From a virus, in IMG/VR virus record IMGVR_UViG_3300034111_000815, positions 1 to 38,813 of that record: a stretch of 38,813 bases of DNA; one strand, 5' to 3'. The position numbers and the translations under genes were made by a program. The notes beneath the pieces are model-generated. The model saw nothing but the letters and a program-made list of their open reading frames with translations, was not told where the DNA came from and did no database searches. Below are positions 1 to 38,813 of this stretch, piece by piece. Numbering within the stretch: position 1 is the stretch's first letter; the number at the start of each line of letters is the position of its first letter.

Positions 1-491
1 TGAAGCTACTATTGAAACATCAATAGTTGTTTGAGCACTTGTACTTGTTTGAACGGTTGCAGCTCCATATAAACTAACTAAATCAGTTGAAATAAAATCA
101 CCACCACTAGCCACATCAGTAGCAACGTATTTATAAATATCATGTACTGATTTAGAAGAACTATCTGTAAAAATTAAAGGATCAGCCGTTGGATCTTGTG
201 TTTTAGTTAAAATAAATCTAGCTACATTTGTAGTTCCATTTACAGCAGTTGTTTCATAATATTTCCCACCATAAAATAATTCACCAGCAGTTACGTCTTT
301 ACCTGCATCTGAAACAACACACCCACTAATAACATAAGGTGTAGTTAATGAATAAGCGCCTAATGAAGATGTAACTATACTTTTAATTATAGCAGCTTTA
401 TCTTCTGTATTATAGTCTTGTAAAAACTTTAATGAATTAGCTGTAAATGGTTGTAGTGCCGTTGGCTCAACTATTTGTGATATGTCTATGT
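1..491. repeat. Terminal direct repeat, left copy (diverged)
   Basis: Gap-free match to 38323-38813. I count about 51 mismatches, of which about 41 fall in 259-400. The match begins exactly at the first base of the window and its partner ends exactly at the last base, the geometry of a wrap-around overlap of a circular or terminally redundant molecule. Confidence 0.85.
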
Positions 492-498
492 TTTTCAT
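1..498 (-). CDS. Tail fibre / receptor-binding protein, N-terminal part (allele 1)
   Basis: The gene starts at the ATG at 498-496 (MKNIDISQIVEP) and runs off base 1 still open, so it is partial here. It is the last gene of the leftward tail operon, six bases after the baseplate gene upstream of it. Its first 491 bases align without gaps to 38323-38813. If the molecule is circular, reading continues there and ends at 37951, giving about 289 residues. The protein is rich in Thr, Ser, Gly and Val and has no catalytic motif, as in phage fibre or tip proteins. The role in receptor binding is inferred from position after the baseplate genes and from the concentrated allelic variation. Confidence 0.6.
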   Translation of the reverse strand, partial: MKNIDISQIVEPTALQPFTANSLKFLQDYNTEDKAAIIKSIVTSSLGAYSLTTPYVISGCVVSDAGKDVTAGELFYGGKYYETTAVNGTTNVARFILTKTQDPTADPLIFTDSSSKSVHDIYKYVATDVASGGDFISTDLVSLYGAATVQTSTSAQTTIDVSIVAS

Positions 499-504
499 GA
501 TGTA

Positions 505-1164
505 TTAAAATGTTACTATGTTATATTGCATTCCAATTAAATTATATTTATCTGCAAAACTTTTTATTATTAATTCTGCTTCAGTAGCCGTTCCTAATGC
601 TGAAAATGTAGCTATTGGAAAATTAATTGTATAATCAAATTCATCCGTTGTATAATATGGTGAATATCCCATATAATCAATTTGATTAATGCTATTTAAA
701 GGCATTATAGAAGATGTTTCACTACTGCCACCAATAACAAAGTTAGTATTTGTGTTTACTATATTAGTGGTAATATAAATTCCAGATGTTTGAAAAAAAG
801 TATTTAAAGCAAGTTCATATATTAATTTTTGTGAAGTATATTTAACCCTTTCATCTACTCCTATAAATAAATCGTTTACTTTTTCCCAATGTTCAGTATC
901 GTAAGGATAAAATCCAAGCGAAGCCTTTACACACTCATAAATACTTCTATCTTCATAAATAACTCTATCACCTACATTATAAGCAGCTACTAAATCCCAT
1001 GCAGGATATGAGCAACCAGTTTTATAATCTTCAAAAATTAAACTCCAAAGGTTTTGGACGTTGCTAGTTAATACATAAAGCCATGATAGTAGTTTATCAT
1101 TTCTTAAAACAGGCGGTGTTAATTGTTCCGCTACTATTTCATTATCATAACTGTATATTGACAT
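505..1164 (-). CDS. Baseplate/tail protein with a carbohydrate-binding-like module
   Basis: A 219-residue protein directly after the baseplate J-like gene (its ATG abuts that gene's stop) and directly before the tail fibre. By position it matches the Mu gp48 / tail protein I role, linking the baseplate to the fibres. Residues about 60-95 contain a short module of the type YxxGDrViYedrsiYec...HWekV, resembling CBM5/12 chitin- or cellulose-binding repeats (GD-V-Y, aromatic spacing, closing W). The rest has no recognised motif. The structural role is inferred from gene order; the sugar-binding idea rests on the module only. Confidence 0.6.
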   Translation of the reverse strand: MSIYSYDNEIVAEQLTPPVLRNDKLLSWLYVLTSNVQNLWSLIFEDYKTGCSYPAWDLVAAYNVGDRVIYEDRSIYECVKASLGFYPYDTEHWEKVNDLFIGVDERVKYTSQKLIYELALNTFFQTSGIYITTNIVNTNTNFVIGGSSETSSIMPLNSINQIDYMGYSPYYTTDEFDYTINFPIATFSALGTATEAELIIKSFADKYNLIGMQYNIVTF

Positions 1165-2010
1165 CTATTGAGCTGTAAAAGTTAATTTATCTGCAAATGT
1201 TTCTCCAGAAGTAGTTTCTTCTACTATATATCCAGCATCTAATTGAAATAAAGGGATAATAGTTGTATTATTTTGAACTAAATAAGTTTTATCTATAAAT
1301 GAAGTTGCATCTGGTCTAATTGCAATATCTTGTATTAATATATCGGTAACTCCTGTAACCGATTGAATAGCATCTGTTAATGCAGATACTTTTACTTTCC
1401 CATCAAATGGTAAATTAGCTAAATAAGTGTTTACTGCTAATATAACACTATCAGAAATAGTTGAAGCATATTGTCCATCATAAAAAATATTAGCTTTTAA
1501 ATACAATTTATCAGATGCTTTGGAAGTAACAAAGTAATTAACTCCAGCAAATGCAATATCATCTACATAACCACCTAATGAAGATAATTCTAAAACTCCT
1601 AATGCTACTGGCGGTTCTGATTTAGCTACTTTAATTAAAACGGTTCTTTGTGCTGTTCTATTTACAGAGCATCTAGTTACAATTCTTTTAGTTGTATCTG
1701 GAACTGTATAATTAATAGAAAAATCACTCCCAACTGTTAAAACTTGTGGAGTAACCGAATCATATTGAAATTCTAAAACTTTTGATTGTAACCAAGCAGC
1801 AGAACCAACGGCAGCAGTTTTAATTTTAGCTTCTAAATCTGTTTTAAATATATCCCATAACGTTTCCTGTAAATACATTTGTGTAGCTACTATGTACTTC
1901 CATAATGTATAAATAGCAGAATTGGAAGTACTATTTAAAGTACTTAAATCTGTTTGATTTGCCTGTTCCGCATCTAATAATGCTACTATTGTTTGTATTG
2001 ACCTTGCCAT
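1165..2010 (-). CDS. Baseplate J-like protein
   Basis: A 281-residue protein in the baseplate J / Mu gp47 position. The C-terminal half carries the pattern typical of the family: a helix ending in a tyrosine and leucines (VNTYLANLPFDGKVKVSAL), then an Ile-Val rich strand after GVTDI. In contractile tails these proteins build the wedges around the hub. It is shorter than Mu gp47 and may keep only the core. Its ATG overlaps the stop of the upstream gene as TAATG (2008-2012), the usual coupling in this phage. Confidence 0.65.
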   Translation of the reverse strand: MARSIQTIVALLDAEQANQTDLSTLNSTSNSAIYTLWKYIVATQMYLQETLWDIFKTDLEAKIKTAAVGSAAWLQSKVLEFQYDSVTPQVLTVGSDFSINYTVPDTTKRIVTRCSVNRTAQRTVLIKVAKSEPPVALGVLELSSLGGYVDDIAFAGVNYFVTSKASDKLYLKANIFYDGQYASTISDSVILAVNTYLANLPFDGKVKVSALTDAIQSVTGVTDILIQDIAIRPDATSFIDKTYLVQNNTTIIPLFQLDAGYIVEETTSGETFADKLTFTAQ

Positions 2011-2489
2011 TATATTTCGTCTGGAGCTACTATTTCAGTAGTTAAGTTAGGTGTTAATGTTTCTAAAGTAGTATTTTGTGTTTGATTATCGTTACCTAAA
2101 GTAGCGTAATCCTGTATGTAATCTTGTACGTTTGGATGATCAAAGTTTTGTTCTTCGTTACGTCTTAATAACTTACCAAAAGTACCATATTGTTTATTAT
2201 GTACCGTTTGCCAAACAGTATCGGTTAACGTTAGTATTGAAGTATCTTCATCTTTATAAGATTCAAATAATATGTGTAAACGTACTGTTAAATCGTACTG
2301 TTGAGATACTGCTAATTTGCCCTTATCTGTATAATTACTAGGTAAAAACTCAATACCAATTGCAGGATATAAGAAAGCATTTTCTTCGCTTTCACGTTCC
2401 AATTGGTTATTCCATAAGAAAACCTTTTTAATGCCACTAATAGCGGTTAAATCAGTTTTTAATGAGTTATATAAAGTTAGTTTAGACAT
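2010..2489 (-). CDS. Small structural protein, possibly tail terminator or baseplate subunit
   Basis: A 159-residue protein between two tiny genes and the baseplate J-like gene. It is an alpha-beta protein with mid-region strands (YDLTVRLHILFESY) and an acidic, Asn/Thr-rich C-terminus. Size and place recall the Mu gp37 / tail terminator group encoded just after the gpG-like gene. There is no diagnostic motif, so the family assignment is inferred from context only. The start overlaps the preceding stop by one base. Confidence 0.45.
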   Translation of the reverse strand: MSKLTLYNSLKTDLTAISGIKKVFLWNNQLERESEENAFLYPAIGIEFLPSNYTDKGKLAVSQQYDLTVRLHILFESYKDEDTSILTLTDTVWQTVHNKQYGTFGKLLRRNEEQNFDHPNVQDYIQDYATLGNDNQTQNTTLETLTPNLTTEIVAPDEI

Positions 2490-2620
2490 TAAATATTATT
2501 CAATACTCCAATTATTCTTTTTGAAATTTCTTCTTTATTAATAATAGTTCCGTCTTTACTTACAAAACATTTACCAATTAAAGCATCAATATTTATAACT
2601 ATATTTTTATCATTTTCCAT
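2489..2620 (-). CDS. Small hypothetical protein, 43 aa
   Basis: A short open frame starting MENDKNIVINIDALIGKCFV. Its stop overlaps the next ATG by one base (TAATG), the same coupling used by known structural genes here. The sequence GTATATTTGCGTTATG reads into the start, placing a Bacteroidetes -7 box (2625-2632) a few bases before the ATG, so a nearly leaderless transcript is possible. Function is unknown. Confidence 0.5.
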   Translation of the reverse strand: MENDKNIVINIDALIGKCFVSKDGTIINKEEISKRIIGVLNNI

Positions 2621-2624
2621 AACG

Positions 2625-2632
2625 CAAATATA
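2625..2632 (-). promoter_or_regulatory. Possible -7 box (TATATTTG) before the 43-aa gene
   Basis: CAAATATA on the plus strand reads TATATTTG on the minus strand, matching the Bacteroidetes -7 consensus TAnnTTTG. No clear -33 TTG lies at the right distance, so this is weak. Confidence 0.3.
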
Positions 2633-2636
2633 CAAA

Positions 2637-2786
2637 TTAAATATATAAATATATTACTCTATTTGTATTACCGAATCCAATTTTATTTCTAATCACATCA
2701 AAAAATGTAGATTCTTTAAATATATTATTAAAATCGTCTAATGATATATTGTTTTTAATAAGTATTGAATCCACGTTGTATTCCAT
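2637..2786 (-). CDS. Small hypothetical protein, 49 aa
   Basis: An open frame starting MEYNVDSILIKNNISLDDF and ending IYLYI. It fills the space between the gpG-like gene and the 43-aa gene. As with its neighbour, a TATATTTG box (2791-2798) lies directly before the start. There are no motifs and the function is unknown. Support comes from packing, an A-rich start region and lack of any other explanation for the stretch. Confidence 0.45.
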   Translation of the reverse strand: MEYNVDSILIKNNISLDDFNNIFKESTFFDVIRNKIGFGNTNRVIYLYI

Positions 2787-2802
2787 AATGCAAATATACG
2801 AA

Positions 2803-3297
2803 TTATTTGTTAAATTGTTTCTTAATATTTTTATCTAAAAAAGCAATTATTTGTCTATTTAATTTACCTGAATAGCCTATGAATTGACGTTTAGGCATTT
2901 TGAAAGAATGTTTACCCCACGCTTTACCCATTAACCCATCATTATGTATTCTGGCATAAGGCACGTCTGTATAAATTTTAGCGGATAAACTACCAAAACG
3001 TTTACTTCTAATTGAACGACTTAAACGCCCTGCTCCAGCTTTACCAATTAAAATGCCTCTATCAATTCCTAAACTTCTAACTCCACTTTCACCACGTCTA
3101 CCACGTTTATAAGTATCAATACCTCTTTTACGTTTTTTCCAAGGCACAAAAGTTTCATCAGTAAAACCTCCATCTCTAAAAGACTTTGTGAAATGAGTTG
3201 CAGCTAATTTACCACTAGCCTCCACTAACTTCTCTAATTGAGGTTTAAACGCTTCAATCTGTTTTAATATCTTTTTATGTTCCGCAAATGTTGCCAT
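2803..3297 (-). CDS. Virion morphogenesis protein (Mu gpG-like)
   Basis: A 164-residue basic protein. It has an N-terminal helix, a central basic Gly-rich stretch (TYKRGRRGESGVRS), a YARIHNDG strand and the family's closing pattern in which an Arg-Gln-Phe-Ile-Gly-Tyr motif precedes a final helix. This matches the phage virion morphogenesis family (Mu gpG, P2 gpS), needed for head-tail joining and tail completion. The position after portal and MuF fits the Mu order. The start overlaps the preceding small gene's stop as TAATG. Confidence 0.8.
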   Translation of the reverse strand: MATFAEHKKILKQIEAFKPQLEKLVEASGKLAATHFTKSFRDGGFTDETFVPWKKRKRGIDTYKRGRRGESGVRSLGIDRGILIGKAGAGRLSRSIRSKRFGSLSAKIYTDVPYARIHNDGLMGKAWGKHSFKMPKRQFIGYSGKLNRQIIAFLDKNIKKQFNK

Positions 3298-3434
3298 TAG
3301 TTTAATCCAAAGTAAAATATTTGACAGTAATTTAATCCTCTTTTATTCTTATTCAATAAAATATGTGTAAAATAATAACAACTACAAGTTAATTGTTCGT
3401 TTACGTTTCCTTTGCCTATTAAATTGTTAATCAT
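3297..3434 (-). CDS. Small hypothetical protein, 45 aa
   Basis: An open frame starting MINNLIGKGNVNEQLTCSCY. The stop overlaps the gpG-like ATG as TAATG and the start lies inside the end of the next upstream small gene (8-bp overlap). A Cys-x-Cys pair and a later Cys are the only notable residues. Function is unknown; tight overlaps on both sides support it being a real gene. Confidence 0.45.
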   Translation of the reverse strand: MINNLIGKGNVNEQLTCSCYYFTHILLNKNKRGLNYCQIFYFGLN

Positions 3435-3591
3435 TTTCTATTGGTTCAAAAGTTATGTTATTATCTTGATTTGGTAGCGGTTCTGAATGGTCGTTTTCGT
3501 CTAATAATATTTCATCTGGTATAATATCAAAAGCTAAACACCTTAAATCACTTAAATAATTTTTACACTTTAAACATCTATCATTTTCCAT
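3427..3591 (-). CDS. Small acidic CxxC protein, 54 aa
   Basis: An open frame starting MENDRCLKCKNYLSDLRCLA, overlapping the end of the MuF gene by 11 bases. The N-terminal Cys-Leu-Lys-Cys plus a third Cys could bind a metal. The C-terminal half is acidic and Asn/Pro-rich. Similar tiny CxxC proteins are common among Bacteroidetes phage structural genes; no role is known. Confidence 0.5.
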   Translation of the reverse strand: MENDRCLKCKNYLSDLRCLAFDIIPDEILLDENDHSEPLPNQDNNITFEPIEND

Positions 3592-5137
3592 TATCAATAG
3601 TTTTAAATAATTTTAATATATCATCTGGCACACCATTTGCACCGTTTTTTCTGTAAGTTGAATACCATTCTGCAAAGTATTCCATTTTGTTAGTTCCAGA
3701 ATATTGGGTTATAGTATTAGACATTGTAAATTCTTTACCACTTTCTTTAAATATTAATTCATGTCTATGATGCCCTAATTCATGTATCATTGTAGTATGT
3801 AATGATTCATTTGGAGTTGTTTCCATTGAACTTGTGCTAAACCATTTAGGATTTAACCCATCTTCAATTCTTTTTTCATAAACTTTTATGTTTTTTTCAA
3901 TAGATTCTATTAAATATTTTTTAGAGCTTTCTGAAAACTGAGTACTATCTTTTATTTTAATTAATTCAGCTTTTTGTTCAGATAATATATCTTGATAGCT
4001 TTTTAATGGAGTGTGTTTAAAGTCTTTTAAATGATGTAAATTAATGTTTATATCACGTCTTAAAACCTCTCTAGTTTTTCTATCCTGCTCTTGTAAATAA
4101 ACAGCCTTAAAATTAGATTTAGGTCTATTAACAGTCTTTAAATTATCTATATTTAATGGATTAATTTTATGCTCTTTTTCAACTGCTTTTAATACACTAT
4201 TAAATAAATTATTATCTTCTAATCCTTTTAAATTAACGTTTTTTACACCTAATTGTAATATCCTTTGTTCAGCTTCTTTAATATCTTTAGCAGGAATAAA
4301 CTCATTACTCTTAACTGGAGTGCTAATTTTAGGCATTTCCATTTTAGGTTTAGGCATATAAAAGTTATTACTAGCTAAATCCCTATCTCTATCCGCTACC
4401 ACAAAATAAGGGTGCTTATCACTAAACACTATCTTTTGTTTTCCTGCATTCATCATAAATTCAGGCGGTACAGTATCAGGTTTTTTAAATCCTTTTAAAC
4501 TTGTTTTATCTTCACTATCAGTTTGTAATGTAGTACATCTACAATTCCAGCCATTAGGTGGAAAATAGTTATCCCAAAACTTATCATTTACTGGACGTGA
4601 AATATTATTTAACATAGCGTGTTCAGGACGTACCCTTCCATCTCCTACTGTGCTATAAGTTAGCATAGGTAATAATTCTGAATTACTTTCAATATCCATC
4701 CACATACTAGCACTCCTACTTTGTGATATGGCAGCGTTATATTCAGCTCTTAAATAGTTTTCATTGTAATTTTTGAATATATCAGTACCTGTTTTTTTAT
4801 ACTCGCTAAATGGTTTAATCCTATCTTTGTCGTAAATAGCATCTACCATTTCACGTACTTGGTGGTACTGTTTAGCTCCCGAAAATACATAAACGTTATT
4901 TCTTAAATCGTTAAGCATTTTAAAATCGGGACTATTCCATTCAACATCGGTTAAAGACTTACCAAAGCCATTATAAACACCATTAGTTAGCTTTTCGGCT
5001 ACTCGTGAATAGGTTGCAACGTCTAAAGATTGTGGAGTGATTAAACCACTATAAACACCAACTACAATACGTTCAATTTCTTCGTCTGAAAATATGTTAA
5101 TTGGTGCAGCATTTTGTATGTCGCAAAATGAACACAT
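3581..5137 (-). CDS. MuF-like head morphogenesis protein with C-terminal zinc metallopeptidase domain
   Basis: A 518-residue protein directly after the portal (TAATG overlap). The first 210 residues or so are MuF/gp30-like and end in the family signature GDGRVRPEHAMLNN ... PPNGWNCRCTT. The rest is not needed for that fold: a charged linker, then a C-terminal domain with HELGH at 452-456 and downstream glutamates at 486 and 490, the layout of an HExxH zincin. MuF proteins sit on a few capsid vertices near the portal, and some families carry C-terminal toxin or enzyme domains injected with the DNA. Delivery of a peptidase into the host is therefore an attractive inference. Maturation protease is the alternative, but a separate ClpP-type protease exists at 36.0 kb. 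Confidence 0.8.
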   Translation of the reverse strand: MCSFCDIQNAAPINIFSDEEIERIVVGVYSGLITPQSLDVATYSRVAEKLTNGVYNGFGKSLTDVEWNSPDFKMLNDLRNNVYVFSGAKQYHQVREMVDAIYDKDRIKPFSEYKKTGTDIFKNYNENYLRAEYNAAISQSRSASMWMDIESNSELLPMLTYSTVGDGRVRPEHAMLNNISRPVNDKFWDNYFPPNGWNCRCTTLQTDSEDKTSLKGFKKPDTVPPEFMMNAGKQKIVFSDKHPYFVVADRDRDLASNNFYMPKPKMEMPKISTPVKSNEFIPAKDIKEAEQRILQLGVKNVNLKGLEDNNLFNSVLKAVEKEHKINPLNIDNLKTVNRPKSNFKAVYLQEQDRKTREVLRRDININLHHLKDFKHTPLKSYQDILSEQKAELIKIKDSTQFSESSKKYLIESIEKNIKVYEKRIEDGLNPKWFSTSSMETTPNESLHTTMIHELGHHRHELIFKESGKEFTMSNTITQYSGTNKMEYFAEWYSTYRKNGANGVPDDILKLFKTIDNGK

Positions 5138-6360
5138 TATTTATAGAGATTATCTAATCTATTTTTAATATTTACCACATCGGTAGGGTCATTAACTACA
5201 ACAACCTCACTCCCATATTTCTCCTCTAAATATTCAGGACTGAAAGTGAATTTACCTGTTTTAATTAACTCAATATCTATCTTAGACTGTTCAATTAAAC
5301 TTAAATCATCTTCAGCCTTAACAGTTATTTTAACACCTTCTGGGAATATACCTAAACGTGTCATCATTGGAACTAATTGATAGTTTAAAACACCTTCTAT
5401 AAAGAACTCATCATTATAAGCAACGTTTTTTAAAACACGTTCTTGAACTTCTGCACTACCTACATATGCTTTTTCATCTAGTGTTCCTGTTTGACCTAAT
5501 ATAAGTTTGCTAATTTCAGAATTACAACGCTGTATCATCATATCAAACACTTGAAAAGCATCTGAGCGATTAGATTCTACTAACTCAATTAAATCATCTG
5601 TATCAAACACACCATAAGAAGCAACACCCATGTTTCTAAGCATAGTTTCCATATTAGCACGTGTTCCTTCATCTCTAGTATTAGTTTTACCTATTCTAAT
5701 AGGACTACCAAATATTTCTACAAATTCACTCCATGCTCCTAATGCGTTTTTCTTCCAAATAACTAATGGAGCTGCTTTTAAATATAACCCTAAATCTCTA
5801 TCCTTACCAACTCCAATACACCAATTATTATAAGGTGGATCTAAATAAGGATAACCAGATAAATCTGCATAAGTATTAGTTACTATATGAAATTCTGGTT
5901 TTACATATTCTCTAGGTACTAATTCAACTGCTTTAAAAGCATCATTTACAACACTATCAAATTGAATTAATGAATGACCGTAAAATATAGCATCTAAGGC
6001 ATAATCTATAAAATCTCTAAACCATTTCTGTTTAATAATATATTCCAACTCTTCGTTTTCTTCACCGTTTAATTTTACATCAAAGTCTTTAGATAGTGTT
6101 AAGTTTTTACGTTGGTTTACTGCTGCTGTTAAATGAGCATCTAATTCAATGTTCTTATAAACTTTGTACAATTCCGAACGTTGTGGAGCTGTTAAAGATT
6201 CTGCTCTAGTTACTGCTAGTTTGTAAGTTTCAATATTAGTAAATCCCCTATACAATTGAGTGGGAGTGGTAATACGTTTTCTAATATCTGCTGTTTTAGG
6301 CATATTAACAGAAACATCCTGTACTTTATTAAAATCTATGTTATATCCAAATAATTTCAT
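5137..6360 (-). CDS. Portal protein (DUF935, Mu gp29-like)
   Basis: About 407 residues. The central region carries the DUF935 hallmark in which a Trp-Ser-Glu-Phe-Val-Glu-Ile-Phe-Gly stretch is followed by RIGKTNTRD, then a helix-rich region (SEISKLILGQTGTLDE) and GSAEVQERV. The portal forms the dodecameric DNA channel at one capsid vertex and contacts terminase and MuF. I chose the ATG at 6360, which gives a TAATG overlap with the upstream stop like its neighbours. A TTG two codons earlier is open but less likely. Confidence 0.88.
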   Translation of the reverse strand: MKLFGYNIDFNKVQDVSVNMPKTADIRKRITTPTQLYRGFTNIETYKLAVTRAESLTAPQRSELYKVYKNIELDAHLTAAVNQRKNLTLSKDFDVKLNGEENEELEYIIKQKWFRDFIDYALDAIFYGHSLIQFDSVVNDAFKAVELVPREYVKPEFHIVTNTYADLSGYPYLDPPYNNWCIGVGKDRDLGLYLKAAPLVIWKKNALGAWSEFVEIFGSPIRIGKTNTRDEGTRANMETMLRNMGVASYGVFDTDDLIELVESNRSDAFQVFDMMIQRCNSEISKLILGQTGTLDEKAYVGSAEVQERVLKNVAYNDEFFIEGVLNYQLVPMMTRLGIFPEGVKITVKAEDDLSLIEQSKIDIELIKTGKFTFSPEYLEEKYGSEVVVVNDPTDVVNIKNRLDNLYK

Positions 6361-7211
6361 TACCAAAGTTGATTAGATGATTTAATAGTGTTACCATCTG
6401 AGTTACCCCATCTAATTGAAACACCTTGTTGCGGTAATATTTGAGGTAAATCCGCTGTTATATCTCCACTAGCTACACGTTTAAGCCATGCAATAGCACC
6501 ACCATTTTGAGTAGCATTATTACCATCGTAACGCTCTTTACGTAAATCTGGAATGTTTCTAGGATTAATACGTGAGTGTAAATGATACAAAGTAATATCT
6601 AGTAAATACATTACTATTTGTTGGTTTCTGTTATCTCCTTCAGTCCATTTAGTAGTATCGTCGGGATAAGTAGCTGTTAATGTATAAGCACTACCAACGC
6701 TCCAAAAACCAGTTTCAGTTGGTAAAATTCCTTTACAATTTAACAAACAAGTATATTCAATATTGTTATAATAAACTTTATCTCCTACAACGTATGAAGT
6801 AGTATTTACATATTCATCTTCTGGTAATGTAACGTAAAATAGTGATTTATCAGCAGCTTTTAAAGTCCATTCAGCAGCATTAAAAGCGTGTGCAGTACTA
6901 CCAGCAATTGACTTATAAATATTACCATTATAAACAACATATTGTCCAGTAGTGTAAATGGTAGAAGCACTAAAAGTACTTGCGGTCCATTCAACTAATT
7001 GTTTACCGTTATAAGTAGCAGTAATATCAAATACTTTAGTATCTGTAAATATTTGATTAACTATGTAACGCTGGGTTAAATAACTAATCATTTCACTTTG
7101 TGCGGATTGCTCCACATCTAGCTTAGTTTGTTGGTTAGATTCGATTATTTGTTCAAGGTTTGAATCCTGAATAACACGTAAATAATCATTATCTCTTAAA
7201 AGTCTAGCCAT
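6360..7211 (-). CDS. Mu gp36-like head-tail adaptor with two inserted carbohydrate-binding-like modules
   Basis: A 283-residue protein. Residues 1-60 (YLTQRYIVNQIF) and about 195-250 (RNQQIVMYLLDITLYHL ... AIAWLKRVASG) together match the helical gp36/DUF1320 adaptor fold. Between them lie two tandem modules of about 35-40 residues, each with the pattern GxxVxYnGxxYxxxxxxxGxxPxxxxxW, resembling CBM5/12 modules. The adaptor ring joins portal and tail, so surface-binding domains there are unexpected. A TATTTTTG box (7216-7223) lies just before the ATG. The adaptor call is family inference; the modules are directly visible. Confidence 0.6.
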   Translation of the reverse strand: MARLLRDNDYLRVIQDSNLEQIIESNQQTKLDVEQSAQSEMISYLTQRYIVNQIFTDTKVFDITATYNGKQLVEWTASTFSASTIYTTGQYVVYNGNIYKSIAGSTAHAFNAAEWTLKAADKSLFYVTLPEDEYVNTTSYVVGDKVYYNNIEYTCLLNCKGILPTETGFWSVGSAYTLTATYPDDTTKWTEGDNRNQQIVMYLLDITLYHLHSRINPRNIPDLRKERYDGNNATQNGGAIAWLKRVASGDITADLPQILPQQGVSIRWGNSDGNTIKSSNQLW

Positions 7212-7231
7212 TGTACAAAAATATAAACAAA

Positions 7232-7456
7232 TTAGCGGTAGATAATAGTATTGTTACTAATATTTTTAATGATTCTTTCATTCCAAACTACTTCTTGCTT
7301 TAAAAAGTCAATTATTTCGTAAATATCGCATTTACCATTTATTTCTAATAAATGTTTTACAGCATCTTCTAATGTATTAAATGATGCTATGTGATCATTC
7401 CAACCGCCTTTAGCTTCATGGTCATAATATCCAAATAATATAAATCTATTTTCCAT
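7232..7456 (-). CDS. Small phage protein, 74 aa (D-x-x-SF-T-E-DA-type)
   Basis: The pattern FGYYDHEAKGGWNDHIASF ... LEDAVKHL ... IYEIIDFLKQEVVW occurs in a common family of small phage proteins in which a tyrosine/glycine-rich start precedes an aspartate and a helix, ending in an Ile-Val-Asp strand. No biochemical role is established. It lies between terminase and portal and overlaps the preceding gene by 11 bases. Confidence 0.6.
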   Translation of the reverse strand: MENRFILFGYYDHEAKGGWNDHIASFNTLEDAVKHLLEINGKCDIYEIIDFLKQEVVWNERIIKNISNNTIIYR

Positions 7457-7703
7457 AATTTTCTAAATCTAATTTAACCTTATTCTCTTTAATTTTATGA
7501 ACTTCAGCATTTAACATAGCTAATTCTAATTTGTGCATATCTTGAACGTAAGTAATAAAGTTGTATTTTAACTCCTTAATACGTGTTTTACGAGTGATTA
7601 TAAAGGTATCAGAATGAATTAAAGTGTTCGTTTCCTTATCTTCAATAAAGAAAGTTATTGTATTATGTCCATCAATTAGTTCTTTGTGTGATTTTACTTT
7701 CAT
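7446..7703 (-). CDS. Hypothetical protein, 85 aa
   Basis: A charged alpha-beta protein starting MKVKSHKELIDGHNTITFF and ending in a Lys/Glu-rich helix. It overlaps its downstream neighbour by 11 bases in the terminase-portal operon. I do not recognise the family. Confidence 0.55.
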   Translation of the reverse strand: MKVKSHKELIDGHNTITFFIEDKETNTLIHSDTFIITRKTRIKELKYNFITYVQDMHKLELAMLNAEVHKIKENKVKLDLENYGK

Positions 7704-7711
7704 GTTATTTG

Positions 7712-7966
7712 TTATTTAAACCAATCATTTCTACTTATGTCCGTTACATTAATATTTAACATTCTTAAATTCTCACAATAATAACCTTTGGGTCTATCAT
7801 TAGGAAAATCAATTGATATAGGAAATTCACCTATACCATAATTAAGGTTAACATTTATTGATTTAAGATACCTTATTTTTTCTTTCATAGGATCAAAAAT
7901 ATATGGAACAACTTCAATAGTTATTTCTTTTTGTTCATAATCAACTCCCTTAATTGTTACTTTCAT
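7712..7966 (-). CDS. Hypothetical protein, 84 aa
   Basis: A beta-rich protein starting MKVTIKGVDYEQKEITIEVV, coupled to the end of the large terminase gene through a TAATG overlap (7964-7968). There is no recognised motif. Co-transcription with packaging genes suggests a structural or packaging accessory role, which is inference only. Confidence 0.55.
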   Translation of the reverse strand: MKVTIKGVDYEQKEITIEVVPYIFDPMKEKIRYLKSINVNLNYGIGEFPISIDFPNDRPKGYYCENLRMLNINVTDISRNDWFK

Positions 7967-9408
7967 TATAACCTATGTTTTACGTTTATTGGTGCGGTTC
8001 CTATTTTTCTTCCAAATGTATTTGGCATACCATTTTGGAACTTATTAAATGATTCGTTTAGAGTATAGCAAATGTAATAGTCCATATTATCGCTAAAGTG
8101 ATGGTGTTTTTCATAACTTCTACCATCTTCGCCTTTAACCTTTTGCTTTAACTTAGTACCATCACTATCTTCTAAACCAAACAATAAATCATTTTTCAAA
8201 TATACACTATTTTCATTAATAAATATCATACAATCATCAAAATTAGATTGAAATATTGAATTAATAAAGTCTCCACGAGTTTTAACTGGAGGTTGCGTAG
8301 TAAATAGCCTTAATACCGGTCTAAACTTATCTAGTTCGTTTTGTATAATCTTAAAATCATTGTGTCCTGCTTCGGTTCTAGTACCTTCCTGCCTTCCTGC
8401 TGGGTCTCCATAAACAAATAAACCTGCTTTGTGTGAGTTGTATAATCTAGTAAACTCTCTACAAGCATCAATAGTTCTATTTTTAGGATATTCCATTGCT
8501 ATCTCATTAATCAAATAACATCTTTTACCTTCCTGCTGCCAAACAGATAAAGATACATAAGGATTAACGTTAAAGTCAAATGATATGTGTAGTGGTAACT
8601 CTGGTTTATATTGATAATTAAACGTATTTTTACCTAAATCAAAGTTTTTATAGAAGCGACCACCTAATTGTTTATTTCCCCATTTACCATTACAATAAAC
8701 CTCCCAATAGTATGGGTTTTTAGTCTTTAAGTCCATTAAGAACGCTATAAACTCATTAGGAATCCATTTATTATGCGTATGGTCTGAATGATGAACAGTA
8801 TATGCTAACTCAACATCTTCATTTTCATTTACTTTCATTTTAGTAGCATCTCTAAAAGTCAATTCATTATGACCTTTAAAAAAGCGTTTCCAAAACCAAT
8901 GGTCTTGATAATTACCTTCAACTTCAGGATTTATAGTAAATGTTTCTTGTAAATAGTTAGCTTTAGTAGTACGAATTGAAGTTGTTACAGTAATAAAATC
9001 CGCTTCAGAAGGTATATCTTCTTCCCACCATGCTCCAGTAGGGTCTTTAACTGATTTAATTTTTTGTGTGTCATCACATCCACGAGCTAAAAAACAGTTT
9101 CCATTAATACAATGAATTTCTAATGGCTGTAACTTAAATTCAAATAATTCTTGTAACCCTAATTCAATAATAATATCTTTAATAGTTTGATAACTACTAT
9201 CTTTTATGGTTGCATAGGTATTTCTAATTAATATATGCCTAAAATAATCTTCTGTTAAACAACGGTAAATTAACTTCTTAGCTTCAAAATTAGATTTAGA
9301 GCTACCACGTCCACCATACATAATAACATACCTATCTGTATTTTCTATTAATGGAATAAAAGATTTATTTACAATCTTATCCCATTCACACCATTTAACT
9401 TTAAACAT
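7966..9408 (-). CDS. Terminase large subunit
   Basis: A 480-residue packaging motor with ATPase and nuclease domains. Walker A is GGRGSSKS at 32-39. The Walker B region with catalytic Glu is GAWWEEDIP at about 125-133. The nuclease domain begins at SFDFNVNP (276-283), whose aspartate is an expected metal ligand, followed by a GDPAGRQEG acidic motif. This fits the Terminase_3/PBSX-type group. The gene follows the small subunit with a TAATG overlap and precedes portal, the standard packaging order. It cuts concatemeric DNA and pumps it into the prohead. Confidence 0.93.
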   Translation of the reverse strand: MFKVKWCEWDKIVNKSFIPLIENTDRYVIMYGGRGSSKSNFEAKKLIYRCLTEDYFRHILIRNTYATIKDSSYQTIKDIIIELGLQELFEFKLQPLEIHCINGNCFLARGCDDTQKIKSVKDPTGAWWEEDIPSEADFITVTTSIRTTKANYLQETFTINPEVEGNYQDHWFWKRFFKGHNELTFRDATKMKVNENEDVELAYTVHHSDHTHNKWIPNEFIAFLMDLKTKNPYYWEVYCNGKWGNKQLGGRFYKNFDLGKNTFNYQYKPELPLHISFDFNVNPYVSLSVWQQEGKRCYLINEIAMEYPKNRTIDACREFTRLYNSHKAGLFVYGDPAGRQEGTRTEAGHNDFKIIQNELDKFRPVLRLFTTQPPVKTRGDFINSIFQSNFDDCMIFINENSVYLKNDLLFGLEDSDGTKLKQKVKGEDGRSYEKHHHFSDNMDYYICYTLNESFNKFQNGMPNTFGRKIGTAPINVKHRL

Positions 9409-9662
9409 TAATCTTGTTTAGGTACAATTACTTCAATTATCTTACCTTCTACTTTAGCATTAATATCTGCTGGTATTAACTTAGCAGCTATTTTATAAAA
9501 CTCTGTTGGTTCTTCTTTTGCCCAACTTAACATATTAGCAGTAGGGTCATCTTGTAGCTCATTAAATACCTCTAAAACACGTTCTTTTACTGTTTTAGTT
9601 AGTTTGTTAATACTACCAGCTACTCTACCTCCAGTTTTAGGTTTTCCTTTCTCAAAAGCCAT
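9408..9662 (-). CDS. Terminase small subunit (probable)
   Basis: An 84-residue basic protein starting MAFEKGKPKTGGRVAGSINK, a pattern typical of small DNA-binding proteins encoded next to TerL. A helix and the closing FYKIAAKLIPADINAKVEG motif follow. It lies directly before TerL with a TAATG overlap and behind a good promoter at 9685-9715, so it starts the packaging transcript. DNA-recognition function is inferred from position and basic N-terminus. Confidence 0.72.
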   Translation of the reverse strand: MAFEKGKPKTGGRVAGSINKLTKTVKERVLEVFNELQDDPTANMLSWAKEEPTEFYKIAAKLIPADINAKVEGKIIEVIVPKQD

Positions 9663-9684
9663 TCTAATTACTTCTAATTTAGAG

Positions 9685-9715
9685 CAAATATAACAATAAT
9701 TAATAATATAACAAA
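9685..9715 (-). promoter_or_regulatory. Bacteroidetes-type promoter of the packaging operon
   Basis: On the minus strand, TTTG (9715-9712) is followed after 19 bases by TATATTTG (9692-9685), matching the -33/-7 consensus of Bacteroidetes sigma factor. Transcription should start near 9678, ahead of the small terminase ATG at 9662. Confidence 0.6.
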
Positions 9716-9728
9716 AAATCTATAAAAT

Positions 9729-9857
9729 CTAAATAAACTGTTCAGGAAATATTTTCTTTAATTGCTTTCTAATATACTTCATTTGTGAAGCACTAATCTT
9801 TTTTTCAAAAGTTAATTTAATTTTTTGTTTCTTTTTAAGTTTTCTAGGTAATCTCAT
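9729..9857 (-). CDS. Small basic protein, 42 aa
   Basis: An open frame starting MRLPRKLKKKQKIKLTFEKK, very rich in lysine, with a C-terminal helix. Its start overlaps the stop of the 32-aa gene as ATGA. It might bind nucleic acid because of its charge; function is otherwise unknown. Confidence 0.5.
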   Translation of the reverse strand: MRLPRKLKKKQKIKLTFEKKISASQMKYIRKQLKKIFPEQFI

Positions 9858-9952
9858 CTTTCAAGTAAATAAGTTAATAATTCAATTATAAGCAATAGTT
9901 TTAGTGGTATCAATACAACACGAGCCAATAAGTATAAAGTGTTAAGTAACAT
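9854..9952 (-). CDS. Tiny hydrophobic protein, 32 aa, probable membrane segment
   Basis: An open frame starting MLLNTLYLLARVVLIPLKLL, almost wholly hydrophobic over about 25 residues, then ending LLER. The ATGA overlap with the next gene supports translation. It could be a single-pass membrane peptide; the role is unknown. Confidence 0.4.
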   Translation of the reverse strand: MLLNTLYLLARVVLIPLKLLLIIELLTYLLER

Positions 9953-9966
9953 AAATCTAAAACGGT

Positions 9967-10122
9967 TTAAATTAAATCATTTTTATCAATAGCTTGTTTA
10001 CAATCTTCACAAAAGAAATATAGTTTACTAATCCTAAACCATAATATTTTAATGTAAATACGGGTAAACCATCCGTTTTTATGTTTACAATCAATATCTA
10101 TTGTTGTTGTTTCAGTTTTCAT
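9967..10122 (-). CDS. Small Cys/His protein, 51 aa
   Basis: An open frame starting MKTETTTIDIDCKHKNGWFT. Cys12-x-His14 and Cys38-x-x-Cys41 (FFCEDC) could form a zinc site. The central segment is aromatic and basic. It lies between the primase and packaging genes in the same direction. The family is not recognised. Confidence 0.5.
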   Translation of the reverse strand: MKTETTTIDIDCKHKNGWFTRIYIKILWFRISKLYFFCEDCKQAIDKNDLI

Positions 10123-10180
10123 CTTATCTATTTTTTAAAATTGTTTAATTTTTCGTTAATTGTTAGAATTTGTGTGGTGT

Positions 10181-12574
10181 TTAAATTATATCTGTTAATT
10201 CTTCAAATTTATTGTTAGTATCTACTATTTCAAAATACCTTCCTAAACTATCTCTGTCTTTTTTTAATTCTAAATTCTTAAATATACAGTATTCTTTTAC
10301 CCACTTCAAGAATTGTTTAGTGTTTAATTCTTTATAATTCTTGTATTCATTAGTAAATTTAATAACTATCTCATTGTTATAAATTCTAACATTATGACTT
10401 AAATTACCTTCTTCTACCCAGTCAAAGAAATCTTTAGTAGTAGCTTGGATAAATCGTTTACTTTCAGCATTAATAGAAATTGATTTAGTTAATCCATATT
10501 TTAAGAACTTTTTTAAGTTATTAATCATATAATTATCAAATTTAACCCAATCTTCAGAATTCCAACTATCAAAAAGTAAACGACCATACTCTGATAATGG
10601 CGAACGTCTTTCATTAAAGTATTGATAGAATTCTATTTCGTGTCTTCTACGTTCGTGAGATGAACCAACTCCATTAATAACATAATTAGTTGTAATTACA
10701 ATTTTTGGCGAACGCTCAAACGGTATAAAAATTTCATCTTTATTTTTTCTATTAACTGTTATGCCTTCAGTAATTAAAGAGAATAAATTTTCAAATTGAA
10801 AGTTTTTCTTTACATCATCAAAAGAAAGTATTTGAGTATCAATGTTAACACGTTGGTAAACGAAATCTGATTTTTTAGGGTCAAATGCTTTTCCATCAAT
10901 TTTTACTAAACGTCTAAAATTATTTAAAGCTGTAAGCATCAGTGACTTACCAGAACCACCATTGGGGTTATCATCAATTTCTTGATCATTAAATATAATT
11001 GCTTTTTGGTCTGTTTTATCTTTATAAGTATGTATTAAATATCCCAATGTAGTTTCAAGTGATTCAATTCTTTGAAAATCTGAATTACTTACTTTTGAAA
11101 CGAAATCTTGAAAATCATTTTTATAATCATCAACTACTTTAAAATTTCTATTTATTATTTGATTATCCCAAACGTAACCGTTTACATCGACGTACTGTAA
11201 TAATTCAATATTATTTTTACCAACCTTTACAACTCCATTTTTAAACGGTATAAATGAAGTGTCTTTGTCGTCCATTAACATATTTAAAGAAATACTATCA
11301 ATCATATTTAAGTGAGATTCATTGAATAAATACGGACTTTTAGAACAGTAATTCCAAACATTAATTAATTCAGCTTTAATCAAATGATTTAAAACAAAAT
11401 CTTTAATTTGAGCAACTGAAGATAAATGAACTTTATTTGATAGAACTCTAACAAATGTAGGATTTTCAGAGGTTTCAGGATAGTATTTATTAAATCCATT
11501 TTGAGTTAAAAAACATGAATATAAATAAGGGTCAACATTAATGGTTTCTTTTCCGTTTTTATCTTCTTTTACGCTCCAAAACTTTATATCCTTATCAACT
11601 GATTCTTGTTTTATTTCATCAATAACATCGTCATTTACATTTAATTCTTTTTTAATTTGTTCGTTTTGAACACCGTTTTTAATTTTTAATTTAATTTTAG
11701 ATACTGTTTGATAATCTTCAAAATATTTACTATCAAATACCCTCTTTTTATAAGCTGAACGGATAGCCGTTTTCATTTCTTGCTCTGAAAATTCTCCAGT
11801 TAAAATATAACTAAATATAAAGTTTTCGGCTGTTGATTGTTGTATTCCATATTCACAAAAAGCACCAGCTAAATCAAAAATATAGGCATTTCTTTCACCT
11901 TCTATAAATGATTTTTCCCACTTAAATTTCATTATAATATCAATCTTTTTTTGTTCATCGTGAAGTATGCAAGTAGGTGCTTTTTCCAAATAAGTATATC
12001 CTTTATCTTCTTGAATATCTATAAATTCTTCAGAGTATTGATTTAAGTAAATATTAGGATCATAACTTTCAAAACAAACCCTTGATATATTAGAGTTTTT
12101 AATATCAAAATATTCAGAATTAATATATTTAGCATAAGCATTAAACCTTCTTTTGTGTTCTAATTTATCACATTTAGGTATTCTAATAAGTGCTTTTAAT
12201 CCATTCCCTGAAGGCGAAGTAAAAACCATTAAAGTATATTTATCTTTAATTAAACGTTCCCTTTCTTCATTCATTATTTCTTCAGTAGGGTATTTATCAA
12301 AATCTAAAATACACATACCTGAGTGTTCAATTAATCCATTATCTGAACGGTCTGAAAATGTACCATTAAACATAATTGCTATTAATGAATTTTTAATATT
12401 AGAAATTTCTTCTTTATCTTTTAAAGTTCTAATCTTATTAATCTTATCAATTAATGGAGCATTACCATTTTTTATTCTTGTAAAAATTTCATCAAGTGTT
12501 AAATTAAAAGGTACATCTTTTGCTTTAAATAAATCTTTAAAAACTGATATTGTAGTGTTAAATGGTTGTTGCAT
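10181..12574 (-). CDS. VirE-N/primase-type protein fused to SF3-like helicase
   Basis: About 797 residues. The N-terminal 150 residues match the VirE N-terminal / BT4734-like domain, a primase-like fold common in Bacteroidetes elements (ILDFDKYPTEE and FTSPSGNGLKALIRIP patterns). The C-terminal half is a helicase: Walker A GGSGKS near residue 540, acidic SFDDV, and an ITTNY sensor followed by an RRRHEIEF arginine cluster, as in D5/NrS-1-type replication proteins. It should prime and unwind phage DNA. I start at ATG 12574 (MQQPFNTTISVF); longer frames only extend into the preceding gene. The last residues, KDRDSLGRYFEI, recur in the protein at 14168. Confidence 0.82.
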   Translation of the reverse strand: MQQPFNTTISVFKDLFKAKDVPFNLTLDEIFTRIKNGNAPLIDKINKIRTLKDKEEISNIKNSLIAIMFNGTFSDRSDNGLIEHSGMCILDFDKYPTEEIMNEERERLIKDKYTLMVFTSPSGNGLKALIRIPKCDKLEHKRRFNAYAKYINSEYFDIKNSNISRVCFESYDPNIYLNQYSEEFIDIQEDKGYTYLEKAPTCILHDEQKKIDIIMKFKWEKSFIEGERNAYIFDLAGAFCEYGIQQSTAENFIFSYILTGEFSEQEMKTAIRSAYKKRVFDSKYFEDYQTVSKIKLKIKNGVQNEQIKKELNVNDDVIDEIKQESVDKDIKFWSVKEDKNGKETINVDPYLYSCFLTQNGFNKYYPETSENPTFVRVLSNKVHLSSVAQIKDFVLNHLIKAELINVWNYCSKSPYLFNESHLNMIDSISLNMLMDDKDTSFIPFKNGVVKVGKNNIELLQYVDVNGYVWDNQIINRNFKVVDDYKNDFQDFVSKVSNSDFQRIESLETTLGYLIHTYKDKTDQKAIIFNDQEIDDNPNGGSGKSLMLTALNNFRRLVKIDGKAFDPKKSDFVYQRVNIDTQILSFDDVKKNFQFENLFSLITEGITVNRKNKDEIFIPFERSPKIVITTNYVINGVGSSHERRRHEIEFYQYFNERRSPLSEYGRLLFDSWNSEDWVKFDNYMINNLKKFLKYGLTKSISINAESKRFIQATTKDFFDWVEEGNLSHNVRIYNNEIVIKFTNEYKNYKELNTKQFLKWVKEYCIFKNLELKKDRDSLGRYFEIVDTNNKFEELTDII

Positions 12575-14165
12575 AGTTTTTTGTTTTAGTATTATGTTTT
12601 TCTGATTTTGTTTTTTCTTTATGGCAATTTTTACAAAGGGGCTGCAAGTTAGCAATATTATTTGTACCATTAAATGCTAAAGGTATAATATGATCAATAT
12701 CAATATCTCTTAAATCTTCTAAATCAATTTGACAAACATTACATTTATAATCATAATATGATGCTATTGAATTACGTTCCATTTGAGTAAAAGAATATCT
12801 ATTTGAATTATCTTTAAAATTAGATTTATTATTTACAAATATTATTCTACCACTAGCCCTTGACATTGCAACATAAAGTAGTTGGTTTGAGTCTTGAGAT
12901 ACTTTAGCAGCATAATCATAAATAGGAATTATAACATCTTCAAAAGTAGATCCTTGGCTTTTGTGTGCCGTAATTGCGTAAGGCTTCTTAAGTGTTGCAA
13001 ATCCAGTTTTTATATTAGAATATTCTGTATTTAATTCTGCTATTTTATTTTTTAAAATCCATTTATACTTAACATTACTTGAATTATCAATTTGCTTTTT
13101 TAATTTATCAATTTGTTTAGTAACTCTGTAAGATATAGGATATAGTGTATTTTTATATCCATTTCCAACAAATATAATTTTATCTATTCCGTTTTCATTT
13201 TTTACCTTAATTTTCTTAAAATTATAAGTTGCAAATTCATTACCTATTTTTATAGTTTCTTCACAAAAATTATCTATTTCTAAAATATTAACTATTTCTG
13301 AAGTATAAAAAACGTCCTTATCTCTTTTATAAAATCCATCAAAAAACACAGTATCTCCAACATTTAAAGAATTTACTTTATATCCTTTATCATTAAATTT
13401 TGTAGAACCTATTAACCAATTAAAAGACAAACAAGTTAAGTTTTTATAACCTACGGCAATAGGATTTTTATTATAGATTAAATTTTTTAATTCTTTATCA
13501 TTTATATCATAATATAATATATCATTACCATTTGAATACTTTTCAATCATTTGAATATAACTAAATGATTTATCCATATTTTGCCTAAACTTTGATATTA
13601 ATTCAAATAATTTACTTTCTATTTTTTGCCTATTCTGAATTTTAAGTTCAAAAGAATAATCTAATTGAGTAAATATTTTAGATACTTTAAAACCGTTTTT
13701 ATCTCTTGTTGGAGTAGCTTCAATAGGCGGTATCTGTAAATTATCCCCAATTAAAATAAACTTTCTTTTATCTTTAATTTCCATCAATAAATCAAAACTT
13801 CTATCATTAATTAATGAAATTTCATCTATTACAATTATTTTTGGAACTTTAGATAGATTAGGTTTTTTATGAGTAATTACAGTAACGTTATTATGATCCT
13901 TTTTTATTTTAAACCCAAAAAAACTATCTATTGTTTTTACTTCAAATTTAAAATATCCATTATTAGTTAAATACTTTTTTAATACAGAACATATTTTATT
14001 TGTTGCACCTAAAAACAAGGCATCTTCAACATTAATAGTTTGACAAACAGTAAATGTTTTACCAGTACCACCACCACCAAGAACACCAAAGAACCCGTTT
14101 TTATCTGAATTTACAAAATCATTTATTTTATTTTGTAGTTCAATTTGTTCGTTATTTAAAGCCAT
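12558..14165 (-). CDS. SF1 (RecD/Dda-like) DNA helicase fused to a C-terminal HNH endonuclease
   Basis: A 535-residue protein with the full SF1 set: motif I GGGGTGKT (30-37), motif II DEIS (114-117), motif III GDNLQIPP (140-147), a late TAHKSQGSTF motif V and VAMSRA motif VI. Residues 471-535 form an HNH zinc-finger nuclease: CNVC (475-478), DIDHIIP with Asp-His at 491-492, an Asn-rich turn and CKNCH (511-515). Dda-like helicases help start phage replication; attaching a nicking-type nuclease suggests coupled cutting and unwinding, which is inference. It overlaps the primase gene by 17 bases. Confidence 0.85.
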   Translation of the reverse strand: MALNNEQIELQNKINDFVNSDKNGFFGVLGGGGTGKTFTVCQTINVEDALFLGATNKICSVLKKYLTNNGYFKFEVKTIDSFFGFKIKKDHNNVTVITHKKPNLSKVPKIIVIDEISLINDRSFDLLMEIKDKRKFILIGDNLQIPPIEATPTRDKNGFKVSKIFTQLDYSFELKIQNRQKIESKLFELISKFRQNMDKSFSYIQMIEKYSNGNDILYYDINDKELKNLIYNKNPIAVGYKNLTCLSFNWLIGSTKFNDKGYKVNSLNVGDTVFFDGFYKRDKDVFYTSEIVNILEIDNFCEETIKIGNEFATYNFKKIKVKNENGIDKIIFVGNGYKNTLYPISYRVTKQIDKLKKQIDNSSNVKYKWILKNKIAELNTEYSNIKTGFATLKKPYAITAHKSQGSTFEDVIIPIYDYAAKVSQDSNQLLYVAMSRASGRIIFVNNKSNFKDNSNRYSFTQMERNSIASYYDYKCNVCQIDLEDLRDIDIDHIIPLAFNGTNNIANLQPLCKNCHKEKTKSEKHNTKTKNYATTI

Positions 14166-14167
14166 AA

Positions 14168-14707
14168 TTAAAAATTATTAATAATTAAATATCTCCCTAA
14201 ACTATCTCTATCTTTAATATATTCAATACCAGAATATTTTATTTCTTTTAATATTCTTTTTATATTAATGTCAATTTTAAAATAATCTACATACAAATCA
14301 TATAATTCATCATTATAAATTTTAATATTATTAGGTAATGTATTTATGAAATTAATAATACTTTTTTCATTTTTATTAATACTTTTTTCATTATGATTTA
14401 TTAAAATATAGTTTTTATCATTATTTATATTATAAACATTAATAAATTCAATAACCGTAATTACACTTAACTCAAACCATTCTCCATTAATTCTATTTTC
14501 AGAAAAATTATAATGTATTTTTTTTTCTAATTCTAAAGGAGTATCAGTTTTAATGTAACCTAATAATTCAACACCGTAAGGAGAATAAGAATTATAACTG
14601 TTTACCCTTGACATCGGAGAATACCCAACTGTACTACCTATTTTAATAGGATTTAATCCATTATGTTTTAAAAAATAAACATAACCATTTTTTTCATTTG
14701 TTTTCAT
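14168..14707 (-). CDS. GIY-YIG (T5orf172-type) protein
   Basis: A 179-residue protein. Residues 8-95 match the T5orf172/Mug113 branch of GIY-YIG nucleases: GYVYFLKHNGLNPIKIGST, an SRVNSYN helix, then a Leu-Glu-Lys-Lys-Ile-His helix and NGEWFEL. An Asn-rich linker follows, and the last 45 residues resemble the C-terminus of the primase (shared KDRDSLGRY). It is the first gene of the replication operon and sits directly behind a leader with terminator and leader peptide. A nuclease role is known for the superfamily; the target here is unknown. Confidence 0.75.
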   Translation of the reverse strand: MKTNEKNGYVYFLKHNGLNPIKIGSTVGYSPMSRVNSYNSYSPYGVELLGYIKTDTPLELEKKIHYNFSENRINGEWFELSVITVIEFINVYNINNDKNYILINHNEKSINKNEKSIINFINTLPNNIKIYNDELYDLYVDYFKIDINIKRILKEIKYSGIEYIKDRDSLGRYLIINNF

Positions 14708-14754
14708 ATAATAAAAAAGCCCTTATAAATCCAACGGGTCTGAAGCGTTTTCAT
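14704..14754 (-). CDS. Candidate leader peptide, 16 aa
   Basis: MKTLQTRWIYKGFFII starts at ATG 14754 and its TGA overlaps the ATG of the GIY-YIG gene (ATGA). The frame lies inside the terminator-like hairpin of the leader. Its translation would affect which RNA structure forms. It is short enough to be chance, so confidence is limited. Confidence 0.4.
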   Translation of the reverse strand: MKTLQTRWIYKGFFII

Positions 14755-14763
14755 TATAAGAGC
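14713..14763 (-). terminator. Attenuator-like terminator before the GIY-YIG gene
   Basis: On the minus-strand RNA, arms 14763-14754 and 14728-14719 pair over ten bases (one G-U), followed by six U residues (14718-14713) just before the ATG at 14707. The loop holds UCAGACC (14743-14737), which can pair with GGUCUGA at 14799-14793, a possible alternative fold. Confidence 0.55.
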
Positions 14764-14810
14764 CTATTTAAGTTTCTTTTGTTACCTATTTTTCAGACCG
14801 TAACTTCTGC

Positions 14811-14818
14811 AAATATAA
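14811..14818 (-). promoter_or_regulatory. Probable -7 box of the leftward replication operon
   Basis: Reads TATATTTG on the minus strand, so transcription would start near 14805 and give a leader of about 100 bases. The only TTTG upstream is at a 15-base spacing, shorter than usual. Confidence 0.45.
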
Positions 14819-15072
14819 CTATTAATTCAATACAAATTACATTTTAGTAAAAATAATTATTATAAATATGTTAAAATTATAATTTGATTAAAAAGTAAAA
14901 AACAATCGTCATAGCTGTAAATCAATAATATCAAAGGTTTAACTCATTTTATGACGCAGCACTTGGAAAAAACAAAGTGTAAATATTTTAGTTGTAAAAT
15001 TTATACAGTACCCTATATAAGAGCAACGTCACATCGTCATTGGTTTTTTATCAAATTTAACCAATTTTTTTA

Positions 15073-15080
15073 TATCTTTG
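15073..15080 (+). promoter_or_regulatory. -7 box (TATCTTTG) for candidate small RNA
   Basis: Matches TAnnTTTG. The nearest TTG upstream is too far away (about 30 bases), so the -33 element is missing or weak. Confidence 0.4.
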
Positions 15081-15085
15081 CCTTA

Positions 15086-15236
15086 ACAGTACCTATGTCG
15101 CTTCCTTGGATTGTGGTTACACGGTCGCAGCGCACCATTTTAGGTCTTTTTTGTGTGTAAAGGAATACATAACTTATGACACAGCCCCGAAGCTCTAACA
15201 AATTAGCTACTTGTTATCTTCGGTTTTTAATTTTTT
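15086..15236 (+). ncRNA. Candidate small RNA, about 150 nt
   Basis: Bounded by a -7 box (15073-15080) and an intrinsic terminator with CCGAAG (15187-15192) pairing CTTCGG (15218-15223), extended by TAACAA/TTGTTA and followed by a T-rich tract. Inside, TTACAC near 15117 can pair with GTGTAA near 15157, and TTCCTT with AAGGAA. No convincing open frame lies in it. I do not recognise the RNA family; it may act on phage or host transcripts. Confidence 0.45.
15187..15236 (+). terminator. Intrinsic terminator
   Basis: A stem of six G+C-rich pairs plus an inner A+T stem, then TTTTTAATTTTTT. It separates the candidate small RNA from the promoter of the 58-aa gene. Confidence 0.6.
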
Positions 15237-15279
15237 CTATTTGATAATCAACACTTTACGAAATAATGTGAAAATATAT

Positions 15280-15310
15280 TTGGTAATTGTGTACAAAGTG
15301 TGTACATTTG
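15280..15310 (+). promoter_or_regulatory. Rightward early promoter
   Basis: TTG at 15280-15282, 20 bases, then TACATTTG at 15303-15310: a good Bacteroidetes -33/-7 pair. The start near 15316 would serve the 58-aa gene and probably the downstream leader and early operon. Confidence 0.6.
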
Positions 15311-15351
15311 TATCAGATAATTAATTAATAACAATTTAAAACCTCTGACAA

Positions 15352-15528
15352 ATGAAAACGAAATCAACTGCAAACAAATCGGCTAGAACTTTTACAATTA
15401 GAAAAAACGGTTCAACGTACAGAACTTTTAAAATGAGTAAAGAAGAATTTAGAAGTTGTCAAAACATGACGTCTAACGATTGGGATAATTTCTTAAAGTA
15501 CGATAATTCTTACTATGTCGTAAGATAA
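15352..15528 (+). CDS. Small basic early protein, 58 aa
   Basis: An open frame starting MKTKSTANKSARTFTIRKNG and ending YYVVR, first gene behind the rightward promoter. It is rich in Lys, Arg, Ser and Thr, with a later Trp-Asp-Asn-Phe-Leu helix. Size, charge and immediate-early position suggest a host-takeover or regulatory protein, which is inference only; I know no assigned function for such proteins. Confidence 0.6.
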   Translation: MKTKSTANKSARTFTIRKNGSTYRTFKMSKEEFRSCQNMTSNDWDNFLKYDNSYYVVR

Positions 15529-15548
15529 CCACCTTAACAGGTCAGAGG

Positions 15549-15712
15549 GTTAAGCCTCAACTCAAACCACGCTCGATATACGGTAGCGTGGATTTTGAGG
15601 TATAAGAAGTTCATTGACGTATTGTGAAGACCTACAAGTATAGCTTACTGTTAGGAGGAAGATTTAAGCTAAACACATCGGTTAAGCCGTGCCATTCGAT
15701 TGGTAATGTGTT
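15549..15712 (+). ncRNA. Structured leader RNA with three successive hairpin elements
   Basis: First hairpin: CCTCAA/TTGAGG (15555-15560 with 15595-15600) stacked on CCACGCT/AGCGTGG (15567-15573 with 15585-15591). A boxA-like GTTCATTGACG follows at 15609-15619. Second hairpin: TAGCTTA/TAAGCTA (15641-15647 with 15665-15671) with AGGAGG in its loop. Third: the three-way junction at 15672-15712. It precedes the 46-aa gene by 40 bases. An antitermination or processing role is inferred. Confidence 0.5.
15672..15712 (+). ncRNA. tRNA-like mini three-way junction
   Basis: All 41 bases lie within a stem or hairpin loop: 7-bp outer stem AACACAT/ATGTGTT (15672-15678, 15706-15712), 3-bp hairpin CGG/CCG (15679-15689), 5-bp hairpin TGCCA/TGGTA with loop TTCGAT (15690-15705). 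A 7-bp acceptor directly abutting a 5-bp arm with a TTCGA loop copies the acceptor/T-arm half of tRNA. There is no anticodon arm and no CCA. Confidence 0.5.
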
Positions 15713-15751
15713 CTAACAATAAATAATGTGTAATAATTAAAATCAACTAAA

Positions 15752-15892
15752 ATGAAACAACCACCAACAACCCCATACACAATACGTGTAGATACTGAAA
15801 AGCTACAAAGTGCAAACAGTAAAACAGATGCTAAACAACTTAGATTGAAAATGGCAAAATTAATTAACAAACAATTTGATAAATTAAAATGA
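15752..15892 (+). CDS. Small basic protein, 46 aa
   Basis: An open frame starting MKQPPTTPYTIRVDTEKLQS, then a Lys-rich helix ending INKQFDKLK. The short strand TIRVD followed by helices recalls ribbon-helix-helix proteins, but the segment is too short to be sure. Its TGA overlaps the next ATG (ATGA), so the two are translationally coupled. Confidence 0.55.
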   Translation: MKQPPTTPYTIRVDTEKLQSANSKTDAKQLRLKMAKLINKQFDKLK

Positions 15893-16131
15893 ACCTACTA
15901 ATCCCAACCATCCTCCTAATAGCTTGTATATTAATTATACGCTATATGTATAAAGAATCTAAACCAGTTGAAACTATACAAGAAGTTGAACTATCAGAAG
16001 AACAAATGTTTATTATCGAAGAACAGATGAAACGTGATATGCTGTTTTGTGCTAATTGGTGGAAAATACAAGGCAGGTTCAATACTGCTCAATATGTTAA
16101 ATACTTGGAGTTTAAAGCTAGTAAGGGGTAA
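15889..16131 (+). CDS. Small membrane-anchored protein, 80 aa
   Basis: Residues 3-20 (LLIPTILLIACILIIRYM) form one strong membrane segment followed by a positive charge, so the rest is probably cytoplasmic. That part is acidic, with a helix EEQMFIIEEQMKRDM and then WWKIQGRFNTAQYVKYL. It is coupled by ATGA to the gene before. Function is unknown. Confidence 0.6.
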   Translation: MNLLIPTILLIACILIIRYMYKESKPVETIQEVELSEEQMFIIEEQMKRDMLFCANWWKIQGRFNTAQYVKYLEFKASKG

Positions 16132-16146
16132 CTGAACGAGAAAATT

Positions 16147-16311
16147 ATGGCAGGAAAAATAATATTAGAAAAAATGAATATAAAAAAAGCAATAAAAAAT
16201 TTAGAGAATCATAATAAATGGCGTAAAGGCAAACATGATAAAATGATAAAGCCTAAAAAATTAAGTGAGTCGATTGATTTAATTATTAATGAAATAAAAA
16301 AACATATATGA
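16147..16311 (+). CDS. Small Lys-rich protein, 54 aa
   Basis: An open frame starting MAGKIILEKMNIKKAIKNLE, basic and helical, with an ATGA overlap to the next gene (16308-16311). An internal ATG ten codons in could also serve. Coupling is the best support; no family is recognised. Confidence 0.5.
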   Translation: MAGKIILEKMNIKKAIKNLENHNKWRKGKHDKMIKPKKLSESIDLIINEIKKHI

Positions 16312-16442
16312 AAGGATTTTTAGCACTATTTTTAGTAATAATATTTTTTTATTTACTAAATAAAAGTTTGTGGTTTTTTTTACTAGCTCCTGTATTAGCT
16401 ACCATATTAGCACTACTTTGTAACGATGGAAGAACAAAATGA
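16308..16442 (+). CDS. Small two-segment membrane protein, 44 aa
   Basis: An open frame starting MKGFLALFLVIIFFYLLNKS, followed by a second hydrophobic stretch WFFLLAPVLATILALL, so probably two membrane helices with a short basic tail. Its stop overlaps the left flank of the cassette array (GAGTGGTAAC at 16441-16450), so the array begins directly at this gene's end. Confidence 0.5.
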   Translation: MKGFLALFLVIIFFYLLNKSLWFFLLAPVLATILALLCNDGRTK

Positions 16443-16446
16443 GTGG

Positions 16447-16496
16447 TAACGGATTGCGGCTTTGAGCCGTTTCTTTATGGCTAAAAGGTGCTGTTA
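16447..16496 (+). repeat. Cassette junction hairpin S1
   Basis: TAACG ... GCTGTTA. Arms CTTTGAGCC and GGCTAAAAG pair with one mismatch. The left flank GAGTGGTAAC has no matching cassette start upstream, so this is the outer edge of the array. Confidence 0.6.
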
Positions 16497-16551
16497 TAAG
16501 CTGACGGTTACGAATGTTACTATGAGAAATTAATTTAAAAAAAACAACGAT

Positions 16552-16746
16552 ATGAAAACAGCAATGGAATTATTAATTGAAAAAATTGATAAAATGGAAA
16601 GTAATAATAGCATTATTAAAATATGGGCTAATGAATTACTTGAAAAAGAAAAAAAGCAAATAGAACAAGCTTTTGATTTTGGATATGATAGAGATGATAT
16701 GAGTGGCGAAGAATATTTTAATAATACATACAAAAATATTGATTAG
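16552..16746 (+). CDS. Cassette 1 gene: small acidic helical phage protein, 64 aa
   Basis: The protein is almost all helix: MELLIEKIDKMES ... LLEKEKKQIEQAFDFGYDRD, ending GEEYFNNTYKNID. The second half, a helix ending in a Gly-x-x-Asp turn followed by a Tyr-Phe-Asn-x-Thr-Tyr motif, is seen in many small phage proteins without known role. Cassette ends 16493 and 16767 are nearly the same as those of cassette 7, although the genes differ. Confidence 0.65.
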   Translation: MKTAMELLIEKIDKMESNNSIIKIWANELLEKEKKQIEQAFDFGYDRDDMSGEEYFNNTYKNID

Positions 16747-16763
16747 TAGCTACCGTTTGCTTA

Positions 16764-16890
16764 TAAAGTAAAAGCATTGGCGTTTGTTGCCAATTTGAAA
16801 AACAAATGTTTAATTTAACCAAAAATATTGATATGAAAATTGAAGTAAAAATTACCGATGATGCTGGCAATGTTCAGCAATACGTTGTTA
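16764..16890 (+). repeat. Cassette junction S2 (degenerate)
   Basis: Left core TAAAG instead of TAACG; right core GTTA at 16887 inside the cassette 2 gene. The arms keep register only in blocks (GCATTG...TTGCCA against TGGCAA...CAATAC). The left flank GCTTATAA still pairs with the start of cassette 1. Confidence 0.45.
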
Positions 16891-17036
16891 GCGGTTCGTT
16901 GGTTTCTCCTGATGCCATTCAAAAAGAGGCAGAAAGATTCCAAAAAGCGACTGCAAACAAAATGGCTATTGAATGCACAGCATTTGGTCAGGGAGCTTTA
17001 TGGATTAGAAGTTTGTTTCTTACCAATGACCGCTAA
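16833..17036 (+). CDS. Cassette 2 gene: small protein, 67 aa
   Basis: The protein begins MKIEVKITDDAGNVQQYVVS and continues with a helix (IQKEAERFQKATANKM) and a C-terminal aromatic region. The GNVQQYVVSGSL segment is encoded by the right arm of junction S2, so cassette DNA supplies part of the reading frame. I start at 16833; an ATG at 16806 lies in the shared cassette leader motif AATGTTTAATT and is less likely. Family unknown. Confidence 0.55.
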   Translation: MKIEVKITDDAGNVQQYVVSGSLVSPDAIQKEAERFQKATANKMAIECTAFGQGALWIRSLFLTNDR

Positions 17037-17061
17037 CGTTTTGCAGATTTGCGATGGGCGG
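17034..17061 (+). repeat. Cassette half-junction S3
   Basis: GACCGCTAACGTTTTGCAG matches the left half of other junctions and pairs with the cassette 2 start at 16887. No convincing right arm with GTTA follows before the next gene, so the site seems truncated or rearranged. The end given is approximate. Confidence 0.45.
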
Positions 17062-17120
17062 ATTAATAACTAAAAATTTGATATGAAATAGGTTGTAACG
17101 AATGTTTAATTAATACACAT

Positions 17121-17294
17121 ATGGAAAAGTTAAGTTTTGAAGATTGGAAAAATAATTTAAGTTACAGTAAAAATGCAAATTGTTATAATAATAAAAAGTT
17201 TAATGGACACGATAAAGATGATTTTTATTGGGCTAGTGAACTAAAAAAAGATGATGATTTGATGATTCAGTACGAGATCTACAAAAATAAATAA
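17121..17294 (+). CDS. Cassette 3 gene: small protein, 57 aa
   Basis: An open frame starting MEKLSFEDWKNNLSYSKNAN, polar and Asn/Lys/Asp-rich, ending in a short helix QYEIYKNK. It sits between half-junction S3 and junction S4. The leader contains CGAATGTTTAATTAAT, the motif shared by cassette leaders. No family is recognised. Confidence 0.55.
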   Translation: MEKLSFEDWKNNLSYSKNANCYNNKKFNGHDKDDFYWASELKKDDDLMIQYEIYKNK

Positions 17295-17313
17295 CAATGC
17301 TACAACTTACCTA

Positions 17314-17362
17314 TAACGTTTTGCAGCTAATAAATCGGCTTGCTGTTTATTAGCTGCTGTTA
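17314..17362 (+). repeat. Cassette junction hairpin S4
   Basis: TAACGTTTT, then a perfect 12-bp stem GCAGCTAATAAA/TTTATTAGCTGC with an 11-base loop, then T-GTTA. The stem is the same as in S7. The right flank GTTAGTACC pairs with GGTACTAAC at S5, not with the left flank of S4. Confidence 0.75.
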
Positions 17363-17406
17363 GTACCAGTAGCCAAATTAAAATTTAAAAACAAATATAA
17401 AAAAAT

Positions 17407-17751
17407 ATGAAAGCAGATATATTACAAATATTACACGAGGAAGCAACAACACAATATAATCCTGATGGTAAAGATGAAAGAGTTATTAATTCAGATGAAT
17501 TTGATACAGTTGCTAATCAAATAATAAACTTATTTAATAACCAATGGATTAGTGTTAATGATAAATTACCAGGAGAACGTGAAAGGGTTTTATGTTTATA
17601 TGAAGATGACTATGCGTTAATTGGGTTTGTAGATATTAATGGTAGTTTTACGCTTTATTGGGCAGATGGTAAAGCAACTGAGGATGAAGATAGACCAGTT
17701 ACACATTGGATGCCGTTGCCTAGTAAACCTATATCAAAAACCGAAGTGTAA
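17407..17751 (+). CDS. Cassette 4 gene: DUF551 family protein
   Basis: A 114-residue protein. An N-terminal helical part (LQILHEEATTQYN, ...VANQIINLF) precedes the DUF551 domain: NQWISVNDKLPGERERVLCL, a central strand pair, and the closing VTHWMPLPSKP. DUF551 is frequent in phages and prophages; its function is unknown. The cassette runs 17359-17775, with 15 of 16 end bases complementary and the mispair at the usual place. Confidence 0.85.
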   Translation: MKADILQILHEEATTQYNPDGKDERVINSDEFDTVANQIINLFNNQWISVNDKLPGERERVLCLYEDDYALIGFVDINGSFTLYWADGKATEDEDRPVTHWMPLPSKPISKTEV

Positions 17752-17771
17752 ACATCAAAGGCTATTGGTAC

Positions 17772-17860
17772 TAACGTTTGGCGTATATACGAGGTACGCC
17801 TTAACGGAATTATAAATTATAAACAAATGATTGTAGGCGTATCTTGTATATACGCTGTTA
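17772..17860 (+). repeat. Cassette junction hairpin S5
   Basis: TAACGTTTG followed by a 21-bp stem: GCGTATATAC (17781-17790) pairs GTATATACGC, continuing through GGTACGCCT against AGGCGTATC. Two of the pairs are G-T on the plus strand. Right core GTTA at 17857-17860. Confidence 0.75.
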
Positions 17861-17874
17861 GCGGATAGTTAAAA

Positions 17875-18030
17875 ATGAATATACACACATTAAAATCAAG
17901 AACAGTATGCCATAACAGTGAGAAATTTCTGTTGATGGTAGGACATAGACATTGGAACTTAGGTTTACAAGTACAAGATTGGGGAATTAGATTTATGCTG
18001 ATATGGTGGCACGTCTGCATTCATTTTTAA
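17875..18030 (+). CDS. Cassette 5 gene: small aromatic-rich protein, 51 aa
   Basis: An open frame starting MNIHTLKSRTVCHNSEKFLL and closing with RFMLIWWHVCIHF. Trp, His and Cys are frequent, and the C-terminus could enter a membrane. It fills its cassette from end to end: the start and stop lie inside or beside the terminal complementary arms. This cassette has the longest self-pairing ends, about 24 bases (17857-17880 with about 18018-18041). Function is unknown. Confidence 0.6.
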   Translation: MNIHTLKSRTVCHNSEKFLLMVGHRHWNLGLQVQDWGIRFMLIWWHVCIHF

Positions 18031-18037
18031 TTTCCGC

Positions 18038-18117
18038 TAACGTTATCGAGCTAACCGATGGCGTAAACCTAACCTAGTATATGAGCTGTAACGCTCGCTG
18101 TTGGTTAGGTTGGGTTA
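18038..18117 (+). repeat. Cassette junction hairpin S6 (second subtype)
   Basis: TAACGTTATCGAG then CTAACC pairing GGTTAG, followed by GTTGG and the right core GTTA. The spacers GTTATCGAG and GTTGK are shared with S13 and differ from the GTTTTGC...GCTGTTA subtype. AACCTAACC/GGTTAGGTT (9 bp) offers an alternative pairing. Confidence 0.6.
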
Positions 18118-18206
18118 TAACTTGTAGGAATGTTTGCTGAATGCTTTTTTAAGACACAAAATAAATAAATATAGCTTTGGACGAGCTTTGTAAAATCCAT
18201 AAAAAT

Positions 18207-18461
18207 ATGAGTGAATTTAAACAATACAGACGTAAAAGTATTTCAGAAATGCGCCAAATTATTGGTGGAGAAAGTTTAGCAGGTGTATCAATATCAGATG
18301 TTGATAAAAAATTGAAGGATGAATTTCCTAATGTTTTTAATCAGGGTTATGTAGCTAGAAATCCTAAAAACCATGAAGACCAATGGTATGTAGCAAAAGC
18401 ATATTTTGATGATAATTTAGAGGAAATACCAAATTTAGTAGGTAGAGATTCTAAACACTAA
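18207..18461 (+). CDS. Cassette 6 gene: widespread small phage protein, 84 aa
   Basis: Begins MSEFKQYRRKSISEMRQII, then SLAGVSISDVDKK and VARNPKNHEDQWYVAKAYFD. This pattern, with a basic start, a Ser-x-x-Asp turn and an ARNPKNH-D-W-VA core, marks a small protein found in many phages with no established activity. The ATG at 18207 has an A-rich upstream region; a longer frame from 18177 needs a TTG start and is rejected. Cassette ends 18114 and 18528 pair at 13 of 15 bases. Confidence 0.75.
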   Translation: MSEFKQYRRKSISEMRQIIGGESLAGVSISDVDKKLKDEFPNVFNQGYVARNPKNHEDQWYVAKAYFDDNLEEIPNLVGRDSKH

Positions 18462-18524
18462 AGTAAAATATAGAGCAGTAGGTAAACAGAATATTACTGA
18501 CAATGCCTACTGCCCTATTAGTTA

Positions 18525-18573
18525 TAACGTTTGGCAGCTAATAAATCGCTTTAGTGTTTATTAGCTGCTGTTA
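18525..18573 (+). repeat. Cassette junction hairpin S7
   Basis: TAACGTTTGGCAGCTAATAAA ... TTTATTAGCTGCTGTTA, with the same stem as S4 but a changed loop and different flanks. The right flank GTTATAAGCTG is shared with S1. Confidence 0.75.
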
Positions 18574-18627
18574 TAAGCTGACGGTTACGGATGTTACTAT
18601 GAAAAATTAATTTAAAAAACAATAAAT

Positions 18628-18972
18628 ATGAGTAAATTTAAAATAAATAAAAAATTATTGCTTAATGAGATAGGTTTTTCTGTACATACAAGATATTCAT
18701 CTGACGAAAAAACTGATGATATAGGAAGATGGGCAAGAATTATTTATTTTAATGGAATACAAATAGCTTGGATAAATGGTTATGTCAAACAAGATGAAAT
18801 GCCTATTATAGAAAACGGAAGAGTTGGTATTTGTAATTCATTTCATGTTAGTCCTTATTTCCCAACAAGTTCACAAGGCATTGTTGGATATGAGAAATTT
18901 GATACAATAGATGAATCAGTAAAATATGTGAAAGATTTATTTAATGATTTTATCAAAAATGTTTCAAAGTAG
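18628..18972 (+). CDS. Cassette 7 gene: hypothetical protein, 114 aa
   Basis: Begins MSKFKINKKLLLNEIGFSVH, continues with beta strands (RWARIIYFNGIQIAWINGYV) and ends in a helix (SVKYVKDLFNDFIKNV). The composition suggests a soluble alpha-beta protein. The family is not recognised. The leader and trailer of this cassette are almost the same as those of cassette 1, so different genes occupy matching cassette ends. Confidence 0.65.
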   Translation: MSKFKINKKLLLNEIGFSVHTRYSSDEKTDDIGRWARIIYFNGIQIAWINGYVKQDEMPIIENGRVGICNSFHVSPYFPTSSQGIVGYEKFDTIDESVKYVKDLFNDFIKNVSK

Positions 18973-18986
18973 CTACCGTTTGCTTA

Positions 18987-19057
18987 TAACGTTTTGCGGC
19001 TAATGGCTGGCGGCAATAAGCGTTTAGTAGGTAGCCGCTTGACATTAGGTGCTGTTA
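18987..19057 (+). repeat. Cassette junction hairpin S8
   Basis: TAACGTTTTGCGG ... GTGCTGTTA with CTAATG/CATTAG and GCGGC/GCCGC stems. The right flank GTTATGTTTT pairs with the cassette 8 end GGAACATAAC. Confidence 0.65.
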
Positions 19058-19104
19058 TGTTTTCGGTTTTTAGGGTAGACTATTAATAATTAAAATATAA
19101 ACAA

Positions 19105-19437
19105 ATGGAAAAATTTAGATTAAGTTTAAAAGACAAAGATGATAATATTTACCACCAAGAAGTAGAAGGTGAAAGAATAATGATTAATGATTTAGAAGCA
19201 TTCGTTTTTAGAGATAATGATTACGATTACGAAGGAGAAGAAATTGAGGGATGGAATGTTTCACATTTAGAAACTGGAATGCGTATGGCTTCGGATTTGT
19301 ATAAAGAATATGCTATTGCAAAAGCTAAAACTAATTATGAAAAATATCCCGAATGTATTGAAAAAGGAAGGCAATTGTGTATTGAAAAAGGTATTGCTTT
19401 GCCAGTTAATCGTGTGTCGGAAAAAACTGGAACATAA
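19105..19437 (+). CDS. Cassette 8 gene: acidic hypothetical protein, 110 aa
   Basis: Begins MEKFRLSLKDKDDNIYHQEV, with an acidic middle (RDNDYDYEGEEIEGWNVSHL) and a helical, more basic C-terminus containing two Cys and ending VNRVSEKTGT. The last residues and the stop are encoded in the pairing end of the cassette (GGAACATAACG). Function is unknown. Confidence 0.65.
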   Translation: MEKFRLSLKDKDDNIYHQEVEGERIMINDLEAFVFRDNDYDYEGEEIEGWNVSHLETGMRMASDLYKEYAIAKAKTNYEKYPECIEKGRQLCIEKGIALPVNRVSEKTGT

Positions 19438-19560
19438 CGTTTCGCATATTGCCGAAGGTGGGGTTTTGTACCACTAATGTTTAATTGAAATACAAAACTT
19501 AATAATATGGAAAATATTGATTTGAAAAACGAAACCCCCACTTTTGGCAATGTGCTGTTA
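19435..19560 (+). repeat. Cassette junction hairpin S9 (spans next gene's start)
   Basis: Left arm GCATATTGCCGAAGGTGGGG pairs with the right arm ending GGCAATGTGC, mainly Watson-Crick with three G-T pairs and one bulge. The 126-bp site includes the ATG at 19507 of the next gene in its loop; right core GTTA 19557-19560. Confidence 0.75.
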
Positions 19561-19782
19561 CCTGCTGTACCTTTTATGGCTAAGTGGAAAGGGCATTACG
19601 GAGCTGTCAAAGTGAAAGCTCTTAATGAAGATAAAGCAATTGTGGAAATACGATTTGCTGACCCATATCTAAATTACGAAAAAGAAGCGAATACAAAAGA
19701 TTTGGAATTATATCCTGAACACAACTGCATTCCTGACAGCTTTAACGGTCATTGTCCTGTGTGTGGGAGGTATTGCAGGTAA
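19507..19782 (+). CDS. Cassette 9 gene: small zinc-finger-like protein, 91 aa
   Basis: The N-terminus (NETPTFGNVLLPAV) is encoded by the right arm and core of junction S9, that is, by recombination-site DNA. The rest has a small SH3-like beta core (MAKWKGHYGAVKVKAL ... IVEIRFADPYLNY) and a C-terminal CIPDSFNGHCPVCGRYC cluster that could bind zinc. The frame opens inside the S9 loop. Cassette ends 19557 and 19783 pair at 13 of 15 bases. Function is unknown. Confidence 0.65.
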   Translation: MENIDLKNETPTFGNVLLPAVPFMAKWKGHYGAVKVKALNEDKAIVEIRFADPYLNYEKEANTKDLELYPEHNCIPDSFNGHCPVCGRYCR

Positions 19783-19903
19783 CGGCTGCGGCTATGACCA
19801 GTGGCGGATTACGAGTACAAAACTATCAAAATAAGATACAGAATGAACGAAGCAAATAACTTACAAACACCCACGCAGCCGCCATTGGTTATAGCCGATG
19901 TTA
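19780..19903 (+). repeat. Cassette junction hairpin S10 (spans next gene's start)
   Basis: Left arm 19789-19807 and right arm 19879-19897 pair over 19 bases with two G-T pairs. Left core TAACG at 19780, right core GTTA at 19900-19903. The start codon of the methyltransferase lies in the loop. Confidence 0.8.
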
Positions 19904-20538
19904 GCCGCTGCCCTTCTATTAATTTTTTCAATGTGGATTGCATTGAGTTTATGAAAACTAAGCCTGATAAATGCTATGATTTGGCTATTGTTGACCCTCC
20001 TTATGGGATTGGATTAGTAAAGACAGAAGCTGGCAATTGGGGGCAAAGAAAAGAAAATAAGGGAAGTATTGATAGTAAGACGCAATGGGACTTTGAACGC
20101 CCCAGTAAAGAGTATTTTAACGAACTTTTTAGGGTAAGTAAAAATCAAATTATATGGGGGGGTAATTACTTTATTGATTTGATTCAAAAGCCTACAAGTT
20201 GCTTTATAGTTTGGGATAAAAAAAACGGTGAAAGCTATTTTTCGGATTGTGAAATTGCTTGGACATCTTTTACAACTGCTACCAGAATGTTTAAAAAAAG
20301 AACAGTGATGACTGATAGAAGACATATTTGTCAAAAGCCAATAGACTTATATAGATACTGCTTAAAGTATGCTGAAAGTGGAATGAAAATATTAGACACT
20401 CACGGCGGTTCTTTTACAATTGCAATAGCCTGTGAACTCGAAGGCTTCGACTTAGATATTTGCGAGATTGATTCAGAATTCTTTAAAAACGGAGTAGATG
20501 CTTTCAATTTACACAAAAGACAGCAGCGGCTTTTTTAG
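19843..20538 (+). CDS. Cassette 10 gene: DNA methyltransferase (N4/N6 amino type)
   Basis: About 231 residues. Motif IV is DPPYG at 51-55, and the AdoMet-binding motif comes later (ILDTHGGSFTIAIAC, about 183-197), so the order is that of beta-class amino methyltransferases. It should methylate adenine or cytosine amino groups and protect phage DNA or regulate expression. No cognate nuclease lies beside it, so it is an orphan. Residues 1-24 are encoded by junction S10 (PPLVIADVSRC covers arm and core). I use ATG 19843, not the GTG at 19801. It is the longest cassette cargo. Confidence 0.87.
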   Translation: MNEANNLQTPTQPPLVIADVSRCPSINFFNVDCIEFMKTKPDKCYDLAIVDPPYGIGLVKTEAGNWGQRKENKGSIDSKTQWDFERPSKEYFNELFRVSKNQIIWGGNYFIDLIQKPTSCFIVWDKKNGESYFSDCEIAWTSFTTATRMFKKRTVMTDRRHICQKPIDLYRYCLKYAESGMKILDTHGGSFTIAIACELEGFDLDICEIDSEFFKNGVDAFNLHKRQQRLF

Positions 20539-20547
20539 GGTTGCGGC

Positions 20548-20675
20548 TAACGTGCCGCAGCTATGCCCAGTTGGGCAATTTGAAACACAAAAATATCAAC
20601 TTAAAAATAAAGTAACAATGGAACACGAAAATTTGAATACCGCAGAAACTGCCCAATTGGGTATAGGTGCTGTTA
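20548..20675 (+). repeat. Cassette junction hairpin S11 (spans next gene's start)
   Basis: Arms 20561-20577 and 20650-20666 pair over 17 bases with two G-T pairs; cores TAACG and GCTGTTA. The loop holds the ATG at 20618. Confidence 0.8.
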
Positions 20676-20950
20676 GCAGCCGTCCTTCATCACAATATAG
20701 GCTAATGATTTATTTTGCACATAGCACAATGGTTATGTATGCAAAAACAATCGTATCACACGAAAAAATGTCAGTAGGTGAATTTATGGAACAAAATAAA
20801 GATGTGGTTAAACGAGTGTTTGACGAAGGATTATCAATAATGGAATATGAACTTAGCCATCATCAACTTGAAAGGGCTTCGTTAGTTTATTTACAGTCTA
20901 AATATTTCCCTTCGTCAGTTTACGAGAAAGATGTTTATCGGCTGTCTTAG
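20618..20950 (+). CDS. Cassette 11 gene: hypothetical protein, 110 aa
   Basis: The N-terminus MEHENLNTAETAQLGIGAVS is translated from the loop, right arm and core of junction S11. The remainder is helical (MIYFAHSTMVMYAKTIVSHE, SIMEYELSHHQLERASLVYL) and ends SSVYEKDVYRLS. Longer frames begin inside the methyltransferase gene and are rejected. Cassette ends 20672 and 20963 pair at 13 of 14 bases near the core. The family is not recognised. Confidence 0.65.
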   Translation: MEHENLNTAETAQLGIGAVSSRPSSQYRLMIYFAHSTMVMYAKTIVSHEKMSVGEFMEQNKDVVKRVFDEGLSIMEYELSHHQLERASLVYLQSKYFPSSVYEKDVYRLS

Positions 20951-20959
20951 GATGGCTGC

Positions 20960-21038
20960 TAACGGATGGAGCTTGTGGCTGAAATAAACCTAACAATGCT
21001 ATTTTAACTATCACGCTTTTTGCCACAAGGTGCTGTTA
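20960..21038 (+). repeat. Cassette junction hairpin S12
   Basis: TAACGGATGGAG, then CTTGTGGC (20972-20979) pairing GCCACAAG (21022-21029), then GTGCTGTTA. A 42-base loop separates the arms. Confidence 0.65.
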
Positions 21039-21075
21039 GTTTACAGTAAAATAAACCAAATTAAAATAAAAAAAT

Positions 21076-21507
21076 ATGAATAGAGAAATTAAGTTTAGAG
21101 CGTGGCATAAATCAACAAACACAATGTTTAATGTACATGGTTGGTATAGTGAATTTGTATTTGAAGATACGTTAAATGGATGTGGAACAACTGAAACAAA
21201 TCCTTGTAAAATAGAAGATTGTGAACTGATGCAGTTTACTGGATTAAAAGATAGAAATGGAAAAGATATTTACGAAGGAGATATTTGTAAAGTTTTATAT
21301 ACCGACTGGATGAGTAAACCTAGTGGAGATGAAAGAACTATTGCTCAATATATGTTTGATATTGCAAAAGAATTGATAGTTGTTTATGATGTAAATGGAT
21401 TTTATTTTACTCATAAAATTGGAGGTTACTCACAAAGCATAGAGGTTGGACCACATGGATTTATACAAGTTATAGGCAATATTTACCAACCTATATTAAC
21501 TACCTAA
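21076..21507 (+). CDS. Cassette 12 gene: YopX family protein
   Basis: A 143-residue protein with the YopX pattern: MNREIKFRAWHKSTNTMFNV at the start, the core LMQFTGLKDRNGKDIYEGD in the middle and a closing VIGNIYQP. YopX proteins are common in phages of Firmicutes and Bacteroidetes; their role is unknown. The cassette ends (21035-21057 with 21522-21543) pair at about 21 of 23 positions, the best single example of self-pairing ends. Confidence 0.9.
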   Translation: MNREIKFRAWHKSTNTMFNVHGWYSEFVFEDTLNGCGTTETNPCKIEDCELMQFTGLKDRNGKDIYEGDICKVLYTDWMSKPSGDERTIAQYMFDIAKELIVVYDVNGFYFTHKIGGYSQSIEVGPHGFIQVIGNIYQPILTT

Positions 21508-21539
21508 GCTTAATGCTCGATGGTTTATTTTATTGAAAC

Positions 21540-21620
21540 TAACGTTATCGAGCCTTGCTTAGTTTGTAAACCAATTAATGTGAGTAGCTATTATAGCCAA
21601 ATTGAGCAAGGGTTGTGTTA
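21540..21620 (+). repeat. Cassette junction hairpin S13 (second subtype)
   Basis: TAACGTTATCGAG, then a 14-bp stem (21553-21566 with 21598-21611) with two wobble pairs, then GTTGT and GTTA (21617-21620). Same spacers as S6. Confidence 0.75.
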
Positions 21621-21674
21621 CCTGTTGGCGGTACAGAATGCTACTATAAGACTTTAATATAAAAAATAAAAAAC

Positions 21675-22031
21675 ATGGAAGTAATTTTAAAAAAGACAAA
21701 AATAACAAGTGCTGTTTTTAAACAAACATTAACTGCTAATTCATTTGATTTTGAAACATTTGAGGTTTTAGGATTTTGTGTAATTAATAACCAAAAATGG
21801 ATATTGATGTATAAATCATCGACTAAAGAATTAAGAAAGTATTTGATGTTTACTGACTTGAAAAATGAAGTAAATAACTCAGATTTGAGATATACTGTAA
21901 AAGTAATTTTTGACAATAATTACGTTCCTAAAACTTATGCAACAAAAGATGAAAATGAAAGTTTAGATTTTATTAAAACATTAAATACGGTTAAGCATAA
22001 AGCAGTTACTCATGGGCAAATATTTTTATAA
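21675..22031 (+). CDS. Cassette 13 gene: hypothetical protein, 118 aa
   Basis: Begins MEVILKKTKITSAVFKQTLT and contains beta-rich central strands (FEVLGFCVINNQKWILMYKS), ending in a helix and a short hydrophobic tail. It is a soluble alpha-beta protein of unknown family. The cassette ends at TAAC 22077-22080 (ACCGCTTGCAGGTAAC pairs with GTTACCTGTTGGCGGT at its start), but no junction hairpin follows, so this is the outer edge of the array. Confidence 0.65.
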   Translation: MEVILKKTKITSAVFKQTLTANSFDFETFEVLGFCVINNQKWILMYKSSTKELRKYLMFTDLKNEVNNSDLRYTVKVIFDNNYVPKTYATKDENESLDFIKTLNTVKHKAVTHGQIFL

Positions 22032-22115
22032 ACTTATATAATAAAAAATATTACTAACACCGCCACCGCTTGCAGGTAACTACTCGCTAAGACTAATAAA
22101 AAGGTACACAAAACA

Positions 22116-22295
22116 ATGCAAAAGACTAAGATTCACAAAGTTAGAATAACAGAGCAACAAGCCTATGCTTTTGAACAGTTAAAGAAATACGATGTAAATC
22201 TTAGTCAATTCATTAGGCAAGCTATAAAAGAAAAACTATCAAGAGATTGGAAACAAATTAAAGAATCTAAAAAGAAATCTAAATGCCCATTTTAA
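22116..22295 (+). CDS. Ribbon-helix-helix DNA-binding protein, 59 aa
   Basis: A short basic strand (IHKVRITEQQ) is followed by two helices (AYAFEQLKKYD and NLSQFIRQAIKEKLS), the strand-helix-helix order of Arc/MetJ-type repressors, with the Leu-Ser-x-Phe-Ile-Arg-x-Ala second helix typical of the fold. It is the first gene after the cassette array and one base ahead of the next gene. It probably regulates early transcription, which is inference. Confidence 0.65.
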   Translation: MQKTKIHKVRITEQQAYAFEQLKKYDVNLSQFIRQAIKEKLSRDWKQIKESKKKSKCPF

Positions 22296-22296
22296 T

Positions 22297-22725
22297 ATGA
22301 ACTGGAACAACCCAAAACTAAACGAGATGCAAACAGAATTTGAAAACATGAATAGAAAGGTTAAAGATATACCTATTAGTGAAGTCTTTAAGATTTACGA
22401 TAAAATACCTAAACGATACAAATTAGATTCTGCTAAACAACTAGGATTGATTAATTGTAGTAAATTATGCTCAATTGAATATGTTACTAGCTATCAATTT
22501 AATAAGTTTTTATATTGGGCTAAAAGACACGATTTTTTAAGTCCAAATAAAATAGCTAACTATGTACCGTTTAATAGTTATGAAGTTCAACCACATATTA
22601 AAGAAGTGTTAAATTTAATTAATAGTCCTGATTATGTTTTATTAAACAAAAAGGATAGATTTAGATTAACATATTATTACAATACTAAAATAGCAGAATT
22701 AAGTAAACAAGATATAAACCAATAA
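22297..22725 (+). CDS. Hypothetical protein, 142 aa
   Basis: Begins MNWNNPKLNEMQTEFENMNR, strongly helical and rich in Lys, Asn and Tyr, ending YYYNTKIAELSKQDINQ. It lies between an RHH protein and an SSB-like protein in the replication-recombination block. No motif is recognised. The spacing of one base after the preceding stop suggests translational coupling. Confidence 0.6.
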   Translation: MNWNNPKLNEMQTEFENMNRKVKDIPISEVFKIYDKIPKRYKLDSAKQLGLINCSKLCSIEYVTSYQFNKFLYWAKRHDFLSPNKIANYVPFNSYEVQPHIKEVLNLINSPDYVLLNKKDRFRLTYYYNTKIAELSKQDINQ

Positions 22726-22737
22726 AAACAAATAAAC

Positions 22738-23109
22738 ATGGACGTAACAGGTCAACTTAAAGTAAAAAACGATACGCAAAAAGTATCAGACAAATTTCAA
22801 AAAAGAGATTTTGTATTAGCAACGGATCTAAGCACACCTTATCCGCAGTTTGTAACATTCCAAGTAACACAGGATAAATGCGCTGTGTTGGATGGTTATA
22901 ATGTAGGTGATGAGATTAAGGTGCATTTTAACTTGCGTGGTCGTGAGTGGAACGGTACTGATGGTATTAAGTACTTCAACACATTAGAAGCGTGGAGAAT
23001 TGAAAGGGTTGCAAGTAATAACAATGTAGGTACATCTGCGCCATCAAGTAATGATAATGCACCCAAATTTGATAGGAAATTATCTGATAACGATTCATTA
23101 CCATTTTAA
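22738..23109 (+). CDS. SSB-like protein (DUF3127)
   Basis: A 123-residue protein. The OB-fold-like part begins MDVTGQLKVKNDTQKVSDKF and includes KRDFVLATDLSTPYPQF and EIKVHFNLRGREWNG, matching DUF3127, which Bacteroidetes use as a single-stranded DNA-binding protein. A flexible Ser/Asn linker leads to an acidic tip, NDSLPF, resembling the SSB tail that recruits partner proteins. It works beside the ERF annealing protein and primase. Confidence 0.8.
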   Translation: MDVTGQLKVKNDTQKVSDKFQKRDFVLATDLSTPYPQFVTFQVTQDKCAVLDGYNVGDEIKVHFNLRGREWNGTDGIKYFNTLEAWRIERVASNNNVGTSAPSSNDNAPKFDRKLSDNDSLPF

Positions 23110-23142
23110 CATAATTTAACATTTATGTATTAAAACAATTAA

Positions 23143-23150
23143 TACATTTG
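23143..23150 (+). promoter_or_regulatory. Possible -7 box (TACATTTG)
   Basis: Matches TAnnTTTG in the gap after the SSB-like gene; no good TTG at the -33 distance. Start expected near 23156. Confidence 0.35.
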
Positions 23151-23155
23151 TGAAC

Positions 23156-23244
23156 GCTAAGTTTGAGTTGAGGGGCTTAAACAATAATAGCAAAACTTAT
23201 TAAAACGGCTGCCCTCTATCCCTCATAGTTGGCAGCCTTTTTTT
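23156..23244 (+). ncRNA. Candidate short RNA or leader with terminator
   Basis: Lies between a -7 box and a strong terminator. Bases 23161-23182 (GTTTGAGTTGAGGGGCTTAA...) are complementary to 15549-15567 in the early leader, apart from three extra bases. Either a small RNA or the attenuated leader of the gene at 23248. Confidence 0.35.
23207..23244 (+). terminator. Intrinsic terminator directly before a start codon
   Basis: GGCTGCC (23207-23213) pairs GGCAGCC (23231-23237), followed by seven T. The ATG of the next gene is four bases on, so readthrough must be controlled or that gene must use the terminator as an attenuator. Confidence 0.75.
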
Positions 23245-23247
23245 ATT

Positions 23248-23562
23248 ATGAAAACCAAAGAAGAAGTACTAGCATTCATTTTAGGAGTGCAAGAAACCAC
23301 CGAACGTGGCGACACAATCGACAAACGTAAAGAATTAACTTGGAGTGTTTCAGGCGGTGATGTTCGTTGGCACATCAAAGCACAATGGATTAAAGCAGTT
23401 ACACGCTATCCATTAGTTAATCCAATGACTGATAAAGATGATGTTTATCATTACGATGATTTTTACTTTAGTGTAAGCACAACCGATACAGCTCGTAAAT
23501 TTTGCAGCGAGATATGTGATGCAATAGATTATATTAATAGTAACGAATTTAACGAAAACTAA
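23248..23562 (+). CDS. Hypothetical protein, 104 aa
   Basis: Begins MKTKEEVLAFILGVQETTER, then a beta-rich, Trp-rich middle (WSVSGGDVRWHIKAQWIKAV) and an acidic end. It directly precedes the ERF gene with one base between. There is no recognised family. Being placed immediately behind a terminator suggests its expression is controlled by readthrough. Confidence 0.6.
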   Translation: MKTKEEVLAFILGVQETTERGDTIDKRKELTWSVSGGDVRWHIKAQWIKAVTRYPLVNPMTDKDDVYHYDDFYFSVSTTDTARKFCSEICDAIDYINSNEFNEN

Positions 23563-23563
23563 G

Positions 23564-24124
23564 ATGGAAAAGACATTTGAAAGCCGATTATTGCAGTTCC
23601 AAACTCAAATAGGCATAATTAAAAAGGATAGTAAAAACCCACACTTTAAAAATACATACGCTAGTTTGGAGCAAATACTATCAGAAGTAAAACCAATATT
23701 AACAGAATGTGGTTTAATCTTATTGCAACCATTAAATGATAAAGGTGTTTGCACTGTTATAACAATGGTAGATGGTACAGAAACAGACTTTGTAGAATCT
23801 TATATTCCATTGCCAACTAATTTAGCACCTCAACCATTAGGTAGTGCCATAACTTATTATAGACGTTATACGCTTAGTTCTTTATTAGCTTTAGAGATTG
23901 ACGATGATGATGCACAAAGCACTGTTAAACCAACTATGACTGTTACTGAGGTTAAAATACCATTAACAGAACAAGTTGAAACGGCAAAAGCAAAGATAAT
24001 TAACGCTTCTAGTATTGAAGATTTAACAGCTAAATGGCAAACTTTAACTAAATTAGAGCAGTCATTCCAAGACGTTATAGAGTTAAGTAAAACAATAGCA
24101 GCAACTTTTAAAGATAAGAAATAA
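23564..24124 (+). CDS. erf: ERF-family single-strand annealing protein
   Basis: A 186-residue protein with the ERF superfamily pattern: an N-terminal helix and the segment FKNTYASLEQILSEVKPILT, GLILLQPL, a strand pair, then LGSAITYYRRYTLSSLLAL and EIDDDDAQS. ERF proteins anneal complementary single strands during phage recombination and genome circularisation. The C-terminal 60 residues are a helical tail. It is coupled to the next gene by a TAATG overlap and probably works with the DUF3127 SSB. Confidence 0.88.
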   Translation: MEKTFESRLLQFQTQIGIIKKDSKNPHFKNTYASLEQILSEVKPILTECGLILLQPLNDKGVCTVITMVDGTETDFVESYIPLPTNLAPQPLGSAITYYRRYTLSSLLALEIDDDDAQSTVKPTMTVTEVKIPLTEQVETAKAKIINASSIEDLTAKWQTLTKLEQSFQDVIELSKTIAATFKDKK

Positions 24125-24339
24125 TGCCAAATGTAGCTAATATAACATTAAAACAAAGCGACTATAATCTAATAATGGGGCAATTCTCATTATTGGATAT
24201 AGTTCCAATATCTGTTAAAATACTTCCTGATGATTCAGATTTGGCAGAAGATGAGAATTATAAGCATCTACAAAAGAAGTATAAAATAGCACGTAAAGAA
24301 TTAGAAGATTATAGATTTAACCATACAACTAATAAATAA
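24124..24339 (+). CDS. Hypothetical protein, 71 aa
   Basis: Begins MPNVANITLKQSDYNLIMGQ and ends in a charged helix (KHLQKKYKIARKELEDYRF). The TAATG overlap with ERF suggests matched expression, possibly a recombination accessory. No family is recognised. Confidence 0.55.
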   Translation: MPNVANITLKQSDYNLIMGQFSLLDIVPISVKILPDDSDLAEDENYKHLQKKYKIARKELEDYRFNHTTNK

Positions 24340-24343
24340 AGAC

Positions 24344-24514
24344 ATGGAAAAGACACCGCAAGAAACACTACAAGAAATCGACTATAAAATAGATCGTTTA
24401 GAGAAATCAATCGTAGTTAAGAATGATGAACTAATCCAAGACAATACGCTACTGGATAAGCTAAAAGAACAGCGTAAAAGTTTAATGAACTATTTGAATA
24501 GTGATAATGATTAA
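24344..24514 (+). CDS. Small coiled-coil protein, 56 aa
   Basis: Begins MEKTPQETLQEIDYKIDRLE and keeps a heptad-like pattern of Leu/Ile through LIQDNTLLDKLKEQRKSLM, so it should form a helical oligomer. It lies four bases after one gene and directly before the spanin-like gene. Function is unknown. Confidence 0.55.
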   Translation: MEKTPQETLQEIDYKIDRLEKSIVVKNDELIQDNTLLDKLKEQRKSLMNYLNSDND

Positions 24515-24515
24515 A

Positions 24516-25118
24516 ATGGAAAACATGAAACAACTAACATTCAAACAAATCCTGCCTTACTTAGTAATGGCTTTATTAATCATCCTAGCATCTGTATACT
24601 TTAAAGATTGCAGAGGCGGTGAACCTAAATTAACACTAATAGACAATAAAGATAGCCTTTATAATCTAATAGCTGAAAAAGAGCAAATTAACGATTTTAT
24701 TTTAGAAAACAATAAAGAGTTAAGGCATCAGTTAGATAGTGCAGCACACGTTAAACCTAGAGTTATTATCCGCTATAAAACGGTTTACGATAGTCTATTG
24801 ATGGCTGACACTCTTTGCATCCAATCTTTAACTACACTTAACAAAGAATGTGCTAAAAAAGATAGTGTAAACGAGTTTATAATATCTAATCAAAGTTCCC
24901 AAATTGGTAACCTTATTACTGTTAATAATAACCTAAACTATATTATTGACATCCAACGTTATAGAATCGGTACTGATAGTATTAACGAGGTTACTTTAAA
25001 GCAGACTATAAAAGATGAGATTAAAAACGGTAAACGTAAGTATAGAAAGGGATCGTTACAAGGTGGGGTTGTTGGTTTAGGTGTAGGAATAGTAGGAACT
25101 TTATTATTGATTAAATAA
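24516..25118 (+). CDS. Spanin-like membrane protein with coiled coil
   Basis: About 200 residues. The N-terminal membrane segment is near residues 11-28 (ILPYLVMALLIILASVYF), followed by a long periplasmic-type helical region rich in Asp, Asn and Leu heptads, and a Gly-rich second hydrophobic segment at the very C-terminus (GGVVGLGVGIVGTLLLIK). Two membrane ends joined by a coiled coil fit unimolecular spanins or related lysis proteins, though it lies with replication genes and ends the rightward operon. I start at 24516, with ATG 24525 as an alternative. Confidence 0.5.
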   Translation: MENMKQLTFKQILPYLVMALLIILASVYFKDCRGGEPKLTLIDNKDSLYNLIAEKEQINDFILENNKELRHQLDSAAHVKPRVIIRYKTVYDSLLMADTLCIQSLTTLNKECAKKDSVNEFIISNQSSQIGNLITVNNNLNYIIDIQRYRIGTDSINEVTLKQTIKDEIKNGKRKYRKGSLQGGVVGLGVGIVGTLLLIK

Positions 25119-25120
25119 AA

Positions 25121-25153
25121 AAACCCTCGAATAAATCGGGGGTTTCTTTTTTT
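25121..25153. terminator. Bidirectional terminator between convergent operons
   Basis: A 10-bp stem AAACCCTCGA/TCGGGGGTTT (25121-25130, 25136-25145) flanked by an A-run on the left and a T-run on the right. It stops the rightward early operon (ends 25118) and the leftward lysis operon (ends 25189). Confidence 0.85.
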
Positions 25154-25188
25154 GCTTCCCATAGCTAAGTTACGCTTACACAAATATA

Positions 25189-25422
25189 CTAAACATTCTC
25201 TTTAGTTGTATCTTCTTTGAAGAAATTAGTTAAAAATTTACCTACTACACCCAATATAAAGGCAGTACCTATAATTACTTTTAATTCTTTAGCATCAAAT
25301 ATTTGGCTTAGTCTATCGTACTCAATTAGACCTCCAGCCGTTACGAATACAGCAACAGCTAATATAGCATCGCCTAATTGTCTCCACTTCTTAGGAGTTG
25401 GTTTGTAGTAGTTTTTTATCAT
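25189..25422 (-). CDS. Probable holin, 77 aa
   Basis: A basic start (MIKNYYKPTPKKWRQLGDAI) is followed by two hydrophobic segments, LAVAVFVTAGGLIEY and VIIGTAFILGVVGKFL, and a charged tail. Size and two-helix topology fit a small class II holin. It is the last gene of the structural operon and overlaps the endolysin gene as ATGA (25419-25422). Holins make the inner-membrane holes that time lysis; the call is from topology and context. Confidence 0.65.
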   Translation of the reverse strand: MIKNYYKPTPKKWRQLGDAILAVAVFVTAGGLIEYDRLSQIFDAKELKVIIGTAFILGVVGKFLTNFFKEDTTKENV

Positions 25423-25823
25423 TGTTTATGTTTAATATAAGTTTTCCAATTCTTTAACTCAAAATGTGGAGCATCTTTAAAAGACTTCCAACTACCACCC
25501 CATTCAACAACATCGCTAACTATTGCAATACAACTAGCAAAATTGTTAAAGTTTTTAATACTCCAATCAAGTTTTTTATTTAATCCAATAAAGCCAATAT
25601 CAAAGGCAAATGATGGGTTGTAATTATGTGGGCTTTGTCCAGCCTTTGCATTAGTTACTTTAGGCTTGCTATTAAATAGTTTATCCTGTTCTTCACCACT
25701 TCTAAAAGTACAAGTTATAAATGGTTGCGGAGCATTTGGGTACAATTCATTATACTTTACTAATGCCTTATCATAGGCTTGTACTAACTCTAGTCTTAAA
25801 TCTTTTTTATCTCTTGACGCCAT
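25419..25823 (-). CDS. Endolysin, M15-type peptidase
   Basis: A 134-residue protein matching the M15 family of D,D- or L-Ala-D-Glu peptidases. Zinc motif SPHNYNPSFAFDIGF gives His and Asp ligands near residues 66-75, and the second motif VEWGGSWKSFKDAPHFEL gives the final His near residue 120. It cuts peptidoglycan peptides at lysis. The holin gene overlaps its end and a membrane protein gene precedes it, forming a lysis cassette. No signal peptide is seen, so release depends on the holin. Confidence 0.85.
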   Translation of the reverse strand: MASRDKKDLRLELVQAYDKALVKYNELYPNAPQPFITCTFRSGEEQDKLFNSKPKVTNAKAGQSPHNYNPSFAFDIGFIGLNKKLDWSIKNFNNFASCIAIVSDVVEWGGSWKSFKDAPHFELKNWKTYIKHKQ

Positions 25824-25824
25824 A

Positions 25825-26133
25825 TTACACTAATCTAAATTTAACTAATCTCTTTTTAACTACTTCAATCCTTGTATCATTGCAAATAGCTATAAAATTA
25901 ATAGTATCTACTGCCGTTTTTTTTTCGCTAGTTGGTTTACTTAGCATATCAAATTTAGCGTTAAACTTAATTTCTTGGATTTTGTTATCAGCTATTATTT
26001 GCTTAATCTCTAATTTAAGCTCGTTAAACTTTTCGTTTTGTTCTGATTTAAAATTGAAATATCCAGCTACTAATCCAACGATTAATAGTATATCCTTTAA
26101 ATCAAAAGTTATTTCATTAAACTTAAATGCCAT
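25825..26133 (-). CDS. Small membrane protein of the lysis module, 102 aa
   Basis: Residues about 14-27 (ILLIVGLVAGYFNF) form one membrane segment, followed by a helix with coiled-coil character (NEKFNELKLEIKQIIADNKI) and a basic C-terminus. It lies one base ahead of the endolysin. Topology allows a holin partner or an inner-membrane spanin; evidence does not separate these. Confidence 0.5.
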   Translation of the reverse strand: MAFKFNEITFDLKDILLIVGLVAGYFNFKSEQNEKFNELKLEIKQIIADNKIQEIKFNAKFDMLSKPTSEKKTAVDTINFIAICNDTRIEVVKKRLVKFRLV

Positions 26134-26278
26134 TTTCTAAAGTATAGCCTTCTTTTATTTCTTGTTTATTACTACCGTCTTTAAAACTATGAAATTCAGT
26201 TAATTCTTCAACCTCATTGATATAATAAACAATGTTTATTTTACCGTTTTCTGTTTCTATTAATTTATAAGTTTTCAT
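26123..26278 (-). CDS. Small hypothetical protein, 51 aa
   Basis: An open frame starting MKTYKLIETENGKINIVYYI, mostly beta and acidic. It begins with a TAATG overlap at the end of the fibre gene and overlaps the next gene by 11 bases. No family is recognised; the overlaps on both sides support it. Confidence 0.5.
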   Translation of the reverse strand: MKTYKLIETENGKINIVYYINEVEELTEFHSFKDGSNKQEIKEGYTLENGI

Positions 26279-27324
26279 TATTTAAAATTTAAGTAAACAA
26301 AGTGAATAACTGCCGTTGGATTAGTCGCAAATGTTGGTGTGGTAAATTCTATCTCTAAAGAATCTCCAGAGTTAACATAAAATCCATTTGTAATAGTAAA
26401 TGGAAAACCAGCGGCTATAACATCATATTTAACGGATGTTGAAATTGTTACACTTGTTGCTTGTGTCTTATTGTTTATTTTAAATGTGGCTGTTTCTGTT
26501 GTACCTAATACAGATGACACTTGTACTTGTATTAATCCACTATATATAAACCCTGTAAATGGAGCAAAACCCCTTCTTAATGCTGTTGTTGCTGTGTTAG
26601 CTGCATTATTAGGAGCACTACCAAAGAAATAAGTAGTAGCATCTGCGGGATTTAAAGATGAATGTGTATATAAAATTGTAGCATTATTTTCTGTATAAAA
26701 ATCATTTGACCATGATCCACTATGATAAGTTCTTTTAATTATAGTACCCATTACAGAATAAGCTACACCGCCCACCGTTGCAGTTCCATTACGTACAAAT
26801 ACTGTAAACCCTTTAGCTTCTACTGGTGTAGGGTCTGTAAATGTTGTTGTTGCATTAACTATATAATCAGCATCGTTTGATGCTGTTTGGGTTGCTGTTG
26901 CTATTACTTGAACCGTTGAAATTTCATTATTTTTATAAAATGCTTGGTCTATCCCAGAACTTCTATCAACTACAAAAAGATTGTTATTGTCTGATGTGTA
27001 AATTGATAAACCGCTATCTCCAGTAATTTGTACCGTTTCTGTATTTGCACTATCTTTTACTACAATAACTCCAGCCCCATTGTCTAAAGGATTAATATAA
27101 ACCTTATTTAATCCATCTGTTAATCCATTAAAGTTAACTTGATTAGTCGTACTTGCTCCCTCATCTGTTACTTCTTGAAGGGTTGGGGTTGTAGATGAAC
27201 CGCCTAAATCAGCTATTTCTTGTGTGGTAACTTTTTTAGTAACTCCACCCTGAACTATTGGAACTAATTCTGAACCATCTAAAGTAGATCCTGTACTTAA
27301 TTGAGATATTTTTTTATTTGGCAT
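26278..27324 (-). CDS. Tail fibre/spike protein
   Basis: A 348-residue protein. The N-terminus MPNKKISQLSTGSTLDGSEL followed by VPIVQGGVTKKVT is the well-known attachment region of many phage fibres. The C-terminal 130 residues form a beta-rich TNF-like head (FINNKTQ-type strands, ending AVIHFVYLNFK) that could contact the host. It lies between the wedge/LysM proteins and the lysis genes, where fibres are usual. This is a second fibre besides the gene at the window ends. Confidence 0.75.
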   Translation of the reverse strand: MPNKKISQLSTGSTLDGSELVPIVQGGVTKKVTTQEIADLGGSSTTPTLQEVTDEGASTTNQVNFNGLTDGLNKVYINPLDNGAGVIVVKDSANTETVQITGDSGLSIYTSDNNNLFVVDRSSGIDQAFYKNNEISTVQVIATATQTASNDADYIVNATTTFTDPTPVEAKGFTVFVRNGTATVGGVAYSVMGTIIKRTYHSGSWSNDFYTENNATILYTHSSLNPADATTYFFGSAPNNAANTATTALRRGFAPFTGFIYSGLIQVQVSSVLGTTETATFKINNKTQATSVTISTSVKYDVIAAGFPFTITNGFYVNSGDSLEIEFTTPTFATNPTAVIHFVYLNFK

Positions 27325-27821
27325 TATAATAAAATTTTACTTCCGTTTTCTTGTAATAGAAAAAATCCATTTTCTTGTAATAAGAAATTTTTAACTACCG
27401 TATTTGTTCCAATAGTTAAATCTTTTTTATTATAAAATTCAGTAACATAGTCTTTTATGTTCTCTAATTCAATAATATTACCATTTACATCATTTACTAA
27501 AATATTTTCAATAAATGAGTTTTTTTGAATTAAATCATAAATAAAAGATATGTCACCATAATATTGCAAAGATAAATCAAATAGACTTTGTTCACTCTTT
27601 ATTGTTACTAATTTATTTAGCTTTTTAGCATTCTGTTTAGCTTCAAATTTAACAATTTCTTTAGGGGTGTAAACTAAAGTTAATCCAGTTAAATCCATAC
27701 TAATATCAGTAATAATAGTATTTTCAGCTATTAAATTATAAACTAATCCAGCATCATTATAACAATATAATGCTAAATCAAATATAGTTTGCCCGTTTAT
27801 TACTTTAATTTCTTTCTGCAT
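27324..27821 (-). CDS. Tail protein with two LysM-like repeats
   Basis: A 165-residue protein with two related halves: GQTIFDLALYCYNDAGLVYN at the start and SEQSLFDLSLQYYGDISFIY near residue 80. Each looks like the start of a LysM-type or tail-tip repeat. The end, FLLQENGFFLLQENGSKILL, is a recurring closing motif of Bacteroidetes phage tail proteins. It lies after the gp25-like wedge gene and its start overlaps it by 17 bases. A baseplate or tail-hub adaptor role is inferred. Confidence 0.6.
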   Translation of the reverse strand: MQKEIKVINGQTIFDLALYCYNDAGLVYNLIAENTIITDISMDLTGLTLVYTPKEIVKFEAKQNAKKLNKLVTIKSEQSLFDLSLQYYGDISFIYDLIQKNSFIENILVNDVNGNIIELENIKDYVTEFYNKKDLTIGTNTVVKNFLLQENGFFLLQENGSKILL

Positions 27822-28110
27822 CTATTGAATATTCAAAATCTTCATTTGTACCTTTTAATAAAATCTGATTAACTTTATATCCATCACTAGCTAATTGTAT
27901 ATTAATAGCTCTTTTTAAAGCGTCTTGTTGACCACTTGATGCAATGTATTTCATGATTCCAACACCTAACAAAGGGGACTGTTTCCAATGTCCAACGTCT
28001 GTAATACATATTAATTGAATGTGTTGCATGTCTGATTCTGATAATTTAAAATCTCCATTTTCAATTACTAAATCAAAATCATCGTCTAATGTTATATCTT
28101 TAACTGCCAT
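27805..28110 (-). CDS. Baseplate wedge protein, gp25-like
   Basis: A 101-residue protein with the gp25/DUF2634 pattern: DFDLVIENGDFKLSESDMQH near the start, then VGHWKQSPLLGVGIMKYI in the middle and a helical C-terminus with LASDGYKVNQIL. T4 gp25 and Mu gp46 initiate the sheath on the baseplate wedge. It follows the spike gene with an 11-base overlap, the expected order in contractile tails. Confidence 0.8.
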   Translation of the reverse strand: MAVKDITLDDDFDLVIENGDFKLSESDMQHIQLICITDVGHWKQSPLLGVGIMKYIASSGQQDALKRAINIQLASDGYKVNQILLKGTNEDFEYSIDAERN

Positions 28111-28609
28111 CTCCTTGTTTAACTTTTTGGTTTTCTATTTCTGTTTGTTGTGTTGGTATTAATGGCGTTACACTTGTAAAGAAACTAGCTAATGGAAAAG
28201 TACCACTTGGAGCTAATGTAACCACTTGACTAGAACACGCTGTTATCAAATCATTTAGTTTATTTTCTAAATTATTTAACTTATCTGTTAATTCCTGAAC
28301 TTTTACTAAACCATCGTAATTAGTGCCATTTAATTGAATTTCACTAACTTTACTAACTAATGATACATAAGCACTACTATCACTTAAAAAGCTAACTACA
28401 ACAATACTATTAACTTCTGGTATCAATAAGAAACCATTATCAATATTTGCCATTAAACGAACCTCTGTTATATCAGCATCATCATTAATAGGTATGCAAT
28501 AACAAGTTTTATTAATTAAGTCTACACTATCAACAGTGCATACTTTACTATAACCGTCATTATTAGGCTTAGTTAATTTTTTTAAACTATCTCTTAATTC
28601 CTTACTCAT
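28100..28609 (-). CDS. Baseplate spike protein, gp45/gpV-like
   Basis: A 169-residue protein. Its N-terminal half is an OB-fold type domain (CTVDSVDLINKTCYCIPIND, NGFLLIPEVNSIVVVSFL), followed by a repeat-like strand (IQLNGTNYDGLVKVQELTDK) and a helix. This matches the Mu gp45 / P2 gpV central spike group that pierces the outer membrane. The C-terminus is Thr/Pro-rich and lacks a clear iron-binding tip. It lies between hub and wedge genes. Confidence 0.7.
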   Translation of the reverse strand: MSKELRDSLKKLTKPNNDGYSKVCTVDSVDLINKTCYCIPINDDADITEVRLMANIDNGFLLIPEVNSIVVVSFLSDSSAYVSLVSKVSEIQLNGTNYDGLVKVQELTDKLNNLENKLNDLITACSSQVVTLAPSGTFPLASFFTSVTPLIPTQQTEIENQKVKQGDGS

Positions 28610-29646
28610 CCTACTTTAGCTCCTAATGTAAATATTTGGTGGTTACCTTCATTAACACCATAAATACGTTTTACTTTTTTAATTAAATAAATACCATCTC
28701 TTTCTGGCAGTTTATCACTTGTTATTTTTGCCCTATCTCCATGATTCATTACAGGTTCTCCAAATGTTTCAACTTCACCCCTATAACCAGTATATTTATT
28801 TTCCTTAATCCATTCTTTAGCAGCAAATTCTAAACTTTTAGAATCCATATTATATTTATGTATAGTTATCTGGTTTCCATCAGGGTCGCCAAACTCAATA
28901 GGATCTGATTTAGTATTATCGGGAAACATTGAAATTGCAACACATTTTAAACGTACATCTTCTTCTCTTTGCCATTCTAAAGTATCGCTATTAATTATAA
29001 CCTCTTCCATTTTAAATTCAGCTTCACTAGTTACACTTGCATCATTAGCAAAACCAACGTGTAAAATGCCATCTCTAAAATAAGAGTATAAACCGTATTC
29101 AGATTTAAGTTTATCTAATATCATGGCAGGAGTAGCATTAATAGCTCTAAAACTACCCAAATCAATATTATCTACAATCTCATATTCAATTCCTTTTGGA
29201 GTTAAACAAAAGTCTAGTAATTCATCTAATTTAACTTTTAACGGTATTGTTTTTGGATGCACTTTTAATTTACTATTAACTTCATCTAAAGCCTTTTTGC
29301 TAGGATAGTTTACAGTCCATTGTTTAAGTAAATACATATCATCTTCGCAGTCCAAAACAGTAGGAACGTTTGAGCCTACCGTTTTAATATATCCGCTAAA
29401 TACTTTTGTAATATTTGGCACATAACCTAAACTAACTTCAATCTTATCTCCACGTCTAAATATTGGATTTTCACCATTAAACAAAGGTAAACCATCAAAT
29501 GTTAATTTTCTAGGTATTACTATTTTACAAGTATCTGTTAAATCTTCATAACTACTTTCAATCTCAATAGAATGTACGAAATCAAAGGTAATATTTCTAC
29601 TAGTACCTTCACTTGTAATTGATATGGAGCATTGGCATTGTAACAT
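28606..29646 (-). CDS. Baseplate hub protein (gpD / late-control-like)
   Basis: A 346-residue protein that fits the hub position between the DUF6046-like protein and the spike. The N-terminal beta domain (FDFVHSIEIESSYEDLTDTC, RGDKIEVSLGY) and the pattern VFSGYIKTVGSNVPTVLDCE are typical of hub proteins of the gp27/gpD type, which form the ring holding the spike. The final part, GDRAKITSDKLPERDGIYLI and a KKVKRIYGVNEG strand, also fits. ATG and stop overlap neighbours. Confidence 0.75.
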   Translation of the reverse strand: MLQCQCSISITSEGTSRNITFDFVHSIEIESSYEDLTDTCKIVIPRKLTFDGLPLFNGENPIFRRGDKIEVSLGYVPNITKVFSGYIKTVGSNVPTVLDCEDDMYLLKQWTVNYPSKKALDEVNSKLKVHPKTIPLKVKLDELLDFCLTPKGIEYEIVDNIDLGSFRAINATPAMILDKLKSEYGLYSYFRDGILHVGFANDASVTSEAEFKMEEVIINSDTLEWQREEDVRLKCVAISMFPDNTKSDPIEFGDPDGNQITIHKYNMDSKSLEFAAKEWIKENKYTGYRGEVETFGEPVMNHGDRAKITSDKLPERDGIYLIKKVKRIYGVNEGNHQIFTLGAKVG

Positions 29647-30323
29647 TAAAACATACTTCTTTGAGTAAATATATCCTTTTTAGTATTAGTAGAACTTAAT
29701 TCTATTGTGCTATCTGATAGCATATTAATTTCAACATCAATAATATTTCTTGCACCTTCACGCTGCCCAACTGTATAAGATTCAACTGCCACACTACTAA
29801 TTAACCACTCATTTAAAAAGTTACATGATACCGGTAAAGATACTGGCGCTTTTAAATAAGCTACTAAACTATTTAATTGATTTATGTCAGGTCTTTGATT
29901 TGCAGTATCACCAACAATAACACCTTTTAAATTAATCACAAAATCTCCTTCACTCATAAACTCTTTAACTGTTCCATTTTGTCCAGCAATAGCAGTCTTA
30001 ACTATGTTCTTAGTTTGATTAACTGTTATTAAAGCAGTTTCAAAAACAAATGGAGCATCCAATATAACACTACCACCTCCAAACTCTTTACTTGCTGTAT
30101 AAGTTACTTTGTTACCAACCGAACAGTTAAAACTAAACATATCAAAAGTAGGAATACCAAATTTACTAGATTTAGTTAAATCACTATCAAATTGTTCGTT
30201 TTCTATTTCAGTTTCATTAACTTTAAAAAACTTAGGTTTAATTAAAGCCCCTCCAACTCCTTTTAATATAAGTTTGGATTGATTTACTACATTTTCTGGT
30301 GTTATATAATTTAATCTTAGCAT
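29646..30323 (-). CDS. Tail protein of Bacteroidetes phages (DUF6046-like)
   Basis: A 225-residue beta-rich protein after the tape measure. Marks are the middle segment KEFMSEGDFVINLKGVIVGD and the following RPDINQLNSLVAYLKAPVSL, then SVAVESYTVGQREGARNIID, which fit the DUF6046 family seen at this place in Bacteroidetes contractile phages. It takes the role of the hub adaptor between tube and baseplate in other phages, by position. TAATG couplings lie on both sides. Confidence 0.6.
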   Translation of the reverse strand: MLRLNYITPENVVNQSKLILKGVGGALIKPKFFKVNETEIENEQFDSDLTKSSKFGIPTFDMFSFNCSVGNKVTYTASKEFGGGSVILDAPFVFETALITVNQTKNIVKTAIAGQNGTVKEFMSEGDFVINLKGVIVGDTANQRPDINQLNSLVAYLKAPVSLPVSCNFLNEWLISSVAVESYTVGQREGARNIIDVEINMLSDSTIELSSTNTKKDIFTQRSMF

Positions 30324-31849
30324 TATGTCATTGCTGTTAAATTAGCATCATTAACCGCTTCTAGTAATGCTTTGCTAACCATTTCTTTAATCTTTGCAGT
30401 TCCTTCTGTTAAATTAGTAGTTTGCACATTTAAACTCTCTACTAATTTTGTAATATTAATTGTTAAACTTTGCGGTCTTTGTCCCGTAACTTCTGTGCCT
30501 GTTCCTAATGATTTAGAACCACCTCCACCACCTAAAGCACCAGCTCCACCTATTGAACCACCTAATGAAGATAAATCTCCGCCTGATAATTCATTTTTAT
30601 CTTTATTAAAACTATCTTTGCCTTTTTTCATACCAATAGCAGCAGATTTTAATTGTAATCCTGCTGCATCGGTTAATTGCTTTAAACCTTCTTTTCTATT
30701 TCCAGTTATAACATTCCAAACACCTTTAAAAGTTAAGACTAATGCCTGTCCTAATGTTTTAATTTGTTCGATAAATGAATAAATAGTTTCTCTAAATCCA
30801 CTAAAACTATTCCATAAATAAGAAACACCCTCTATCAATAAAGCTATCCATCCAATAATAGGAACTGCTTTTATAGCTGCTCCAATGCCACGAATACCTC
30901 TCGATACCCATGTCGTGGCAATAGCTGTTTTACTCATACCCATAGCCATAGCTCTTTGAGCAACTGCAAAATGATAGCTTTGTAAAGTGGCAAATTTTAA
31001 TTTTAAATAATAAGACCCCCACAATATTAATCCCATTTTAATTAATGGAAATAATGTTTTTAGAACATCTATTAAACTAGAAAAAACTTTAACTACTTTT
31101 ATAATTACTGGCAATAATTCAGTACCAATAGATACCTTTAATCTTTGCCAACTTGCATCTAATCTATTTAAGTTAGCTTGTAAACTTTCAGATGCTCCTG
31201 CTGCTTGTTTGCCAAATCTTTTTTCTAATTCATTACCAAATTTAGGTAAAAACTCAGATGCAACTAATTCTCCTTTTTGCATCATTTTACCTAATTGAGC
31301 AGTAGTAACTCCCATTGCTTTAGCAGCTATTTGAAAAGCACCAGGAATACGTTCTCCTAATTGTCCTCTTAATTCTTCAGCACTAACAGTTCCTTTACTC
31401 ATCATTTGACCTAAAGCTAAAAAAGAACCTTCAGTTTGTTCACCACTTAACCCCATTACGGTAGCAGCTTCTGAAACTTGTTTAAAAACTTTATTACCCT
31501 TTTCTCCTGCTAATGCAGTACCCATTAAAGCCCCTGAAAATGTTTTATACCCAGAATAAGCAGCGTTAATATCTAATCCTAATCTATCTACTTGTTCATT
31601 TAAAAACTTTATATTTTTAGCGTCCCCTGTAGCTTTAATAGCGTTTTCTAATGATTGAAATTTAGCAGTTGTTTGAACTATATCTTTAATAGCAAACCCA
31701 GCACCTAAACCAGCAAACACACTCCCCGCCAATTGCTTTATGTTACTCATAGAACTATCAAGTTTCTTAGTTTCAACTAATGCCCCCTGCATAGTTTTAC
31801 TAAATAAATCCTTTAGTCTAAGTGTATATTCTAGGTTGTTACTCGCCAT
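30323..31849 (-). CDS. Tape measure protein
   Basis: A 508-residue protein. The region about 60-220 carries the family's conserved tape-measure domain (GLSGEQTEGSFLALGQMMSK, EELRGQLGERIPGAFQIAAK). Two or three hydrophobic helices follow (around 235-345), then a helical and Gly-rich stretch GGSIGGAGALGGGGGSK. Tape measure length sets tail length; 508 residues imply a short tail, perhaps 70-80 nm by the usual 1.5 angstrom per residue. It follows the frameshifted chaperone pair as expected. Confidence 0.88.
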   Translation of the reverse strand: MASNNLEYTLRLKDLFSKTMQGALVETKKLDSSMSNIKQLAGSVFAGLGAGFAIKDIVQTTAKFQSLENAIKATGDAKNIKFLNEQVDRLGLDINAAYSGYKTFSGALMGTALAGEKGNKVFKQVSEAATVMGLSGEQTEGSFLALGQMMSKGTVSAEELRGQLGERIPGAFQIAAKAMGVTTAQLGKMMQKGELVASEFLPKFGNELEKRFGKQAAGASESLQANLNRLDASWQRLKVSIGTELLPVIIKVVKVFSSLIDVLKTLFPLIKMGLILWGSYYLKLKFATLQSYHFAVAQRAMAMGMSKTAIATTWVSRGIRGIGAAIKAVPIIGWIALLIEGVSYLWNSFSGFRETIYSFIEQIKTLGQALVLTFKGVWNVITGNRKEGLKQLTDAAGLQLKSAAIGMKKGKDSFNKDKNELSGGDLSSLGGSIGGAGALGGGGGSKSLGTGTEVTGQRPQSLTINITKLVESLNVQTTNLTEGTAKIKEMVSKALLEAVNDANLTAMT

Positions 31850-32024
31850 CTTTTTTGTCTATTCTCGTTCCGTTATATTTCAAACAATAATCCATTTCAG
31901 ATACTCTTTTAGCCCATTGGCTATCTGATAAAGTTTCTGGATTCTCTCTATAAAAAAAGCGGATAAGTGCGTTATTTCTTGCTATCTCATCCGCTTCTAT
32001 TTGTTTCTTATAAAACTCTAATTT
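31839..32024 (-). CDS. Tail assembly chaperone, -1 frameshift extension (T part)
   Basis: Reading from an A9 run (32030-32022), a -1 slip enters a frame of 61 residues beginning KLEFYKKQIEADEIARNNAL and ending RIDKKDGE, with stop TAA at 31841-31839. The slippery site is T-TTA-AAA followed by A-AAA-AAA, directly before the zero-frame stop at 32018. The product would be a 170-residue fusion, the GT form of tail assembly chaperones that coat the tape measure. Location just before the tape measure and the slippery run make this convincing. This frame has no start codon of its own. Confidence 0.8.
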   Translation of the reverse strand, partial: KLEFYKKQIEADEIARNNALIRFFYRENPETLSDSQWAKRVSEMDYCLKYNGTRIDKKDGE

Positions 32025-32350
32025 TTTTTTAAAGTTGCTTGTTGTACTTTTAATAATTCAACTACTCCTAATCCTGCACTTTCAATAGCATCATCATTTT
32101 CAGTAACTAATTTCAATTCATCTCCACCGATATATAAAGCATTTAAACAAGCTACTACAGCCCTATCAAACTTATCTTGAGATACTAATTTACCTACTAA
32201 AGAACGTGTGCTTTTGTCTGGTTTTTTAAGAAAAATAGTTGCTGTTTTATCTTCATCATCCGTGTCTAAATAAACAACCATTTCTCTTACTTTACCATGT
32301 GTTTGTTTAAGTTTTTCAAATTCTAATTTTAATTCTGTTTCTGTTTTCAT
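32018..32350 (-). CDS. Tail assembly chaperone, zero-frame product (G part)
   Basis: A 110-residue protein starting MKTETELKLEFEKLKQTHGK, alpha-beta with an acidic middle and ending VELLKVQQATLKKN. It lies between tube and tape measure. Together with the frameshift extension at 31839-32024 it makes the two-product chaperone set of tailed phages, so the ratio of short to long form is set at the A-run. Confidence 0.75.
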   Translation of the reverse strand: MKTETELKLEFEKLKQTHGKVREMVVYLDTDDEDKTATIFLKKPDKSTRSLVGKLVSQDKFDRAVVACLNALYIGGDELKLVTENDDAIESAGLGVVELLKVQQATLKKN

Positions 32351-32372
32351 ATTTGTAATTTTTAAGGTACTA

Positions 32373-32380
32373 CAAATATA
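32373..32380 (-). promoter_or_regulatory. Possible -7 box (TATATTTG) before the chaperone gene
   Basis: CAAATATA on the plus strand in the 41-base gap between tube and chaperone genes. No good -33 partner was found. Confidence 0.3.
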
Positions 32381-32391
32381 ACAAAAATAAA

Positions 32392-32820
32392 TTATAAATA
32401 TTGAATATGTGAAATAATTAATTCTAATTCTACTGGTATTGAAGTATCTCCACTTGATGAGGCTCTTTTGTTATTCATAAAACGAACGTTCTTTAAAACG
32501 TGTTTACGAGTAACTAATGCAGCATCTACATACATAACTACTATGTCAAATTCAGGAATATCTTGGATGCGACCTTGTGGGGCTACCGTTTGAATATTCT
32601 CTAATTCCTCCATTAAAATAGTCATCTTTGCAGTAGGTTCGATTTTACCATATCCACGAGATACTGGAAAACGTCCAGCCCCGTAAATATTCTCCATACC
32701 TTGCTTTTCTTCGTATTCAATATTAGTGATACCTATAATTGGTAAACCTAAAACGTTTACAATTATATCTGCCCACTCGTATGATTTTCCGTTAATTAAC
32801 GGTACTATTGGATATGCCAT
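32392..32820 (-). CDS. Tail tube protein
   Basis: A 142-residue protein starting MAYPIVPLINGKSYEWADII, with the tube-fold strand pattern (IGITNIEYEEKQGMENIYGA, GYGKIEPTAKMTILMEEL). It directly follows the sheath gene, the standard order in contractile tails. It stacks as hexameric rings inside the sheath. There is no enzyme motif. The call is from gene order plus the beta-strand arrangement. Confidence 0.78.
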   Translation of the reverse strand: MAYPIVPLINGKSYEWADIIVNVLGLPIIGITNIEYEEKQGMENIYGAGRFPVSRGYGKIEPTAKMTILMEELENIQTVAPQGRIQDIPEFDIVVMYVDAALVTRKHVLKNVRFMNNKRASSSGDTSIPVELELIISHIQYL

Positions 32821-32833
32821 GTCTTAATATATT

Positions 32834-34381
32834 TTAAATTGTTAATGCAAAACCAATATTTACAGTAATTGTATCTGCTACACCTACTGGTATTAATTTT
32901 ACAGCTATTGTTAATTCATTATCAGTTAATACATCTTGTGATGGATCAATAGTTACGCTAAAATCAGATAATTCAAAATCTCTTTGCATTACTTCTAAAC
33001 TTCTATCACAAAGTGAGTTAAAAAATCCTATTGTATCTTCAGATAAAGTACCATCTGCATTAACTACTAATGGACTAGCTAAACTAGGTAATAAAGCAGC
33101 TCTTAATCCTCTGATAGCCTTATCAATTACTCTATTGTTATACACATAAGTATAATCAGAAGTTAAAGCAATAGATGTATTTGGTTTTGTAAAATAAGAA
33201 CCTGTTCTTCCTACATACTTTTTAACATAGTTATAACCAAAGTTTTCTAAGTTTACAATACTTCCATCTGATAAAGATGTATATAAAGTTCCATTAGCAA
33301 ATGCTAAAACATCGTATTCAGCAGCAGCTACATTAAATTTAGCTACCCATGCAATGCTTTCGTTTACTTTTGCTAAGGCGATAGCACCCAATTGAGTACC
33401 CATACTACCAATACTTTTACCAGTTGCTTTAAATAATTTAAAACCTAAATTATCTCCATCTTGACCGATTGAAACACTTACATTTTTATTACTTAATAGT
33501 TTTAAGTTTGCTAAAGTTGTTAAATCAGCTGTTCCACTAATTTCAGCTTGATAAACAACAGATGAAATAGTTTTATGATTAGTTTCTAAAGCATCTAAAA
33601 CCGCTTGTAAAGTTGTAGTTTGGCTTGTAGCAAATGGAGTAGTTTTTTGATAAATACCTAATTGCTTAATTTCACCTTGTGCAAAGTTTTGCATAGTTGT
33701 TACACTTGCAAATGTTGTAGCATCCGCAGTAGCGTAAACACCAACATACAATTTACCTTTTGGTTGTATTCTAAAGAACTCAGAAATATGATAGTGCATA
33801 ATATCTAATTCTGAAGCTACACCTGCAACTACATTTTGTGTTAATGTTCCAGCAAAAGCACCTGTAATAGTTCTTACATAAGGAGTACCACTATTTAAAA
33901 ATACACCTTGATTTTTTGGAGCTGTAATAGTTACCGTTGCTGTATTTGCAACTGCACTAAATCCATGTGTTGGAGTACCTAAGTTAATCTCTGCTGCAAT
34001 TCTAGTAGCACTTGTTGAAGTTGAAACCGCATCTGCTGTAACTGCTGTAAAATTACATAAAGTAACCGTACCATTGGCAGATTTAGATGGAGTTGGATTT
34101 GTACTATCAATAATAGCACAAGTTAATTTATAAGTATCACCTGCTGTAAATTTAGTAGTACATAAATCAGTTGCCGTACTAGCTGTTGCATCGGATGAAT
34201 CATCTAATATTCCAAGATTTTCAGCATCTTCAATAGAATAAATTACTTTAATTCTATCAGATGCTCCAAATCCACTTGGCAAAGTAGCAGAGTAGAATAA
34301 AGCTCCAGATATATAATCTGTTCCAGCTAATGGTCTACCTAAACCGCCTTGTCCCTTGTTAAATATAACGTCGTTTGCCAT
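32834..34381 (-). CDS. Tail sheath protein
   Basis: A 515-residue protein starting MANDVIFNKGQGGLGRPLAG, with an inserted variable beta domain (about 80-190, rich in Thr/Ala/Val) and the sheath C-terminal pattern: VKKYVGRTGSYFTKPNTSIA, then NNRVIDKAIRGLRAALLPSL and the last strand-helix segment, which wraps onto neighbouring subunits. The length fits Bacteroidetes contractile phages (DUF2586-type sheath). It shows that the tail contracts. Confidence 0.82.
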   Translation of the reverse strand: MANDVIFNKGQGGLGRPLAGTDYISGALFYSATLPSGFGASDRIKVIYSIEDAENLGILDDSSDATASTATDLCTTKFTAGDTYKLTCAIIDSTNPTPSKSANGTVTLCNFTAVTADAVSTSTSATRIAAEINLGTPTHGFSAVANTATVTITAPKNQGVFLNSGTPYVRTITGAFAGTLTQNVVAGVASELDIMHYHISEFFRIQPKGKLYVGVYATADATTFASVTTMQNFAQGEIKQLGIYQKTTPFATSQTTTLQAVLDALETNHKTISSVVYQAEISGTADLTTLANLKLLSNKNVSVSIGQDGDNLGFKLFKATGKSIGSMGTQLGAIALAKVNESIAWVAKFNVAAAEYDVLAFANGTLYTSLSDGSIVNLENFGYNYVKKYVGRTGSYFTKPNTSIALTSDYTYVYNNRVIDKAIRGLRAALLPSLASPLVVNADGTLSEDTIGFFNSLCDRSLEVMQRDFELSDFSVTIDPSQDVLTDNELTIAVKLIPVGVADTITVNIGFALTI

Positions 34382-34399
34382 TTATAATATTTTAAATTG

Positions 34400-34615
34400 T
34401 TATTTTTTCTTTTTTGGTTTATTTTCAGATACTTCTTCAGATACTTCATTTTTTACAACAAATAATTCTAATTTATTGCTTTTAGCGTATTCTTCTACAT
34501 TTGAAATTTCACTTTCATTTTCTAAGAAAAACACCGCTTTATTACTTGTTACTAAAACAATACTATGCCCATCGACATCATGTTTAACTAACTCTTTTGC
34601 CTGTTTTAAATCCAT
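34400..34615 (-). CDS. Small structural-operon protein, 71 aa
   Basis: Begins MDLKQAKELVKHDVDGHSIV; an alpha-beta domain is followed by an acidic linker and a KKKK tail. Small proteins of this kind occur between capsid and sheath genes in Mu-like phages. The role is unknown. Confidence 0.55.
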   Translation of the reverse strand: MDLKQAKELVKHDVDGHSIVLVTSNKAVFFLENESEISNVEEYAKSNKLELFVVKNEVSEEVSENKPKKKK

Positions 34616-34674
34616 TTTTTAAGGGTATTATATAAAGGTGTGGCTTTTTAGTTCCACACCCTTAAAGATTAATA

Positions 34675-35604
34675 TTAGTTAGCTTGTACGATAGCTACGA
34701 TACCGGTTTGAGATGTACGCATTTTAGATGCGCCAAAGTTTTGTAAAGCTGATAAAATAGAACCATAGTAAGCAGGATCGTTTTCGTTTACAAATACATC
34801 TGCACTTCCTTTTGCTTTTGCAACAAATGAAGGGTGGTAAGCTAAACAAGCTAAATTATCAGTAGAAGCAGGCGAACTAGGCGCACCAGTTGCATCACTA
34901 ACAGTTTTTAATACTGGAGTACCTGTATTATCATAAACAACTACTGTTGAACGAATCATAATATCAAAACCATGAATACGGTTTACAACACCAGAAGGTA
35001 AAGCAGATTGACCGTAAGAATCCATTCTGTAAACATCTTGGATAGCTAATAACTGACCGTTATAGATAGAAGATGGCATTAATAAAATACGTCCTTCTTG
35101 TGGTACGTTTGCAGCATCTAAAATTCCTTTTGCAGTTAAAATATCAGCTAAAGTAATTGCTAAACGAGTAGATGTAGCAGATGGAGCTAATGCAGAAGAT
35201 ACAGCAGAACCAGTTGTTTTAACAAAAGTTCCTGCACCTGCTGGTGCCCATTTGTATAAAGCGTGGTTAGTAATAACTTCTTCTAAAGTGTTTAATTGTT
35301 GGTTTAAAACACTCATACGCTTATCATAAGAGATATAAGATGTTTCTTGACCTCTTTCAATATGGATAGGCTCTACATAGTAAGTGTCCATTGAATAAGT
35401 TAATTCGCTATCAGTTCTTTGTGAAATTGTAGCAGGGAATGAACCTAAGTTTTTAGAAATAGTTGGATTTGCTCCAGCTTGTGGAACATGAACTGTTTTG
35501 TAATTTACAAATCCATCGTGATTTACTGCACGATTAATAATTGCGTTGTTTTTGAAAAGGTTCTCTTGAATATCTGATAACCATTGTTCTCTGTCTAATG
35601 CCAT
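34675..35604 (-). CDS. Major capsid protein
   Basis: A 309-residue protein starting MALDREQWLSDIQENLFKNN. It has features of HK97-fold capsid proteins of the Mu-like/Bacteroidetes type: an N-terminal helical arm, an E-loop-like strand (YKTVHVPQAGANPTISKNLG), SELTYSMDTYYVEPIHIERG followed by a spine helix (RMSVLNQQLNTLEEVITNHA), and P-domain strands (GRILLMPSSIYNG, FDIMIRSTVVVY). It follows the protease/scaffold gene and a small secreted-type protein, and precedes the tail genes. Confidence 0.85.
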   Translation of the reverse strand: MALDREQWLSDIQENLFKNNAIINRAVNHDGFVNYKTVHVPQAGANPTISKNLGSFPATISQRTDSELTYSMDTYYVEPIHIERGQETSYISYDKRMSVLNQQLNTLEEVITNHALYKWAPAGAGTFVKTTGSAVSSALAPSATSTRLAITLADILTAKGILDAANVPQEGRILLMPSSIYNGQLLAIQDVYRMDSYGQSALPSGVVNRIHGFDIMIRSTVVVYDNTGTPVLKTVSDATGAPSSPASTDNLACLAYHPSFVAKAKGSADVFVNENDPAYYGSILSALQNFGASKMRTSQTGIVAIVQAN

Positions 35605-35641
35605 GATTTTTAGTTTTTAAGTTTATTGTTTTTTGTTTTTA

Positions 35642-36034
35642 TTAATCTACTTGTTGTTTAACACCCATTGGATAAAAATTAGTGCCGTTGTATAAAAATG
35701 CTTGTGTCCAAGTTTTACCAGATACTCCTGTTACTGCTGGAGCAACTACTGAACCTGCAAAAGTTGTAACCTCTGTTGCAGTTGTTTTAACAGCTACTAA
35801 AAGAATAGCACCTGCTTTTAATGAACTAGCAGCAGTGATTGATAATGTAGCCGCTGCCGTTAATGTAGGAGCTGACATAACCGCCATTTGATTTGAAATA
35901 GTAACTGCAACAGTTCCAGATGCTGCTGCTGTAAAAGTTTGAGCTGCACCAAATGGGTAGTTAATTACTTTAGTTGTTTGAGCATTAATAGATACTACTG
36001 CTAAAATTGCTAAAATTGATAGGATTTTTTTCAT
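35642..36034 (-). CDS. Signal-peptide protein in the capsid module, 130 aa
   Basis: Residues 1-19 (MKKILSILAILAVVSINAQ) form a typical signal peptide with a likely cut after Ala18. The mature part is Ala/Thr/Val/Ser-rich and beta-like, ending WTQAFLYNGTNFYPMGVKQQ. It lies between protease and capsid, where a decoration or scaffold protein would be expected. A signal sequence in that place is odd; it may instead be a hydrophobic capsid-binding end. Function is unresolved. Confidence 0.6.
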   Translation of the reverse strand: MKKILSILAILAVVSINAQTTKVINYPFGAAQTFTAAASGTVAVTISNQMAVMSAPTLTAAATLSITAASSLKAGAILLVAVKTTATEVTTFAGSVVAPAVTGVSGKTWTQAFLYNGTNFYPMGVKQQVD

Positions 36035-36040
36035 TTGTTT

Positions 36041-37141
36041 TTATTTTTTATAAAATTGGTTATACATTTCAGTGTAAATTTCTGGAGTTTCATTTTTGAT
36101 TTTTACTAATCCGTTTGGATCTTTTTTCTCCCAGTCACGAATTGTCCAGTCTTTACGTTCTTCATTTTTAGCTACATTTTTAACATCAAATACTTTTACA
36201 GCATCTTTAACGTTATTAATTTTGCTAATCATATTAGCTACAAATTCAAAGTTGTTTTTAGCCATTTCAATAGTAGAATCTTTTTCAGTTTCTAAAATCT
36301 TTTTTGCTTTAATGGCATTTTCAACTAACTCAATAGCTTTAGTTTCTAATTCTTTTGCAGCTAATTCTTTAGCTTCATTTTCTTTAGCTTCGTTAGCATA
36401 TACGATAGCTTTTAATCTATCAACTTCTGCTTGTAACTCAGCATTTTTAATATCCTTTTCTTCAATAGCAGAAACAATAGTTTCTTCACTTGCTTCATTG
36501 GATAGTTTCAATACATTTTGTATTTTTTCCATGTTTGGTTTGTTTATGATTTTATTATAAATTATGGCCATATTACTAAGGCTTTCTGATTTACTAACTT
36601 TGTATTTTTTTACACTTGTAACAACTTCATCTACTAAACCCATGCTTAACGCTTCATTAGCACCTAACCACGTTTCCTTATCCATCATTACAGATATTTC
36701 TTCTGGAGATTGTTTTGTTCTATTGCTTAAAATAGTAACTAATGTATCTTTAACTAAATCTAAAACAGCAGTATCATTACCACCACTAGGATTATGTAAC
36801 ATTAAAGTTCCAAAATCTGCCATGTAACACTTTTTGCCTGCCATAGCAATAACGCCACTAATACTAGCAGCTAAACCATCTATATAGGTATCACAAGGTA
36901 CTTTTGAATTAAGGATAGCAGAAACAATAGAATAACCATCTAATACGGAGCCACCGATAGAGTTAATTCGTACCTTAATTTTACTACATTTATCTTGTAA
37001 ATACTGCATTTCATAAGCAAAAGCACTTCCTGAAATACCACTTACATAGTTTCCACTAGCATCAACTGAATCCCCTATTTGACTATAAAGTAAAATAGTT
37101 GCTTCATCTTCACTAATATTTTTAATGTACTTAAAGTTCAT
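36041..37141 (-). CDS. ClpP-like prohead protease with C-terminal scaffold domain
   Basis: A 366-residue protein. Residues 15-190 are a ClpP/S49-type peptidase: RINSIGGSV (58-66) oxyanion region, catalytic Ser93 in DGLAASISG, His116 in MLHNPSG, and a closing GLVDEV. Residues about 205-330 are a long Glu/Lys/Ala-rich coiled coil, followed by a C-terminal helix (IYTEMYNQFYKK), as expected for a scaffold that is cut from the protease during capsid maturation. It is the first gene of the late leftward operon. Confidence 0.87.
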   Translation of the reverse strand: MNFKYIKNISEDEATILLYSQIGDSVDASGNYVSGISGSAFAYEMQYLQDKCSKIKVRINSIGGSVLDGYSIVSAILNSKVPCDTYIDGLAASISGVIAMAGKKCYMADFGTLMLHNPSGGNDTAVLDLVKDTLVTILSNRTKQSPEEISVMMDKETWLGANEALSMGLVDEVVTSVKKYKVSKSESLSNMAIIYNKIINKPNMEKIQNVLKLSNEASEETIVSAIEEKDIKNAELQAEVDRLKAIVYANEAKENEAKELAAKELETKAIELVENAIKAKKILETEKDSTIEMAKNNFEFVANMISKINNVKDAVKVFDVKNVAKNEERKDWTIRDWEKKDPNGLVKIKNETPEIYTEMYNQFYKK

Positions 37142-37158
37142 AATACAAAATTAATTAC

Positions 37159-37166
37159 TATATTTG
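37159..37166 (+). promoter_or_regulatory. Possible -7 box (TATATTTG) for the two plus-strand genes
   Basis: Lies 29 bases before the ATG at 37196, in the divergent gap with the protease gene. No TTG at the -33 distance was seen. Confidence 0.4.
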
Positions 37167-37195
37167 CCTTAAAACTGTTATTGTTACTATAAATT

Positions 37196-37450
37196 ATGGG
37201 TAGAAAAAACAATGAAGATGATGTACGTGTAAAAATGCTATCTTATGGAGTTAGATTAACGTGCTATGTTAGTGGAGCTAAAAAGAATAGATTTTTATTA
37301 GATCAAATAAAAAGAGATTTAGGCGAAGGTGAATTGATAAAAAATATTTTAGATATTCATTACGCTATTGTTGACGAAATACCCGAATTTAAAGAAAAAG
37401 AGCATACAGAATTAAAAAAATACCTAATAGATAAAATTAAACTTAAATAA
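37196..37450 (+). CDS. Small basic protein, 84 aa
   Basis: Begins MGRKNNEDDVRVKMLSYGVR; a basic N-terminal half (KKNRFLLDQIKRD) is followed by an acidic/basic helical C-terminus. It may be a small DNA-binding regulator, but no motif settles this. It stands divergent from the protease gene and one base ahead of the secreted protein gene, in an isolated plus-strand pair inside a minus-strand region. Confidence 0.55.
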   Translation: MGRKNNEDDVRVKMLSYGVRLTCYVSGAKKNRFLLDQIKRDLGEGELIKNILDIHYAIVDEIPEFKEKEHTELKKYLIDKIKLK

Positions 37451-37451
37451 T

Positions 37452-37970
37452 ATGAAAAAACTAATAACAATATTAGCATTATTAACTAATTTTTGTAATG
37501 CTCAAACTCAATCAGATTATATTAATGTAATTAATGTTACAGATACATTAAGTACAAACGACACGCTAACAATAGTTTTTACTAAAAGTACTAATTTTGG
37601 CGGTAATGGGATGAGTGTTTTACAGTTATGGACACCATCATACTTACAAGATTGTTTAAATGTTTTTAGTGGTTTTTTATCTTTAGATAGTGCTAATACT
37701 TATAAACACAAAGTTAAAATTACTCCAATAATGGGGACTGGTAATGGTCGTATTTATTCTAATGCTACTGTTGGAAATTATAAAAGATTTTATATTAAAC
37801 CTGCTGTTAGTGTAAATGAATATGATGTGAATAGTAGCGTTATTGACATTAAGTATTACGATATTTATGGAAAAGAAAAACCCTCACATAATGAAGGTTT
37901 AACTATTAGGATAACAACGTACTCAAACTGTTATCAAAAATGTGATAAAATTATCCTTTTGGAAAACTAA
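37452..37970 (+). CDS. Secreted protein with T9SS-like C-terminal region, 172 aa
   Basis: Residues 1-18 (MKKLITILALLTNFCNAQ) are a signal peptide. The mature protein is beta-rich and Thr/Asn-rich. The last 45 residues (DIKYYDIYGKEKPSHNEGLT, then IRITTYSN, closing in KIILLEN) resemble the type A sorting domain of Bacteroidetes type IX secretion: a Tyr-Asp-x-x-Gly-Lys turn, a Gly-x-x-Ile-x-x strand and a final Lys-Ile-Ile. It overlaps the convergent fibre gene by 20 bases. It may act on the cell surface, for example in excluding other phages; this is inference. Confidence 0.6.
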   Translation: MKKLITILALLTNFCNAQTQSDYINVINVTDTLSTNDTLTIVFTKSTNFGGNGMSVLQLWTPSYLQDCLNVFSGFLSLDSANTYKHKVKITPIMGTGNGRIYSNATVGNYKRFYIKPAVSVNEYDVNSSVIDIKYYDIYGKEKPSHNEGLTIRITTYSNCYQKCDKIILLEN

Positions 37971-38813
37971 TTTCACCTTTTAAAGTTACTGTTACACCTG
38001 TATTAATAAATATATCAGTATCCCCATCAGTTGTTCTTGTCAATGTTATTCTTTGACCTTCAGAACCACCATCATTAGACCTTGATAATAGCATTGTATA
38101 ATTAGTAGTACTTGTAGGTGCTTTATATGAACAAGTCCCAACAAAACAATTAGTGGCTGTTAATACAGTTGCTTTATTTAAACCTGTTGGTAAAGGAACG
38201 TGTATTTTATCAACAACAGCTCCATCCGTAACATCAAATGTAATATTAAAATTTAATTTAACTATTCCTGAAATTACAACCCATGAATAATTATACGCAT
38301 CATTATTGTAAGCAAATGGCCCTGAAGCTACTATTGAAACATCAATAGTTGTTTGAGCACTTGTACTTGTTTGAACGGTTGCAGCTCCATATAAACTAAC
38401 TAAATCAGTTGAAATAAAATCACCGCCACTAGCTACATCAGTAGCAACGTATTTATAAATATCATGTACTGATTTAGAAGAACTATCTGTAAAAATTAAA
38501 GGGTCAGCAGTTGAATCTTGTGTTTTAGTTAAAATAAATCTAGCTACATTAGTAGTTCCATTTATAGCAGTTGTTTCATAGAAAGCACCACCGTAAAATA
38601 TCTCTCCAGAAGTAACGTCTTTATTAGAATCACTTACAACGCATCCACTAATTACATAGGGAACTGTTAATGAATAACTGCCTAAATTAGTTATTACTAA
38701 GCCCTTAATAATAGCAGCCTTATCTTCTGTATTATAATCTTGTAAAAATTTTAATGAATTAGCTGTAAATGGTTGTAGTGCCGTTGGCTCAACTATTTGT
38801 GATATGTCTATGT
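37951..38813 (-). CDS. Tail fibre / receptor-binding protein (allele 2), start beyond the window
   Basis: The frame is open from the last base, reading IDISQIVEPTALQPFTANSL, to the stop at 37953-37951 (ending GEISFPKG). Only about three codons are missing at the start by comparison with 1-498. About 290 residues in full. The N-terminal 163 residues correspond to the left copy with 15 or so substitutions; the C-terminal part (DAYNYSWVVISGIVKLNFNI and later) is unique here. It ends convergently, overlapping the secreted-protein gene by 20 bases. There is no enzyme motif; a host-contact role is inferred. Confidence 0.6.
   Translation of the reverse strand, partial: IDISQIVEPTALQPFTANSLKFLQDYNTEDKAAIIKGLVITNLGSYSLTVPYVISGCVVSDSNKDVTSGEIFYGGAFYETTAINGTTNVARFILTKTQDSTADPLIFTDSSSKSVHDIYKYVATDVASGGDFISTDLVSLYGAATVQTSTSAQTTIDVSIVASGPFAYNNDAYNYSWVVISGIVKLNFNITFDVTDGAVVDKIHVPLPTGLNKATVLTATNCFVGTCSYKAPTSTTNYTMLLSRSNDGGSEGQRITLTRTTDGDTDIFINTGVTVTLKGEISFPKG
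38323..38813. repeat. Terminal direct repeat, right copy (diverged)
   Basis: Partner of 1-491, about 90% identical with no gaps. Outer parts are nearly identical; the middle (corresponding to 259-400) differs at nearly 30% of positions. Confidence 0.85.

Follow-up and report, generated by a model that had tools for sequence, protein, structure and literature searches.

Integrons, typified by class 1 elements and the Vibrio superintegron, are linear arrays of single-gene cassettes bounded by attC hairpins with a GTTA/TAAC core. Cassettes insert beside an attI site, the recombinase gene diverges from the attC polarity, and cassettes are exchanged between genomes. A canonical attC combines RYYYAAC and GTTRRRY ends with L''/L' arms, a symmetric spacer and extrahelical bases, and it lies at the 3' end of its open reading frame (ORF). 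Integron integrases are recognized by an additional domain (I2; PMC2426708). In the Treponema denticola type (PMC3607928), the relative orientation of integrase and cassettes is non-standard: the integrase reads toward attI, and cassette ORFs keep the usual polarity. Clusters of at least two neighboring attC sites lacking intI (CALINs) have been described in virulent phages, including Polaribacter phage P12002L (Qi et al. 2023; PMC9892861). P12002L_attC2 was recombined by IntI1, and no recombinants arose from the other strand (PMC9892861).

The window analyzed here is a stretch of 38,813 nt (positions 1 to 38,813 of IMGVR_UViG_3300034111_000815, one strand). Its preliminary description, drawn from the sequence, proposed an integron-like array of 13 units at 16447-22080, and these bounds and this number proved exact. 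Thirteen cassettes run from TAAC to TAAC on the plus strand, each comprising a hairpin site (TAACG...GTTA) and then one ORF, and the array closes with a terminal TAAC at 22077-22080 (Table 1). A strict detector (TAACG...[CG][CT]GTTA with pairing arms) identified nine sites on the plus strand of the array and none on the minus strand, against 0.05 per shuffled window. Manual reading added two further intact sites (6 and 10) and two degenerate ones (2 and 3). Thirteen attC-like sites within 5.6 kb and no integrase correspond to a CALIN, subject to the atypical attC spacer. We consider it very probable that the array consists of mobile cassettes and that the site-specific recombination system to which they belong is integron-like and native to phages of Bacteroidota.

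Table 1. Sites, cassettes and conserved array end in the window.
Feature	Positions	Strand	Cassette, ORF and basis
Hairpin site 1	16447..16496	+	5' end of cassette 1 (16447-16763; ORF 16552-16746); strict detector, end complementarity
Degenerate site 2 (TAAA, not TAAC)	16764..16890	+	Cassette 2 (16764-17033; ORF 16806-17036, start within loop); cassette ends complementary 9/10
Site 3 (3' GTTA lost, end approximate, ~17090)	17034..17090	+	Cassette 3 (17034-17313; ORF 17121-17294); boundary TAACG
Hairpin site 4	17314..17362	+	Cassette 4 (17314-17771; ORF 17407-17751, DUF551); detector, fold, end complementarity
Hairpin site 5	17772..17860	+	Cassette 5 (17772-18037; ORF 17875-18030); detector, fold, end complementarity
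Hairpin site 6	18038..18117	+	Cassette 6 (18038-18524; ORF 18177-18461, possible ATG 18207); sequence reading, end complementarity
Hairpin site 7	18525..18573	+	Cassette 7 (18525-18986; ORF 18628-18972); L141 comparison, end complementarity
Hairpin site 8	18987..19057	+	Cassette 8 (18987-19434; ORF 19105-19437, stop codon is TAA of next TAAC)
Hairpin site 9 (start codon in loop)	19435..19560	+	Cassette 9 (19435-19779; ORF 19507-19782, stop is TAA of next TAAC)
Hairpin site 10	19780..19903	+	Cassette 10 (19780-20547; ORF 19801-20538, N6/N4 DNA methylase)
Hairpin site 11 (ATG 20618 in loop)	20548..20675	+	Cassette 11 (20548-20959; ORF 20618-20950); L141 comparison
Hairpin site 12	20960..21038	+	Cassette 12 (20960-21539; ORF 21076-21507, YopX family)
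Hairpin site 13	21540..21620	+	Cassette 13 (21540-22076; ORF 21675-22031); detector, end complementarity
attI-like array end, TAAC core without hairpin (TAACTACTCGCTAAG)	22077..22091	+	Opens flank conserved in L141, L106, L058, L111, L091
First conserved flank ORF, 59 aa	22116..22295	+	Weak CcdA/DUF6290-like match; occupies position of integrase in relatives

The hairpins had been described as sharing their ends while their self-complementary arms vary, and the arms indeed covary: 143 distinct arm pairs average 5.96 of 8 Watson-Crick pairs, whereas shuffled partners reach 3.73 (maximum 4.15 of 500). A feature absent from the preliminary description is that the bases 3' of GTTA are complementary to those 5' of the next TAAC. 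Beyond the core, this complementary run averages 3.86 nt in 99 units drawn from all loci; shuffled partners give 0.76 (maximum 1.08). Within the window, every one of the 12 units whose site is intact has 8-10 of 10 complementary positions. In the folded sites, a 4-nt bulge on one side takes the place of two symmetric spacers, and a conserved G.G mismatch occupies the fourth base pair. The TAAC/GTTA core and the cassette-end complementarity are present, and the symmetric central spacer of canonical attC is absent. Some hairpins are near-identical between cassettes. An Rfam search for a known RNA family or riboswitch returned none above the gathering score.

Useful relatives were found via site patterns and the ORF adjoining the array; those retrieved by terminase mostly lack sites, and no sites were found in Freya_1 or in the examined parts of Gundel_1 and LR756500. 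Comparison of relatives had been set beforehand as the test, and it revealed that in near-identical phages individual cassettes had been gained, lost or moved, the breakpoints lying within the four-base core. The right flank of the array is 98.6% identical to that in L141, a near-identical phage, starting exactly at 22077. Cassette 11 recurs at L141 1986-2414 (99.3% identity, TAAC to TAAC) with different neighbors on both sides, the end of cassette 7 is shared at 98.8% until L141 diverges at TAACG, and the remaining neighboring cassettes are replaced. Loci L106 and L058 have 100% identical flanks and differ by two whole cassettes, one of them directly at the attI-like junction of TAAC with TACTCGC. 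Among cultured Flavobacterium phages, all 11 distinct indel junctions fall within TAAC(G). A 439-bp cassette (439/439 identical) occupies an internal position in lillamy9-6 and the attI-like end in lillamy9-7, with unrelated neighbors. In L106, lillamy9-7 and snork6-1, cassettes were inserted exactly at the terminal TAAC, beside the attI-like site. Otherwise dissimilar phages also have a single cassette in common at 95-99.7% (L013/L055 and L085/L101, with an integrase in L013 and L085). At the level of sequence comparison, whole cassettes are shown to be gained, lost and relocated site-specifically, and the breakpoints lie inside TAAC(G).

Modular exchange by homologous or annealing recombination, with the hairpins acting as short shared homologies, survives best among the alternatives and is nonetheless very unlikely. 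The phage carries an ERF annealing protein gene (23564-24124), near-identical hairpins in different cassettes could seed recombination, and 17 nt are common at one L058/L106 junction. However, the sequence shared at most junctions is only 4-7 nt long and always TAAC(G), and far longer identical stretches elsewhere were not used as breakpoints. The 439-bp cassette changed both position and neighbors, and homology predicts neither a conserved attI-like end nor the one-sided integrase linkage described below.

Reading the sites on the minus strand had suggested that all genes lie opposite to the usual orientation, and cassette sharing bears this out. Across loci, 28 sites are common as hairpin plus downstream gene, against five as upstream gene plus hairpin; the latter may represent older shared arrays cut by later insertion. 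Canonical polarity, with the hairpin moving with the upstream gene, was rejected on these counts and is contradicted at base level in L106/L058, L141 and lillamy9-6/9-7. Because the hairpin moves with the downstream gene, the attC-like polarity is reversed relative to the ORFs, and on the ORF strand the cassettes are bounded by TAAC, corresponding to the step between G and TTA on the other strand. The ORF-strand hairpin is the equivalent of the classical attC bottom strand, and the cargo is opposite to the usual cassette orientation. Virus ORFs lie on the TAACG strand in 92 cases and on the opposite strand in 6. Unlike in integrons, the phage cargo ORFs run toward attI and the site occupies their 5' end, often holding the start codon: the loops of long sites contain the ORF start in 30 of 52 cases, against 2 of 52 antisense.

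The preliminary description reported no tyrosine recombinase in the window, and this holds: a PF00589 search gave no match at E<=1, a hidden recombinase was not found in Pfam scans of the main ORFs, and the array is therefore not linked to an intI gene here. Nor was an integrase found in the window's clade or in Lillamyvirus isolates. The accompanying suggestion of movement by an unknown recombinase can be sharpened, since an IntI-like tyrosine recombinase is encoded in related viral contigs, immediately past an attI-like motif at the same end of the array. This motif, TAACTAYTATATGTA, precedes the integrase start; 49 of 74 loci match it at >=12/15 positions, compared with 1 of 387 control segments. 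Co-oriented sites lie upstream of the integrase at 43 of 57 loci (117 sites in 219,551 bp) and downstream at none (0 in 297,913 bp). A point that weighs against the favored explanation is that, among integrase contigs of at least 30 kb, only 8 of 34 match the one terminase family tried.

The integrases of phage and chromosomal arrays lack the insert seen in IntI2, namely the IntI additional domain, and their TIGR02249 matches are split around ~180-236 and fall below the cut-off. Their best PDB matches are XerA-like, followed by IntI4. They resemble XerA, XerC and XerD in size, catalytic residues and lack of the additional domain, but they group outside the Xer clade, have the SPxDxL C-terminal tail in common with IntI and are located at cassette arrays. 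The system works like an integron and fails strict membership because its integrases lack the IntI-specific domain. Bacteroidota chromosomal and plasmid arrays (L119, L138) resemble the Treponema type in their non-standard integrase-cassette orientation, whereas phage arrays combine an integrase reading away from attI with reversed cargo.

An even less likely origin is a fragment of an ordinary bacterial integron, a CALIN acquired from the host with no phage-specific system. Among 199 sampled genomes of the order, 86 encode a related integrase family; it also adjoins similar sites on chromosomes and on a Chryseobacterium plasmid, and phage CALINs are already published (PMC9892861). Yet the specific site pattern occurs in 78 viral stretches and in only 13 from a genome collection that is far larger. 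Where chromosomal and plasmid arrays are clear, their polarity is classical, unlike the predominantly reversed viral cargo, and the phage integrases make up a separate group that has an attI-like motif of its own. The CALINs of Qi et al. resemble the present array as integrase-less hairpin arrays in flavobacterial phages, and the P12002L methyltransferase gene is flanked by sites of the TAACG...GTTA type. The presumed novelty of such an array in a virulent flavobacterial phage is partly contradicted by P12002L. That study (PMC9892861) does not report a dedicated phage integrase with conserved attI, cargo reversal or turnover between near-identical isolates, and the papers checked contain no account of a phage-encoded platform, reversed cargo or isolate-level turnover. 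Least likely of all, the hairpins would be transcription terminators or 5'-UTR RNA regulators unrelated to gene turnover; they are stable stem-loops between genes on the coding strand and many hold a start codon, but a T-run after the stem is absent, no Rfam family exceeds threshold, the ends of cassettes are complementary between units, breakpoints coincide exactly with TAAC and relatives with unchanged gene order were not seen. A regulatory role may nevertheless exist on top of recombination.

In the integron-like system that we favor, the recombinase would act on the folded single-stranded site, cutting between TAA and C (between G and TTA on the other strand). Cassettes would pass through circles, and their complementary ends would rebuild the site. 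As the window, its clade and the Lillamyvirus isolates yielded no integrase, we infer the enzyme acting there: the window's phage would use one in trans, encoded either on the host chromosome or by a phage infecting the same cell. Expression of the whole array would come from phage transcription directed toward attI. The cargo, comprising methylases, YopX, DUF551 and small uncharacterized proteins, probably serves to adapt the phage to the defences of its host.

The accessory genes of phages are replaced very rapidly, a turnover usually attributed to illegitimate or homologous recombination. The arrays point to a site-specific route that works one gene at a time and is seen between cultured phages that are near-identical; for this route there is a candidate enzyme and a candidate docking site. 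It connects to a published phenotype: LMO9 phages with poor plating on LMO6 are missing a particular methyltransferase (PMC7077304). Several methyltransferase genes of these phages are located in such arrays. More broadly, it seems rather likely that Bacteroidota phages possess a widespread integron system of their own, defined by I2-less phage integrases, a conserved attI-like motif, reversed cargo and sites encoding part of the gene. It would allow unrelated phages to exchange individual accessory genes, methylases in particular, out of a common pool, and phages devoid of an integrase would use it in trans. The phage-array integrases also bear on the question of integron origins, because the domain regarded as defining IntI is missing from them.

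The 38,813-bp IMG/VR record, which the window covers in full, encodes a terminase, a portal, a tape measure and a tail sheath protein, and thus belongs to a myovirus. A strict detector found nine TAACG...GTTA hairpins on the plus strand of the array and none on the minus strand, against 0.05 per shuffled window. Two intact and two degenerate sites were added by reading the sequence, giving 13 units, and all cassettes extend from TAAC to TAAC. For each unit whose site is intact (12 units), the bases that follow GTTA complement the end of that unit at 8-10 of 10 positions. Across all loci (99 units), the complementary run past the core averages 3.86 nt, versus 0.76 nt for shuffled partners (200 shuffles, maximum 1.08) and 0.75 nt between the two flanks of one single site. 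Arm covariation reaches 5.96 of 8 pairs, compared with 3.73 (maximum 4.15) in the control. Through these results, the location and architecture given in the preliminary description prove accurate. In some cassettes, the TAA of the next TAAC serves as the stop codon, so the stop is always restored by recombination at TAAC. Several cassettes, in the window and at L013, L059 and L116 (compared loci), place a common leader (GTTATAAGCTGACGGTTACG..ATGTTACTATG) ahead of differing ORFs, possibly a translation element or promoter used by all of them.

Coordinates of the array and of neighbouring features
Feature	Locus	Coordinates	Remark
Primase-like ORF	Window	10181-12670	BT4734/PriCT; 113-nt overlap with helicase ORF, same strand
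Dda/PIF1-like helicase	Window	12558-14165	C-terminal HNH domain
Cassette array	Window	16447-22080	Plus strand
Common leader	Window	16493-16557	
Common leader	Window	18570-18631	
Stop codon within TAAC	Window	19435-19437	
Stop codon within TAAC	Window	19780-19782	
Cassette 11	Window	20547-20974	Common to L141
attI-like end	Window	22077-22091	TAAC without hairpin
DUF3127 protein	Window	22738-23109	Beside array
ERF single-strand annealing protein	Window	23564-24124	Beside array
Stop codon within TAAC	L013	2308-2310	

Folding of the sites gives a TAACG/TGTTA stem, followed by a 4-nt bulge confined to the 5' side and then by the main stem. Canonical attC sites contain two unpaired spacers, and the one-sided bulge thus marks a departure from them; its asymmetry could indicate the strand to be used. 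At the fourth stem position, 71 of the 143 arm pairs across all loci show a conserved G.G mismatch, which may be this site family's counterpart of extrahelical bases. The annealing protein encoded beside the array could favour sites that are single-stranded and folded.

Read on the ORF strand, each hairpin goes with the gene downstream of it. Among distinct sites, 28 are shared together with the gene downstream of the hairpin and five together with the upstream gene, and the former unit is directly visible at junctions in L106, L141 (viral relatives) and the lillamy isolates. The loop holds the start of an ORF that runs on through GTTA in 30 of the 52 sites measuring at least 110 bp; the corresponding counts are 5 of 117 for short sites and 2 of 52 in antisense. 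In viral arrays, the longest ORF lies on the TAACG strand in 92 of 98 units. The bottom strand of a classical attC starts with TAACG and ends with GTTA. Hence, the window plus strand is equivalent to the attC bottom strand, with cargo running opposite to that of ordinary cassettes, as had been raised as a possibility from the sequence alone.

Comparisons among relatives show that cassettes really move. L141, a 4-kb contig found through the ORF immediately right of the window array, is 98.6% identical to the window from 22077 onward. Both hold cassette 11, at 99.3% identity, and the last part of cassette 7, at 98.8%; the remaining neighbours all differ, and four of four inspected junctions lie at TAAC. 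L058 and L106 come from the same phage group; their flanks are 100% identical for more than 3 kb, and two whole cassettes set them apart, one of 639 bp and one of about 1.0 kb. The 639-bp cassette is inserted right at the terminal TAAC|TACTCGC. Single cassettes are common to the pairs L013/L055 and L085/L101 (95-99.7%), and neither pair has a further match of cassette length in the sequence compared. The cultured Baltic Flavobacterium phages of the genera Lillamyvirus and Muminvirus (PMC7077304) each have 6-9 TAACG...GTTA sites, all co-oriented. Their pairwise comparison gave 11 distinct indel junctions, all within TAAC(G); identity in the flanks was mostly 99.7-100%. For example, a 439-bp cassette is identical (439/439) in lillamy9-6, where it is internal, and in lillamy9-7, where it adjoins the attI-like end (TAAC followed by TACAATATTACATG), and the sequence differs on both sides. 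The search for single-cassette presence or absence, suggested earlier as a check, returned whole-cassette differences at TAAC(G) junctions in L141, L058/L106 and the Flavobacterium isolates.

Cassette cargo includes DNA methylases, YopX, DUF551 and many small unknown proteins; in L141, an S-adenosylmethionine decarboxylase adjoins a methylase. Several methyltransferase genes lie within the array of cultured isolates. Nilsson et al. (PMC7077304), who make no mention of cassettes or integrons, reported that some LMO9 phages plate poorly on LMO6, which they linked to a missing methyltransferase.

No tyrosine recombinase is encoded in the window, in agreement with the preliminary description, nor in the L058, L106, L091 and L111 records or the Lillamyvirus and P12002 isolates. 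Of 43 viral records that bear arrays or are related, 8 do contain such a gene, which six phages carry immediately past the 3' end of the array. A profile built from these six integrases matched at least 564 viral stretches, of which 80 were kept. These contain 117 co-oriented sites upstream of the integrase (219,551 bp) versus none downstream (297,913 bp), and three on the opposite strand. Upstream sequence of 1.5 kb was available at 57 loci, 43 of which have at least one co-oriented site there. A hairpin-less TAAC, TAACTAYTATATGTA, mostly precedes the integrase start by 55-71 nt, and 49 of 74 loci match this motif at 12 or more of 15 positions, compared with 1 of 387 control segments. Integrase, sites and terminase occur together on five contigs (L181, L185, L202, L205 and L207), and the isolate Polaribacter phage Leef_1 carries such an integrase behind a TAACGCCCCTATATACG end. 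The integrase-attI-attC geometry matches that of classical integrons; only the cargo is flipped, so cargo and integrase are read in the same direction.

Catalytic residues are retained in the array integrases, whose scores of about 140-226 bits fall short of the IntI cut-off (265) and which lack the additional domain (I2) specific to IntI. Phage integrases group together with weak support (56/84), and Bacteroidota chromosomal and plasmid array integrases form a clade (99/96). Both stand apart from IntI (96/99) and Xer (99/97), in a tree that gives no firm order among the groups. Members of the chromosomal family were present in 86 of the 199 genomes sampled within the order, making a trans-acting source for integrase-less phages plausible. 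Among chromosomal and plasmid arrays, the clear examples (L119/L030 and L138) have ORFs of classical polarity and an integrase that reads toward the array, as in the Treponema integron (PMC3607928). An N-terminal extension of ~50-100 residues is present on chromosomal and plasmid integrases (L118, L120, L121, L122 and L138) and absent from phage ones, and one Flavobacteriales genome (G242) has about twelve matches to the chromosomal family.

CALINs, attC clusters without an integrase, were described in virulent phages by Qi et al. 2023 (PMC9892861). Among these phages is Polaribacter P12002L, in which IntI1 recombined the second site from one strand only. The P12002L methyltransferase gene is flanked by sites of the window-array type. 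The IntegronFinder 2.0 report lists one complete integron in Bacteroidetes proper (Salinibacter). For such arrays, the open-licence literature searched, preprints excluded, reports no dedicated phage integrase with its own attI, no reversed cargo and no cassette turnover among isolates. With attC-like sites and no tyrosine recombinase gene, the window by itself is CALIN-like. Strictly, the phage system is not an integron, given an integrase without I2 and reversed cargo polarity. Nonetheless, strong comparative evidence argues that it works like one. Methyltransferases occur in several of the Flavobacterium isolates (L227, L231-L238), for which plating differences are published. As near-identical cultured phages with single-cassette differences, these isolates represent a ready laboratory system.
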